Source: an uncultured Veillonellaceae bacterium (GTDB taxonomy: Bacteria > Bacillota > Negativicutes > Selenomonadales > Selenomonadaceae). From it: a DNA stretch of 41,989 nt. The translations under genes were made by a program, and so were the position numbers. Location: contig CADCIX010000024.1 of assembly GCA_902801565.1 (NCBI GenBank), positions 1 to 41,989 on the forward strand. The letters run 5' to 3'. This document shows, piece by piece, positions 1 to 41,989 of this stretch (position 1 is the stretch's first letter; each line of letters opens with the position of its first letter). The notes under the pieces are model-generated. The model searched no databases and was not told the DNA's origin. It was given only the letters and a program-made list of their open reading frames with translations.

Positions 1-1
1 C

Positions 2-85
2 CCGGAGGAACTGAAGGCGGATGTGCTGCGGTTCCTGGCGAGGATTGGGCGGTACTTTTCGGAAGAGATTTTCCATGGTGCATAA
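2..85 (+). CDS. C-terminal end of an unidentified protein (partial)
   Basis: An open frame enters from the left edge and stops at TAA, positions 83-85, giving 27 residues that end in SEEIFHGA. The codons have the G/C-rich third positions of the neighbouring real genes, and the peptide is charged and helical in character (leucine and arginine at regular spacing), so it reads as the tail of a genuine gene. The next gene on this side is convergent and ends 26 bases away. Too little is present to name a family or function. Confidence 0.55.
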   Translation, partial: PEELKADVLRFLARIGRYFSEEIFHGA

Positions 86-111
86 TGTAGCATCCTGTCG
101 TTGGCGGAAAT

Positions 112-441
112 TTATGATAACGGGTCTTCTTGAAGGCATTCGGCGAGATTTCTTCCCCCATACAGAACACGAAGAATATAAACTGAGGTTGTTTTGTCTT
201 CTACAATATAAAAAATAAGAAACTTTCCAGATGTCATTTTTCTGACCTGTCTGCTTTTCCATGGTTCATGTGGGTATACAGCATATCGTGAGGGCATATT
301 GCGAAGGCTGAAGATGGCAGTTTTCAACTTGGTATGGCAATGCTTGGCAAAGTCTTCATTCAAGAGCGTGGAAGCGAAGTATTCATAGATGTATCGCAAG
401 TCGTATTCTGCAGTTGGAAGGATTGTTATTGAAAAGTTCAT
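112..441 (-). CDS. RelE/ParE-family toxin of a type II toxin-antitoxin pair
   Basis: This 109-residue protein has the layout of the RelE/ParE superfamily: an N-terminal helical stretch (residues 10-50, with an AEYDLRYIYEYF helix) and then a basic beta-sheet half containing RKMTSGKFLIFYIV and VYILRVLYGGRNL. RelE-type members cleave mRNA on the ribosome and ParE-type members poison gyrase; the sequence alone does not decide between them. Its ATG overlaps the antitoxin stop codon by four bases (ATGA), so the two are translationally coupled, with the antitoxin first as in relBE and dinJ-yafQ. It lies convergent to the partial gene at the left edge. The family call is solid; the molecular target is open. 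Confidence 0.85.
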   Translation of the reverse strand: MNFSITILPTAEYDLRYIYEYFASTLLNEDFAKHCHTKLKTAIFSLRNMPSRYAVYPHEPWKSRQVRKMTSGKFLIFYIVEDKTTSVYILRVLYGGRNLAECLQEDPLS

Positions 442-746
442 ATGCCATAGTCCTTTTCCATTTCACGAAACACATCTCTAGCAGGCTTTCCTTCTTTTCG
501 GAGATATGCCTGATAGCCATCTTCCAGAAGACTGTTCAGGGCATCTTCGGATAGGGAGGCTGTTTCAACACGATGTTTTTCGGGAAGAGAGAGAGGAAAA
601 GGGATACAGCGCCGCATGGCGACTTGTTTTAAAAAAATGTTAACAGCATTGGAAAGCGGCAGTCCCAAAGCCGTTAGGACTTGCTCGGCACTTTCCTTGA
701 CGCCAGGTTCTAGACGAATGTACACACTGGATGTCTTGGCAGCCAT
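438..746 (-). CDS. RelB/DinJ-family antitoxin
   Basis: This 102-residue protein starts with a ribbon-helix-helix DNA-binding segment (SSVYIRLEPGVKESAEQVL, then the helix LGLPLSNAVNIFLKQV, roughly residues 5-45), characteristic of the RelB/DinJ family. The C-terminal half, rich in acidic residues and ending EMEKDYGI, would wrap and neutralise the toxin. I chose the ATG at 744-746 rather than an upstream in-frame ATG at 779 because AAGGAG lies at 756-761 with proper spacing, whereas 779 falls upstream of the predicted -10 region's transcript start. Antitoxins of this family usually repress their own operon, and an inverted repeat sits over the -35 region just upstream. Confidence 0.87.
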   Translation of the reverse strand: MAAKTSSVYIRLEPGVKESAEQVLTALGLPLSNAVNIFLKQVAMRRCIPFPLSLPEKHRVETASLSEDALNSLLEDGYQAYLRKEGKPARDVFREMEKDYGI

Positions 747-767
747 ATTATCACACTCCTTGGGAAT

Positions 768-800
768 AGTATATGGCATTGTATCGCAAATAGCAATACA
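768..800 (-). promoter_or_regulatory. Promoter and probable autoregulatory operator of the toxin-antitoxin operon
   Basis: On the reverse strand a -35 TTGCTA (791-796), a 17-base spacer and a -10 TATACT (768-773) precede the antitoxin start. The inverted repeat TGTAT (780-784) / ATACA (796-800) covers the spacer and the -35 element. A ribbon-helix-helix antitoxin bound there would block RNA polymerase. The hexamers and repeat are seen in the sequence; the binding is inferred from the family. Confidence 0.6.
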
Positions 801-1066
801 TAATTAAATAGAGGTCTTGCTTTCGGCAGGATTTCCTCGTAAAATGGAAAGGCATAATATAAATGATACTTGAATCCGTGAAACCCGACCTCAAAAAATG
901 TGCTTCATGTCCTATCAGCACTAAGCTGACACACCATTTGCACTCGTCACCCAACGGGTGAAAGAAACGAATGTGGCGTCAAACCAGTATTGACATGTGG
1001 TGAAGGGTGTTTTCCCGGAATGAGTTTCACTGATACAGGTGATAGATTTGGGACTGGTGAAATGAT
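801..1066. other. Gene-free stretch between the toxin-antitoxin promoter and surE
   Basis: No convincing gene is present. It is more AT-rich than the flanking genes. A small hairpin TCACCC-aac-GGGTGA lies around 947-961. A short reverse-strand open stretch of about 23 codons ends at the stop at 921-923 and could be a gene remnant or part of a dispersed repeat. No clear surE promoter was found; a TTGACA at 990-995 lacks a good -10 at the right distance. Confidence 0.4.
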
Positions 1067-1822
1067 ATGAGGATATTGCTGTCGAATGACGATGGGATTC
1101 AGGCGGAGGGCATCCAGGCCCTGGTGAAGGTGCTGTCCGGAAGCCACGATGTGGTGGTTTGCGCGCCGATGCGGGAGCAGAGCGGCATGGCCCATGCGCT
1201 GAATGTCCACAAGAGGCTGGAGATTGCGCGGAACAGGGAACTGGAGGCGCGTTATCCCGTGGAAGCGTGGATGATCGACGGAACCCCCACGGATTGCGTG
1301 AAGATCTATCTGGAGGCCATAGCGGAAGGATGGAAGCCGGATCTGGTCATCTCCGGCATCAACCATGGCGCGAATCTGGCCACGGATGTGCTGTATTCGG
1401 GAACGGTTGGGGCTGCCATGGAGGGATTCCTGCACGACATTCCCTCCGTTGCCCTTTCGGGGGACAAGAATTCCAGGATTCCCTTTGTGCAGGTGGCAGA
1501 AATCGCGGCGGACTATCTGGTAAAGACGATGGAGGAGCGGGAGGACGCCTTTTTCCTTAATGTGAATTTTCCGAAGGAACTGGCAGCGGGGAAGCCGCAG
1601 TTCGTGTTCAGCCAGCTGGGGAAGAGGGATTACCTTAATGCCTACACCAAGGAAGTGGATGAGGACGGGCGCATGTATTTCACCGTGGCCGGGGATATCA
1701 TCGACCTGGACAAGGGGGAAGCCACGGACATCTATGCGGTGGAGTCCGGGCTCATCTCCGTGACGCCGCTTCATGCCGACCTTACGGACTACGTGATGCT
1801 GGACGAACAACTGAAAAAGTAA
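1067..1822 (+). CDS. surE: 5'/3'-nucleotidase SurE
   Basis: SurE is a cytoplasmic, metal-dependent phosphatase that dephosphorylates nucleoside 5'- and 3'-monophosphates. The 251-residue length is normal for the family. The N-terminal LSNDDGI motif supplies the metal ligands D8 and D9, EQSGM carries S39, and ISGINHGAN (around residues 95-103, N99) followed by YSGTVGAAMEG completes the active site. The start is the ATG in front of RILLSNDDG, since nothing upstream is in frame with the family; its ribosome binding site (GGTGAAA) is weak. It is followed by a hairpin and then the ahcY promoter, so it appears to be transcribed separately from the methyl-cycle genes downstream. Confidence 0.95.
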   Translation: MRILLSNDDGIQAEGIQALVKVLSGSHDVVVCAPMREQSGMAHALNVHKRLEIARNRELEARYPVEAWMIDGTPTDCVKIYLEAIAEGWKPDLVISGINHGANLATDVLYSGTVGAAMEGFLHDIPSVALSGDKNSRIPFVQVAEIAADYLVKTMEEREDAFFLNVNFPKELAAGKPQFVFSQLGKRDYLNAYTKEVDEDGRMYFTVAGDIIDLDKGEATDIYAVESGLISVTPLHADLTDYVMLDEQLKK

Positions 1823-1830
1823 GGCGAAGA

Positions 1831-1860
1831 ATACCGGCGAATCTTTTTGCTTGCCGGTAT
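1831..1860 (+). terminator. Hairpin downstream of surE
   Basis: ATACCGGC (1831-1838) and GCCGGTAT (1853-1860) form an 8-bp perfect stem followed by ATTTTAT. The short T-run makes it a modest intrinsic terminator. Its 3' arm overlaps the spacer of the ahcY promoter. Confidence 0.5.
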
Positions 1861-1875
1861 ATTTTATGATAGAAT
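1847..1875 (+). promoter_or_regulatory. Predicted sigma70-type promoter of ahcY-mtaD
   Basis: TTGCTT (1847-1852), a 17-base spacer and TAGAAT (1870-1875) lie about 34 bases before the ahcY start, leaving room only for a short leader with GGAGG. No SAM- or SAH-sensing riboswitch fits in this leader. Confidence 0.5.
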
Positions 1876-1908
1876 AGGGCTATTGGAAAGGAATGGAGGA
1901 CAATCATC

Positions 1909-3150
1909 ATGGAGTCAATGATTCGCGATATCAAGCTTGCCCCCTCCGGGCACGACAAGATCAACTGGGTAAAGAATTTCATGCCGGTCATGGCAGCGAT
2001 CGACAAGGAATATTCCGAGACAAAGCCCTTTGCAGGAAAGAAGATTGTCATAACCCTTCATCTGGAGGCGAAGACGGCCTATATGGCCCAGGTGTTCCAT
2101 CATGCCGGCGCCGAGGTGGCGGTCACGGGGAGCAATCCCCTCTCCACCCAGGATGATGTGGCTGCTGCCCTTGCGGAGTCCGGGGTTCATGTCTTTGCAA
2201 CCCATGGCTGCACGGCAGAGGAATATGACATGTACATCAACAAGGCGCTGGATCTCCAGCCGGATTTCGTCATGGATGACGGCGGCGACACGGTGCACAT
2301 GCTTCATACGAAGCGGCGGGAGCTCCTGCCGGGAATCCTGGGAGGCTCGGAGGAGACGACGACGGGGGTCATACGGCTTCGCGCACTGGAGGCACAGGGG
2401 AAACTGGAATTCCCCATGATTGCGGCGAACGATGCCTACTGCAAGTATCTCTTTGACAATCGCTATGGCACGGGCCAGTCCACTTGGGATGGCATCATGC
2501 GCACGACAAACCTTGTCATTGCAGGGAAGACCGTGGTCATTGCAGGCTATGGCTGGTGCGGCAAGGGCGGTGCCATGCGTGCCAAGGGCCTGGGGGCCAA
2601 TGTTGTCATCACGGAGGTGGATCCCATCAAGGCAATTGAGGCAGTGTTTGACGGGTTCCGCGTCATGCCCATGGACGAGGCAGCAAAGATCGGGGATATC
2701 TTCCTGACACTCACAGGGGACAAGGATGTCATTCGCAAGCAGCATTTTGCGGTGATGAAGGATGGCGCGATGATGGCGAACTCCGGCCATTTCGATGTGG
2801 AGATCAACATTCCGGAACTGGAGGGAATGTCTGTTTCCCGTCGTACCGTGCGCAACAATATCGAGGAATTCAAGCAGAAGGATGGGCGCAAGCTCTATCT
2901 TCTGGCAGAGGGGCGTCTGGTGAATCTGGCGGCGGGGGATGGCCATCCCGCAGAGATCATGGACCTGTCCTTTGCGGTGCAGTTCTTTTCTGCCCTTCAC
3001 ATCGTCCGGCATTATGCGGAGCTCTCCAAGGGCGTTCACCTGATGCCGGAGGAAATCAACACGAAGATTGCGGAAATGAAGCTCAAGTCCATGGGAATCA
3101 GCATCGATACCCTTACGCCGGAGCAGAAGGCGTATCTCTCGATGGCTTGA
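1909..3150 (+). CDS. ahcY: Adenosylhomocysteinase (short, archaeal/Thermotoga-like form)
   Basis: AhcY reversibly hydrolyses S-adenosylhomocysteine (SAH) to homocysteine and adenosine with tightly bound NAD+, removing the inhibitory product of methyltransferases. Visible motifs are the substrate half (DDGGDTVHMLHTK, about residues 124-136; IAANDAYCKYLFDNRYGTGQS, about 171-191) and the Rossmann NAD site GYGWCGKGGAMRAKGLGA (about 212-229), then LTGDKDVI and MANSGHFDVEI. At 413 residues it lacks the insertion and the C-terminal lysine/tyrosine tail of the longer bacterial and eukaryotic forms. It ends PEQKAYLSMA, as in the short form. GGAGG precedes the ATG. The gene is 15 bases upstream of an SAH/MTA deaminase, so its natural substrate may include S-inosylhomocysteine. 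Confidence 0.95.
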   Translation: MESMIRDIKLAPSGHDKINWVKNFMPVMAAIDKEYSETKPFAGKKIVITLHLEAKTAYMAQVFHHAGAEVAVTGSNPLSTQDDVAAALAESGVHVFATHGCTAEEYDMYINKALDLQPDFVMDDGGDTVHMLHTKRRELLPGILGGSEETTTGVIRLRALEAQGKLEFPMIAANDAYCKYLFDNRYGTGQSTWDGIMRTTNLVIAGKTVVIAGYGWCGKGGAMRAKGLGANVVITEVDPIKAIEAVFDGFRVMPMDEAAKIGDIFLTLTGDKDVIRKQHFAVMKDGAMMANSGHFDVEINIPELEGMSVSRRTVRNNIEEFKQKDGRKLYLLAEGRLVNLAAGDGHPAEIMDLSFAVQFFSALHIVRHYAELSKGVHLMPEEINTKIAEMKLKSMGISIDTLTPEQKAYLSMA

Positions 3151-3165
3151 ACTGGGGGCGATTGA

Positions 3166-4446
3166 ATGAATACGCTGATCAAGAATGTCTCTGCCCTGCT
3201 TCCCGATGGCGAGGTGAAGCAAGGGGATATTGCCATTGAGGGGAACCTCATCAAGTCTGTGGGAAGTGTGGCGGAGGATTTCAAGCCGGACAAGGTGATT
3301 GACGGCAGCGGCAAGTTTGCTGTCCCGGGATTTGTCAATGCCCACACCCATGCCTCCATGACCCTTCTTCGGAGTCATGCCGATGACATGGCCCTCATGG
3401 AATGGCTGCAGGACAAGATCTGGCCTGTGGAAGACAAGATGACGGAGGATGATCTCTATTGGGGCGCCATGCTGGCAGCCGTGGAGATGATACGGTCCGG
3501 CACCACGGCTTTTGCCGATATGTATGGGCCTTACGTGGATGGCATTGCAAGGGCGACCATTGACTCCGGACTGCGTGGGATCCTGGCCCGCGGGATCGTG
3601 GCGGTGGCTCCGGGAGCCTATGAGAAGCTGGAGGACAGCGTCCGCCTTTACAAGACCTATCACGGGGCGGAAAATGGTCGCATCACCGTGATGCTGAGTC
3701 CCCATGCCCTCTACACCTGCCCGCCGGAATTCATCAAGGCACTGGCGGACAAGGCCAAGGCTTTGGGGGCGGAGGTTCATATCCACATGTCGGAAACCGA
3801 GGGGGAAGTGAAGGACTGCCTGAAGAATTACGGCAAGCGTCCCTTTGCCCATGTGGAGTCCACGGGACTTTTCGAGAATGGGACACTGGCAGCCCATTGT
3901 GTCCATCTCGATGATGAGGATATTGGGATCATCAAAAAATACAACATCCGCGTCGCCCATAATCCCGGAAGCAACCTGAAACTGGCAAGCGGCATTGCCC
4001 CTGTGCAGCGGCTGTTGGATGAGGGCATTTGCGTTGGATTGGGCACGGATGGGGCCTCCAGCAACAACAATCTGGACATGCTGGAGGAGGTACGCCTTGC
4101 GGCACTGATTGGCAAGGTGCAGACCATGGATCCGCAGGCGGTGCCTGCTTTCTCGGCAATACAGATGGGAACGGAATTCGGTGCCAGGGCTGTGGGCCTC
4201 AAGGATGTGGGACGGCTGGAGGCAGGTTGCAAGGCGGACCTCGTCCTCTATTCCACGGAAGGCCCGGAATGGCATCCGCGTTATAATCTGGTCTCACTGC
4301 TGGCATATTCCGCGAATTCCGGCTCGGTGGATACTGTGTTGGTGGACGGAAAACTTCTCATGGAGAAGAAGCAGCTTCTCACCATTGACGAGGAAAAGGT
4401 ATTCTTTGAGGTGGACCGCTGCGCAAAACATTTGATGAATGATTGA
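3166..4446 (+). CDS. mtaD: 5-methylthioadenosine/S-adenosylhomocysteine deaminase (amidohydrolase)
   Basis: This 426-residue protein is a TIM-barrel amidohydrolase of the TrzN/ATZ/MtaD branch. Metal ligands are visible in order: NAHTHASM with H60 and H62, then [13 protein letters not shown] and [13 protein letters not shown]. The C-terminal segment (ADLVLY, then [13 protein letters not shown]) is the usual beta-sandwich return. MtaD-type enzymes deaminate SAH to S-inosylhomocysteine, and also methylthioadenosine and adenosine. It follows ahcY by 15 bases in the same transcription unit and is closed by a strong hairpin, which supports a role in SAH clearance rather than guanine or triazine metabolism. 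Exact substrate preference cannot be read from the sequence. Confidence 0.88.
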
Positions 4447-4454
4447 TTGAGATG

Positions 4455-4494
4455 AGGAACTATCACAAAGGCTCGGCTTTTCGTGATAGTTCCT
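4455..4494 (+). terminator. Intrinsic terminator after mtaD
   Basis: AGGAACTATCAC (4455-4466) pairs perfectly with GTGATAGTTCCT (4483-4494), 12 bp, with extra AAAG/CTTT pairing in the loop region. It ends the ahcY-mtaD unit. Its position is also an argument against starting the next gene at the ATG at 4443. Confidence 0.8.
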
Positions 4495-4529
4495 TTGCTA
4501 CGAAAACCAGGGAAACAGGTGGTGATTTT

Positions 4530-7046
4530 TTGGAGAAGAGGAAATCTTCCCGTTCAGGTTCGGGGAAGAAGACGAGAAAGAAGTCAATGGTGAAAAGCCC
4601 CCGGGAAGAGCGTCGATATGAACTCATAGGCATTGTTTTTGCAGTTATCAGTATTCTATCGATTTGCGGGATCTTCGGTTTGAACGCGGGATTTGTAGGG
4701 TCTTATTTTGCCAAATTCCTTCAGTATATGTTTGGCATTGGGGCAATCGTTGCCTCCGGCATCATCATGCTCATCGGCCTCCAATATATTGTCAGGCATC
4801 ATGGCATCGTTTATTCTGCCAGGTTTTTCGGCCTGATGGCACTGTTTGCCTCTTTGCTGGCGGTCTATCATCATTTCACGGTGCCTCCGGGAGAGGAAAT
4901 CATGCCGAACAGCTTGGCGAAGGGGGGCGGCCTGCTGGGAGGCGGGGTGCTCTTTCTCCTTCGGAAGTTCTTTGGGGTGGACGGCGCCATCGTCGTTCTG
5001 GGGGGCGGCATTGTGGGCGCCATCCTGCTCTCCACGACCTGGTCTCTGGCCACAGGGCTGCTGAAGACGAAAGAGAAGGCCATGAAAGGCGCTACTGCAG
5101 CGGGAACCGTTCTGGCCGTGACATATGACAAGGTGGCAGAGGTTGGTGACCGGGTTGAGGAGCGCGTCGTGGAAACCGTGAAGGAACGGGTGCAGCAGGT
5201 AAGACAGAAAAAGGCCGCGTATAATCAGGATGAGGATGAGAGGTTCCAGGGGGAAATGCCTCAGCCGGAACAAGGGAAGGATGAGGCGGTACTCCTTCAG
5301 CAGGAGCATGGGACGGTGTTGCCATCGGAGCGGCGGGACAGTGGATTGGATGCGAGCGGGCCTGTGCTTCGGGCGGATGCGTTCCGGAGTACGGAGCAGA
5401 CAGAGCAGCCTGCAAAACCGTCCTTTACTATTGAATACAGCAATGACAGAAGCGGCGCAGAGGAAGCGGAGGGCTTTGAGGAGCCGGAGATTGCTGCGGA
5501 GGAAATGGATTTTTCCGTGCCCTCCTTCACGGAGGAGCCTTTGCAGACTTCGGGCGATCAGGAAGGGGAACCGCAGCCACCTGCACCAAAGCCCTATGAG
5601 TTGCCGCAGATTTCCCATATCCTTTCCAAGCGGGCCAAAAAGAAAAGCGTGGCCCTGGAAATGGAAATCGAGGAAAATGCCCGCACCCTTGCCAAGACGC
5701 TGGAGGACTTCCATGTGAAGGCGAATATCATCAATGCCTGCCATGGGCCTGCGGTCACCCGTTATGAGCTGGAGCCTGCCCCCGGTGTCAAGGTCAGCAA
5801 GATCACGAACCTGGCAGATGATCTGGCCCTGAGTCTTGCGGCCTTTTCCGTGCGCATCGAGCCGATTCCGGGAAAGTCTGCCATTGGCATTGAGGTGCCG
5901 AACAAAGAGCTGGAGGGAGTCCAGCTCAGGGAAGTGCTGGAGAACGAGGCCTTTTCTTCTGCAAAATCGAAGCTTACCGTGGGGCTTGGCATGGACATCG
6001 GCGGACAGGCGATTTTCGCGGATCTGGCAAAGATGCCCCATCTTCTGGTGGCGGGTGCCACGGGGTCCGGCAAGTCCGTCTGCGTGAATACCCTCATCAC
6101 CAGCATCCTGTTCAAGGCAAAACCCGACGAGGTGAAGTTCATCCTCATCGATCCCAAGATGGTGGAGCTTTCCAACTATAACGGCATTCCCCATCTCATG
6201 GTGCCCGTGGTCACGGATGCGAAAAAGGCGGCTTCCGTGCTGAACTGGGCGGTGCAGGAGATGGAGAAGCGCTATGCGAAGTTTGCGGAGAACACCGTCA
6301 GGAACATGGAAACCTACAACAGCAAGTTCCCCGATGACAAGATGTTCTCGATTGTCATCATCATTGACGAGCTGGCGGATCTCATGATGGTGGCTCCCCA
6401 TGATGTGGAGGACGCGATTTGCCGCCTGGCCCAGAAGGCCCGCGCCGCAGGCATTCACCTTGTCCTTGCAACCCAGCGGCCTTCCGTGGATGTCATCACG
6501 GGCATCATCAAGGCGAACATTCCGTCCCGCATTTCCTTTGCGGTTTCTTCCCAGATCGACTCCCGCACGATACTGGATTCCAGCGGTGCCGAGAAGCTTC
6601 TGGGCAAGGGGGACATGCTCTTCTATCCCGTGGGGGCCTCCAAGCCCCGCCGTGTCCAGGGGGCCTTTGTCAGCGATGAGGAAGTGGAGATGCTTCTCGA
6701 CTTCATCCGAAGCCAGGGGCAGGAAGTGGAAGCCAATGAGGAGATCATCAGCTTCACGGAAAATGCCATGGCAGAGGAGGAAAACGGGAAGAAGGCGAAA
6801 GGGGAAAAGGATGCGCCAAAGCTGGATGCCCTGCTGGAGGAGGCTGTGAATCTGGTCATGTCCACGGGACAGGCCTCTGCCTCCAATGTGCAGCGCCGCT
6901 TCCGTGTCGGCTATACGAGGGCGGCCCGGCTCATCGACACGATGGAGCAACTGGGCATCGTCGGCCCGTCGATGGGCAGCAAGCCGCGGGAAATCATCAT
7001 GAATTCGGAAGATGCCCTGAATGTGGTGCATAATGCGCAGGCATGA
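4530..7046 (+). CDS. ftsK: DNA translocase FtsK/SpoIIIE
   Basis: FtsK/SpoIIIE is a septal, membrane-anchored motor that pumps chromosomal DNA during division. The order seen is: a basic N-terminus (KKTRKKS), four hydrophobic membrane segments (about residues 35-180), an acidic/proline-rich linker (about 230-360), the RecA-like motor with Walker A GATGSGKS (about 509-516) and Walker [14 protein letters not shown] (about 608-620), and a C-terminal winged-helix gamma domain ([20 protein letters not shown]), which reads chromosome polarity sequences. I prefer the TTG at 4530 because AGGTGG is correctly placed before it (4517-4522). The upstream in-frame ATG at 4443 lies before the mtaD terminator hairpin. 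The product is then 838 residues, normal for the family. Confidence 0.93.
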
Positions 7047-7063
7047 GAAGTCCTGTTTTCTTC

Positions 7064-7092
7064 TTGACAAAAGGAATAAATTGCATTAATAT
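7064..7092 (+). promoter_or_regulatory. Strong predicted promoter of the mutase operon
   Basis: TTGACA (7064-7069), a 17-base spacer and TAATAT (7087-7092) make the best sigma70-like promoter in the window. Transcription would begin near 7100, just before the cobalamin aptamer, giving a leader of about 530 bases. Confidence 0.8.
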
Positions 7093-7104
7093 TGGCATAG
7101 GAAT

Positions 7105-7400
7105 TGAATATGGTAGGGGATAGGTGTCCATAGGACTTAATAGGGAATCCGGTGCAGCATAGTCTAAGCCGGAGCGGTCCCGCCACTGTAGGGTGGAGTC
7201 TTGCACAATCATGTCACTGGGGTAGATATGCGTACCTTGGGAAGGCGTGCAATGCGGTGCCATCGGCGCTTCAGCGCCGCGAATGGCACCCATGCGAGAG
7301 CGTCCCGTGACAGCGAGCACGAAGTGCGAAGCTGGAACGGCTGACGCTTACCGCAGACGATGAAACCGAGCCAGGAGAACTGCCTGTTCCAGCATCACCG
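7105..7400 (+). ncRNA. Cobalamin riboswitch (adenosylcobalamin aptamer) with an enlarged peripheral domain
   Basis: The conserved parts of the cobalamin aptamer are present in order: GGTGTCC-ata-GGAC (7123-7136), AATAGGGAATCCGGTG (7139-7154), GCGGTCCCGCCACTGT (about 7174-7189), CACTGGG...GGGAAGG (about 7214-7245) and the B12 box GAGCCAGGAGAACTGCC (7368-7384). A helix TTGCAC (7201-7206) / GTGCAA (7247-7252) closes the middle region. Between that helix and the B12 box lies an insertion of about 100 bases with two extra hairpins. The aptamer identity is firm. The exact outer boundary (P1) is approximate. It sits in the leader of the adenosylcobalamin-dependent mutase genes. Confidence 0.92.
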
Positions 7401-7627
7401 TTGACCTTTGGCTTTGCCAAAGCGTCGTGCCTGCGAGCGATGGGTAGGGGATTGGATCTATGTATTGGGAGTCTCATGGCATAGATGCTGGTATAGTGGG
7501 ATGGTCTTGGAATCATCGAGGAAAGCAGCTTTGTTCCGGGGATACGATATGGACGGCAATCTGACTGCACGTTTGCAGGCGGGTTGCCGTTATTTTATTC
7601 CGAAAATTTCTGTGAGGAGGCTGTATT
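7401..7627 (+). promoter_or_regulatory. Long leader between the riboswitch aptamer and mutA (expression platform)
   Basis: This stretch holds no credible gene. It contains CTTTGGC-ttt-GCCAAAG (7406-7422), a hairpin ATCTATG (7456-7462) / CATAGAT (7480-7486), and a terminator-like hairpin at 7553-7590. The mutA ribosome binding site GAGGAGG lies at 7614-7620. How ligand binding is passed to the distal hairpin over about 150 bases is not evident from simple complementarity. Confidence 0.6.
7553..7600 (+). terminator. Terminator-like hairpin in the mutA leader
   Basis: ACGGCAA (7553-7559) pairs with TTGCCGT (7584-7590), and CTGCA (7565-7569) with TGCAG (7574-7578) inside. It is followed directly by TATTTTATT. 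It ends 27 bases before the mutA ATG and is the natural candidate for riboswitch-controlled transcription termination. Confidence 0.6.
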
Positions 7628-9826
7628 ATGAGCAATGAGACCAGTGGACAGGCATCGAGCGAGCTTGACCTTCAGGCCATCCTGAAGAAGGCCGAGCAGC
7701 AGACGGATTTCCCGGATGTGCCCCTTGACGAGTTCACACCGCCCACTTATGAGGAGTGGAAAGAGGCCTGTGTTGCACTTCTGAAGGGTGCTCCCTTCGA
7801 GAAGAAGATGTACACGAAGACCTATGAAGGCATCACTTTCGACCCCATGTATTTCCGGAAGGACACGGAGGATATCCTTCCGAAGGGTTCCTTCCCTGGC
7901 ATGGGGGATTTTCTGCGCGGTGCCCAGGAGAGCGGCTATGTGGGGAATCCCTGGGGCATCGCCCAGTCCTGTGACGAGACCATGCCGAAGGAGAACAATG
8001 AACTCCTTCGCCATGAGCAGGAAAAGGGCTCTACCATCTACAATATCCGGCTGGACAGCGCTACCCTGGCTGCCCAGGATGTGAGGGAGGCGGAGAAGCC
8101 CGGTGATGAGGGCGTTTCCGTGACCACCATCGATGACATGCATTCCCTGCTGGATGAGCTCAAGCTGGATTGGTTCCCCTTCTATATTTATGCCGGGGCA
8201 AGCGCAGTTCCCATGCTCGGTCTTGCCATGGGAAGCCTTAAGGCATCCGGCAAGGACCTGACGAAGCTCAAGGGATTCCTTGCAGCGAACCCCATCGGCG
8301 AGCTTGCAGAGCACGGGAAGAACGCTGCCTCGCTGGAAAAACTTTATGATGAGATGGCGGCCTGCGTGAAGTGGACGAAGAAGTATGCGCCGGGGCTCAA
8401 GACGATCTTTGCCCGGAGCGATGTCTTCAGCCGCGGGGGCGCGAACGATGTGCAGGAGGCTGCCTATACCCTTTCCATGGCGGTCTCTTATCTGCGTGCA
8501 CTCTTGGATCGCGGCATTTCCATTGACGATGCCGCAAAGCAGATCGTCTTCGGTTTCTCCATGGGGGCGAATTTCTTCCTGCAAATCGCAAAGCTCCGTG
8601 CGCTCCGTCCGATCTGGGCGCAGATTGTGGAGGCCTTTGGCGGCAGCAAGGATGCCCAGCGCATGCACATCCATGGAAAGCCCGCCCTTTTCTTCAAGAC
8701 GGTCTACGATCCCTATGTCAATATGCTCCGCAATACCACGGAGATCTTCTCCGGCGTGGTGGGGGGCCTCGATTCCTTCGAGAGCAGTCCCTTCGACGAG
8801 CCCATCCGCAAGGGAGACGAGTTCTCCCGCCGCATTGCCCGCAACGTGCAGATCATCCTGCAGGAGGAGTTCGGCCTTTTGCAGCCCATCGATCCGGCAG
8901 GCGGTTCCTGGGCGGTGGAAACTCTCACCAAGCAGATGAAGGAAAGAATCTGGGAGGAATTCCAGGCCATTGAGGCAAAGGGCGGCATTGTCAAGGCTCT
9001 GGAGGAAGGCTATCCCCAGGAGGCGATTTCCGGTGTGCTGGAATCCCGCTTCAAGGCGTCGGAACTGCGCCGCGACCGCATTGTCGGCAACAATATGTAT
9101 CCGAATATGACGGAGAAGCTTCTGGATCCCCGTGAGGAAGATGTGGAGGAGATCAAGAAGCAGCGCAAGGCCGATGTGGAGGCATACCTTTCCGATATTG
9201 ACGAGGCCTTCAAGTCCGAGAAGGTGAAGGCCCTCTCGGAAGCCAGGGAGGACCTGGTGGATGCGGCCATTGGCGCAGCGCAGGCGGGCGCTACTATCGC
9301 GGAGATCGCAAAGGCGCTTCACGAGGGCGGTCAGGAGGCAGAAAGTGTTGCCCCGATTGCACCTCATCGCTGGAGCGAGCGCTTTGAGGCCCTTCGGAAG
9401 ATCACGGAGGACTACAAGGCGGAGAAGAACGATAACGTGAAGATTTTCCTCGCAAATATGGGCCCCATCCCGCAGCACAAGGCACGGGCCGATTTCACCA
9501 CGGGATTCCTGCAGGTGGGCGCCTTCGAGGTGCTCGGCAACAATGGTTTCCCCACGGTGGACGAGGCTGCAGCGGCGGCAAAGGAGTCCGGGGCGGATGC
9601 CGTGGTCATCTGTTCCACGGATGCCACCTATCCCGAGATTGTCCCGGCACTGGCACCGAAGCTCCACGAGGCGCTTCCCAATGCCACGGTGTTCCTGGCA
9701 GGCGCTGCGCCGAAGGATCTTTTGGACACCTACAACCAGGCGGGCATTGACGACTACATTTCCGTTCGCGCCAACTGCTACAAGATCCTGCAGCTCCTGC
9801 AGAAGAAGAAAGGGATGATCGCATAA
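7628..9826 (+). CDS. mutA: Methylmalonyl-CoA mutase small (beta) subunit
   Basis: With MutB this forms the heterodimeric mutase that interconverts succinyl-CoA and (R)-methylmalonyl-CoA for propionate formation. The 732 residues comprise an N-terminal TIM-barrel domain (about 60-560) and a C-terminal flavodoxin-like domain (about 600-732). The cobalamin-ligand motif DxHxxG is missing: the matching position reads [12 protein letters not shown], as expected for the non-catalytic small subunit. GAGGAGG at 7614-7620 fixes the ATG. The stop codon overlaps the mutB start by one base (TAATG), so the subunits are made in a coupled way. A cobalamin riboswitch lies upstream. Confidence 0.94.
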
Positions 9827-12027
9827 TGGCAGCTTATACAAATCCTGATTTCACCACCATGAGCCTGCAGGATGCGCCGAAGTCGGATGCAAAAGAGTGG
9901 AGGAAGCTCTTCGAGGCGCAGGCAGGCGCGGAGTTTGATGCCCTCACGAAGCGCACCATGGAGCATATTCCCGTGAAGCCCTTCTATGACCATGAGGAAT
10001 ATGACCACATGAACCACCTGGATTTCGCCAGCGGCATCCCGCCCTGCCTCCGCGGGCCCTATTCCACCATGTACGTGTTCCGTCCCTGGACAGTGCGCCA
10101 GTACGCCGGTTTCTCCACGGCAGAGGAATCCAATGCCTTCTACCGCAGGAACCTGGCCGCAGGACAGAAAGGCCTTTCCATCGCCTTCGACCTTCCTACT
10201 CATCGCGGCTATGATGCGGACAACCCCCGTGTGGTGGGCGACGTGGGAAAGGCGGGCGTGTCCGTCTGCTCCATGCTGGATATGAACATCCTGTTTTCCG
10301 GGATTCCCCTGGACCAGATGTCCGTCTCCATGACCATGAACGGTGCGGTGCTTCCGATTCTGGCCTTCTTCATCCAGTCCGGTGTTGAGCAGGGCGTGGA
10401 CAAGAAGATCATGGCGGGCACCATCCAGAACGATATCCTGAAGGAGTTCATGGTCCGCAACACATACATCTATCCGCCGGATATGTCCATGCGCATCATC
10501 GGCGATATTTTCGAGTACACCACCAAGTACATGCCGAAGTTCAACAGCATCTCCATCTCCGGCTACCACATGCAGGAGGCCGGGGCGCCGGCGGATATCG
10601 AGCTGGGCTATACACTGGCAGACGGCCTGGAGTACATCCGCACTGGCATCAAGGCGGGACTTCCCGTGGATGCCTTTGCAAAGCGCCTGTCCTTCTTCTG
10701 GGCCATCGGCAAGAACTACTTCATGGAGGTGGCGAAGATGCGCGCCGCCCGCGTGCTCTGGGCGAAGATCGTCAAGTCCTTCGGAGCGAAGGATCCGAAG
10801 TCCATGGCTCTTCGGACCCACAGCCAGACTTCCGGATGGTCCCTTACGGCACAGGACCCCTTCAACAACATTTCCCGTACGGCCATGGAGGCCATGGGCG
10901 CAGCCCTTGGGCACACCCAGTCCCTGCACACCAACGCGCTGGACGAGGCCATTGCCCTGCCCACGGACTTCTCGGCCCGCATCGCCCGCAACACGCAGCT
11001 CTACATTCAGGACGAGACCAGCGTCTGCAAGATCATCGATCCCTGGGGCGGCTCCTACTATGTGGAAGCCCTCACCAACGAGATCATTCGCCGTTCCTGG
11101 GCGCATATCCAGGAGGTCGAGGCCTTGGGCGGCATGGCGAAGGCCATTTCCACAGGTCTTCCCAAGATGCGCATCGAGGAGGCAGCGGCACGCCGTCAGG
11201 CGCAGATCGACTCCGGCAACGAGACCATCGTGGGCCTCAACAAGTACCGCCTGGAGAAGGAGGATCCTCTGGAAATCCTCGCCATCGACAATACGGCGGT
11301 TCGCAATGCACAGGTAGAGCGCCTGGAGAAGCTCCGCCGGGAGCGCAACGAGGACGATGTCCGCGCAGCACTGGAGGCTATCACCAAGGCAGCGGAGAGC
11401 CGCGACAACGGCAACCTGCTGGAATGCGCCGTAGAGGCGGCAAGGGTTCGCGCCTCTTTGGGCGAGATCTCCGATGCGGTGGAGAAGGTTTCTGGACGCT
11501 ACCAGGCCATCATCCACACCATTTCCGGTGTGTACTCTTCCGAGTTCACGGACAAGACCGAGCTGGATAAGGCGCGGGGCATGGCGGATGAGTTCGAGAA
11601 GCTCACCGGCCGCCGCCCGCGTATCTTCGTCGCAAAGATGGGCCAGGACGGCCACGATCGCGGCCAGAAGGTCATTGCATCTTCCTTCGCCGACATGGGC
11701 TGGGATGTGGATGTGGGGCCGCTCTTCCAGACACCGGAGGAAACCGCCCAGGATGCCGTGGACAACGATGTCCACATGGTGGGCTTCAGTTCCCTTGCCG
11801 CAGGGCACAATACCCTGCTGCCGCAGCTTGTCGATGAGCTCAAGAAGCTGGGCCGTGAGGACATCATGGTCTGTATCGGCGGCGTCATCCCCGTGCAGGA
11901 TTACGACAACCTGTACCAGCATGGGGCCGTGGCAATCTTCGCACCGGGGACAAACATCCCTGAGGCCGGCATCAAGCTTCTGACCCTTCTCATGGATCGT
12001 GCCAAGGAGGAAATGGCTGAGGCATAG
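9826..12027 (+). CDS. mutB: Methylmalonyl-CoA mutase large (alpha) subunit
   Basis: This is the catalytic subunit, using adenosylcobalamin for radical carbon-skeleton rearrangement. At 733 residues it matches the family. The N-terminal (beta/alpha)8 barrel includes [13 protein letters not shown] and [19 protein letters not shown]. The C-terminal B12-binding domain carries the base-off/His-on motif GQDGHDRG with D608, H610 (the lower cobalt ligand) and G613, then [16 protein letters not shown] and VCIGGVIP. It overlaps mutA by one base. A hairpin follows before meaB, so the chaperone gene may be expressed at a lower level. No epimerase or decarboxylase gene is adjacent. Confidence 0.97.
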
Positions 12028-12050
12028 TCCGGGAATAGAAATGAGAGAAA

Positions 12051-12091
12051 GGAGCCTTCCCGGTATTTCCCTTTGGGAGGGCTCCTTTATT
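12051..12091 (+). terminator. Hairpin with T-rich tail between mutB and meaB
   Basis: GGAGCCTTCCC (12051-12061) pairs with GGGAGGGCTCC (12075-12085) with one wobble pair, followed by TTTATT. It probably terminates part of the mutAB transcripts, with read-through into meaB, because no clear separate meaB promoter is visible in the 30 bases that follow. Confidence 0.65.
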
Positions 12092-12118
12092 GATGGAAGA
12101 AGGAGGAAGGAGGTAGGA

Positions 12119-13306
12119 ATGGAGCAGAAATACACAACATCAAAGCCCAGCTGGGTGCCGGAAGAACCCAACGAGAAATTTGCCTGCTCCGTCATGAGCG
12201 GCATTGACGGCATCAAGGACACGACGGTGGGGAACATCAATCCGGCTCTCCAGAGCGGGAAGATGAAGCCGAAACGCCGCATGGTGCTTTCCGAGGATGA
12301 TTATGTGGAGGGCGTGGCGAGTGGTGACCGCATCACCCTTTCCAGGGCCATCACGCTCATTGAAAGCAACAGTCCCAGGCACTTCGCCAAGGCGCAGAGG
12401 GTTCTGCAGCGGCTGCTCCCGAGAACAGGAAAGGCGCTTCGCATCGGGTTCACCGGTGTGCCGGGCGCAGGGAAGAGCACCACTATTGAGGCCTTTGGCA
12501 ACATGCTTTGCGACGAGGGCCATCGGGTGGCTGTCCTCACCGTGGATCCCACCAGCTCTGTTACCAGGGGTTCCATCCTGGGGGACAAAACCCGCATGGG
12601 GACACTCTCCCGCCGCCCCGAGGCATTCATCCGCCCGTCTCCCGCCGGGGGGACTTTGGGCGGTGTGGCCAGGAAGAGCCGGGAGACCATGCTCATGTGC
12701 GAGGCAGCGGGCTATGATATCATCATCATCGAGACCGTAGGTGTGGGCCAGTCTGAGACCACAGTGCGGTCCATGGTGGATTTCTTCCTCTTGATTGTCC
12801 TTACGGGAGCTGGGGATGATTTGCAGGGAATCAAGAAGGGCATCATGGAGCTTGCAGATGCCATTGTCATCAACAAGGCGGACGGGGACAATCTGGTGAA
12901 GGCTAAGGTGGCCAGAGGAGAGTACGAGCGCATGATCGAGTACATCCGCCCTGCCACGCCCGGTTGGGCCACCCACGCTTATCTTTGCTCCGCACTGGAA
13001 AAGACAGGACTCAAGGAGCTTTGGCAGGTGATCCAGGCGTTCCAGAAGATGACGAAGGAGAGCGGTGTCTGGAAGAAGCGCCGGGATGGGCAGCTTCTGG
13101 ACTGGATGCACAGCATGATCGACGAGCATCTTCATAATCTTTTCTTTGAGGATGCCGTGGTGACGGGGCGCATGCCGGAGATTCGGGAGGCGGTGCTGAA
13201 GGGGACGATTTCCCCTACTCAGGCTGTGGCAGAGCTCATCAAGCTCTTTGATGTGAAGCGGGCCGCCATGCGGCAGGTGGATATCTTCCATCCCGAGCGG
13301 GAGTGA
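12119..13306 (+). CDS. meaB: Methylmalonyl-CoA mutase-associated GTPase MeaB (ArgK family)
   Basis: MeaB is a G3E-family GTPase that binds methylmalonyl-CoA mutase, gates loading of adenosylcobalamin and protects the enzyme from inactivation. Motifs seen are the P-loop GFTGVPGAGKST (about residues 110-121), DPTSSVTRGSILGDKTRM, ETVGVGQSE (switch II region) and the guanine-specificity motif NKADGDN. I chose the ATG at 12119 (395 residues) because AGGAGG repeats lie directly in front of it. An upstream in-frame ATG at 11999 would run inside mutB and through the hairpin. The product is longer than the usual 320-340 residues, with an N-terminal extension of about 60 residues. It follows mutB and precedes the MsrA-like gene by 9 bases. 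Confidence 0.92.
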   Translation: MEQKYTTSKPSWVPEEPNEKFACSVMSGIDGIKDTTVGNINPALQSGKMKPKRRMVLSEDDYVEGVASGDRITLSRAITLIESNSPRHFAKAQRVLQRLLPRTGKALRIGFTGVPGAGKSTTIEAFGNMLCDEGHRVAVLTVDPTSSVTRGSILGDKTRMGTLSRRPEAFIRPSPAGGTLGGVARKSRETMLMCEAAGYDIIIIETVGVGQSETTVRSMVDFFLLIVLTGAGDDLQGIKKGIMELADAIVINKADGDNLVKAKVARGEYERMIEYIRPATPGWATHAYLCSALEKTGLKELWQVIQAFQKMTKESGVWKKRRDGQLLDWMHSMIDEHLHNLFFEDAVVTGRMPEIREAVLKGTISPTQAVAELIKLFDVKRAAMRQVDIFHPERE

Positions 13307-13315
13307 GGGAAAGCT

Positions 13316-13879
13316 ATGTATACGAAAAAAATCTATTTTTCCGGCGGCGACTTTCACGAGCTGCAGGAGGTCTTCCGGGATCTGCCGGGGGTTGTGAGCA
13401 CCAGGACGGGATATATCAATGCCGAAGGCACGGCTGGCTTCGCCGCAGTTGCCTCAGGCGAAGTCAAGGCATACATGGGCGTTGAAGTGGTCTACAATCC
13501 GAAGAAAATGGATCTCTCCAAGCTCATGGACGTGCTCTTTGCAGTGGTGAATCCCTATGTCCCCGACGGACAGGGGAAGGCCCGGGGAGAGATGTATCGG
13601 GCAGGTGTATTCTATGCGGATGCGGAGGACGAGCCCCAGGTGGAACTGCATCTGAACTTCATCGCCAATCGTGGGAAGCCTCCGGCGGTTTCCTGCATTG
13701 GCCTCACCATGAACGATCCAAACAGCAATCCCAAGCTGGCCCGGCATTGCTACTGCCTGGCGGGGGAATTGAGGGCCTTTCTGGAGGCAGAGCCGGAGCA
13801 TCAGGAATATTTAGGGAAGAATCCGGGGACAGAGACATTCATTGATTTTGAAAAGCTGAGGGAATATGTGAAGTTTTGA
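13316..13879 (+). CDS. MsrA-family protein lacking the catalytic residues
   Basis: This 187-residue protein aligns by eye with peptide methionine sulfoxide reductase MsrA along its length: an N-terminal FSGGDFHELQEVF then PGVVSTRTGY, then VEVVYNP, MYRAGVFY and near the end EHQEYLGKNPGT, the counterpart of the conserved HQxYLxKNP. The catalytic cysteine of GGCFW is replaced by Asp12 (GGDFH), the active-site Glu of HAEAV falls at Met54, and the DxGxQYRS loop reads ARGEMYRA. It therefore should not reduce methionine sulfoxide by the known mechanism. Cysteines occur elsewhere (C127, C145, C147 as CYC). It is 9 bases after meaB, so a role linked to the mutase is possible. A retained binding role is inference. 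Confidence 0.75.
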   Translation: MYTKKIYFSGGDFHELQEVFRDLPGVVSTRTGYINAEGTAGFAAVASGEVKAYMGVEVVYNPKKMDLSKLMDVLFAVVNPYVPDGQGKARGEMYRAGVFYADAEDEPQVELHLNFIANRGKPPAVSCIGLTMNDPNSNPKLARHCYCLAGELRAFLEAEPEHQEYLGKNPGTETFIDFEKLREYVKF

Positions 13880-13894
13880 TGGGAGGTTTTGTTT

Positions 13895-14395
13895 ATGAAA
13901 AAGATGTTTGCAAGTTTGGCAGCCGGTGCAATGATTCTCGCGGGAAGTGCCCTTGCCAGTGCAGGGGCGACGTCATGGATGACGGAGGGGGATGTGAGTA
14001 TCGGCGGGATACAGCCCAATATGTCCCTTGACTATGTGCAGGCAGTCTATGGCCCCATGCAGGACGCCAAGACCCATTACTATAAGAATGCCCTGGGTTA
14101 CGGAGATTCGGTGAAGATTATTCCTACGGAAGACGGGGAAGAGGTGAAGGCCGTTCTGGTATCGGCGGCCAATGGATGGGCAACCCCTGCCGGAATCACC
14201 GTGGGCATGAGCATCGACGAAGTGACGAAAATCTACGGCGATGGGTCTGTCAATCCCGTGCGCCATCACTCCCACCACATGCCCGGTTATGATTACTACA
14301 CCTATTTTCCCGCCGCGGACCACTCGGTTTATCTGACCTTTGCCGCCAAGGATGGCAAGGTGGCTTATATCAAGGTCGGAACCATGGAGCGGTAG
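13895..14395 (+). CDS. Small exported protein with two BamE/OmlA-like half repeats
   Basis: The protein has 166 residues. Residues 1-22 form a signal peptide (MKKMF, a hydrophobic core, ASA-like cleavage site). Two similar segments follow: IQPNMSLDYVQAVYGPM and ITVGMSIDEVTKIYGDG, each with the G/N-M-S-x-D-x-V-x-x-x-Y-G pattern of the SmpA/OmlA/BamE fold, and each followed by a beta-rich stretch with tyrosines. A histidine cluster (HHSHHMPGYDYY) lies between the repeats and the end. GGGAGG at 13881-13886 selects the ATG at 13895 over an upstream TTG. It lacks a lipobox cysteine, so it is probably periplasmic. It is 15 bases after the MsrA-like gene and may share its transcript. Specific function unknown. 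Confidence 0.7.
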   Translation: MKKMFASLAAGAMILAGSALASAGATSWMTEGDVSIGGIQPNMSLDYVQAVYGPMQDAKTHYYKNALGYGDSVKIIPTEDGEEVKAVLVSAANGWATPAGITVGMSIDEVTKIYGDGSVNPVRHHSHHMPGYDYYTYFPAADHSVYLTFAAKDGKVAYIKVGTMER

Positions 14396-14450
14396 GATGC
14401 CAACAAATGGAACATCGGTGCTTATTATCAATGCGAAAGGATGAGGATGC

Positions 14451-14813
14451 ATGAGCTTACAGGGCAAGCAGGTTCTGAAACCGCTGTCGATGCCGAAATT
14501 CAATCCCGTATGGAAGGATGTGGAGGGGGACTGGTGCAAGAACGAGTCCCTGGCCTCCGTTCCTTTTTCGCCGTTGGAGGCGAGGATTGCAAAGGAAAAA
14601 CCGGGTCTTTCCCAGGGACTTGAGAAATTGCGCTCCCTCTTGGGGGAGGATAATTTCAGGAAGTTCATCTCTCCTCTCCACAATCTCACGCAGAACGGGA
14701 ATATGCTCCTGGTGATTGCGGGGGACTTCCTGCAGCGCTCCCTTTTGGAGCGGGAATGCATTCCCAGCCTGAAGGAAGCCTTTGGCGTCTCCAAAGTCCG
14801 CATTGTGGTGTGA
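14451..14813 (+). CDS. Orphan protein resembling the DnaA N-terminal domain
   Basis: This protein has 120 residues, no signal peptide and a good ribosome binding site (AAAGGATGAGG at 14436-14446). Residues about 56-120 follow the pattern of DnaA domain I: LEKLRSLLGEDNFRKFISPL (helix-helix with F and hydrophobics in register), an N-G-N turn, MLLVIAGDFLQRSLLERE (beta strand then helix) and a final strand VSKVRIVV. DnaA domain I normally binds partners such as DnaB, SirA or DiaA. Here it stands alone without the AAA+ and DNA-binding domains. The first 50 residues are not recognised. It ends before a strong terminator, just upstream of the Wadjet operon. The fold call is by eye and moderate. Confidence 0.5.
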   Translation: MSLQGKQVLKPLSMPKFNPVWKDVEGDWCKNESLASVPFSPLEARIAKEKPGLSQGLEKLRSLLGEDNFRKFISPLHNLTQNGNMLLVIAGDFLQRSLLERECIPSLKEAFGVSKVRIVV

Positions 14814-14844
14814 GGCATCGTGGACAGATAAAACAGGGATAAAG

Positions 14845-14886
14845 GGGCTGTTGCGCGTTCATTATGGCGTGCAACAGCTCTTTTTT
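14845..14886 (+). terminator. Strong intrinsic terminator
   Basis: GGGCTGTTGC (14845-14854) pairs with GCAACAGCTC (14871-14880), 10 bp with one G-U pair and further pairing inside, followed by six T residues (14881-14886). It separates the preceding small genes from the Wadjet operon. Confidence 0.9.
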
Positions 14887-14969
14887 GCGGTCTGGGAAGT
14901 CTCTGCTGGCGAAGTTTATCAACATGCCTTGTATGGCAAAGAAGATGGGAGATATGCTGGCAGCAAGAT

Positions 14970-14997
14970 TTGAAAAATGATGTGATTGTGTTATCAT
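14970..14997 (+). promoter_or_regulatory. Predicted promoter of the Wadjet (jetABCD) operon
   Basis: TTGAAA (14970-14975), a 16-base spacer and TATCAT (14992-14997) lie 38 bases before jetA, after the upstream terminator. The defence operon thus appears to have its own promoter. AAGGAG at 15023-15028 serves jetA. Confidence 0.6.
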
Positions 14998-15035
14998 TAG
15001 GATGATAGAAATCAAGAACGGAAAGGAGCCTGCCC

Positions 15036-16517
15036 ATGGACGAACTGGATTTGCGGCGGATACCTGAGGCCAGCTATCTGAACACGGACAACACCTGGCG
15101 GTACCGATCAATCCTGCACTTCTGCTTCAAGCGGCATGAGCATATGCAGACCTATGTGTATCCGGAGGATATCTTTCACTACCTGAAGCAGGAGCCTCAC
15201 TTCCGGGACTATACCTTTGACCAGCTGGAGCAGGATCTGGCGGCTTTGTGCGACTGGAAGAACCTGATTCCCCATCAGGAGACCAGCCGTTCCAAGACCA
15301 TTGCAGATTTCAAGAAGAAGCGCTACCGCTACCAGTGCAGCCCCTACACCGTGGAAATAGAGCGCATGCTGGAAAGACTGCGAAGTGTTGGGGAGGAGTT
15401 CGGCGGTTCTTTGGAGACCACCCAGTTTGACCGGATTCTCCAGTGCCTGAAGAAGTTTCTCTTTCCCCAGGAGGAACTTCCTTCCCAGGAGCTCTATCAG
15501 ACCTGGCAGGATCTGGAGCATTATTTCCGCACACTGGTGCAGAATTCCTCGGACTACCTGGCTCACCTGAAAAGCGCCAAGGTGGAGGAGCGCATGCAGA
15601 CCACGGCATTCATTGTCTACAAGGATCGCTTCACCCAGTATCTCAGGACCTTTGTCGTTGGCTTGCAGCGCAGTGCCCAAAAGATGGAAAAACTCTTCCA
15701 GCAGAGCAATCCGGAGATGGAGGAACTCCTTTTTGTGCGGCTTGCTGATCATCAGATGACCATTGCCATCATGGGGGAGGAGCAGGACCGGCAGGGGTAT
15801 CTGGAGGATTTTCGGGAGAGCTTCCAGGTCATGCGGGAGTGGTTCCTGGGGACGGGTTACAGGGACAGCGAGCTTTCCGCCCTGTCCAGGGAGACGGTGG
15901 ACACCATCCGCCGCATTACGAAATTTGCTCAGCGTCTGGCGGAACAGCATCAGTCCTTCCGCAGCCGCAAGGCGGAGTTTTTGCATCTGGCCCGGTGGTT
16001 TGCCCAGCTGGATGACAAGGCCGAGGCGGATCTTTTGAGCGCTCTGGTCTTCGGTCCTGCGGGGGGACGCCATTTTTATGCAGAAAGCCGGGAAATGGAG
16101 GACTACACCAGCCGCATGGAAGAGGAGGCCCCAACTCTTCTACAGCTCGTCCCACGGGTCAGGACCTATCGTGAGCGGCAGCGGCAGACACCCATAAGGG
16201 AGCAGCGGGCGGCCAAGGAGGCAGCCAGAAAGGAATATCTTGCCCGCAGGCAGCAGCTTTCCGATTTGATGGAAGGCCTGGCCGTGGAGGGGGTCATTGA
16301 CTTTGAAAAGCTCCCCACCCTCTCCCGGGAGGCCAGGCAGATGCTCCTGGGCTGGGTGGTCCGGGCTCTGCACCGCAATCCCGTCAGCACGGAAATGGGC
16401 TTTGGTGTGGAGCTGGTTTATGATCCCAAGGAAAAGCGAAGGATTACGATTCACTGCGAGGACGGGGAGTTTGCCATGCCTCCCATGAAATTCAGATTGC
16501 ACAGAGGAAACGGATGA
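15036..16517 (+). CDS. jetA: Wadjet type I protein JetA (DUF2397/TIGR02677)
   Basis: JetA is the kleisin-like (MukF-like) subunit of the Wadjet condensin, which senses and destroys closed circular plasmids. The 493-residue protein has the family features: an N-terminal winged-helix region (WRYRSILHFCFKRHEHMQTYVYPEDI), a long helical centre (about residues 100-330) with TQFDRILQCLKKFLFP and LVQNSSDYLAHL, and a C-terminal winged-helix domain after a basic helix (TPIREQRAAKEAARKEYLARRQQ). AAGGAG precedes the ATG and an own promoter lies upstream. The stop overlaps jetB by four bases. The identification rests on the protein pattern plus the invariant four-gene order jetA-jetB-jetC-jetD. Confidence 0.9.
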   Translation: MDELDLRRIPEASYLNTDNTWRYRSILHFCFKRHEHMQTYVYPEDIFHYLKQEPHFRDYTFDQLEQDLAALCDWKNLIPHQETSRSKTIADFKKKRYRYQCSPYTVEIERMLERLRSVGEEFGGSLETTQFDRILQCLKKFLFPQEELPSQELYQTWQDLEHYFRTLVQNSSDYLAHLKSAKVEERMQTTAFIVYKDRFTQYLRTFVVGLQRSAQKMEKLFQQSNPEMEELLFVRLADHQMTIAIMGEEQDRQGYLEDFRESFQVMREWFLGTGYRDSELSALSRETVDTIRRITKFAQRLAEQHQSFRSRKAEFLHLARWFAQLDDKAEADLLSALVFGPAGGRHFYAESREMEDYTSRMEEEAPTLLQLVPRVRTYRERQRQTPIREQRAAKEAARKEYLARRQQLSDLMEGLAVEGVIDFEKLPTLSREARQMLLGWVVRALHRNPVSTEMGFGVELVYDPKEKRRITIHCEDGEFAMPPMKFRLHRGNG

Positions 16518-17722
16518 ATATGGAAGAAAAGGAAGAACTGCAGCAGGCGGCCAGGATTCTCATGGAAAACCGCTGGGTCACCCGCAGGGACATGCCGGAG
16601 GAGTATCTTTCGATACGCCGCCTGGAAAGACCTCTGCGGCAATTTTTTCGTGACAGGTGCGGCTGGCCCCTGCTGGTTACTGCCCAGTTCTACAAGCTGG
16701 AGAAAATCCCCGCAAGGCCCAGGGGCTTTATGGGCCTCAGTGCCATGCAAAGCCAGGAGGACTATGTGCTGCTTTCCTGTGTGCTGGCCTTTTTGGAGGA
16801 ATACGAGACGGGAGGGCAGTTCCTGCTGGGAGATCTGGCGGAGGCACTCCTTTCCTACTATCCCGAGGATGCTTTCACCAAGAAGCTCAGCTGGGAGGAC
16901 TATGGCTGGCGCAAGTCTCTGATCCGGGTGCTGAAGCTCCTGGCAGAAGAAGGCATGATAAACATCGTGGACGATGAAAGCGAGGGCTTTGTCTCCGGAG
17001 GAATCAAGGACGGTGTGGCAGCAGGGGAGGCTCTCTATGAGGTTACGGCCCTTTCTCGCTATTTCTTGCGGAACTTTCCCAAGGAATTGCAGCAGTACAA
17101 CAGACTCGCAGAGCTCATGGAGGCGGAATTCTTTACGGAAAGCACCGAAGAGGCACAGGCCGCTCGTCTGCGCCGCCAGCGGCTCTATCGGGAACTCCTT
17201 CTCTCCCCGGTGCTCTACAAGGGGGAGGATCCCTTGGATTTCCTTTATCTGAGGAACCGCCGGGAGCGCATCAGGAATGACCTGGAGGACTGGCTGGGGC
17301 TCCACTATGAGCTTTACCAGAATGCTGCTTTGGCAGTGTCCCATGAGCAGAATGCCTGGTTTCGGGATATTTTTCCCGTCAGGTTCCGGGGTATCCATGA
17401 CATTATGCTGCATCTTTCCCATTATCTGCGGCAGCTGCCGGAGGAGGCACTGGACCATGACCTGACGGCAGGGGAATGGAAGCAGCACCTGCAGGCTTTG
17501 ACGGAGGCTGTCAAGAGCGGCTGGACCAAGGAATACCGGGAAATGAGCCAGAAGCGCCTGTCGGAGGAACTGCTGGCAGAAATGGAGGACTGGGGCATGG
17601 CAGAGGTGCAGGAGGATGGTTCCATCAGGCTGCTGTCGGCCATCTTCCGCCTGGAGGGGGCCTATCCCGAGGATTATGGGCAAAAGGCAGAGGGAAGCGG
17701 CAAATCGGAGGAGAAGGCATGA
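16514..17722 (+). CDS. jetB: Wadjet type I protein JetB (DUF2398/TIGR02678)
   Basis: JetB is the MukE-like (KITE, tandem winged-helix) subunit that bridges kleisin and SMC in the Wadjet complex. The 402-residue product shows the DUF2398 pattern: an N-terminal QQAARILMENRWVTRRD, then FFRDRCGWPLLVTAQFYKLEK, EDYVLLSCVLAFLEEYETG and, in the second half, RLRRQRLYRELLLSPVLYKG with LHYELYQNAALAVS. It overlaps jetA (ATGA, 16514-16517) and its own stop overlaps the jetC start in the same way, giving tight translational coupling and presumably fixed subunit ratios. An alternative in-frame start two codons downstream cannot be excluded. Confidence 0.88.
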   Translation: MNMEEKEELQQAARILMENRWVTRRDMPEEYLSIRRLERPLRQFFRDRCGWPLLVTAQFYKLEKIPARPRGFMGLSAMQSQEDYVLLSCVLAFLEEYETGGQFLLGDLAEALLSYYPEDAFTKKLSWEDYGWRKSLIRVLKLLAEEGMINIVDDESEGFVSGGIKDGVAAGEALYEVTALSRYFLRNFPKELQQYNRLAELMEAEFFTESTEEAQAARLRRQRLYRELLLSPVLYKGEDPLDFLYLRNRRERIRNDLEDWLGLHYELYQNAALAVSHEQNAWFRDIFPVRFRGIHDIMLHLSHYLRQLPEEALDHDLTAGEWKQHLQALTEAVKSGWTKEYREMSQKRLSEELLAEMEDWGMAEVQEDGSIRLLSAIFRLEGAYPEDYGQKAEGSGKSEEKA

Positions 17723-20700
17723 GTGAAAACCGCTGGCAGGCCAACAGGGCCGGCATTTTGAACTATTGGTATTATGATGAGGCTGAGTTCCATTTCGCGG
17801 GCGGGCGGTTGCTGCTTCGGGGCAGCAATGGCTCAGGCAAGTCCGTCACCATGCAGAGCCTTGTGACTGTCCTGCTGGACGGGGTGAAGCGGGCGGACCG
17901 GCTGGACAGCTTTGGCTCCAAGTCCCGCACCATGGATGACTATCTGCTGGGGGAAAAGGAAATCAGCGAATACGAGGAGCGCACGGGCTACCTCTATCTG
18001 GAATACAAGCGGGAGAACAGCGACCAGTACATCACCACCGGCATCGGCCTCCATGCCCGCAGGGGCAATTCCAAGGTGGATTTCTGGGGCTTTGTGCTGC
18101 AGGATGGCCGCCGCATCGGGGAGGATTTCTTTCTTTATCGCCTGGGCAAGGACCCGGAAACAGGGGAGGAGCAGAAGCTGCCCCTGACCCGCCGGGAACT
18201 GGAAAACGCCATTGGCCAGGGAGGCCGGGTCACCACGGAACAGCGGGAGTACATGGCCATGGTGAACCAGTATGTCTTCGGCTTTGAGGATATTGGCAAG
18301 TATGAGGAACTGATGAAGCTCCTCATACAGCTCCGCAGCCCAAAGCTCTCCCGTGATTTCAAGCCCAGCGTCATCTACGAGATCCTGAATGAGTCCTTGC
18401 CCACCCTCTCTGATGAGGATTTGAGGCCTCTGGCGGAGACGCTGGAAAATATGGAAAAGACTCGTCTGGCCATCGAGCAGCTGAAGCGGGAGCAGGGAGC
18501 CTTTGAGGCTATCTGCAAGGCCTATACTGCCTATAATCGGGCGGTGCTGGCAGAGCGGGCTCTTGGGGAGGCGGAGTGTCGTCGGGCCATCCAGCGGCTG
18601 AAGGACCAGATTGGGGAGCAGGAGGCCGAACTTGCTCAGGCAGCCCGGGCAGCAGAAACTGCCAAGAATCGTCAGCAGGAGCTGACGGTGGAGGCCGAGG
18701 CCCTGCGCCGGGAACAGGGAGACCTGCAGGAGCACGAGGCCTACAAGGCGGCGGAGAAGAAAAAGGAAGCGGAAAGCCAGCTGGAACTGGAGACTGCCCA
18801 GCGGGCTCGCAAGGAGGAGACACTGGGGAAGATGCGCCGCCGGGAGCTGGAGCTGCAGGAAATGGCGCAAAAGGAAGAGGCGGAGATGGCCCGGCTGGAA
18901 GAACAGGCGGAAGAACTGCTGGAGGATCTGCTGTCCCTGGCGGAAGATGCGGATTTTTCTGCCCATAGAGCCTTGGTGCAGGGCTTTGGCCTGGGAAAGG
19001 CTGAGGCCGGAGAGCATTTCGCCCTATGGCAGCGGGAGCGCAAAGACCATCAGCAGCGCCTGCTGCAAATCCAGAAGGAGCTCCGAAGCTATGAGGAACA
19101 GGAGCGGACAGCCCTGCAGATGGAACGGGAACTTGGTGAGGAAAACCGCCATTTGGATGACTGCCGCCATGAGCACCGCCGCTTGCTGGAATCTCTGGAG
19201 AAGGCAAGGGAAGACCTGGTGAAGTCCTTCTACGAGTGGAAGCAGGAGACAGGGAATGCCCTGCCCCTGGCTAAGGAGGAGGAAATTCGTCTGACGGGAG
19301 CCCTGCGGGACCTTTATCAGGGCACTGACTGGATGGAAATCCAGAATCAGCTGAATGCCATCGTCAGCCAGCTGCAGCGGCAGCTGGACGCCCGCATTGG
19401 CAAGGTACGCCTGACACTTCAGGAAACCGGAGAGAAGGCGGACAAGGCACGGGAAGAGCTGCGTGTCCTGAAGGAAACAAAGGAGGCGGAGCCGGAGCTC
19501 TCCGAGGCCTGCCAAAGGGCTAGGGCGCAGTTGCAGGAGCAGGGTATTTCCTTCCTGCCCCTCTATGAGGCCACAGAATTCCGTTCACAGGTCACGGCGG
19601 AGCAGCGGGAGAGGCTGGAGTCCGCCCTGCTGGAGGCAGGGCTTTTGAATGCCCTGCTGCTGGAAAAAAATAAAACAGCCGTCGCCCTGCCGGAAGAAAT
19701 GCGGGGGGCGGTGCTCATGGCCGGGGAGCCGGTAATGCTCTCCGAGTCCCTGCTGGATTATCTGGAGCCGATGCCGGGAGAAAGCGGCCTGAAGGAGGAG
19801 CGCATTGCCGAGATTCTGGCTTCCATAGAAGTGAATGGAGACATGTATCGTCCGGGCAGCGGCATTTCCCTTAATGTCTCCCAGGGAGCCTATGCCCTAG
19901 GGAGCCTGGCCGGAAGGGCGGCGGAAAGGGAGAATGCCCTTTTTGTCGGCAAGCAGGCCCGTGAAGCTTATCGTCGCCAGCAGATCGGGGAAAAAGAGCA
20001 GGAAATCGCAGGGCTGGAAAGCGAGCTGGAGCAGGCCCATAGTAAGGAAGAGGGTCTGCTGGCAGAAAGTGCTGCCTTGCAGCAGGCCAGGGACCGCTTC
20101 CCAAGTCCTGCCCAGGCTCAGCAGGTCTATGAGGCAGTACGCAGCCGGGAGCAGGAAATAGAGCGCCAGGAACAGCGCATCCAGGCCAAGGAGGAGGCCA
20201 GAAAGGAACTGGCGGCGGTACTTTTGCAGGAACGAAAGAAGATACAGGAGCTGCGGGGAGAGACCAATCTTTCCTTTGCCTCTGCTGCCTATGAGGAGGC
20301 TTTGGGAGCTCTTTCCGAATACGGGGAAGGGCAGCACCGGCTGACCCTGCTGGACGCGGACTTTGCCCATACGGCGGAGCTTTGCCGCCAGCATCGGCAG
20401 GAGCGTGACTATGCTGCCGGGGAAGTGGATGTACTGAAAGGCGAGCTGCTGGACAAGGATATGATTCTCTCCAGGCTGACGAAGACCATTGAGGCTCTGG
20501 CACATCAGCTGGAGGAAATGGATGCTGCCGCCATTGAGGCTCGCATTGCCCAAGTGGTGGCAAGGCTTACAGCTATTCCCGGGGAGCTGGGCCGCATTTC
20601 CCAGGAACTGGGCCAGCGGGAGCATCAGCAGGAAAGCCTGACTGCCGGGCTGGAGCAAGTCCAGCGGCGCTGCCAGCTGTACCAAAGGCTGCTCGCAAGC

Positions 20701-21879
20701 TGGCAGGATCTGGTCAGGGCAGAGGAGCTGCGGAGTTTTGGGGGAGTGCTTGAGAAAAAGAGTCTCACGGAGCTCATGCAGGCCCGCAGGAAGGACAGGG
20801 AGACCACTCTGCTCGCTTTGGCCCAAAGGGTGGAAAAGCAGTATGCACTGCACCGGGACGAGATTGCCGAGTACCGCTTCTCCTTGAGGGAATGTCCTGA
20901 TGAAATAGGGGAGAGGCCGGAAATTGCCCCGGAGGACGAGGAGATATTCCTGCCCCGCTGGGAGGCTTTGCAAAATCAGGCCTCCCGTCAGCTGGCACTG
21001 ACGGAAACGGGAGGACGGCCCCTGTCTCCCTACGAGCAGCTGCTGGAGCTGGAGCATCATCTGGCGGAGCAGGAGAGCCTCCTGTCCGAGCAGGACAAGC
21101 AAATCTATCAGGAAATCATCATGAACAGCATTGGCCGCACCATCAGCGACAGGATTTATGGGGCCGAGGACTGGATCAGGAAGATGAACCGCTTGATGGC
21201 AGGCAGCGAGACATCCAGTGCCCTGAGGTTCCGGCTGGAGTGGAAGCCTCTCACCGGGGAAGAGGACCAGGAACTGGATACAGCCGAGCTGGTGGAGCTC
21301 CTTCATAGCGATCCGGAACTTATGAGGGAAGAAGACATGAAAAAACTGGAGGAACACTTTGCTCACCGCATCGGCAGGGCACGGGAGGAGGCTGAGGCAC
21401 AGGAAAAGGATGCCGAAGCCTTCCAGGCCTCCGTGCGGGCCCAGCTGGACTACCGTCGCTGGTTCCGCTTCCGCCTTTATTACGACAAGGGGGAGCAGAT
21501 CAAACGCCGGGAGCTTACGGACAAGGCCTTCTTCCGTTTCAGCGGGGGAGAAAAGGCCATGGCCATGTATGTGCCCCTCTTTTCTGCCGCCTATTCCCGT
21601 TATATGGATGCAGGGGCGGAGGCTCCCAGGCTCATCACCCTGGACGAGGCCTTTGCCGGAGTGGATGAGCAGAACATGCGGGACATGTTCCGGCTGGTGG
21701 AGCAGATGGGGTTCAACTACATCATGAATTCCCAGGCAGTATGGGGGGACTACGACGTGGTGCCCAGCCTCAATATCTACGAGCTGCTGCGTCCTTTGAA
21801 TGCAGGCTATGTGTCCCTGTTGCCTTACCACTGGGATGGCAGGGAAAAGAAGGTTATGCTGGAGGCAGAGGATGGATGA
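17719..21879 (+). CDS. jetC: Wadjet type I SMC-like ATPase JetC (TIGR02680)
   Basis: JetC is the MukB-like SMC motor that extrudes DNA loops. The 1,386-residue protein has an N-terminal Walker A GSNGSGKS (G35-S42), long coiled coils rich in Glu, Gln, Leu and Arg (about residues 250-620 and 730-1000) around a central hinge-like region, and C-terminal ABC signature FSGGEK (S1275-K1279) and Walker B LITLDEAF (D1309, E1310), then GVDEQN. Both ATPase halves appear intact, so the protein should be functional. The true start is the ATG at 17719, which overlaps the jetB stop; the frame remains open upstream to 17476 but that part lies inside jetB. It overlaps jetD by eight bases. Confidence 0.93.
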   Translation: MSENRWQANRAGILNYWYYDEAEFHFAGGRLLLRGSNGSGKSVTMQSLVTVLLDGVKRADRLDSFGSKSRTMDDYLLGEKEISEYEERTGYLYLEYKRENSDQYITTGIGLHARRGNSKVDFWGFVLQDGRRIGEDFFLYRLGKDPETGEEQKLPLTRRELENAIGQGGRVTTEQREYMAMVNQYVFGFEDIGKYEELMKLLIQLRSPKLSRDFKPSVIYEILNESLPTLSDEDLRPLAETLENMEKTRLAIEQLKREQGAFEAICKAYTAYNRAVLAERALGEAECRRAIQRLKDQIGEQEAELAQAARAAETAKNRQQELTVEAEALRREQGDLQEHEAYKAAEKKKEAESQLELETAQRARKEETLGKMRRRELELQEMAQKEEAEMARLEEQAEELLEDLLSLAEDADFSAHRALVQGFGLGKAEAGEHFALWQRERKDHQQRLLQIQKELRSYEEQERTALQMERELGEENRHLDDCRHEHRRLLESLEKAREDLVKSFYEWKQETGNALPLAKEEEIRLTGALRDLYQGTDWMEIQNQLNAIVSQLQRQLDARIGKVRLTLQETGEKADKAREELRVLKETKEAEPELSEACQRARAQLQEQGISFLPLYEATEFRSQVTAEQRERLESALLEAGLLNALLLEKNKTAVALPEEMRGAVLMAGEPVMLSESLLDYLEPMPGESGLKEERIAEILASIEVNGDMYRPGSGISLNVSQGAYALGSLAGRAAERENALFVGKQAREAYRRQQIGEKEQEIAGLESELEQAHSKEEGLLAESAALQQARDRFPSPAQAQQVYEAVRSREQEIERQEQRIQAKEEARKELAAVLLQERKKIQELRGETNLSFASAAYEEALGALSEYGEGQHRLTLLDADFAHTAELCRQHRQERDYAAGEVDVLKGELLDKDMILSRLTKTIEALAHQLEEMDAAAIEARIAQVVARLTAIPGELGRISQELGQREHQQESLTAGLEQVQRRCQLYQRLLASWQDLVRAEELRSFGGVLEKKSLTELMQARRKDRETTLLALAQRVEKQYALHRDEIAEYRFSLRECPDEIGERPEIAPEDEEIFLPRWEALQNQASRQLALTETGGRPLSPYEQLLELEHHLAEQESLLSEQDKQIYQEIIMNSIGRTISDRIYGAEDWIRKMNRLMAGSETSSALRFRLEWKPLTGEEDQELDTAELVELLHSDPELMREEDMKKLEEHFAHRIGRAREEAEAQEKDAEAFQASVRAQLDYRRWFRFRLYYDKGEQIKRRELTDKAFFRFSGGEKAMAMYVPLFSAAYSRYMDAGAEAPRLITLDEAFAGVDEQNMRDMFRLVEQMGFNYIMNSQAVWGDYDVVPSLNIYELLRPLNAGYVSLLPYHWDGREKKVMLEAEDG

Positions 21880-23137
21880 GGAACTTTTTCTGGAGGCTCG
21901 GGGCTATTTTGAGACACATCCGGTGCTGTTGAAGCTGGCCTGGGAATTTTGCCAAAAATATCGCAGCCTGGGACACTTCGGTGGCAGCTTAAAACTGACA
22001 AGGCTGGATATTGCCGGAGAGCGGGATGTTTCTGCCTACCTGCGGAGGGAGGTGCGTCGGGGTGACAGGCTCACCTATCGGGAATTTTCCGCAGCATGGG
22101 AAAGGACCCGCTTTGGCAGCCTGTCTTTGGAGGAGTTTCTGCTGGCCTTGATGCCCAAGGACTTTACATCTAAACAGGAAGAACGGAAAAGGGAAAAGAC
22201 CGTCCGGCAGACCATCTATGAAAGGCTGGCCGAGATTTGCAAGAGCGGCTCTGCTTTGGCCTGGCTGGAGGCATTGAAGTCCAGGGAATTGCGCCTGCCC
22301 CAGAGGGACTTCTATCAGAGGGAAGAGCTGCTTGTTGCCGTGGCCCGGGCCTTGGATAATCTGCCTCAGGTCTATGAAAGACTTCCTTTTTTTGCCAATC
22401 GGGTGACGGGCAGCCCTCACGGCCTGGATTTTGACCGGGAGGAGGGCAGGCTCTTTCTTCAGGCACTGGCCTTCCTTAAGGGAGAATCTGTGCCACGGGA
22501 GGCGGATGGGCGGACAGAGCTCCTGTATGCTTATCGTGTCCTTCGGGATGATATCCTGAACTTTGCCACCGTCTATGGCCTCACGGCCTATGATGAGGCG
22601 GGCAGGGAGATAGGGTACTGGCGGCAGGCTGCGGAGAATCTGTCCCCTCTGAATGTTCCCTTTCGGGAGATCGTACGGGCAGGGAAAATTCAGCCTCTGG
22701 CAGAATCGCCGGTCTATATTGTGGAGAACTCCGGAGTGTTTTCCGCCTTGCTGGACATCTTGCAGGAAAAGGGCAGAATCATCCCTCTGCTGGCTCTCCA
22801 TGGCCAGTTGAAGGCCGCTTCCTGGGTATTGCTGGACAAGCTTGCCGCAGGAGGCGCCAAATTCCTTTACGGAGGGGACTTCGATCCGGAAGGCCTGTCC
22901 ATTGCCAACCGTCTGCTGCAAAAATATTCTGGGGCCAGTCTTTGGCATATGACCTTGGCAGAGTACGACGAGGCCAGCCAGTCCCTGCCAGAGGAAAGAC
23001 TGAAGAAACTGCCGGAAAATCTCCACCTGGCATTGCAGCCACTGGCTGAGGCCATGCAGAAAAAGAAAAAAATCCTCTATCAGGAAAGCCTGATAGAGGC
23101 GATGGAAAGGGATTTGCTGGGGGAAGCTAAAGTTTGA
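21872..23137 (+). CDS. jetD: Wadjet type I nuclease JetD (DUF2399/TIGR02679, Toprim)
   Basis: JetD is the topoisomerase-VI-like endonuclease that cuts plasmid DNA once the JetABC motor stalls on a small closed circle. The 421-residue protein has an N-terminal basic, winged-helix-type half and a C-terminal Toprim domain. The Toprim glutamate lies in IVENSG (E285) and the metal-binding aspartates in GGDFDPEG (D336 and D338). GGAGG at 21861-21865 selects the ATG at 21872. The frame is open further upstream but only inside jetC. The gene ends overlapping the 3' end of the convergent LRR gene by 11 bases, with no terminator between them. Confidence 0.92.
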   Translation: MDEELFLEARGYFETHPVLLKLAWEFCQKYRSLGHFGGSLKLTRLDIAGERDVSAYLRREVRRGDRLTYREFSAAWERTRFGSLSLEEFLLALMPKDFTSKQEERKREKTVRQTIYERLAEICKSGSALAWLEALKSRELRLPQRDFYQREELLVAVARALDNLPQVYERLPFFANRVTGSPHGLDFDREEGRLFLQALAFLKGESVPREADGRTELLYAYRVLRDDILNFATVYGLTAYDEAGREIGYWRQAAENLSPLNVPFREIVRAGKIQPLAESPVYIVENSGVFSALLDILQEKGRIIPLLALHGQLKAASWVLLDKLAAGGAKFLYGGDFDPEGLSIANRLLQKYSGASLWHMTLAEYDEASQSLPEERLKKLPENLHLALQPLAEAMQKKKKILYQESLIEAMERDLLGEAKV

Positions 23138-24992
23138 GCTTGTCTCCCAAAAGTTCCAGGATATAAGCTGCAGCCATATTGAGCCCTTTGTTTATGCATG
23201 GCTTTAAAGATCTTTTTAGGGCGGTCTTGGAAAGTATATCGTATTTCAGAAAGTCCATCACCAGAGTCTCGTCAGAGGAGTTTATGATCTGCCTTATGAT
23301 TTTGCTGCCCATTTGTTCCAAGTAGTTCTCGTAAGGCGTATCTGCGAGGTTGCGTTTGGTCTTTAACATTTTTATGGTGAGGTCTATTTTTTCCTTGGAA
23401 CTTGAGACATCCTCAAAGCAGGAGGCATAGGTATCGTAGTCGAATTTTTCCTGATTCCAGGCAATATCTATGTAAAGGCAGGAGGCTCTTCTCAGGGATT
23501 TGGGAATGGTGATTTCATCCTTGACGTTGCCATCACTATCCAGCAGCACAATGACGGCCGGGTGCCAGAGAATGTTGGCGGTACCATCGACAAGACCCGG
23601 CGGCACGGCTTCGATGCCCCCTACCAGTCCCCGGGCCGTTCCTTCAAAAGCATATATTTTGGGCGTTTTTGCGGAGGTGAACATCAGGGCGCCCCGGCCC
23701 ACAATGTTTAGGGAGCGGGGGAGGGATATTTCCTGCAGTCCTGTAAAAAGAAAAGCATGTTCGCCAAGCATCCTGAGCTTTGGGGGAAGGGAAATCTCCT
23801 TCAGTTCAACGCAGTGGGCGAAGGCGTGGGAGCCAAGGTGCTCCAGGTTTTCGGGGAGATGTATTTTCTTTAGCTTCTTGCAGCACTCAAAAACTCCTCC
23901 ACGCTGGAAAGATGTGGCATCAGGAATTTCGGTAATATTGTCGCTGAGATCTATTTTTGCCAGTTTGCTGCAGTTCATGAAGGCTCCCTGATAAATTCGC
24001 GTGACACTGTCTGGCATGGAGACCGTGGTGAGATGCTTTTGTCCGGCAAAGGCCCGGCGCCCTATAATCCGGGTATTGTCAGGTATGGCATAGGAAGAAG
24101 CGGGTCTGCTTCCGGGATAGTAAAGCAGGGTGGCGCCGTCCTTAGAAAACACGACCCCGTCAATGTCTTTGTACAAAGCATGTCCCGTAAAATGGACAGC
24201 TTCCAGTCCCTCCCAGGTGGCGATATTATCCCATTTTATCCTCTTTTTTTCCATGGTAATGTTCAGGACCTTGCAAGGGCTGGAACAGTGACGTTTCCCG
24301 CGCATCATGCTGGCGGGAGGAATGATGGGGGTGGTGATTTCTGTGGGCATGTGATCATCGAAGGCATGCTTGGAGAAATGGGTTGTCGTGGGTTTTACGA
24401 AGACGGGATTGCTGGACATGACTTTGTAAAGGGTATTGCCAACATAGATGGGTTCCTGTTGTTCTTCCAGGTTCTCCAACCAGGCGGAGTTCTCGAAAGT
24501 GGAATCTTCGGGCTGGATTTCCTGGTTTTCGAAAATGATCTCACGACATTTTGTGTATTGAAAGGCCTTATGGGAAAGCTTCTTTATATCTTTTGGCACC
24601 GTAACCGTGTCTTCCCGCCCTGCGCACATGGCCAGGTAAAGCTCATGGTCCTTTTTCTTGTAAAGCATTTTTCCATCGGTGCTGAATTCCTTGTGCTTTG
24701 GTGACAAAAGGATTTCCTCAAGGTCGGGAAATGTCCTGTTTTCCAGACCGGATATCTTCAGGTCTGCGGGGATAATGATCTTCTTTACACCGGGATAGAT
24801 GTGGTCAGTATCTTTATGGAGTGATAACTGCTTTACAGGCATGTCATTTGCCTGGGCGGGAAATTCCACCTCATCCCCATAGTCCTTAAGGTTGATGATC
24901 TGATAGCAGGTATCCCTTTTTCGTCCGTCGTCCTCTGTGAGCTCGAAGACTGTGCCCTGATAGGTAAAATCGATGACCTTCTCTTTGCGCAT
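23127..24992 (-). CDS. BspA-type leucine-rich-repeat protein without signal peptide
   Basis: The protein has 621 residues. The central part (about residues 290-440) consists of BspA-type (LRR_5) repeats of about 23 residues, e.g. IPDNTRIIGRRAFAGQKHL, MPDSVTRIYQGAFMNCSKL, LPENLEHLGSHAFAHCVEL and LPPKLRMLGEHAFLFTGL. More diverged repeats occur earlier. The C-terminal 90 residues are helical (ENYLEQMGSKIIRQIIN, then AAAYILELLGDKLKL), resembling the helical tail of other Firmicute LRR_5 proteins. No signal peptide or membrane segment is seen, so it is probably cytoplasmic. GAGGAGG seven bases before the ATG at 24992 sets the start. Five 11-bp repeats lie in its upstream region. Function unknown; protein binding is a reasonable guess. 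Confidence 0.8.
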   Translation of the reverse strand: MRKEKVIDFTYQGTVFELTEDDGRKRDTCYQIINLKDYGDEVEFPAQANDMPVKQLSLHKDTDHIYPGVKKIIIPADLKISGLENRTFPDLEEILLSPKHKEFSTDGKMLYKKKDHELYLAMCAGREDTVTVPKDIKKLSHKAFQYTKCREIIFENQEIQPEDSTFENSAWLENLEEQQEPIYVGNTLYKVMSSNPVFVKPTTTHFSKHAFDDHMPTEITTPIIPPASMMRGKRHCSSPCKVLNITMEKKRIKWDNIATWEGLEAVHFTGHALYKDIDGVVFSKDGATLLYYPGSRPASSYAIPDNTRIIGRRAFAGQKHLTTVSMPDSVTRIYQGAFMNCSKLAKIDLSDNITEIPDATSFQRGGVFECCKKLKKIHLPENLEHLGSHAFAHCVELKEISLPPKLRMLGEHAFLFTGLQEISLPRSLNIVGRGALMFTSAKTPKIYAFEGTARGLVGGIEAVPPGLVDGTANILWHPAVIVLLDSDGNVKDEITIPKSLRRASCLYIDIAWNQEKFDYDTYASCFEDVSSSKEKIDLTIKMLKTKRNLADTPYENYLEQMGSKIIRQIINSSDETLVMDFLKYDILSKTALKRSLKPCINKGLNMAAAYILELLGDKLKL

Positions 24993-25059
24993 AAAGCGCC
25001 TCCTCTCCATCTATATACCGCTGTTCAGGTTTTGATTTTTTGATCATATTTGTTCTAGC

Positions 25060-25114
25060 ATACCATAAGTATACCATAAGTATACCATAAGTATATCATA
25101 AGTATATCACAAGT
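25060..25114 (-). repeat. Five tandem 11-bp repeats upstream of the LRR gene
   Basis: Plus-strand units are ATACCATAAGT (25060-25070, 25071-25081, 25082-25092), ATATCATAAGT (25093-25103) and ATATCACAAGT (25104-25114). Three copies are identical and two carry one or two changes. Read on the gene's strand, each junction creates TATACT, a good -10 hexamer, at 11-bp steps (about one helical turn). The array lies 68 bases before the LRR gene and 18 bases after the SGNH hydrolase gene. Confidence 0.9.
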
Positions 25115-25132
25115 TTATCAACATGTCAGAAT

Positions 25133-26755
25133 TTAATCGGCCAGGAGATCCCTGTGCTTGTTGATGATTTCTCCCATGAGCATTTTTCCACGGATATCCG
25201 GATGGAGACCGTCAATGGAAAAACCGTAATCCATGACAGTATTCGTCTTATCGTAAAAGTAAGGTTCCAAATCGATGAAATAAGGCTGTTCGCGAATATA
25301 GGCATTGATGGTGTTCATTTTGTCATGCCATTCCGGGTCGGTTTCCGCATGGAAGGCATAAGCGATATTTTTTGGATGGATGGGCATGAGTGTGAGGAAA
25401 ATGGGGCGGATGTTGTTCCTGTTGCAAAGATCCCTCATGGCGCGGATGTCGGCAATGACATCTTCCGCAGAGATTTCCTCTGCCCTCAGGCTGTTGGTGC
25501 CTGTGAGGATCAGGAGGTTTTTGGGGTGGAAGGGTATGACATCCTGTTCAAAGCGCTCCAATGAGGTATGGGAAGTATCGCCGCTCCTGCCAAGGTTTAT
25601 GGCAGGAAAATCAAGATAGGTGTTGTAGCTGTATTCCAGTGATGCCGGGGAATAGGACATGGCCCCGCCGCCATGGGTGATGCTGTCGCCGAATACGGCA
25701 GCAAATATGCCTGAGTCATGCTCCTTTACGATGAATTCCTCGGAATCGGAATAGGTGCCGATGGTATTGCCCTTGTCATCGACGCCCCGGACGCGCCAGT
25801 AATATTCCCCGGCATAGGGGCGGGGATATTCGTCATAGCATGCGGAGGCATTGGTGACCGTTTGATGCCAGGCACGGTCTTCTGTGGGAAGGGTGTTGTT
25901 TTCCGCCGCAGGAGGGTGGACCATGAGTTCCACCTCGTAGCGGTTGACTCCATGGAGAGGAATCCATTCGAAGACAGGGTAGAGGGGCTGCTCGAAGTTC
26001 GGCATCTGGTCAAAGTTATTGATGAGAGGATGGTCGGGGAAAGGTTTGGCAGGGTCAATGGTGATGGGCTCTGCATCCGAGAATTCGCCGATGGGTTCAT
26101 GATGGAGTCCCAGGGCCCGTGCGCGCCAGTAAATGACGTTCTGAGCTTTGTAGTAGGGGCGCAGGTCAGCCTGCCATCCGTTGGTAAACACTTCCCTTGT
26201 GCTGTAGAGATGGTTTTTCTTGGAAAGGGCAGTTCCGCCTTCTGCATCCGGCAGCCCGGACAGCAGCTCCACCTCATAGCAGACGGCATTGGGAACGCAA
26301 TGCCATACAAGGAAGGGCATGAGGCTGGCAGGATTTTTTGCGGAATATTTGTAAATCGGCATGGGATGAGCAGGCTGCGGGAAATTGGGATTGGCAATGT
26401 ATTCTGAAGGATCTTTGATGCGGCCAAACATGCCATAGGCTGACACACGGTAGTACATGGGGATGGCCGTGCGGGGAAGATCATAGGAAGAATCCAGGGT
26501 GAATTCGCTGGCAACCATGCGATATTCTGGCGCATCTTTTACCAGGCCGGTGGTCTTGGCATAAATCTCGATTTTGTAGAAACAGGGATAGGGCAGACGT
26601 TCCCAGGAAAGGGAAAGTCTGCCGTCTTCTTCCGGGAGGAAGGTGGTATTCAGGTGCATCTTTGACAATCCCATGACATCTGTCTTTTCGGCGACAAAAA
26701 TGCAAAGCATGGTGAAACTGAATATGATGAATGCAAATGCGACAAATTTTTTCAT
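25133..26755 (-). CDS. Secreted SGNH/GDSL-family hydrolase with fibronectin-like modules
   Basis: The protein has 540 residues. Residues 1-22 form a signal peptide or membrane anchor (MKKFVAFAFIIFSFTML). A beta-rich region (about 40-350) has three or four modules with the W-x-x-V-x-x-A-x-x-Y-x-V-E-L and YYWRVRG pattern, like fibronectin type III domains. The C-terminal SGNH domain has block I FGDSITHG with Ser358, NLGRSGDT (block II glycine), LTGTNSL (block III) and DGLHPD with Asp515 and His518. It is likely an extracytoplasmic esterase, for example an acetyl-esterase on envelope or dietary polysaccharide; the substrate is not deducible. GGAG precedes the start. It follows a small exported protein gene by 27 bases. 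Confidence 0.83.
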   Translation of the reverse strand: MKKFVAFAFIIFSFTMLCIFVAEKTDVMGLSKMHLNTTFLPEEDGRLSLSWERLPYPCFYKIEIYAKTTGLVKDAPEYRMVASEFTLDSSYDLPRTAIPMYYRVSAYGMFGRIKDPSEYIANPNFPQPAHPMPIYKYSAKNPASLMPFLVWHCVPNAVCYEVELLSGLPDAEGGTALSKKNHLYSTREVFTNGWQADLRPYYKAQNVIYWRARALGLHHEPIGEFSDAEPITIDPAKPFPDHPLINNFDQMPNFEQPLYPVFEWIPLHGVNRYEVELMVHPPAAENNTLPTEDRAWHQTVTNASACYDEYPRPYAGEYYWRVRGVDDKGNTIGTYSDSEEFIVKEHDSGIFAAVFGDSITHGGGAMSYSPASLEYSYNTYLDFPAINLGRSGDTSHTSLERFEQDVIPFHPKNLLILTGTNSLRAEEISAEDVIADIRAMRDLCNRNNIRPIFLTLMPIHPKNIAYAFHAETDPEWHDKMNTINAYIREQPYFIDLEPYFYDKTNTVMDYGFSIDGLHPDIRGKMLMGEIINKHRDLLAD

Positions 26756-26782
26756 GAACGCTCCAATAATGTGAAAGGGAAA

Positions 26783-27190
26783 TCAATGGAAGAATGGCAT
26801 TTGGTAGCATTGCTGGAACAGCAAATCGGCGAGCTGTATCTGGCACATGGATATGGGATTTTCATCGGGGTTCAGCCAGTACCATTTTCCGTCCATGCCC
26901 TTGAGATGGATGGTCTGTCTGGCGTAGTGGTAACGGAAGGTCATAGAGCGCACGGTGATAGTCGGGGTGTGGTCTGTGATAAAATAGGTGATGACACTGA
27001 TTTGGTAGCGGGGCGGGTTGTATTCCTCAGGAGAGATGGACTCGAGTTCGAGAAAACACTCGCCGTCCTCATAAGTATAGGCCGATACGAAACCGGGCAT
27101 CTTTGCAAATTCTGCCCTTTGCTCAGGCGTTGCATGGACATTAGCAGAAATCATGCAGAAGAATAGTAGAATTAACAGAATTTTTCTCAT
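26783..27190 (-). CDS. Small exported protein of unknown function
   Basis: The protein has 135 residues with a clear signal peptide (MRKILLILLFFCMISANVHA, cleavage after about residue 20). The mature part is a single small domain rich in aromatic residues, with SVITYFITDHTPTITVRSM, FRYHYARQTIHLKG and KWYWLNPDENP, suggesting a beta-sheet. Two cysteines near the C-terminus (MCQIQLADLLFQQCY) might form a disulfide. GGGGAGG precedes the ATG at 27190; an in-frame upstream ATG at 27223 lacks one. It is the first gene of a two-gene reverse-strand operon with the SGNH hydrolase, so a joint envelope role is likely. I do not recognise the family. Confidence 0.72.
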   Translation of the reverse strand: MRKILLILLFFCMISANVHATPEQRAEFAKMPGFVSAYTYEDGECFLELESISPEEYNPPRYQISVITYFITDHTPTITVRSMTFRYHYARQTIHLKGMDGKWYWLNPDENPISMCQIQLADLLFQQCYQMPFFH

Positions 27191-27213
27191 AAATGCCTCC
27201 CCGTGTTTTCTTG

Positions 27214-27242
27214 ATGATATCATAAAATCTGTTCATAAACAA
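27214..27242 (-). promoter_or_regulatory. Predicted promoter of the exported-protein/SGNH operon
   Basis: On the reverse strand TTGTTT (27237-27242), a 17-base spacer and TATCAT (27214-27219) lie 23 bases before the start at 27190. It diverges from the corrinoid adenosyltransferase gene. Confidence 0.55.
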
Positions 27243-27321
27243 TCATGGAGCAGGAATTTTCAAAGGGATTGCGAAGTATTCAGAAGGGTTTATTAAAAAT
27301 GCGATATGTGAGGTGGCGGAG

Positions 27322-27858
27322 ATGGAGAAAACAGGACTGGTCATTGTCCATACGGGGGACGGCAAGGGCAAGACGACGGCTGCGCTGGGCCTGGCCCTGC
27401 GGGCCTGGGGGGATGGGCTTCGGGTGCTCATCCTGCAGTTCATCAAGGGTGGATGGAACTATGGGGAACTTGAATCCATCAAGAAACTTTCGGCGCTGGG
27501 GGGGCGCATTCAGGTGAGGCAGTGCGGCCTGGGGTTTACCCAAAGGAAAGATGGGCATGAGGCGGAGCACAAGGAAGCTGCCCGGCGGGCATTGCTGGAG
27601 GCGCAGGAAGCCATCGGGAGCGGTGCCTGGGACATGGTCATCCTCGATGAGATCAATTATGCCGTAAAGTTTGGCCTTATCAGCGAGACGGAGGTCATGG
27701 GGCTTTTGGATAAACGCCCCGGTGGCCTGCATCTGGTGCTCACGGGCAGGGATGCCCTGCCGTCCCTTGTGGAACGTGCCGATCTCGTAACGGAGATGCG
27801 GCTTGTGAAGCATCCCTATCAAAAGGGCATTCAGGCGCAGCAGGGCATTGAGTTTTGA
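27322..27858 (+). CDS. cobO: Corrinoid (cob(I)yrinic acid a,c-diamide) adenosyltransferase, CobO/BtuR type
   Basis: The enzyme transfers the 5'-deoxyadenosyl group from ATP to cob(I)alamin or its precursors, making the cofactor used by methylmalonyl-CoA mutase. The 178-residue protein has the family's inverted-orientation P-loop HTGDGKGKTTAALG (residues 10-23), LILQFIKGGWNYGE, MVILDEINYAVKFG with the Walker B-like DE, and LVLTGRDALPSLVERADLVTEM near the end. I chose the ATG at 27322 with AGGTGG upstream; a GTG three codons earlier is possible. No cobalamin riboswitch lies before it, and no other cobalamin biosynthesis gene is in the window, so it may act mainly on salvaged corrinoid. Confidence 0.93.
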   Translation: MEKTGLVIVHTGDGKGKTTAALGLALRAWGDGLRVLILQFIKGGWNYGELESIKKLSALGGRIQVRQCGLGFTQRKDGHEAEHKEAARRALLEAQEAIGSGAWDMVILDEINYAVKFGLISETEVMGLLDKRPGGLHLVLTGRDALPSLVERADLVTEMRLVKHPYQKGIQAQQGIEF

Positions 27859-27877
27859 AGCCCTTGTGGTATATAAT
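27848..27877 (+). promoter_or_regulatory. Possible promoter of the M16 protease gene
   Basis: TTGAGT (27848-27853) and a perfect TATAAT (27872-27877) with an 18-base spacer overlap the end of cobO and precede the protease start by 50 bases. Confidence 0.5.
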
Positions 27878-27926
27878 AGAGAACACGATGTGAATATGGG
27901 TCATGATATTTTATGAGGAGGTTTCC

Positions 27927-30845
27927 ATGAAGATAAATGATGTGGTGCATGGCTTTCGTCTTTTGAAGACGCAGACAATTCCCGAGGCGGATTCCGAGGG
28001 CTTCGAATTCGTTCATGAAAAGACGGGGGCGCGGCTCTTCTATTTGAAGAATGAGGATGACAACAAAGTCTTTTCCATTGCTTTTCGCACGCCTCCAACG
28101 GATGATACGGGCGTGGCGCATATCGTGGAGCATTCCGTTCTCTGCGGTTCCCGCAAGTATCCTTTGAAGGAACCCTTTGTGGAGCTTGTGAAAGGCTCTC
28201 TCAATACGTTCCTCAATGCGATGACCTATCCCGACAAGACCGTGTACCCTGTGGCGAGCCGCAATGACAAGGATTTCCAGAATCTCATGGATGTCTATCT
28301 GGATGCGGTGTTCTACCCTGCCATATACGAGACCCCGGAGATTCTGATGCAGGAAGGCTGGCATTATGAGATTGAGGATGCGGCGGAGCCTTTGGAGTAC
28401 AGCGGTGTCGTGTACAACGAGATGAAGGGGGCGCTCTCTTCCCCGGATGATCTTCTGGAAAGCCGCATCATGGCATCCCTTTATCCGGACACCACCTATG
28501 GCTATGAGTCCGGGGGAGATCCGGAGGCCATACCAAGCCTTACTCAGGAGATGTTCCTGGAGTTCCACAGGAAATACTACCATCCGTCCAACAGCTACAT
28601 CTATCTCTATGGGGATTTGGACATCGACGAGAAGCTGGCCTATCTGGATGGGGAATACCTGTCCCATTTTGACAGGATTCCTGAGCCTTCCCATATTGAA
28701 CGTCAGAAGCCTTTTTCCGAAATGAAGCGGCTGACGGAGAAGTATCCATGTGGTGCGGAAGAGGGTACCAAGGAAAAGACCTTCCTGAGCCTGAATTATA
28801 TCGTTGGGGATGCATTGGATACAGAGGATCTGCTGGGGCTGGATATTCTGGACCATGCCATCCTTCGGACACCGGCAGGCCCGCTCCGCAGGGCGCTTGT
28901 GGATGCGGAGCTTGGGAAGGATGTGGATTCCAATTTTGAGGTGGATCTGCTGCAGCCCATGTTCAGCATCATTATCAACAGCTCGGAGAGGGATAGGGCA
29001 GACAAATTCTATAATGTTGTCATGGACACCTTGCGGAAGCTGGCGAAGGAAGGAATAGACCGCACGCTCATGGAGGCATCCATCAATCTGCTGGAATTCC
29101 GCTTGCGGGAAGCTGATTTCGGCTCGGCTCCCAAGGGCCTTGTCTATGGGCTTCGCAGCCTTCGAAGCTGGCTTTACGATGGAGATCCCGCAGCCCCCCT
29201 TTATTATGAGGATCTGCTGGTGCGCATGAAAAAAGGGCTGGATGATGGCTTTTTCGAGGGGCTGATTGAGAAATATCTGCTGAACAATCCCCATAGGACG
29301 CTTCTGGTCATGGAACCCAGCAAGACCATGGCGGCAGAGAGGGAGAAGGCAGCCAGGGATCTGCTTGCCTCCAGGAAAGCAGAGCTTGATGCCGGGGCGC
29401 TGGAGCGCATCATAAGCGACGCGAAACGTCTCAAGGAACGCCAGCAGAGCCCTGAGACAGAGGAGGCACTGGCGACGATTCCGCTTTTGTACCTTTCCGA
29501 TATCCGCAAGGAGCCGTATGAATATCCTTTGGAGGAAAGAGAGGAGGCCGGAGCGAAGATTCTCTTCAGTGATGTGGAGACCAATGGCATTGCCTATTTG
29601 AACCTCTATTTCGATACTTCCCGTGTCCCCCAGGAGAAACTTTTCTATTTGTACCTTCTCGCCGACTTGATTGGCAGTGTGAGCACAAAGAGCCATTCCT
29701 ATCAGGAACTTGGAAAGCTTCAGGATCTCCACACGGGAGGCATCAGCTATGATGCCGGTGTGAATACCAAGAAGAATGAGCCGGATTCCTTCCAGCCTCT
29801 GTTCAAGGTGAAGGCAAAGGCGCTCATCGGCAAATTGCCGGAACTTGTGTCCCTGCTCTCCGAGATCTTTACGGAGAGCCAGTTCACGGACCGCAAGCGG
29901 GTGAAGGAACTCCTGGAGCAGACACAGGTGACCATTGAGATGAACATGCAGCGTTCTGCCCACAGTCTTGTGGCCGGAAGGATTGCGGGATATCTTTCCC
30001 GGGCAGGCCGGTATGCGGAAGAGGGCGGGCTCCCCATGTACCGTTTCATCAAGGACTTCCTGGCTCATTTCGATGAGCGTTTCCCTGCCTTGCAGTCCAT
30101 CATGGAGGAACTTATGGAGCAGGTGTTCCATAAAAAGAACCTCGTTGTCAGTGTGACCTTGAAGGAGAAGGACTATCCAGCTTTTGCCGGTGTGCTGCCA
30201 AAGCTGGTCAACGGCCTTTCATCAAAAGAATTCCCCTCCGTGGAATATCATTGGAATCTGGAACGGGCAAACGAGGGGCTCATGTCCTCCAGCCGTGTGC
30301 AGTATGTAGGAAAAGGCGCGAACTTCATGAAGCTTGGACATTCTTTTACCGGATCGATGCATGTACTGGAAACCCTGCTTCGTTATGACTACTTCTGGAC
30401 GCGGATCCGGGTGCAGGGAGGTGCCTATGGCGCATTCACGAATTTCAGCCGCAACGGTATGATGTTCTTTGGCTCCTATCGCGACCCGAACCTGAAGGAG
30501 ACACTAAAGGTTTTTGATGAGACTGTAGATTATTTGAAGAATTTCAATGTTTCTGACAGGGAGATGGACAAGTTCATCATTGGAACGATGAGCAATATTG
30601 ATATGCCCTTGACCCCAAAGATGAAGGGAAATGTGGCAGCGGAGTGCTGGCTGAAGGGGATTACGCTGGCTGACCGGCAGAAGAGCCGTGACCAGATTCT
30701 CGGCACACGGCAGCAGGATATCCGGGATTTGGCGAAGATTGTAGAGGACTGCATGAAGGAGAACAATCTCTGCGTATTCGGCAATGAGGAGAAATTGAAG
30801 GAAAACAAGGATTGCTTCGGAAAACTGATTTCTGTGATGGAATGA
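27927..30845 (+). CDS. M16C-family zinc metalloprotease (presequence protease/insulinase-like)
   Basis: The protein has 972 residues. The inverted zinc motif HIVEH (H65, E68, H69) lies in GVAHIVEHSVLCGSRKYPLKEPFVEL, with NTFLNAMTYPDKTVYPVASRN shortly after and the third zinc ligand expected in the EYSGVVYNEMKGALSSPD region. The four-domain layout with a helical hinge around residues 480-520 and the length match the M16C group (PreP, falcilysin), which degrades peptides in a closed chamber. There is no signal peptide, so it probably acts in the cytoplasm on short peptides. GAGGAGG at 27915-27921 selects the ATG at 27927. It is 68 bases after cobO with its own likely promoter. Confidence 0.9.
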   Translation: MKINDVVHGFRLLKTQTIPEADSEGFEFVHEKTGARLFYLKNEDDNKVFSIAFRTPPTDDTGVAHIVEHSVLCGSRKYPLKEPFVELVKGSLNTFLNAMTYPDKTVYPVASRNDKDFQNLMDVYLDAVFYPAIYETPEILMQEGWHYEIEDAAEPLEYSGVVYNEMKGALSSPDDLLESRIMASLYPDTTYGYESGGDPEAIPSLTQEMFLEFHRKYYHPSNSYIYLYGDLDIDEKLAYLDGEYLSHFDRIPEPSHIERQKPFSEMKRLTEKYPCGAEEGTKEKTFLSLNYIVGDALDTEDLLGLDILDHAILRTPAGPLRRALVDAELGKDVDSNFEVDLLQPMFSIIINSSERDRADKFYNVVMDTLRKLAKEGIDRTLMEASINLLEFRLREADFGSAPKGLVYGLRSLRSWLYDGDPAAPLYYEDLLVRMKKGLDDGFFEGLIEKYLLNNPHRTLLVMEPSKTMAAEREKAARDLLASRKAELDAGALERIISDAKRLKERQQSPETEEALATIPLLYLSDIRKEPYEYPLEEREEAGAKILFSDVETNGIAYLNLYFDTSRVPQEKLFYLYLLADLIGSVSTKSHSYQELGKLQDLHTGGISYDAGVNTKKNEPDSFQPLFKVKAKALIGKLPELVSLLSEIFTESQFTDRKRVKELLEQTQVTIEMNMQRSAHSLVAGRIAGYLSRAGRYAEEGGLPMYRFIKDFLAHFDERFPALQSIMEELMEQVFHKKNLVVSVTLKEKDYPAFAGVLPKLVNGLSSKEFPSVEYHWNLERANEGLMSSSRVQYVGKGANFMKLGHSFTGSMHVLETLLRYDYFWTRIRVQGGAYGAFTNFSRNGMMFFGSYRDPNLKETLKVFDETVDYLKNFNVSDREMDKFIIGTMSNIDMPLTPKMKGNVAAECWLKGITLADRQKSRDQILGTRQQDIRDLAKIVEDCMKENNLCVFGNEEKLKENKDCFGKLISVME

Positions 30846-30858
30846 GGGCAATGTATTG

Positions 30859-30887
30859 TTGACTTTAAGCGGCAGTCATGCAATAAT
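30859..30887 (+). promoter_or_regulatory. Predicted promoter of dapA
   Basis: TTGACT (30859-30864), a 17-base spacer and AATAAT (30882-30887) lie 35 bases before the dapA start. Confidence 0.6.
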
Positions 30888-30922
30888 TATGGAGATAACG
30901 GTAGAGTAAAGGGGGATTTTTT

Positions 30923-31810
30923 GTGAAGGATGCGATATTCAAGGGAGCGGGTGTGGCAATCGTTACACCGTTCACGGAAACTGGCATCAATTTCCAGGAA
31001 CTCGGTCGCATGATAGAGGATCAGATCGCCAATGGCACAGATGCCATTATCATCACAGGAACCACTGGCGAGTCTGCAGCCATGACAGACGAGGAGCATC
31101 GGGCGGCCATCAAGTTTGCCGTGGAACAGGTCAAGGGCCGCGTGCCTGTCGTTGCCGGTACGGGTTCCAATGAGACTGCTTATGCGGTTCAGTTGACCGA
31201 GTATGCAGAAAAGGTGGGGGCAGATGCTGCTCTCGTGGTCACCCCTTACTATAACAAGTGCACGCAGAATGGGCTCATCCGTCATTATACGATGATTGCA
31301 GATCATGTGGGGATTCCCCTGATTCTCTATGATGTGCCTTCGCGCACGGGTGTCTCCATCAAGACAGGGACCTATGCCAAGCTGTCAAAGCATCCGCGCA
31401 TTGCAGCCGTAAAGGAGGCAAACGGGGATCTTTCCGCCATCCTGCGCCTCAGGAAGGCCTGTGGTGATAATCTCGACGTGTATTCCGGCAACGACGACCA
31501 GATTGTGCCGATCTTGTCCTTGGGCGGCAAAGGTGTGATTTCCGTCCTTTCCAACGTGGCGCCGCGCCAGACACATGATATCTGTCAGCTTTATTTCGAC
31601 GGCAAGGTGCAGGAGGCGGCGAAGCTCCAGATTGACTATGCAGACCTGATTGATGCATTGTTCTGCGAAGTCAACCCCATCCCCGTGAAAGCAGCCATGC
31701 GTCTTTTGGGATACAATGCAGGTCCTTTGCGCATGCCGTTGACAGATCCGGAACCGGACCATTTGGAACAGATCAGGGCAGCTCTTAAGAATCATGGCTT
31801 GTTGAAGTGA
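30923..31810 (+). CDS. dapA: 4-hydroxy-tetrahydrodipicolinate synthase
   Basis: DapA condenses pyruvate with aspartate semialdehyde, the first committed step to diaminopimelate and lysine. The 295-residue TIM-barrel protein contains GTTGESAAM, VAGTGSNET, VVTPYYNKCTQ (active-site tyrosine), the carboxylate-binding RTG of YDVPSRTGV, and the Schiff-base lysine K164 in AAVKEANGD. The start is a GTG preceded by AAAGGGGGA; this gives the normal N-terminus (FKGAGVAIVTPF). It stands alone here with its own promoter rather than in a lysine operon. Whether it is lysine-inhibited cannot be judged. Confidence 0.95.
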   Translation: MKDAIFKGAGVAIVTPFTETGINFQELGRMIEDQIANGTDAIIITGTTGESAAMTDEEHRAAIKFAVEQVKGRVPVVAGTGSNETAYAVQLTEYAEKVGADAALVVTPYYNKCTQNGLIRHYTMIADHVGIPLILYDVPSRTGVSIKTGTYAKLSKHPRIAAVKEANGDLSAILRLRKACGDNLDVYSGNDDQIVPILSLGGKGVISVLSNVAPRQTHDICQLYFDGKVQEAAKLQIDYADLIDALFCEVNPIPVKAAMRLLGYNAGPLRMPLTDPEPDHLEQIRAALKNHGLLK

Positions 31811-31880
31811 GGAACTGCTAGAAGAATTTGCCGATTTGGTGTAAAATAAAACTATGTTTGTTTACGAGAGGAGATATTTC

Positions 31881-32474
31881 ATGAGAAAACTGGTTCAGAT
31901 GCTCATTGTTGTCTGCATGGTAGTATTTAGTGTCCAGGTTGCTTTTGCAAATTCGGACAAGGTGACGATCCATAAGGACGCAAATGACCAGGACGCGGAT
32001 TTGGCTTCCATTCATCGCCTTGCTATTGGTCTGCCGATGTATACCCCGGTGGATGAAAAGGATCCGACCAAGGAGGAAATTACTCAGGCAATATATGATG
32101 CCAGCAAGGTGGCTCGTTCATATGTCATATCCTATGATATTGCAGCGGATGACATCAAGAGAGATAAGGGCGTTGATATCAAGGCTTTGGATCGTCACAA
32201 GGCGGCTCCCGAATTCAAGAACAATATCGCAAAGTATGCGGATGCCTATGTCATTTTGACGGTGGCAAACAACAATGGCATCACTTGCTTTTTCGATGTC
32301 TACAAGGCAGGGACGGATGATCTCCTCTATACCTATCAGGTCGTTTCGGGCCGTTGGGATAAGGCATCTGTAGAGACTTATAAGAAATTGTCAGAGCAGT
32401 TCTTCAAGAATTTTGAGCGTTCCGCAGATGATCAGCAGAAAAAGGCCGAAAAAGAAGCGAAAAAGAAGAAGTAA
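31881..32474 (+). CDS. Exported protein of unknown function with lysine-rich tail
   Basis: The protein has 197 residues, with a signal peptide at residues 1-23 (MRKLVQMLIVVCMVVFSVQVAFA). The mature domain (about 24-180) is mixed alpha/beta, with SIHRLAIGLPMYTPVDEKDPTKEEI, a helix of QAIYDASKVARSYV, and strands DAYVILTVANN, TCFFDVYKAG and LLYTYQVVSG. The pattern of an alternating strand-rich half resembles small periplasmic proteins of the LptE/CsgG-like type, but I do not assign it. The last 20 residues are Lys/Glu-rich (KAEKEAKKKK). GAGAGGAG before the ATG at 31881 sets the start rather than an ATG 27 bases upstream. It ends in a terminator shared with the convergent glycosyltransferase. Confidence 0.7.
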   Translation: MRKLVQMLIVVCMVVFSVQVAFANSDKVTIHKDANDQDADLASIHRLAIGLPMYTPVDEKDPTKEEITQAIYDASKVARSYVISYDIAADDIKRDKGVDIKALDRHKAAPEFKNNIAKYADAYVILTVANNNGITCFFDVYKAGTDDLLYTYQVVSGRWDKASVETYKKLSEQFFKNFERSADDQQKKAEKEAKKKK

Positions 32475-32480
32475 CAGAAA

Positions 32481-32516
32481 AGAGAGATATCGCTTTGGCG
32501 CGATACCTCTCTTTTT
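32481..32516. terminator. Bidirectional terminator between convergent genes
   Basis: AGAGAGATATCGC (32481-32493) pairs with GCGATACCTCTCT (32500-32512) with one mismatch and a six-base loop. It is flanked by A residues on the left and TTTTT on the right, so it can terminate transcription from both sides. Confidence 0.85.
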
Positions 32517-32519
32517 CGT

Positions 32520-33347
32520 TCAATCGTGGGCCAGGTAGATGGGCTTGATCTTTGCATCCTCGGCATCTTCCCTGGAAATGTATCCGTATCGTACCATGGC
32601 ATCCAGGACGATGAATTGGCGTTTCTTTGCCATGAGGAAGTCCACGTAGGGAGAATAGAGGGACGGGGCATTGGGAAGCCCCGCCAGCATGGCGGCTTCC
32701 GCAAGGGAAAGCTCGTCTGCATCCTTGCCGAAATACCCGTTGGAAGCGTCATGGATGCCATAGAAGTTCGATCCGAAATAGATGGTGTTGAGATAAAGCT
32801 CAAGGATCTCGTCCTTGGAATAGTTTGCTTCCATGGCAAGGGACAGCATCAGCTCCTCGGCTTTCCTGCCGAAGGATTGCTCCTGTGACAGGAACAGGTT
32901 TTTCACAAGCTGCTGGGTGATGGTGCTGGCACCCTCCTCAATCTGCCCGTACTGGAGATTCACGAGGGAAGCCCTGGCAATGCCTTCAGGATCGAATCCG
33001 TGATGGGAGTAGAATCGATTGTCTTCGACCGCTATGACAGCATGCTGCAGGTCCGTGGAAATCCTGTCAATCGTGACATAGGTTTCTTGCCGGATATGCC
33101 GGTTTACTGCCCGTTTGAGAAAGACGACGCGACTGATGCGATCGGAGAGTTCTGGCTCATCAGGTTCATCCTCTCTTGCATTGGAAGGAAGCTCTTTTTC
33201 CTCGCGAGGCAGGAAGTCGCCGATTCCCTGCCATGTGCGGGGATGGAAGATGTTGAGTCCTCCGCTCAGGAAAAACGTCAGGCAGAAGACGAGCATGAGG
33301 AAGCCAAGAAACCGGAAAAGACGGCCAAGTTTTCGTTTTTTCTTCAT
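32520..33347 (-). CDS. mtgA: Monofunctional peptidoglycan glycosyltransferase (GT51)
   Basis: The enzyme polymerises lipid II into glycan strands on the outer face of the inner membrane. The 275-residue protein has one N-terminal membrane segment (about residues 9-28) and then a GT51 domain. Visible signatures are AVEDNRFYSHHGFD with catalytic Glu108, EGASTITQQLVKNLFL, EELMLSLAMEANYSKDEILELYLN, YFGKDADELSLAEAAMLAGLPNAPS and the closing SPY. No transpeptidase domain follows, so it is the monofunctional type rather than a class A PBP. AAGGAG lies six bases before the ATG. Its predicted -35 element is inside one of the intergenic palindromic repeats. Confidence 0.92.
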   Translation of the reverse strand: MKKKRKLGRLFRFLGFLMLVFCLTFFLSGGLNIFHPRTWQGIGDFLPREEKELPSNAREDEPDEPELSDRISRVVFLKRAVNRHIRQETYVTIDRISTDLQHAVIAVEDNRFYSHHGFDPEGIARASLVNLQYGQIEEGASTITQQLVKNLFLSQEQSFGRKAEELMLSLAMEANYSKDEILELYLNTIYFGSNFYGIHDASNGYFGKDADELSLAEAAMLAGLPNAPSLYSPYVDFLMAKKRQFIVLDAMVRYGYISREDAEDAKIKPIYLAHD

Positions 33348-33374
33348 GAAAAGCTCCTTTCACATATCTATGGT

Positions 33375-33403
33375 ATTATAACGCATTGTTCAAATTTTGC
33401 CAA
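33375..33403 (-). promoter_or_regulatory. Predicted promoter of mtgA, embedded in a repeat copy
   Basis: On the reverse strand TTGGCA (33398-33403), a 17-base spacer and TATAAT (33375-33380) form a near-consensus promoter 28 bases before mtgA. The -35 element is part of the palindrome ATTTTGCC-aaa-GGCAAAAT. Confidence 0.65.
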
Positions 33404-33680
33404 AGGCAAAATATACTTATTGACGTTTCGACACGGTGTATGCCGTGTCATAACGCATTGCGACGCGAAGCTAGTCCCCGGAGGGGATTCAGATTTTGCC
33501 AAAGGCAAAATATACCAATTGACGTTTCGACAGGCTTGTCCTGTCATAACGCATTGCGACGCGAAGCTAGTGTCCCGCCTCGTTCATATCCATAATAATT
33601 GCCCGATATGCAGTCATCTGCGTTGTCATCGTCAGTTGGCGTAGCCACCGCGATTCAAATTTTGCCAAAGGCAAAATATA
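33378..33680. repeat. Cluster of palindromic intergenic repeats between mtgA and argC
   Basis: Three exact copies of ATTTTGCCAAAGGCAAAAT plus ATA lie at 33394-33415, 33493-33514 and 33659-33680. TTGACGTTTCGACA occurs at 33420-33433 and 33519-33532. The 26-base block that begins ATAACGCATTGCG and ends GAAGCTAGT occurs at 33450-33475 and 33546-33571, with an 11-base truncated copy at 33378-33388. One complete unit spans 33450-33545 (96 bases). Within the units a hairpin GACACGG/CCGTGTC in one copy is replaced by GACAGG/CCTGTC in the other. The stretch has no gene. From 33572 to 33651 there is unique sequence with nothing recognised. Confidence 0.9.
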
Positions 33681-33700
33681 GGGGAATTTAAGATTTTGGA

Positions 33701-33731
33701 TTGATTAATTATACATACCTGATGTATAATT
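33701..33731 (+). promoter_or_regulatory. argC promoter with a perfect inverted-repeat operator
   Basis: TTGATT (33701-33706), an 18-base spacer and TATAAT (33725-33730) precede argC. The perfect inverted repeat AATTATACA (33707-33715) / TGTATAATT (33723-33731), with seven bases between arms, fills the spacer and covers the -10. Its AT-rich make-up and position suit an ArgR-type repressor site, but the regulator is not shown by the sequence. Confidence 0.7.
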
Positions 33732-33754
33732 ATAAACGTTTAGGAGGAACCGAT

Positions 33755-34789
33755 ATGAAGGTCAGCATTATTGGCGCCACCGGCTATGCCGGGGCGGAAC
33801 TTCTGAGAATCCTGCACCGCCATCCGGAGGCAGAGGTTGTGCATATCACATCCGAAAGCCATACAGGGGAGAGGCTCTCCGACCTGTATCCGCATCTGCG
33901 GGGGATTTATGATATGGAACTGGAAAGCATGAAGGACATCGACCGCATTGGGGCGGATAGCGATTTCGTGTTCATCGGCCTTCCCCATGGGCATGCTATG
34001 GAAGTCGGGCGGGCACTGGAGAACATGCCCACCCGCATCATTGACCTGGGGGCGGACTATCGTTTCTCTGATACCAATGTCTATGAGGAATGGTATCATG
34101 TGCCGCATACCCATAAGGGGGCGGCGCGTGTCTATGGGCTTGCCGAACTTTATCGCGAGGAAATCAAGACCGCAAAGATCATCGGCAATGCCGGCTGTTT
34201 CACGACGGCGAGCATTCTGGCACTGGCTCCCTTGGCGAAGCATCATCTCATCGATGTCAATACGATTCTTGTGGATGCGAAATCCGGCGTTTCCGGTGCG
34301 GGACGTTCTCCCAAGCAGGGCAATCATTTCCCGGAACTCTACGATAGTTTCAAGGCTTACAATGTGGCACATCATCGCCATACGCCGGAAATCGAGCAGG
34401 CAATCGAGGACTTGTCGGGGGAAAAGACGGTATTGAACTTCACACCCCATCTCGTGCCCATGTCCAGGGGAATCCTTTCCACCTGCTATGCATCCCTGAA
34501 ACCTGATATCACGGCGGATATGGTGGATGCAGCCTTTGGGAAGATGTATGCCAATGAGTATTTTATCCGCCTTTTGGGTCGGAACGGCTATCCGGCAACC
34601 AAGGATGTCCGGGGATCGAACTTCTGTGATATCGCATGGCATATCGATGAGCGCACAGGCCGTGTCATTGTCCTTTCTGTCATCGACAATCTGGTGAAGG
34701 GGGCAGCGGGACAGGCCGTGCAGAATTTCAACATCGCCTGCGGCTTTGACGAGAAGACGGGGCTTGATGATGTACCCATGTATCCCTGA
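33755..34789 (+). CDS. argC: N-acetyl-gamma-glutamyl-phosphate reductase
   Basis: ArgC reduces N-acetylglutamyl phosphate to N-acetylglutamate semialdehyde with NADPH, the third step of arginine synthesis. The 344-residue protein begins with a Rossmann motif SIIGATGYAGAELLRIL, has the catalytic cysteine C148 in IGNAGCFTT, and continues with DAKSGVSGAGR and the substrate-binding histidine region AHHRHTPEI. AGGAGG before the ATG at 33755 sets the start; the upstream in-frame codon at 33701 lies in the promoter. It is the first gene of the arg cluster and its promoter carries an inverted repeat. Confidence 0.96.
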   Translation: MKVSIIGATGYAGAELLRILHRHPEAEVVHITSESHTGERLSDLYPHLRGIYDMELESMKDIDRIGADSDFVFIGLPHGHAMEVGRALENMPTRIIDLGADYRFSDTNVYEEWYHVPHTHKGAARVYGLAELYREEIKTAKIIGNAGCFTTASILALAPLAKHHLIDVNTILVDAKSGVSGAGRSPKQGNHFPELYDSFKAYNVAHHRHTPEIEQAIEDLSGEKTVLNFTPHLVPMSRGILSTCYASLKPDITADMVDAAFGKMYANEYFIRLLGRNGYPATKDVRGSNFCDIAWHIDERTGRVIVLSVIDNLVKGAAGQAVQNFNIACGFDEKTGLDDVPMYP

Positions 34790-34851
34790 GATTATTGCAT
34801 GGGATTTGTACGAGAAATTTTGAATCAGGAGCATATTAGGAGGACAATCAT

Positions 34852-36063
34852 ATGTTTAGTGACAAGAACGCAAAAGCAGGCGTTGCATTTCCACAGGGGT
34901 TCAAGGCAGCAGGTGTCAAGGCAGGCATCAAGAAGAGCGGCAATCTGGATGTGGCGGTCATCTATACCGAGCGCGAAGCCGCAGTGGCCGGTGTGTTCAC
35001 ACAGAATGCTGTGGCAGCAGCGCCTGTGTATGTGTCGAAGGATGCAGTGAAGACAGGAATGGTTCATGCAGTGGTCGCGAATGCGGGCTGTGCCAATGCC
35101 TGCACCGGGGAACAGGGCATGAAGGATGCAAGGGGCATGGCCGCCATCACGGCAAAGGAACTGGGTTGCGATGCCAGCGATGTCATCGTTGCATCCACAG
35201 GCGTCATTGGCGTGCACCTTCCCATGGACAAGATGGAAGCGGGCATCAAGAAGGCGGTCTCCGAGCTTTCGGAGACGGGCAGCCAAAATGCGGGAAATGC
35301 CATCATCACGACGGATACCTATTCTAAGACATGTGCCACCGAGGTGGAGATTGGCGGAAAGAAGGTGCGCTTTGGCGCGATTGCCAAAGGCTCCGGCATG
35401 ATCCAGCCGAACATGGCGACCATGCTCTGTTTCATCACGACGGATGCATCCATTGACAGTGCGTTGCTCCAGGAGGCATTGTCCGAGATCACTGAAGTGT
35501 CCTTCAACATGATTTCCGTGGATGGCGATATGAGCACCAATGATATGGTGGTTGTGCTGGCAAACGGTGCGGCAGGAAACGCGAAGATCACGGAGAAGAA
35601 TGAGGACTATGTGAAGTTCTATGATACGCTTCTTTCCATCTGCCAGGGGCTTTCCCAGCGCATTGCCGCCGACGGGGAGGGGGCGACGAAGTTCCTCACC
35701 ATTCATGTCACGGGCGCAAAGTCCTTTGCGGATGCCAAGACCATTGGAATGAGTGTGGCAAAGTCCCCACTGGTGAAGACGGCATTCTTTGGGCAGGACC
35801 CGAACTGGGGACGCGTCATCTGTGCCGTGGGATATGCAGGCGTGCCCATGGATCCTGAGAAGACCGTGGTGAAATTCGGCGGCATTCCCGTCTATGCTCA
35901 TGGCGTAGGAGCAGAGTTCGATGAGGATGCTCTTCGCAAAGTCATGGCGGAGCATGATATCGTCATTGATATCGATATGGGAGCCGGAAATGAGGAAGCC
36001 ACCGTTTGGAGCTGCGATTTCTCCTATGAATACGTGAAGATCAACGGGGAATATCATACCTGA
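34852..36063 (+). CDS. argJ: Ornithine acetyltransferase (glutamate N-acetyltransferase/amino-acid acetyltransferase) ArgJ
   Basis: ArgJ moves the acetyl group from N-acetylornithine to glutamate, closing the cyclic arginine pathway. Bifunctional forms also use acetyl-CoA. This 403-residue precursor self-cleaves before the nucleophilic Thr190 in GMIQPNMATML. Other conserved parts are ANAGCANACTG, VASTGVIGVHLPMDK (oxyanion threonine region), and DPNWGRVICAVGYAG. AGGAGG precedes the ATG. It is 62 bases after argC. No argA or argE is in the window, consistent with the cyclic pathway. Mono- or bifunctionality is not decided by these motifs. Confidence 0.95.
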   Translation: MFSDKNAKAGVAFPQGFKAAGVKAGIKKSGNLDVAVIYTEREAAVAGVFTQNAVAAAPVYVSKDAVKTGMVHAVVANAGCANACTGEQGMKDARGMAAITAKELGCDASDVIVASTGVIGVHLPMDKMEAGIKKAVSELSETGSQNAGNAIITTDTYSKTCATEVEIGGKKVRFGAIAKGSGMIQPNMATMLCFITTDASIDSALLQEALSEITEVSFNMISVDGDMSTNDMVVVLANGAAGNAKITEKNEDYVKFYDTLLSICQGLSQRIAADGEGATKFLTIHVTGAKSFADAKTIGMSVAKSPLVKTAFFGQDPNWGRVICAVGYAGVPMDPEKTVVKFGGIPVYAHGVGAEFDEDALRKVMAEHDIVIDIDMGAGNEEATVWSCDFSYEYVKINGEYHT

Positions 36064-36090
36064 TGACAGGTCAGGAAAGGTTGTGGGAAA

Positions 36091-36975
36091 ATGTTCGATG
36101 CACAGGACAAGGCGGGGATTCTCGTTGAGGCTCTGCCCTATATACAGGAATTCTACGGAAAGACCGTCGTCATCAAGTACGGCGGCAATGCCATGATCAA
36201 TGACAGCCTCAAGGAAAAGGTCATGCAGGATATTGCCCTCATGAAATACGTGGGCATCCATCCTGTCATCGTCCATGGCGGCGGCCCTGAAATCACAGGG
36301 TTCCTCAAGAAAGTTGGGAAAGAGTCCTCTTTCGTCAGCGGCCTTCGCGTGACAGATGAGGAAACCGTGGAGATCGCGGAAATGGTGTTGGATGGCAAGA
36401 TCAATTCCGAGATCGTGAACCGCCTGAACCAGATCGGCGTTCGTGCGGTTGGCCTGAGCGGGAAGGATGCAGGGCTCATCAAGGCGACAAAGAAACTGGC
36501 CACGGTCTATGAGGGCGAGGAAAAGAAGCGGGTGGATATCGGCTATGTGGGAAAAGTCGTGCAGGTGGATATCAGCATATTGAAGGACCTCATTGCCCAT
36601 GACTATATCCCTGTCATAGCGCCCATCGGAGTTGGCGAGGAAGGGGAAAGCTACAACATCAATGCCGATTATGTTGCCTCGGAGATTGCCGGGGCATTGG
36701 AGGCGGAGAAGCTTCTCCTGCTCACGGATATCGAAGGCATCTACAAGGACTACAACGACAAGAGCACCTTCATTTCCTCCCTCCATGCAGAGGAAGCCAG
36801 AAACTACATCAAGGAAGGTATCATTTCCGGGGGAATGATACCGAAAGTGGAGGCATGCCTCATGGCATTGGAGAAGGGCGCAGGAAAGACACATATCATC
36901 GATGGACGGCTCGACCATTCCATTATTCTTGAAATCTTCACATCGGCAGGTATTGGGACGCAGGTGGAGAAGTAA
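36091..36975 (+). CDS. argB: Acetylglutamate kinase
   Basis: ArgB phosphorylates N-acetylglutamate with ATP, the second step of the pathway. The 294-residue protein has the amino-acid kinase motifs VVIKYGGNAM (about residues 23-32), PVIVHGGGPEI (about 57-67), the NINADYVASEIAGAL-type sequence and, at the end, HIIDGRLDHSIILEIFTSAG then IGTQV. The N-terminal helix before the first strand (ILVEALPYIQEFYGK) and that C-terminal segment are those of arginine-inhibited hexameric kinases, so feedback inhibition by arginine is likely (inference). It lies 27 bases after argJ and 32 before argD. Confidence 0.96.
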   Translation: MFDAQDKAGILVEALPYIQEFYGKTVVIKYGGNAMINDSLKEKVMQDIALMKYVGIHPVIVHGGGPEITGFLKKVGKESSFVSGLRVTDEETVEIAEMVLDGKINSEIVNRLNQIGVRAVGLSGKDAGLIKATKKLATVYEGEEKKRVDIGYVGKVVQVDISILKDLIAHDYIPVIAPIGVGEEGESYNINADYVASEIAGALEAEKLLLLTDIEGIYKDYNDKSTFISSLHAEEARNYIKEGIISGGMIPKVEACLMALEKGAGKTHIIDGRLDHSIILEIFTSAGIGTQVEK

Positions 36976-37007
36976 GGAGATTTGCATGATGCAGGGAGGA
37001 GTTTCTC

Positions 37008-38210
37008 ATGAAAGCGACAGCGCAAGACATTTTTGAGAAAGACGCGAAGGACTATCTTCCGGTATTCAACCGTTACAAGATCGTTTTGGACCATGGGGAT
37101 GGCGTTTACGTCTATGACAATACGGGAAAGAAGTATATCGATTTTCTGGGTGGTATTGCCGTAAATGTATTGGGGCATGCCTACAAGCCCCTGGTGGATG
37201 CTGTGGCGGGGCAGGCAGGAAGGCTGATTCATTGCTCGAATCTCTACTATACACAGCCACAGGCGGATGCAGCGTCGAAGCTGGTGGAGCTCAGCGGGCT
37301 TGGCAAGGCATTTTTTGGGAATTCCGGCGCAGAGGCAAATGAGGGTGCCATCAAGATTGCACGCAAGTATGCCCATGGCATCAATCCTGGCAAATCGCAG
37401 ATCATCACGGCATGGGACAGCTTCCATGGCCGCACCATAGCGACGCTCACTGCAACGGGACAGCCAAAGTATCACGAAGGTTTCGGGCCTCTTCCGGAGG
37501 GCTTTGATTACGTTCATTACAATGACATCGCTGAGTTGGAGAAACTCATGAGCGACAAGACCTGCGCCGTTATGCTGGAGACCATTCAGGGCGAGGGCGG
37601 CGTCTATCCGCCAAAGGATGACTATTTGAAGAAGGTGCGCTCTCTCTGTGACAAGTACCATGCATTGCTGATTCTCGATGAGATTCAGGCGGGCATCGGA
37701 CGCAGCGGAAAATTCTTCGCTTATGAAAACTACGGCGTAAAGCCGGATATCGTAACCTTGGCGAAGGGGCTGGCGGGAGGCGTTCCCATTGGCGCCTTCA
37801 TCGTGACCGATGAGGTGGCAATGGCCTTCCATGCGGGAGACCATGGCACGACCTTCGGAGGAAATCCCTTGGCTTGTGCGGCTGCCAATGTTGTTCTGGA
37901 TACGGTGCCCCGGAAGGAATTCCTGAAGAATGTGGAGGAAGTTGGTGCCTATTTCCGTCAGAAACTGGAGGATCTGCAGAAGAAGTATCCGTCCCTGATC
38001 ACGGAAATCCGTGGCAAGGGACTGATTCTGGGAGCGCAGCTTTCCAAACCGGGACGCGATATCGTCAACGAAGTCCTGGAAAAAGGTGCCATCATCAACT
38101 GCACAGCAGGTTCGGTGCTTCGCTTCATTCCGCCGCTCATCATCACGAAGGAGCAGGTGGACGAGGTCCTGGGCATTTTGGCTAGTGTATTGCCGAAATA
38201 TGTGGATTAA
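37008..38210 (+). CDS. argD: Acetylornithine aminotransferase
   Basis: This class III PLP-dependent aminotransferase converts N-acetylglutamate semialdehyde to N-acetylornithine with glutamate as donor. It has 400 residues. Visible are [18 protein letters not shown] (phosphate-binding loop), [28 protein letters not shown] with the PLP-ring aspartate, and the Schiff-base lysine K253 in [15 protein letters not shown], then [23 protein letters not shown] precedes the ATG. It may also serve as succinyldiaminopimelate aminotransferase, as in other bacteria, but nothing here tests that. Confidence 0.95.
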
Positions 38211-38225
38211 GTCAGGGGGGATTTT

Positions 38226-39155
38226 ATGCTGAAAGGCAAGGATATGATTTCCATCCACGACCTTTCCGTGGATGAGGTAGAGGAGATACTTGGGCTTGCA
38301 GCGGAGCTGAAGGCGAAGCAGAAGGCGGGCATCGAGCATCACCTGCTCAAGGGAAAGACCCTGGGGATGATTTTTGAGAAGTCCTCAACGCGGACGAGGG
38401 TGTCCTTTGAGACGGGCATGTACCAGCTGGGCGGCCAGGCACTCTTTCTCTCAAACCGTGACCTGCAGCTGGGCCGGGGAGAGCCCATCAAGGATACGGC
38501 ACGGGTGCTGTCGCGTTACCTTGATGGCATCATGATACGCACCTATGGGCATGACCGTGTGCTGGAGCTGGCGGAATACGCCAGTGTTCCCGTCATCAAT
38601 GCCCTGACGGATCTTCTGCATCCCTGCCAGGTGCTTACGGATCTGCTCACGATCCGGGAGCACAAGGGAAAGAACCTCAAGGGCCTCAAGATGGCCTATG
38701 TGGGTGACGGCAACAACATGACGAACTCCTATATGTATGGCTGTGCGAAAGCGGGCATGATTTTTGTGGCAGCAACGCCGAAGGACTATGCACCGGATGC
38801 GGAGGTCACGAGAAATGCCATGGAGGATGCCAAACTGACAGGCGCTTCCATCACGCTTCTGAATGATCCGGTGGAGGCCGTCAAGGGAGCAGATATCGTC
38901 GTCACGGATACCTGGGCAAGCATGGGACAGGAAGCAGAGCATGAAGAGCGCAAGAAGATCTTTGCGCCCTATCAGGTGAACAAGGAGCTGCTGTCCCATG
39001 CCGACAAACGCGTGATTGTCATGCATTGCCTGCCGGCCTATCGCGGCGAGGAAATCACGGAAGACGTGCTGGAGGCAAATGCCGATGTGATCTTTGATGA
39101 AGCGGAAAACCGTCTGCACACGCAGAAGGCAATCATGGCATTGACCATGGCATAG
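38226..39155 (+). CDS. argF: Ornithine carbamoyltransferase
   Basis: ArgF makes citrulline from ornithine and carbamoyl phosphate. The 309-residue protein has the carbamoyl-phosphate site STRTR (S54-R58), DGIMIRTYGH, LTDLLHPCQVLTDLLT, the ornithine-binding D-x-x-x-S-M-G region (VVTDTWASMGQE) and HCLPAYRGEEIT near the C-terminus. CAGGGGG precedes the ATG at 38226; a second methionine six codons later is a less likely start. It follows argD by 15 bases, so the two are co-transcribed. A perfect hairpin separates it from argG. Confidence 0.96.
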   Translation: MLKGKDMISIHDLSVDEVEEILGLAAELKAKQKAGIEHHLLKGKTLGMIFEKSSTRTRVSFETGMYQLGGQALFLSNRDLQLGRGEPIKDTARVLSRYLDGIMIRTYGHDRVLELAEYASVPVINALTDLLHPCQVLTDLLTIREHKGKNLKGLKMAYVGDGNNMTNSYMYGCAKAGMIFVAATPKDYAPDAEVTRNAMEDAKLTGASITLLNDPVEAVKGADIVVTDTWASMGQEAEHEERKKIFAPYQVNKELLSHADKRVIVMHCLPAYRGEEITEDVLEANADVIFDEAENRLHTQKAIMALTMA

Positions 39156-39172
39156 ATTAATGTAAGGGCGTA

Positions 39173-39193
39173 GTGCGAAACATCGTTTCGCAC
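39173..39193 (+). other. Perfect hairpin between argF and argG
   Basis: GTGCGAAA (39173-39180) and TTTCGCAC (39186-39193) form an 8-bp stem with a five-base loop, eight bases before the argG ribosome binding site. There is no T-run, so it is not a normal terminator. It may stabilise or mark a processing point in the arg mRNA. Confidence 0.6.
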
Positions 39194-39217
39194 GGAATTT
39201 AAGGAGATGTATTTATT

Positions 39218-40429
39218 ATGGCAAAGGTGAACAAGGTTGTACTCGCATATTCCGGTGGTTTGGATACCTCCGTTATCATTCCGTGGCTTAAGGAGCATTA
39301 TGATGGCTGCGAGGTCATCGCTGTCTGCGCGGATATCGGCCAGGGCGATGAATTGGATGCCGTGCATGACAAGGCTCTGAAGTCCGGCGCTTCGAAGGTG
39401 TTCATTGCCGATCTCACGAAGGAGTTCCTTGAGGAGTACGTATGGCCCACCCTCAAGGCCGGGGCTGTCTATGAGGGGAAATACCTGCTGGGCACTTCTT
39501 TTGCCCGTCCCATCATTGCAAAAAAACTGGTGGAGATCGCAAAGCAGGAGGGGGCAGACGCCATTGCTCATGGCGCAACCGGCAAGGGCAACGACCAGGT
39601 TCGCTTTGAGCTGACGGTAAAGGCATTGGCACCGAACCTCCAGATCATTGCTCCCTGGCGTGAATGGGATCTCGATTCCCGCAGCGCAGAAATCGAGTAT
39701 GCGAAAAAGCATGGGATTCCCGTGGCAACGGAGAACAAGACCTACAGCATGGACCGCAATATCTGGCATCTTTCCCATGAGGGTTCCGATCTGGAGGATC
39801 CCTGGAATGAGCCGAAAACCAGCATGTTCCTGATCTCCAAGGCACCGGAGGATGCCCCGGACAAGCCGGAGTATGTCACGGTTGATTTCGAGAAGGGCGA
39901 GCCTGTCGCTGTCAATGGCGAGAAGTTCGGTGCGGTTGAGCTTCTGACGAAGCTCAATGAGATCGGCGCGCGCAATGGCGTGGGCATCACGGATATCTGC
40001 GAGAACCGCCTGGTGGGCATGAAATCCCGCGGCGTCTATGAGAATCCCGGCGGAGCCATCCTCTATTATGCCCATCGGGAACTGGAGTATCTCTGCCTGG
40101 ATCGTGCCACCTATCATTACAAGGAGCAGATGGCAGTGCGCTACGGCGAACTCGTCTATGATGGCATGTGGTTCTGCCAGCTTCGCGAGGCATTGGCCGC
40201 TTTCGTTGACAGCACGCAGCAGACGGTGACCGGCACGGTGAAGCTCAAGCTCTACAAGGGCAATATCATCTCCGCCGGTGCGAAGTCTCCCTATTCCCTC
40301 TACAGCCAGGAATTCGTGACCTTTGAGCACGATGACGTTTACAATCAGGCAGACGCTACGGGCTTCATCAATCTCTTCGGCCTGCCCTTGAAGGTGCGTG
40401 CTCTCATGCAGGAGAAGCAGGGAAAATGA
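39218..40429 (+). CDS. argG: Argininosuccinate synthase
   Basis: ArgG joins citrulline and aspartate using ATP, releasing AMP and pyrophosphate. The 403-residue protein has the PP-loop [11 protein letters not shown] (residues 9-19), [40 protein letters not shown] and [16 protein letters not shown], all typical. AAGGAG precedes the ATG by 11 bases. The stop codon overlaps the argH start (ATGA), so argG and argH are coupled. The gap to argF is 62 bases and carries a hairpin. Confidence 0.97.
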
Positions 40430-41850
40430 GTGAGAAGCTTTGGGGGGGACGTTTTTCCAAGTCCACCGACGAAATGATCAATGAATTCCAGGCATCCATT
40501 GACTTTGACAAGCGGATGTACCATGAGGATATCGCCGGTTCCATCGCCCATGCGACGATGCTGGAGAAATGCGGTATCATTTCCGGAGAAGACAAGGATG
40601 CCATCATCAAGGGGCTCAAGGATATCCTGGAACAGATTGAGGCTGGGAAGTTCGACTTTTCTGTGGATCTCGAGGACATCCACATGAATATCGAGAAGCG
40701 GCTCACGGATGCCATCGGCGAGGCGGGGGGACGTTTGCATACGGCCCGCAGCCGCAATGACCAGGTGGCATTGGATACGCATATGTATGTGCGCCGTCAG
40801 GTGACAGAGGTGGAAAGCCTTATCATCGATCTGCAGCAGGCCTTAGTGGAGACCGCAGAGAAGCACCGTGAGGTCATCATGCCGGGCTATACTCATCTGC
40901 AGCGGGCCCAGCCTATCCTCTTTGCCCATCATCTCATGGCCTATTTCGCCATGCTGGTGCGGGACTTTGCGCGTTTCCAGGGGGTCTATGAGCGGGCGGA
41001 CATCATGCCGCTGGGGGCAGGCGCCCTGGCGGGGACGACCTTTCCCATCGACAGGGAATTCGTGGCACAGCAGCTCAATTTCGAGAGCATCTACCATAAC
41101 AGTCTCGATGCCGTGAGCGACCGGGATTACATCATGGAGTTCCTGTCCGCCGCATCCATCCTGATGGTGCATCTCTCCCGTCTCAGCGAGGAAACCATTC
41201 TTTGGTGTTCCCGCGAGTTCTCCTTTGTGGAACTGGATGATGCCCATTGCACCGGCTCTTCCATGATGCCCCAGAAGAAGAACCCTGATGTCTCCGAATT
41301 GGTGCGCGGCAAGACCGGAAGGGTCATCGGCCATCTCATGGCAATGCTGGTGGCAGTCAAGGGGCTTCCCCTTGCCTACAACAAGGATTTGCAGGAGGAC
41401 AAGGAAGGCATTTTCGATGCGATTGATACGGTCAAGTTCAGCCTTGCAGTCTATGCCCAGCTCATCCGCGGCATGAAAGTGCGGGAAGAGGTCACAAAGA
41501 AGGCGGTGGAGGAAGATTTCTCCAATGCCACCGATCTGGCGGATTATCTTGTGAAAAAAGGCATGCCCTTCCGCCAGGCACATGCGGTTGCCGGAAGGGC
41601 AGTGCATGAATGCATAGAGAAGGGCATCTGGCTTGAGGATATGTCGCTGGAGGACTTCAAGAAGCTGTCGCCTTTGTTCGAGGATGACATCAAGGAGGCC
41701 ATTCGCCCGGAGACCTGCGTCAGGAATCGCAACTCCCTGGGCGGCACATCCTATGAGCAGGTAAACCAGCAGTTGGAGTCTGCCAGGCAGCTTTTGGCGG
41801 CGGAAGAAAAATATTATGCGGAGTCAGCATCACGTCAAGTGAATCTGTAA
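40426..41850 (+). CDS. argH: Argininosuccinate lyase
   Basis: ArgH splits argininosuccinate into arginine and fumarate, the last step of the pathway. The 474-residue protein belongs to the fumarase/aspartase superfamily. Visible are [13 protein letters not shown] at the N-terminus, [29 protein letters not shown] with a conserved histidine, and the superfamily signature [12 protein letters not shown] that holds the catalytic serine. The ATG overlaps the argG stop by four bases. A strong terminator follows 38 bases after the stop codon and ends the arg cluster. Confidence 0.97.
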
Positions 41851-41888
41851 TACATCTTTAGCACACATATTTGCAGAAAGAAAAAGCG

Positions 41889-41937
41889 AAAGGGGCTGTC
41901 GCATGAAGGGTAAAATCCTCAGGCGGCAGCCCCTTTT
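41889..41937 (+). terminator. Strong intrinsic terminator after argH
   Basis: AAAGGGGCTGTCGC (41889-41902) pairs with GCGGCAGCCCCTTT (about 41923-41936) with one wobble pair, followed by TTTTC. A run of A residues on the other side would let it work in both directions. The remaining 52 bases of the window show no identifiable gene. Confidence 0.9.
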
Positions 41938-41989
41938 CGAGATAAGCAATGCTCTTCCCGAAAATCGAAAGGCGACTTCAACTGAAAAA

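Follow-up and report, generated by a model that had tools for sequence, protein, structure and literature searches.

In which direction does a cobalamin riboswitch act when the genes behind it encode an enzyme that depends on the same cofactor? This question is raised by the leader of mutA-mutB in a 41,989-nt stretch of DNA, hereafter the window, from an uncultured Veillonellaceae bacterium, a rumen-type member of the Selenomonadaceae. The first-pass annotation placed a cobalamin aptamer and a terminator-like hairpin in this leader and, considering it counterproductive to shut off a B12-dependent mutase with its own cofactor, suggested an activating ('ON') switch. According to the folding models and leader comparisons described here, the leader is very probably a class-typical cobalamin riboswitch that would turn mutA-mutB-meaB OFF by transcription attenuation.

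The mutA leader and the genes behind it

The aptamer is preceded by a promoter and followed, after a long leader, by the mutase genes:

7064..7092, + strand: sigma-70-type promoter TTGACA-N17-TAATAT (10/12 matches, 17-nt spacer)
7105..7401, + strand: cobalamin riboswitch aptamer (RF00174; 74.6 bits, E 1e-16)
7370-7384, + strand: B12 box GCCAGGAGAACTGCC, from the RF00174 match and the sequence, 258 nt ahead of the mutA ATG at 7628
7614..7620, + strand: Shine-Dalgarno sequence GAGGAGG of mutA, not part of the terminator stem
7628..9826, + strand: mutA, methylmalonyl-CoA mutase of the small-subunit type
9826..12027, + strand: mutB, large subunit of methylmalonyl-CoA mutase, carrying a DxHxxG motif and the B12-binding domain TIGR00640
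12119..13306, + strand: meaB, mutase-associated GTPase; the ATG at 12119 was picked as start for its Shine-Dalgarno sequence
13316..13879, + strand: msrA-like methionine sulfoxide reductase gene

The aptamer was the sole gathering-level family match in the window when this was scanned with cmscan (Infernal and Rfam). The match is full-length (model positions 1-189), the gathering score of the family being 31.5, and all the conserved core segments are intact, including CCCGCCACTGT. The earlier placement of the core (7139-7154 and 7174-7189), the B12 box and the pre-mutA hairpin is correct throughout, and the proposal of a cobalamin riboswitch ahead of an AdoCbl-dependent mutase operon holds: the aptamer is followed by genes for MutA, MutB with its B12-binding domain, and MeaB. 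The ligand is presumably AdoCbl or a related corrinoid. Given the position of the promoter, whose type and location are shared by most close relatives, the transcript would begin just ahead of the aptamer; no second promoter was found between the terminator (T2, below) and mutA.

The msrA-like gene is possibly the end of the mutA operon. A short way downstream of mutAB-meaB-msrA, the window holds a Wadjet type II set (15036-23137), complete by PADLOC models, which consists of JetA (DUF2397), JetB (DUF2398), JetC (MukB-like, 1467 aa) and JetD (DUF2399). At 23130-25010, on the - strand, a 627-aa protein with BspA-type leucine-rich repeats is encoded.

Post-aptamer module, antiterminator and terminator

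Between the B12 box and mutA, the leader contains the elements from which a transcriptional switch could be built:

7394..7399, + strand: 5' strand AUCACC of a P13-like helix, pairing with GGGGAU at 7447-7452
7428..7453, + strand: antiterminator 5' strand UGCCUGCGAGCGAUGGGUAGGGGAUU, which contains the 3' strand GGGGAU of the P13-like helix
7456..7486, + strand: small hairpin AUCUAUG...CAUAGAU between module and terminator, seen in sequence and folds, with counterparts in relatives
7552..7599, + strand: intrinsic terminator T2, a hairpin to about 7591 followed by a U-rich tail

The mutA leaders carry after the B12 box a module, AUCACCG...ACCUGCGAGCGAUGGGNAGGGGAU, with a conserved helix that is absent from the Rfam model. 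This helix is called P13-like because of its position, that of P13 after the aptamer. In 77 leaders with 34 distinct strand pairs, AUCACC and GGGGAU are 96% paired in register, and only 38-57% in controls shifted by one or two bases. The helix covaries among leaders (A-U/G-U/G-C and C-G/U-G/U-A, with A-U/G-C/C-G for the outer pair). These in-register counts were made directly, in place of an RNAalifold prediction on a MAFFT alignment of the module, which returned almost no structure because the gaps of the alignment misplace the strands. A by-eye search of the post-aptamer modules for an L5-L13 kissing contact revealed no single covarying L5 partner and gave no consistent answer. The repeat GGTAGGGGAT(A/T)GG, found at 7112 and 7443, could also allow the P13 strand to compete for P1, but this candidate was set aside because relatives do not share the repeat. 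In the leader L068, the module occurs twice between about 290 and 120 nt ahead of mutA (CGAGCGATGGGGATGGGGATT and CGAGCGATGATTAAAGGATTG), and the second copy matches the T2 arm CAATC.

The terminator-like hairpin just ahead of mutA proved to be a strong one: the region 7538-7600 folds at -27.3 kcal/mol (z -5.4, no shuffle equally good), with UUAUUUUAUU coming next. Another terminator, T1 (CUCCGGCUU...AAGCCGG-U), is present in many relatives and absent in the window, so that leaders bear one or two terminators. In T2, the 5' arm and the apex (7555-7581) are complementary to 7428-7453 at -26.1 kcal/mol, a value reached by 1 of 2000 dinucleotide shuffles, and the two regions are the best partners across the whole leader.

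The competition between these structures was followed by energy folding of the nascent chain, with a locked P13-like helix taking the place of bound ligand. When the helix is left free and the chain extended to T2+29/+32, the probability of the antiterminator is 0.66/0.63 and that of the terminator 0.00/0.03. With the helix locked, the antiterminator falls to 0.00 at both lengths and the terminator rises to 0.38/0.72. The window's antiterminator takes over only once the nascent chain reaches about 7580, which makes the decision window short. Since the P13-like helix and the antiterminator share a strand, and the locked helix frees T2, the leader is built like an OFF switch: an intrinsic terminator stands before the start codon, and the antiterminator excludes both this terminator and the helix that the ligand should stabilise.

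Related leaders and other cobalamin riboswitches

The first-pass annotation had proposed looking for covariation between the 3' region of the aptamer and the hairpin in related leaders; across mutA leaders, it is the P13 strand of the post-aptamer module that covaries with the terminator. Among 22 non-redundant mutA leaders, the matched pairs of module and T2 are more complementary than re-dealt ones (z -3.5, p 0.0006, kinship being ignored). Examples of P13 strand and T2 are GGAUUG/CAAUCU in the window, GGAUC/GAUCU in L118, GAUGGAA/UUCCAUC in L081 and GGAUUGAG/CUCAAUCU in L134. In the folding model, the pairing of the T2 arm with the module has a probability of 0.33-0.80 with the helix free and of <=0.19 with the helix locked in 22 of 24 mutA leaders, the short-chain case of the window aside. 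Three leaders deviate at the length used: the window, L067 and L073 switch only once the chain is a few nucleotides longer, and L067 does so late. In L066, which has the other terminator, T1, no pairing between module and T2 appears in the model.

The same rule of complementarity applies to 15 non-mutA cobalamin riboswitches of the family (z -3.3, p 0.0013, kinship again ignored). This set includes two of the four further RF00174 matches in the bacterium's own genome:

L001: riboswitch upstream of cbiK
L002: riboswitch upstream of cobI, behind which lies a BtuF/BtuC-like transport operon (B12-type ABC transport genes)
L003 (locus L145, G000:C31:8000-16100): riboswitch ahead of two small ORFs that match no Pfam or NCBIfam family and, after them, a dnaX-like gene
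L004 (locus L146, G000:C12:20500-27900): riboswitch ahead of an AstE/AspA-like hydrolase, a MATE exporter and a nickel/peptide-type ABC transporter

The terminator-type switches on cbiK and on cobI with the btu-like genes show the same module and the same complementarity between P13 strand and terminator as the window. They control supply genes, where one would expect the product to repress, whereas the target in the window is a B12-dependent mutase. As for L004, the combination of AstE/AspA-like hydrolase, MATE exporter and ABC transporter is a possible unusual corrinoid or cobalt regulon.

A second leader type has also been observed, in which a long-range pairing GAACTGAATG...CATTCAGTTC after the riboswitch encloses a terminator, and the loop region of the next terminator hairpin keeps (G/A)TGGAAG. 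It occurs in the mutA leaders L079, L080, L082, L085-L087, L089, L091, L093, L095, L104, L115, L120, L124 and L141, and also in L003. This arrangement could be a further regulatory element; an Rfam scan of L003, L079 and L095 gave no family beyond the cobalamin aptamer.

Leaders of mutA with a cobalamin riboswitch are widespread in the Negativicutes. Within Selenomonadaceae, 55 of 80 named mutA loci have one at most 700 nt upstream, while the other 25 have none in the available sequence, which is incomplete for some of them. In a class-level sample, it is present at all 13 inspected mutA loci outside the family (L157-L169) and at a divergent mutA inside it (L170). This wide distribution makes the pairing of riboswitch and mutA an old one in the class. 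Tandem cobalamin riboswitches lie within 1.2 kb upstream of mutA at three loci, two of them confirmed with Rfam (L066 and L079) and one recognised by motif (L082). An in-frame TGA in the mutA of seven probable Veillonella genomes was discarded as a peculiarity, since it is the natural stop at the 3' end.

One of these switches has already been characterized. The cobalamin riboswitch of Veillonella parvula mutA is one of 38 functional switches, 37 of which have a predicted terminator, and in B. subtilis it repressed a GFP reporter in response to corrinoids (PMC9600662). In periodontal metatranscriptomes, a cobalamin riboswitch has been noted ahead of the large mutase subunit in Veillonella transcripts (PMC7160235). 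The V. parvula switch and that of the window both belong to Negativicutes, target mutA and have an RF00174-type aptamer, and the probable Veillonella loci L160-L166 share the anatomy of the window. Unlike Veillonella, the window has a single terminator (T2) far from its aptamer, one arm of which is enlarged. A mutA cobalamin riboswitch that represses a reporter is thus already on record for V. parvula, and the switch of the window is an ordinary one.

Direction of control and its meaning

The mechanism that these data point to can be described as follows. Without ligand, 7428-7453 would pair with T2 along its 5' arm and apex, and the polymerase would read into mutAB. When AdoCbl or a related corrinoid is bound, the aptamer would stabilise the P13-like helix, removing the antiterminator strand, so that T2 could fold and transcription would end ahead of mutA. 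We infer that ligand binding stabilises this helix, as it does in known members of the class, and the strength of the effect in vivo is likewise inferred.

The aptamer of the window has a peculiarity that bears on whether it senses the ligand at all:

about 7254-7358, + strand: structured insertion of ~103 nt in the variable aptamer arm (-61 kcal/mol, z -5.5)

This insertion could weaken ligand binding or alter affinity, and if it damaged the aptamer, the leader would be blind to the ligand and T2 would be a constant attenuator. It is present in a single copy in the genome and is the only match among the 21 genomes searched (its own and 20 relatives), the closest relatives lacking it in a by-eye comparison with L065, L066, L067 and L073; in addition, the aptamer has the lowest score of the five cobalamin riboswitches of the genome (74.6 versus 83.8-111.1 bits). 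A blind leader is nevertheless quite improbable, as the core is intact, the score is far over the cut-off, and module and terminator have been retained. Moreover, the P6 accessory region of cobalamin riboswitches is highly variable (PMC9600662), and the mutA aptamers of L078 and L043 carry other insertions.

The ON switch, in which the ligand would favour read-through and the mutase would be made when its cofactor is present, has physiological plausibility as its only direct argument, together with precedents of other kinds. In the eut system of Enterococcus, a cobalamin riboswitch is tied to B12-dependent catabolic genes, and an ON outcome is reached indirectly via an antisense RNA. A comparable ON outcome via antisense RNA is known in Listeria, in the account given within PMC11575231. 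Both resemble the window in linking a cobalamin riboswitch to B12-dependent catabolic genes, but no antisense layout is seen in the window. In Xylanibacter, mutAB is upregulated with cobalamin, although no riboswitch is nearby (PMC11575231), indicating that the logic differs between phyla. Against activation, the state that frees the terminator is the one holding the helix that the ligand should stabilise; this helix does not block T2 in silico, but raises its probability from 0.03 to 0.72 at T2+32. The logic is identical in the switches on B12 synthesis and uptake genes, and the V. parvula mutA switch represses (PMC9600662). The suggested activating switch is therefore not supported and is very unlikely. 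The same low probability applies to a leader that activates the mutase in the native cell, for instance through an inversion of the coupling by the enlarged aptamer arm or some other factor, which would go against both the in silico and the Veillonella evidence. Taken together, the OFF anatomy and the repression in V. parvula make the argument that repression by the own cofactor is counterproductive an unsafe guide to direction.

Translational control, by which the switch would hide the ribosome site of mutA, is hardly credible: the Shine-Dalgarno sequence lies within the leader and the full-leader MFE fold pairs part of the region after T2, but a strong terminator with a U-rich tail precedes it, and relatives keep the terminator while its distance to the ATG varies.

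With transcription attenuation as the preferred reading, the riboswitch that the whole class keeps on a B12-dependent enzyme looks like an ordinary OFF switch, its likely direction being settled on anatomical grounds. It now becomes testable why bacteria that use this mutase for making propionate should lower it at high cofactor supply. A plausible purpose would be to raise the mutase when the cofactor is scarce, holding the holoenzyme steady, and to let the mutase share a regulon with B12 supply. If holoenzyme homeostasis is true, mutase activity would stay flat while the protein level drops with cobalamin.
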